Shown: one piece after another, positions 1-8,522 of the stretch
How positions within the stretch are numbered: position 1 is the stretch's first letter
Layout: each line of letters begins with the position of its first letter
Origin: Candidatus Poribacteria bacterium
Lineage (GTDB): Bacteria; Poribacteria; DTPJ01; WJIO01
DNA: 8,522 bases
Direction of reading: 5' to 3'
Assembly (NCBI GenBank): GCA_014730235.1
Contig: WJIO01000390.1
Coordinates: 1-8,522, forward strand
Made by a program: the position numbers and the translations under genes
Notes under the pieces: model-generated
Seen by the model: only the letters and a program-made list of their open reading frames with translations
Told to the model about the DNA's origin: nothing
Databases searched by the model: none

Positions 1-372
1 ATCTACACTTCTGAGCAGAATCCAATTTCCATATCTACCAAATTGGCTGTAATCTCTCCAGGTACCATACATTACATTACCCAGATAGGTACCGGTAAAT
101 ACTTCGGGATTATCGCTGCTCTGTAAGTATACTTTCAGAAAGAAAATTCTATATGTTCCAGAACCAAAGAAGCTACCAGTCAAAGTACCAGAAACAGTAG
201 TCTGAGGTGTAAAAGTTTCAAAAAGAGCTTCTTCGTAATATTCCTGTACGAATAGCCCTGTCCACATATGACCTTCCCATTCACCTGCTATAGCGGTAGT
301 GGCAGAAGCTTGACTTGCTGAAAAGATACTTATAGTCAATGCAAAAAGTATCAGGGAAATTTTGAATTTCAT
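1..372 (-). CDS. Secreted beta-rich hypothetical protein, N-terminal part (runs off the window)
   Basis: The reading frame starts at an ATG at 372-370 and stays open for 124 codons to the left edge, so the C-terminus is missing. The start is supported by AAAAGGAG at 388-381, 8 nt upstream. Residues 1-24 look like a Sec signal peptide: MKFK, a hydrophobic core (ISLILFALTISIF), then an Ala-Ser-Ala site with likely cleavage after A24. The mature part has no further hydrophobic segment and is rich in Gly, Thr, Tyr, Phe and Trp. Two similar stretches (GTLTGSFFGSGTYR and, about 30 residues on, TGTYLGNVMYGTWRDY) suggest repeated beta-hairpins, as in small beta-barrel or beta-sandwich proteins. There is no lipobox Cys, so it is probably exported to the periplasm or outside rather than lipid-anchored. 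I do not recognise the family and assign no function. It is transcribed divergently from the oxidoreductase at 663. Confidence 0.85.
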   Translation of the reverse strand, partial: MKFKISLILFALTISIFSASQASATTAIAGEWEGHMWTGLFVQEYYEEALFETFTPQTTVSGTLTGSFFGSGTYRIFFLKVYLQSSDNPEVFTGTYLGNVMYGTWRDYSQFGRYGNWILLRSVD

Positions 373-391
373 TAATGTGTCTCCTTTTATA

Positions 392-435
392 ACGTTAAAG
401 TTGATGTAAAACTATACGCCTTATAGTATTAACGT
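392..435 (-). promoter_or_regulatory. Nested stem-loop in the leader of the secreted-protein gene
   Basis: Two nested inverted repeats lie in the 5' leader. The outer arms are ACGTTAA (plus-strand 392-398) and TTAACGT (429-435), a perfect 7-bp stem. The inner arms are ACTATA (411-416) and TATAGT (422-427), a perfect 6-bp stem with a 5-nt loop. The RNA could form a two-tier hairpin whose base ends only a few nucleotides before the ribosome site at 388-381. It may stabilise the mRNA, tune translation, or at the DNA level be a protein-binding site. It matches no riboswitch class I can recognise. The arms are AT-rich, so the fold is modest in strength. Confidence 0.4.
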
Positions 436-489
436 ACCTCTCCTTCCCATTGGTAAATTAAACGATGTACCGAAATCCCTTATATATGA

Positions 490-518
490 AGTATACCAGA
501 CAAATCGCCTAAAGTCAA
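490..518 (-). promoter_or_regulatory. Sigma-70-type promoter for the secreted-protein gene
   Basis: On the minus strand there is a -35 box TTGACT (518-513), a 17-nt spacer (512-496) and a -10 box TATACT (495-490). TG followed by one base precedes the -10, making it an extended -10. Both hexamers match the consensus at 5 of 6 positions with ideal spacing. Transcription should begin near 483, leaving a leader of about 110 nt before the ATG at 372. This is the best promoter in the window and implies strong constitutive or leader-controlled expression. Confidence 0.75.
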
Positions 519-559
519 CGCATTTTGGCTTTCTATAATCATTTTTTTAAAGAAAATTG

Positions 560-590
560 TTGACTATATACAGTATATTATGTTAATAAT
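560..590 (+). promoter_or_regulatory. Probable promoter with embedded palindrome upstream of the 663 oxidoreductase
   Basis: A good -35 box TTGACT lies at 560-565 after an A/T-rich tract (541-558) that could act as an UP element. The -10 is poor: GTTAAT (582-587, spacer 16, 4 of 6 matches) or AATAAT (585-590, 5 of 6 matches, but spacer 19). Between the boxes sits a perfect 13-bp inverted repeat, ATATAC-A-GTATAT (566-578), well placed for a repressor that blocks RNA polymerase. A second palindrome, ATTGCAAT (630-637), lies just before the ribosome site. The arrangement suggests a regulated promoter; the regulator is not in the window. Confidence 0.4.
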
Positions 591-662
591 ATCTCTGAGT
601 AAATAGCAACTTACATTTGTTTATAAATGATTGCAATAATCGCTTAACAAAGGAGGATTTTA

Positions 663-1760
663 ATGGCTGATAAATTCAGAATAGGAATTATTGGAACTGG
701 TATGATCGCCAATGCAGGTCACATTCCAGCCTGGAAAAACCTGGAAGATGATGTAGAAATAGTTGCAGTCTCCGATATACTGGAAGACCGGGCAAAGTTG
801 GTTGCTGATACAGAAGATATACCCCATGCCTTTAGCGACTGGCAGAAGATGCTGGATGAAGCAAAACCGGATATAGTTTCTATATGTACACCTAATGCTT
901 ACCATAAAGAACAAGCCATAGGTGCTCTTCAATCTGGTGCCCATGTGCTGTGTGAAAAACCTATTTCTACCAGCTATGACAATTCAGTTGAAATGTTTAA
1001 TGAAGCGGAAAAGGCCGGTAAGGTGCTTTTTGTAGGTCAGAGTTCGAGATTTTCAAACCGGTCAAAAGCCGCTAAAGAGATAGCAGAAGCCGGCAGACTA
1101 GGAACTATGTATTATGCTGAAACGTATTACCTGCGCCGCAGGGGTACACCTACATGGGGACAATTCCACATGAAAAAGCATTCAGGCGGTGGGCCTGTTT
1201 ATGATCTGGGTGTGCATATGATTGACCTGCTTTTCTGGATCATGGGTAACCCGAAGGTAAAAGCTGTTAGCAGCATGACATATACGGTATTTGGCAACCG
1301 CAAAGAAGGACTTTTGACTTCACTGGCTGACAGCGGCGCACCTCTGGGGGTACTTACACCAAGAAAATTCAGTTCCAATGAATTTGATGTGGAAGACATG
1401 GCAGCGGGATTTATCAGGCTGGAAAACGATGCTACTGTAGCGTTTAAGACCAGTTGGGCAGCCAATATACACCAGAATACCGGGCATACCATGATACTAG
1501 GTGATAAAGGGGGGCTTGTGCTTGATCCATTGACTCTGGTTACCAACATGGGCAGCTATCAGGTAAACATAAACCCCCAGGTTCCCGGAGACCGTAAGGT
1601 AGATTTCAGTGGACACTGGGAGGAAACAGATCATTTCATTAAAGTCCTGAAGGGTGAAGAAGAAATTATTGTAAAGAAAGAAGAAGTTCTGAACGTTATA
1701 AAAACCCTGGACGCATTATACAAATCTGCAGAAGAAGGCAAGGAAATCTGGGTTGAATAA
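663..1760 (+). CDS. Gfo/Idh/MocA family oxidoreductase
   Basis: A cytosolic NAD(P)-dependent dehydrogenase of 365 residues, normal for the family, probably acting on a sugar, polyol or sugar derivative. The N-terminal Rossmann fold shows G11-T-G13-M-I-A16. Asp38 at the end of the second strand favours NAD over NADP. The family signature Glu-Lys-Pro is at 98-100. The C-terminal catalytic domain has YDLGVHMID with Asp181, His185 and Asp188; the Asp/Lys/His set (Lys99, Asp181, His185) is the usual active site. A basic segment YYLRRRGTPTWG at 155-166 probably lines the substrate pocket. The start is firm: AAAGGAGG at 649-656 is 6 nt from the ATG. It is the first gene of a probable operon with the membrane protein 52 nt downstream. 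It differs clearly from the oxidoreductase at 6499 and is not a recent duplicate of it. The substrate cannot be read from the sequence. Confidence 0.95.
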   Translation: MADKFRIGIIGTGMIANAGHIPAWKNLEDDVEIVAVSDILEDRAKLVADTEDIPHAFSDWQKMLDEAKPDIVSICTPNAYHKEQAIGALQSGAHVLCEKPISTSYDNSVEMFNEAEKAGKVLFVGQSSRFSNRSKAAKEIAEAGRLGTMYYAETYYLRRRGTPTWGQFHMKKHSGGGPVYDLGVHMIDLLFWIMGNPKVKAVSSMTYTVFGNRKEGLLTSLADSGAPLGVLTPRKFSSNEFDVEDMAAGFIRLENDATVAFKTSWAANIHQNTGHTMILGDKGGLVLDPLTLVTNMGSYQVNINPQVPGDRKVDFSGHWEETDHFIKVLKGEEEIIVKKEEVLNVIKTLDALYKSAEEGKEIWVE

Positions 1761-1812
1761 GTATAACCATCTAAAGGCATTTCAATACCGATAACGAAAG
1801 GTCTACAATTAA

Positions 1813-3738
1813 ATGGAGGATAGAAATTATAGAGGAGTAACATTTAAATCTGTTATTATTTCCCTGCTTTTGATCCCTGTCAACGTATACTGGATAGTTG
1901 AACAGGAAGTTGTCAGATACACTCATCCCACCTTGATGGCCCCGATATCAAATGTAATATTTATAGTTTTCGTTCTCACCGTAGTAAGCCTGTTATTAAG
2001 GAAATTATCCCCCCGACTGGCTCTTAATCAGGGAGAATTACTGGTATGCTATGTAATGCTTACGGCTATGTCGTGTTTATGTTCTCATGACATGATGGAG
2101 ATATTAATACCAACCATCGGGCATGCCTTCTGGTTTGCCACGCCAGAGAACGAATGGGCGGAGTTATTTCACAGATACCTGCCGGAATCCCTCACCATCA
2201 GAGACAACAGGATACTTACAGGATATTACGAGGGCGATTCAAGCTTCTACAATATGCGCTATGTTAAGGCCTGGATTGAACCAATTTTGTGGTGGATGCT
2301 GTTTATTGTAGTGTTTATATTTATAATGCTTTGTATAAACACCATACTCCGAAAGCAGTGGACTGAGCGGGAAAGATTGACGTACCCTATAATCCAGTTG
2401 CCCCTGGAAATGACCGATGATAAATATAAATTATTTAAGAGTAAACTTTTATGGATCGGGTTTTCCCTGGCAGCGATTATCAGCATCGTAAATTTTTTCA
2501 ACTTCCTTTATCCTTCAGTACCAGAGATTCCTATCAAGCGTCGGGATGTGAATTATCTTTTTACAGAAAAACCCTGGAATGCCCTTAATCCTGTAAGGGT
2601 TGACGCTTATCCTTTTGTAATAGGTATAGCCTTTCTGATTCCGTTGGAGTTGTTGTTTTCGTGCTGGGCCTTCTACTGGTTTTATAAAATAGAAATCCTT
2701 ATAGGGAGCATGATGGGATGGCGAAGTCTTCCAGGATTTCCCTATGCCCGGGAGCAGGCCTTTGGGGCTTATGTGGGATTATTTGCCTTTGCCATGTGGG
2801 CCGGAAGGAGAAATTTCCTCCAGATAATTAAAACAGCATTTATGTTTAGTAAGAATAAAGAGGTTGATGATTCAAAAGAACCTTTACCTTACAAGGCAGC
2901 AGTCTGGGGGGTAATAGGCGGAATTGCTTTTCTGTCGTTATTTTCCAACAGGATAGGTATGTCCATACTTATCGCGCCGCTGTTTTTTATAATCTATTAT
3001 GTCTTATCCACCACTATAGCCCGGGTTCGGGCAGAACTGGGTTTTATGGTTCAGGATATGGGTGGCATGGATCCACCCAGCACTCTTATCAAGTGGTTTG
3101 GAACCAGAACCCTGGGACCCAGTAACCTTACAGTTTTTGCCCTATATAAATTCTTCAACAGACATTCCCGAAGCAACGCTATGCCCCATCAGCTTGAGGC
3201 GTTTAAATTAGCTGAAAGAACCAAAATCAACAATAGAAGGTTACTATTATCTATAATGATTGCTACTGTAGTTGGTGGATTCGTTACTTCTTGGATACTC
3301 CTGGATAAGTATTATAGACATGGAGCCGCATCGGGACATTTTGGGCCCTGGGCTTTGGGTTTGGCAAATTCGGCTTTCAGCCCACTACAAAACTGGTTAA
3401 GCTATCCAACAACGACAAATTATACATATATTTCATTTATGGGGGTAGGATTTTTATTCACCATAGCCCTGATGATAATCCGAAGTCGATTTCTCTGGTG
3501 GACCTTCCATCCCCTCGGTTACGCCCTGGCTCCAACATGGGGTATGTTTAATATATGGAGCTGCATATTCATTGCAAGTGTAGCAAAATGGTTAATATTA
3601 AAACAGGGAGGCCTGAAGGCATATAGAAAAGCAATACCGTTCTTTCTAGGACTTGCCCTGGGGGATTACGTATTAGGGAGTATATGGAGCATTTTGAGCG
3701 TTGTTTTGGATAAACCTATGTATGAGTTCTGGCCTTAA
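1813..3738 (+). CDS. Large polytopic membrane protein, DUF6785/DUF6784-like, possible transporter
   Basis: An integral membrane protein of 641 residues with roughly 12-14 hydrophobic segments, for example near residues 14-30, 45-62, 157-178, 215-235, 260-290, 360-400, 475-495, 540-560 and 575-640. Soluble loops carry recognisable motifs: QWTERERLTYPI at 182-193, RVRAELGF at 404-411, and FHPLGYALAP starting at 565, followed by a conserved-looking tail (GGLKAYRKAIPFFLGLALGD). From memory, this combination matches proteins annotated as DUF6785 (N-terminal) and DUF6784 (C-terminal), common in environmental phyla and experimentally uncharacterised. The size and many helices recall OPT-type transporters, but that link is an inference. 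Its place right after a sugar-type oxidoreductase suggests uptake of a carbohydrate or sugar acid. The ATG is preceded by GAAAGG (1796-1801), 11 nt upstream, a mediocre ribosome site. No better start exists before the first membrane helix. Confidence 0.8.
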   Translation: MEDRNYRGVTFKSVIISLLLIPVNVYWIVEQEVVRYTHPTLMAPISNVIFIVFVLTVVSLLLRKLSPRLALNQGELLVCYVMLTAMSCLCSHDMMEILIPTIGHAFWFATPENEWAELFHRYLPESLTIRDNRILTGYYEGDSSFYNMRYVKAWIEPILWWMLFIVVFIFIMLCINTILRKQWTERERLTYPIIQLPLEMTDDKYKLFKSKLLWIGFSLAAIISIVNFFNFLYPSVPEIPIKRRDVNYLFTEKPWNALNPVRVDAYPFVIGIAFLIPLELLFSCWAFYWFYKIEILIGSMMGWRSLPGFPYAREQAFGAYVGLFAFAMWAGRRNFLQIIKTAFMFSKNKEVDDSKEPLPYKAAVWGVIGGIAFLSLFSNRIGMSILIAPLFFIIYYVLSTTIARVRAELGFMVQDMGGMDPPSTLIKWFGTRTLGPSNLTVFALYKFFNRHSRSNAMPHQLEAFKLAERTKINNRRLLLSIMIATVVGGFVTSWILLDKYYRHGAASGHFGPWALGLANSAFSPLQNWLSYPTTTNYTYISFMGVGFLFTIALMIIRSRFLWWTFHPLGYALAPTWGMFNIWSCIFIASVAKWLILKQGGLKAYRKAIPFFLGLALGDYVLGSIWSILSVVLDKPMYEFWP

Positions 3739-3752
3739 AAGAACATTCGATT

Positions 3753-6158
3753 ATGAAAAATCGTCCTGCCTTAAAGTTAATTCTAACTTATTTGATCGGG
3801 ATAATTCTGGCCGACAGATTTAACCTGAATCTAATTATATTATGGGGATTGGCAATATTCTTTATTGCCATTTCCTTTGTTTTATATAAAAGAAGATTTC
3901 TATCCCTTAGCAGTGTTATAATCCTCCTGTCTTTTATGCTTATAGGATTTCTTCGTTACGAAGTCTCTGTAATCCCACCAAAAGATACAATTAAAATTTT
4001 AAACCAAAAAGTAAATATCCAGGCTAGGGTTCTAAGAATCCATAAAACAAAGAGTGGTGGTTCTTATGCGATTCTTAAAGGGAATGCTAAAATCCTTTCT
4101 AAACCATCAACAACAGTAAATTGCCGTATGCTTATTAGTTTCTGGGAACATGTTTTGCCATATAATTATGGTGATGTTCTGGAATTCAACGGACAGGTAA
4201 AGACCATTCAGCCTCCAAGAAACTTCGGTGCTTTTGATTTCCGCAAATATATGATGAGTCAAAGAACGTTTGTGGAAATTGACATTAACAAAAAGGAAGA
4301 GATAAGAAAAATAGGGGTAAGTGGGATTCCCTTTATCCGATGGATTAACAAATTACAAAAAAAGATAGAACTGGGGATTAACCAGTCATTGCCATTAAGG
4401 ACTTCAGCCGTTTTAAAGGGCTTTGTCCTGGGAAATAAAGACAATTTATCCGAAAGCCTGAAAGAGAAATTTCGCAGGACGGGAACAAGTCATGTTCTGA
4501 CAATCTCAGGATTACATATGGGCATTATTGCCACATGGAGTTTTTTTGTCTTTGATTTTATCAGGAAAATTTTAAGCATAGAGAAAAAGATTTATGCCAG
4601 AATACCTGTAATACTGATTATGGCAGTCTATGCCTGTATGGTGGGATTCCGATTCCCAGCTTTAAGGACTTTATTTTTTGCTGTGCTGATATTAACAGCC
4701 GGATTGCTGGATCGAGACGTGGATATGCTTAATTTAATATCAGTTGCTGCATTATCTGTTCTTATCATACGTCCCGGAGCTTTTTTTGATGCATCATTTC
4801 GGTTGTCTTTTGGGATAGTGGCTTCAATTACAATTATGATGCCCTATTGGGATATTTTTACAGAAAATATTCTGAATCAATATACGACAAATCGCTTATT
4901 AAATAGAATTCGTCAATTCGTTGGAGTTTCTTTATCTGCTTCCCTGGCTTCAGTTTTTCTCACTGCTTACATATTTCGCGGATTTTCAACGGTAAGCTTA
5001 CCAGCAAATATTTTAGTTGTTTTTCTTGCAATGTTGATTGTACCTTTAGGATTTATACTATCAGGTCTAAGCCTAATCTGGATTTCCTTTTCCCGATTGC
5101 TTGGGTATATTTTGCATATGCTTATATCCCTTATATTAATCATAATAGGATGGTTGTCATCAATCAGGTGTTCATATGTTGAAAATGTAGGTTTATCTCT
5201 TTTAGTTGGATTAGCACTTTTGTATATTATATTGGCCTTTTTAATTATACTACCAAAGCTGTTGAAAAGACCAAATAAACTCATTCTCTCTGGATTTGGC
5301 ATCTTAGTCATTATCTTATGGGGTCTGGCCCTGACACATAAGGGAAATATAGTTGAGGTAACATTTCTGGATGTAGGTCATGGCGATTCAATTTTTATTG
5401 ATTTACCCGGAAATCGCAATATATTAATAGACGGTGGTTTATATAACACATGGATAGAGGATGGAAAGCTTCTGACTGTGGATAAGGGTAAAAGTGTTGT
5501 GATTCCATTTCTGAGATATAAGGGTGTAAATAATCTGGATATGGTAGTATCAACCCATCCCCATTCGGATCATGTAGGTGGTCTTATATCTCTGATTGAT
5601 GAAATAGAAGTAAAGGAAGTATTGACTGGTAGTTATGGACTTAAGACTTCAACTTACAGAAAGTTTCTGGAAAAATTAAATGATGAGGCAATTCCACATA
5701 GAGAAGCACGCAAAGGCAATATATTCAGCGATGGTAAAATAAGCCTTAATGTAGTCAGTCCTGAAAATCCTGACCTGTCGGGAACTGAAAGCTCCCGAAT
5801 GAATAACAACTCAGTTGTTATTCGCTTTACCTATAACGAAATATCATTCCTATTTACCGGAGACATTCAGGAAGAATATGAAAATATACTTGTGAATTCG
5901 GGTCAAAATATCAAAGCTAATGTTTTAAAAATTCCTCATCAGGGAAGTTTAACATCCAGCAGTTGGGAGTTTTTAAAGACTGTTCAGCCGGATATTGGTT
6001 TATTGTCAATAAGTGAAAATAACGCATTTGGCCATCCGGCAAAAGAAATTATGAACAGATATGAAAAACTCGGCGTCAATGTATATCGCACAGATAAGCA
6101 CGGCGCGGTAAAATTTATTACTGATGGCAAAAAAATATGGATAAAAACAATGCTGTGA
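3753..6158 (+). CDS. comEC: DNA internalization competence protein ComEC/Rec2
   Basis: The inner-membrane channel that carries single-stranded DNA into the cytoplasm during natural transformation; its 801 residues are typical of full-length ComEC. The order is standard. There is an N-terminal membrane and OB-like DUF4131 region (about 1-190), then the multi-helix Competence domain (about 210-510) with HVLTISGLHMG at 247-257. A C-terminal metallo-beta-lactamase-like domain starts at FLDVGHGDS (538-546), with HPHSDH at 602-607, FTGD at 701-704, PHQGS at 728-732 and GHP at 760-762. All metal-site motifs are present, so the nuclease-like domain looks intact. The first motif has His where FLDVGQGD is usual. 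The gene begins 14 nt after the membrane-protein stop and lacks a clear Shine-Dalgarno sequence (only AAAAGAA), suggesting translational coupling and low expression. No comEA, comF or pilus gene is nearby, so it may be a lone housekeeping copy. Confidence 0.95.
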   Translation: MKNRPALKLILTYLIGIILADRFNLNLIILWGLAIFFIAISFVLYKRRFLSLSSVIILLSFMLIGFLRYEVSVIPPKDTIKILNQKVNIQARVLRIHKTKSGGSYAILKGNAKILSKPSTTVNCRMLISFWEHVLPYNYGDVLEFNGQVKTIQPPRNFGAFDFRKYMMSQRTFVEIDINKKEEIRKIGVSGIPFIRWINKLQKKIELGINQSLPLRTSAVLKGFVLGNKDNLSESLKEKFRRTGTSHVLTISGLHMGIIATWSFFVFDFIRKILSIEKKIYARIPVILIMAVYACMVGFRFPALRTLFFAVLILTAGLLDRDVDMLNLISVAALSVLIIRPGAFFDASFRLSFGIVASITIMMPYWDIFTENILNQYTTNRLLNRIRQFVGVSLSASLASVFLTAYIFRGFSTVSLPANILVVFLAMLIVPLGFILSGLSLIWISFSRLLGYILHMLISLILIIIGWLSSIRCSYVENVGLSLLVGLALLYIILAFLIILPKLLKRPNKLILSGFGILVIILWGLALTHKGNIVEVTFLDVGHGDSIFIDLPGNRNILIDGGLYNTWIEDGKLLTVDKGKSVVIPFLRYKGVNNLDMVVSTHPHSDHVGGLISLIDEIEVKEVLTGSYGLKTSTYRKFLEKLNDEAIPHREARKGNIFSDGKISLNVVSPENPDLSGTESSRMNNNSVVIRFTYNEISFLFTGDIQEEYENILVNSGQNIKANVLKIPHQGSLTSSSWEFLKTVQPDIGLLSISENNAFGHPAKEIMNRYEKLGVNVYRTDKHGAVKFITDGKKIWIKTML

Positions 6159-6205
6159 AAATCCAATTTTATACAGATGCCTTGATCTGAAGAGTCAAGT
6201 CTGCT

Positions 6206-6214
6206 ATTCTTGTT
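6206..6214. repeat. Left copy of a 9-bp target-site duplication
   Basis: ATTCTTGTT directly abuts the left inverted repeat of the element at 6215-6425 and is repeated exactly, in the same orientation, at 6426-6434. The identity stops sharply on both sides: T versus G before it, C versus T after it. That is what a staggered transposase cut leaves behind. Confidence 0.75.
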
Positions 6215-6425
6215 CCAAGCATAAAATTTATTTCCGTGAAAACTTTGGCTCATCCGGTTTGAGTATGGTTATAATTGAAAATTCCCTCAGCTTGTCATTC
6301 CTGCGAAAGCAGGAATGACAGCGTGAAGAAGTTTCTTATCTTTACCACACTGAACCCGGAAAAGCCAAACTTTATTTGTTACTCCGACCTTCGCAATAAC
6401 GCAGAGATGTAAAATTTATGCTTGG
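6215..6425. mobile_element. MITE-like 211-bp palindromic element
   Basis: The element begins CCAAGCATAAAATTTA (6215-6230) and ends TAAAATTTATGCTTGG (6410-6425). These terminal inverted repeats match at 15 of 16 positions. The palindrome continues inward: 6242-6271 is the inverted match of 6342-6371 at 23 of 30 positions, and the exact centre is a perfect 12-bp hairpin at 6293-6320. The arms are unequal only in one block, 11 nt on the left (6231-6241) against 38 nt on the right (6372-6409). Flanking ATTCTTGTT direct repeats show that it inserted by transposition. I find no coding region of its own, so it must be moved by a transposase elsewhere in the genome. A 9-bp duplication is known from several DDE families (IS1, IS4/Tn10, IS256), so the parent family is not settled. 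It sits between comEC and the second oxidoreductase and probably separates two transcripts. Confidence 0.8.
6293..6320. repeat. Perfect GAAA-capped hairpin at the centre of the MITE
   Basis: The arm TGTCATTCCTGC (6293-6304) pairs perfectly over 12 bp with its complement at 6309-6320, and the loop is GAAA (6305-6308), a stable GNRA tetraloop in RNA. Similar TCATTCC(C/T)GCGAAAGC repeats are, from memory, dispersed in many unrelated bacterial genomes. No T-run follows on either strand, so it is not a classical intrinsic terminator, though it may slow polymerase or protect the 3' end of the upstream mRNA. Confidence 0.75.
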
Positions 6426-6434
6426 ATTCTTGTT
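6426..6434. repeat. Right copy of a 9-bp target-site duplication
   Basis: An exact direct repeat of ATTCTTGTT at 6206-6214, directly after the last base of the right inverted repeat of the MITE. The two copies together define the element ends to the base. Confidence 0.75.
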
Positions 6435-6440
6435 TATAAT
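6435..6440 (+). promoter_or_regulatory. Consensus -10 box bordering the MITE, possible promoter of the 6499 operon
   Basis: A perfect TATAAT lies immediately after the right target-site duplication. With a 16-18 nt spacer the -35 would fall at 6411-6418 inside the right terminal repeat, where only AAATTT-type sequence is found, so an activator or a weak -35 must be assumed. Transcription would start near 6447, about 50 nt before the ATG at 6499. A TTGACG at 6451-6456 has no convincing -10 at the right distance. This is the best candidate for the downstream pair of genes but is uncertain. Confidence 0.3.
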
Positions 6441-6488
6441 ATCATTCTCTTTGACGTAGAAAATTGAAACTGTTAATGGCATAATTAT

Positions 6489-6493
6489 GGAGG
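6489..6493 (+). promoter_or_regulatory. Ribosome binding site deciding the start at 6499
   Basis: GGAGG lies 5 nt before the ATG at 6499, ideal spacing. The in-frame ATG at 6487 overlaps this site and has no Shine-Dalgarno sequence of its own, so the start four codons downstream is preferred. Confidence 0.75.
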
Positions 6494-6498
6494 GAAAA

Positions 6499-7467
6499 AT
6501 GGATAAAGTCAGAATAGCTATGATAGGTGCAGGAGGGATGGCGAATAACGTGCATTACCCATCCCTGGCATCCTTTGATGATGTAGAGATAGCCGCTATA
6601 TGTGATCTGGATTTAGATCGGCTTAATAATACAGCCGATAAGTATAATGTGGAAAAACGCTACACAGATTATCGCAAAATGATCGGTGAAATTGCGCCTG
6701 ATGCAGTATACGCTATCGGTCAACCTCATATCATGTTTGACATATGGATGTGGTGCCTGAACGAAGGACTTAATTTGTATATCGAAAAGCCTATGGGTAT
6801 AACAATACATCAGGCCCGGATGATGGCCCATCTGGCAGAAAAAAACAGTTGTATAACCCAAGTTAGTTTCCAGAGGCGATCATGTCCAATGGTAATGATG
6901 CTCAGGGATAAATGTTTAGAAAAAGGTCCTATAACTCACGCTGTTTGTACCTTTTATAAATGCAGCATATCCCCTTACATGGCAGCCAGAGATCATATGA
7001 TGGATGATAGTGTGCATGCTATTGATACTCTGCGATGGATGTGCGGCGGCGAAGTAGTTAAGGTAGAAAGCGTGGCTAAACCTATTTTAGTGCCGGATAT
7101 AAACTTTATTATGGGTATGCTTCATTTTGATAATGGTTCTCTTGGTGTATTAATGAATAGCTGGACAAGTGGTCGTCGAATTTTTCGGGTGGAGATGCAC
7201 GCACCGGGCATATGCGCAGAAGCTGAACATGAGGGCAAAGGCTACCTTTATATTGATGGTGATACAAAAGGGATAGAATATGATACCCGAGAAATTGCTG
7301 GAAGTGATGAATTATTTGCTTTTGGAGGATTCAAAGCCAAGAACAGAGAATTTATTGACTGTATAAAATCTGGTATACTACCGGGATCAAATTTCTCTGA
7401 TGCTGTAAAAACTATGGAAGTAGCTGAGATAATTCTGGCCCAGGCCCTATTAGCCGAGGAAAGATAA
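6499..7467 (+). CDS. Gfo/Idh/MocA family oxidoreductase (second, divergent)
   Basis: A cytosolic NAD(P)-dependent dehydrogenase of 322 residues, at the short end of the family. The Rossmann motif is G10-A-G12-G-M-A15, with Asp36 at the end of the second strand favouring NAD. The Glu-Lys-Pro signature is at 96-98. The catalytic block reads DDSVHAID (168-175), keeping Asp168, His172 and Asp175 in the spacing of the family's catalytic Asp-x3-His. Compared with the enzyme at 663, the motif has Asp-Asp-Ser instead of Asp-Leu-Gly, and the arginine-rich substrate segment is missing, so it likely uses another substrate. The chosen start follows GGAGG at 6489-6493; a start at 6487 would add four residues (MEGK). 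The stop codon is 1 nt from the next ATG, so it is almost certainly co-transcribed and translationally coupled with the zinc dehydrogenase. The exact sugar or polyol is unknown. Confidence 0.93.
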   Translation: MDKVRIAMIGAGGMANNVHYPSLASFDDVEIAAICDLDLDRLNNTADKYNVEKRYTDYRKMIGEIAPDAVYAIGQPHIMFDIWMWCLNEGLNLYIEKPMGITIHQARMMAHLAEKNSCITQVSFQRRSCPMVMMLRDKCLEKGPITHAVCTFYKCSISPYMAARDHMMDDSVHAIDTLRWMCGGEVVKVESVAKPILVPDINFIMGMLHFDNGSLGVLMNSWTSGRRIFRVEMHAPGICAEAEHEGKGYLYIDGDTKGIEYDTREIAGSDELFAFGGFKAKNREFIDCIKSGILPGSNFSDAVKTMEVAEIILAQALLAEER

Positions 7468-7468
7468 T

Positions 7469-8494
7469 ATGAAAGCTGTATCGCTCAAGGCACCGAAAGA
7501 AGTAGAGGTTATAGACATTCCAGAACCTAAGTTAGGTAATGATGATGTTTTGATTGACATTCATTATGTGGGTCTATGTGGTTCTGACTTAAACACCTAC
7601 CGGGGTGGGTTTACCCTGGCTTCTTATCCCCTGATTCCCGGTCATGAAGTAAGCGGTGTAATAGCAGAAAAAGGTCCCGGTGTACCTAATTCCATAGAGA
7701 CAGGTGATAAAGTTGTAATTATACCTTATACAAACTGCGGTATCTGTCCTGCCTGTCGGTCAGGAAGACCTAACTGCTGTCAATTCAACCAGACACTTGG
7801 TGTGCAGCGGGATGGAGCATTAAGACAACACATAGCGATTAATTATACCAAAATTTTCACTGGAAATAATTTGGAATTAAATGAACTCGCTCTTGTAGAA
7901 CCAATGAGCGTGGGTTATCATGCAGCCAACCGAGGAATGGTATGTGAGACAGATACAGTCTTAATCCTTGGATGTGGAACTATTGGTATAGGCGTAATTG
8001 CGGCATCAGCCCGAAAGGGTGCAACGGTAATAGCAACGGATATAGATGATGGAAAATTGATCCTGGCGCAAAGATTCGGTGCTCAAAATATCATAAACTC
8101 CACAAAGCAGGATGTATTAACGGAAGTGGAAAGATTAACAGATTGTAAAGGTGTAAATGTGGCCATAGAGGCCGTTGGGCTACCTGAAACCTATCGTCTG
8201 GCTGTAGAAGCCGTATGCTATGCCGGAAGGATAGTATATATTGGATACTCAAAAAAGGAAGTTACCTATGATACCACCGATTTTGTCCGAAAAGAACTGG
8301 ACATTAGGGGATCGAGAAACGCTTTGAGAGTTTTTCCTTCAGTTATCAAGATGATGGAGAAAGGTCAATTTCCATTTACCGATCTGATTACAAAGATATA
8401 CCCTTTTAATCAGACAGACCAGGCCCTGGCTGATTGGGACAACGATCCGGGTAGTTTTACCAAGATATTGATTGAAGATGATATGCTGACATAA
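7469..8494 (+). CDS. Zinc-dependent medium-chain alcohol/polyol dehydrogenase
   Basis: A cytosolic NAD-dependent dehydrogenase of the MDR superfamily, 341 residues, the usual length for sorbitol, threonine and RspB-like members. Catalytic zinc ligands are visible as Cys37 (in LCGSD), His59-Glu60 (in PGHEVSG) and Glu144 (in VEPMSVGYHA). The structural zinc loop Cys90, Cys93, Cys96, Cys104 has canonical spacing. The nucleotide fold shows G168-C-G170-T-I-G173, with Asp191 at the end of the second strand, which indicates NAD rather than NADP. The segment CGSDLNTYRGG with YPLIPGHE resembles RspB/L-idonate-type sugar dehydrogenases, but I would not assign a specific substrate. It begins 1 nt after the preceding gene; its GAGG (7456-7459) lies inside that gene. 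It probably works on the same pathway, one enzyme oxidising a hydroxyl and the other reducing or oxidising a related carbon. The 28 bases after the stop show no terminator. Confidence 0.94.
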   Translation: MKAVSLKAPKEVEVIDIPEPKLGNDDVLIDIHYVGLCGSDLNTYRGGFTLASYPLIPGHEVSGVIAEKGPGVPNSIETGDKVVIIPYTNCGICPACRSGRPNCCQFNQTLGVQRDGALRQHIAINYTKIFTGNNLELNELALVEPMSVGYHAANRGMVCETDTVLILGCGTIGIGVIAASARKGATVIATDIDDGKLILAQRFGAQNIINSTKQDVLTEVERLTDCKGVNVAIEAVGLPETYRLAVEAVCYAGRIVYIGYSKKEVTYDTTDFVRKELDIRGSRNALRVFPSVIKMMEKGQFPFTDLITKIYPFNQTDQALADWDNDPGSFTKILIEDDMLT

Positions 8495-8522
8495 TTTCAC
8501 TATCAGCATAAAATTATTATCA

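Follow-up and report, generated by a model that had tools for sequence, protein, structure and literature searches.

The window analyzed here is a stretch of 8,522 nucleotides from a Candidatus Poribacteria bacterium (contig WJIO01000390.1), in which a short, non-coding element of 211 bp sits between comEC and an oxidoreductase gene (Table 1). The gene directly upstream of the element (3753-6158) is a complete comEC-like competence gene with Competence, DUF4131 and metallo-beta-lactamase domains. The initial annotation had described the element as a complete MITE with terminal inverted repeats (TIRs) and a perfect 9-bp target-site duplication, and we found this description to be correct: the flanking duplication is exact, the 16-bp TIRs match at 15 of their 16 positions (when one flanking base is added on each side, the ends form 17 nt with 94% complementarity), and duplicated targets recur around copies at independent loci. 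The interior is, as had also been claimed, a long imperfect palindrome without coding capacity, its arms (6240-6304 and 6309-6373) being 72% complementary. There is no ORF of at least 60 aa inside the element, and a single mechanical ORF of 89 aa on the minus strand overlaps its left end. The element folds strongly (z = -8.0 both as DNA and as RNA), none of 200 shuffled sequences being equally stable.

Table 1. Features of the element and its left flank; positions refer to the window.
Feature	Position	Strand	Evidence
Target-site duplication, left copy, ATTCTTGTT	6206..6214		9/9 identical to 6426-6434
Target-site duplication, right copy, ATTCTTGTT	6426..6434		9/9 identical to 6206-6214
Left terminal inverted repeat, CCAAGCATAAAATTTA	6215..6230	+	Complementarity; near-exact copies genome-wide
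Right terminal inverted repeat, TAAAATTTATGCTTGG (+ strand letters)	6410..6425	-	Complementarity to left repeat
Non-autonomous element (MITE), 211 bp	6215..6425	+	blastn hits across the genome; separate 9-bp duplications at sister copies
Palindromic core module, also occurring alone elsewhere in the genome	6244..6369		Matches confined to element positions ~30-155
Central perfect hairpin, GTCATTCCTGCGAAAGCAGGAATGAC	6294..6319		Folding; copy counts
-35-like TTGACT, 16 nt outside left terminal repeat	6193..6198	-	Among the TTTATGCTTGG-N16-TTGA matches (C335:6195-6225)
Weak -10-like TATAAA, 19-nt spacing from -35-like box	6168..6173	-	Sequence; not called at 16-18 nt, nor by stricter tests

The genome to which the window belongs is a 5.53-Mb draft, 92% complete, whose loci we studied from sampled stretches. 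A search for further copies with different 9-bp flanks had been recommended, and many such copies are present: blastn with the 211-bp element gave 87 matches, the best full-length copies being 85-93% identical, and the 16-mer of the terminal repeat occurs 237 times with no more than one mismatch (the reversed control, 0 times). The genome holds more than a hundred copies of the MITE, from ~194 to 297 bp in size with clusters near 195 and 212. Duplications matching at 7/9 or better flank 38 of 65 TIR-paired candidates (25 exact, 9 at 8/9 and 4 at 7/9), while among the rest, whose flanks match poorly, are mispaired ends and, probably, old or recombined copies. These observations support the window element as one copy of a MITE family. 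The suggestion that its insertion was fairly recent fared less well: a match of nine bases can persist through much drift, the most similar copy is 93% identical and no intact transposase with the exact MITE ends was found, so that the event cannot be dated from the duplication. An empty site in relatives had been proposed as a further check, and what we found is a diverged, intragenomic one for a single sister copy (L111), which lies inside a repeat whose relative at L113 is uninserted and has a single copy of the target, matching at 8/9. For the window copy itself no such site was found in the genomes searched, all of which come from outside its genus and family.

The initial annotation also held that a lack of other copies, in the genome or in its relatives, would speak against a mobile element. 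Copies abound in the genome itself, but neither paired MITE ends nor the transposase described below is present in 83 other genomes of the phylum, the nearest of which belongs to the same order and another family. Two hits to the paired-TIR pattern in GTDB r220, on contigs of Saprospiraceae and Bacteroidales, were judged to be chance matches with little in common beyond the 11-bp pattern ends. No relatives of the transposase were detected among the GTDB r220 contigs, and blastn of the element against phage and plasmid records gave no match. No family name was found, and within the reach of these analyses the guess that the MITE is undescribed holds.

The interior of the element has a distribution of its own. 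Palindromic cores of ~125 bp that lack terminal repeats and have constant edges (TTTGGTTCTTCC...GGAAGAACCAAA) occur solo, and the central hairpin GTCATTCCTGCGAAAGCAGGAAT has 534 copies with no more than one mismatch in the own genome (G000), versus the 237 terminal repeats. Elsewhere in the phylum there are 38 hairpins in the one further genome searched from the same order, two in G003 and none in 81 genomes; G001 and G003 contain the core hairpin but not paired terminal repeats. The occurrence of the core alone and the 534 copies of the hairpin suggest that the MITE shares, or has captured, an independent palindromic repeat. We did not find the sequence of the central hairpin in the literature, where CCAAGCATAAA, with which the ends of the insertion sequence discussed next begin, appeared only in papers unrelated by title. 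Several sites (L174:1501-1523, L059:1501-1523 and L176:1501-1523) hold palindromes of 23 bp that consist of two fused terminal repeats. Such palindromes are flanked by exact 9-bp duplications at C93 and C106 (at C106 with 7 extra bases) and by one at 8/9 at C337, and they adjoin TTGACA/TATAAT-like pairs. Because transposition of so short a piece as 23 bp seems unlikely, we take them to be probable scars of MITE deletions between the self-complementary CATAAAWTTTATG of both ends.

What enzyme could have moved an element that has no gene? Next to an unpaired terminal repeat (C45) we came upon the C-terminal part of an ISKra4/ISLre2-like transposase, among whose relatives in the genome is a complete insertion sequence (IS) on C354 (L128:1464-2972), which we term type A. 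It is 1,509 bp long, contains an ORF of 447 aa, has perfect 25-bp inverted repeats (CCAAGCATAAAAATAATGTTCCCTT, starting CCAAGCATAAA, with a terminal C) and is flanked on both sides by the exact 9-bp duplication CCGATTTGT. The ORF passes the cut-off of Pfam UPF0236 (PF06782; 90.9 bits against 24.3), whereas its best NCBIfam match, NF033572 (ISKra4), at 152.8 bits is under the cut-off of 205, and NF033529 (ISLre2), at 144.5 bits, is under that of 200. Because both NCBIfam scores fall below their cut-offs, the partner transposase is filed at superfamily level only. Judged by its sequence, the partner IS belongs to the prokaryotic Mutator-like (UPF0236) superfamily, in whose transposons duplications of 8-9 bp and a terminal C have been described (Guerillot et al., 2014; PMC3942029); alongside the 9 bp and the C, its 25-bp inverted repeats lie within the 18-39 bp of UPF0236 elements. 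An IS with the same ends and a transposase gene had been listed among the things to look for. The type A IS has the gene, the 9-bp duplication and the same outer ends, but it shares only the first 11 terminal bp with the MITE and diverges beyond them.

A second IS subtype, known from fragments only (3' ends at C45 and C60, 5' ends at C162 and C41), has 20-22 terminal bases in common with the MITE, at either end. Its C-terminal end reads CCAAGCATAAAATTTACATCC, followed by the C-terminus of the transposase, and its N-terminal ends read CCAAGCATAAATTTCTTGTCCGGA. One sister copy of the MITE (L002) starts CCAAGCATAAATTTCTTGTCCG, exactly as the left end of this subtype does, and in two elements (L010 and L096), both with 9/9 duplications, the outermost 25 bp are that left end. 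Most simply read, the ends of the MITE derive from this second, fragmentary subtype, and insertion sequences of the ISKra4/ISLre2 (UPF0236) group are the probable mobilizers. Judging by the translations, an IS3-like element seems to have broken up the copies at C45, C162 and C41 (L091, L136, L139), and no intact transposase with the exact ends of the MITE was found in the 92%-complete draft. Other transposases were considered as mobilizers and rejected: none of the eight DDE_Tnp_1 (PF01609) matches is flanked by MITE ends, the DDE_Tnp_1 gene on C440 has stops and simply has a MITE in its neighborhood, and the one Y1_Tnp (PF01797) gene of the genome is not linked to the MITE.

The sites at which the MITE is found have a striking regularity. 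Among 147 non-redundant element-genome junctions, from loci picked without regard to promoters, TTGAC begins at a distance of precisely 16 nt from the terminal repeat in 29, compared with 5 at offset 15, 0-3 at other offsets and a background of ~1 per 1000 per offset in random stretches; the TTGAC at offset 16 is often followed by TATAAT at ~17 bases. When a promoter-like pair was defined as at least 4/6 matches in each hexamer at a distance of 16-18 nt, such pairs began at offsets 15-17 at 54 of the 147 junctions versus 2-10 for other offset triples, and in 24 of the 38 elements with good duplications versus 0-8 elsewhere. Both proportions lie above the 20% of sites with a sigmaA promoter 13-17 bp from the inverted-repeat junction that marks promoter-targeting p-MULT elements. 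In the column composition, from a run of 152 junctions that includes a few loci chosen by their TTGA pattern, TTGA stands out at positions 16-19 and a block resembling TATAAT at 39-44. Apart from this the flanks are not related to one another (among the 147, 6 pairs are similar), promoters were found adjoining both MITE ends, and exact matches to TTTATGCTTGG-N16-TTGA number 52 in the whole genome, the window copy included. Both N-terminal ends of the second IS subtype likewise have TTGACT at offset 16 or 15. The complete type A IS is at no recognizable promoter, and neither type A copy (C354, C117) has one at offset 16. Type A (L128:1464-2972, L130:1464) was instead observed to abut coding sequence, and the two IS subtypes may therefore differ in their choice of target. 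In the window, the TTGACT at offset 16 has a poor -10 and would read antisense into comEC, for which reasons the target of this copy is to be regarded as a -35-like sequence, not a proven promoter. Starts of ORFs were not significantly commoner beyond the promoter-bearing junctions (p = 0.47).

We consider it highly probable that these observations describe a MITE family moved in trans by a transposase of the UPF0236 group and mostly inserted 16 bp upstream of -35 boxes. In the mechanism that we propose, a Mutator-like DDE transposase of the ISKra4/ISLre2 (UPF0236) group would recognize ends of 16-25 bp of the form CCAAGCATAAAWTTTA(Y)RTCC, mobilize the MITE in trans and insert it via a 9-bp staggered cut. 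In most of the copies analyzed, a constant 16 bp would separate the insertion from the -35 box of a downstream sigma70-type promoter, and either end of the near-symmetric element could face that promoter. As landing just upstream would leave the core promoter intact, it is plausible that the family could reach more than a hundred copies for this reason. Whether the insertions might also affect transcription is another matter, and it seems doubtful to us that the MITE palindromes, by replacing upstream elements at many promoters, constitute a genome-wide, promoter-proximal regulatory or insulating module.

Could the element instead be an ordinary conserved intergenic palindrome, that is, a terminator or a structured RNA, beside a 9-bp repeat that arose by chance? 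Its location between two genes, its strong fold and the abundance of its central hairpin as a repeat in its own right would all suit such an origin. However, we saw no terminator-like T-run in the window region, an Rfam search with the element matched no family, and dozens of unrelated loci have the same ends between exact 9-bp flanks that differ from locus to locus; because of these multiple independent target-site duplications the idea is already refuted, and we give it virtually no credence. A different objection is that the transposase does not choose its targets and that the spacing to promoters stems from selection among random insertions, of which those within genes would have been purged, leaving intergenic survivors. 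Selection of this kind predicts a broad range of distances, but the signal is concentrated at offset 16 and drops steeply to both sides, and the 16-bp figure had already been published for related transposases (PMC3942029). We think this explanation very improbable.

Two further alternatives concern the parts of the system. The MITE might currently be mobilized by the intact type A IS and not by the now-broken subtype, and this IS does have the only intact related transposase found, agrees with the MITE in its first 11 terminal bases and has a duplication of 9 bp; yet its divergence from the MITE after those bases and the lack of a promoter at offset 16 at its sites make it an unlikely mobilizer. 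It is also quite conceivable, even if we do not favor it, that the core is a REP-like repeat spread by other machinery, that the MITE is a composite and that proximity to promoters belongs to the outer TIR element. The surplus of core hairpins over terminal repeats, the constant edges of the solo cores and the hairpins that occur without paired terminal repeats in G001 and G003 argue for a composite, whereas the solo cores could be decayed MITEs, no duplication was recognized around them and the genome has just one Y1-type transposase gene. A composite origin is, in any case, compatible with a promoter-targeted family mobilized in trans and does not exclude it.

We found no report in the literature of a promoter-targeting MITE, nor of a MITE of the ISKra4/ISLre2 type, and we regard the probable mobilizer and the promoter-targeted insertion of a MITE as what is new here. 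Targeting 16 bp upstream of promoters was known before for a few gene-bearing elements, and here it is seen in one that is gene-less and high in copy number. A MITE that spares promoters illustrates a route by which an element may multiply in a compact genome without damage. As each copy marks a likely promoter, the family doubles as a promoter map of an uncultured lineage, and its many natural insertions provide material on the question “Does the transposase read promoter DNA or bound RNA polymerase?”

Among the systems closest to the family are QMITE2 of Coxiella burnetii and Chunjie of Geobacter uraniireducens, which, according to the portions of PMC10969869 drawn on here, are MITEs of ~190-235 bp with TIRs, direct repeats (7-9 bp in QMITE2) and size variants, and have copies without TIRs or repeats that resemble REPs. 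Their ends differ from those of the window MITE, and the same portions mention no promoter-distance specificity. The ISKra4 group (p-MULT 4; PMC3942029) resembles the partner IS in its UPF0236-type DDE transposase, its 8-9-bp duplications and its inverted repeats of at least 18 bp with a terminal C, and for some of its members sigmaA promoters lie 13-17 bp from the insertion, on both sides if their inverted repeats are near-identical. Unlike members of this group, the MITE has no gene and its terminal sequence matches no named IS, and the partner transposase, close to ISLre2 as well, scores below the NCBIfam ISKra4 cut-off. The ISLre2 family and the TnGBS ICEs (p-MULT 3; PMC3942029), which have a related transposase, favor sites upstream of sigmaA promoters, the distance between inverted repeat and promoter peaking at exactly 16 bp, but their orientation is constant, the right end facing the promoter, whereas the MITE described here presents both of its ends.
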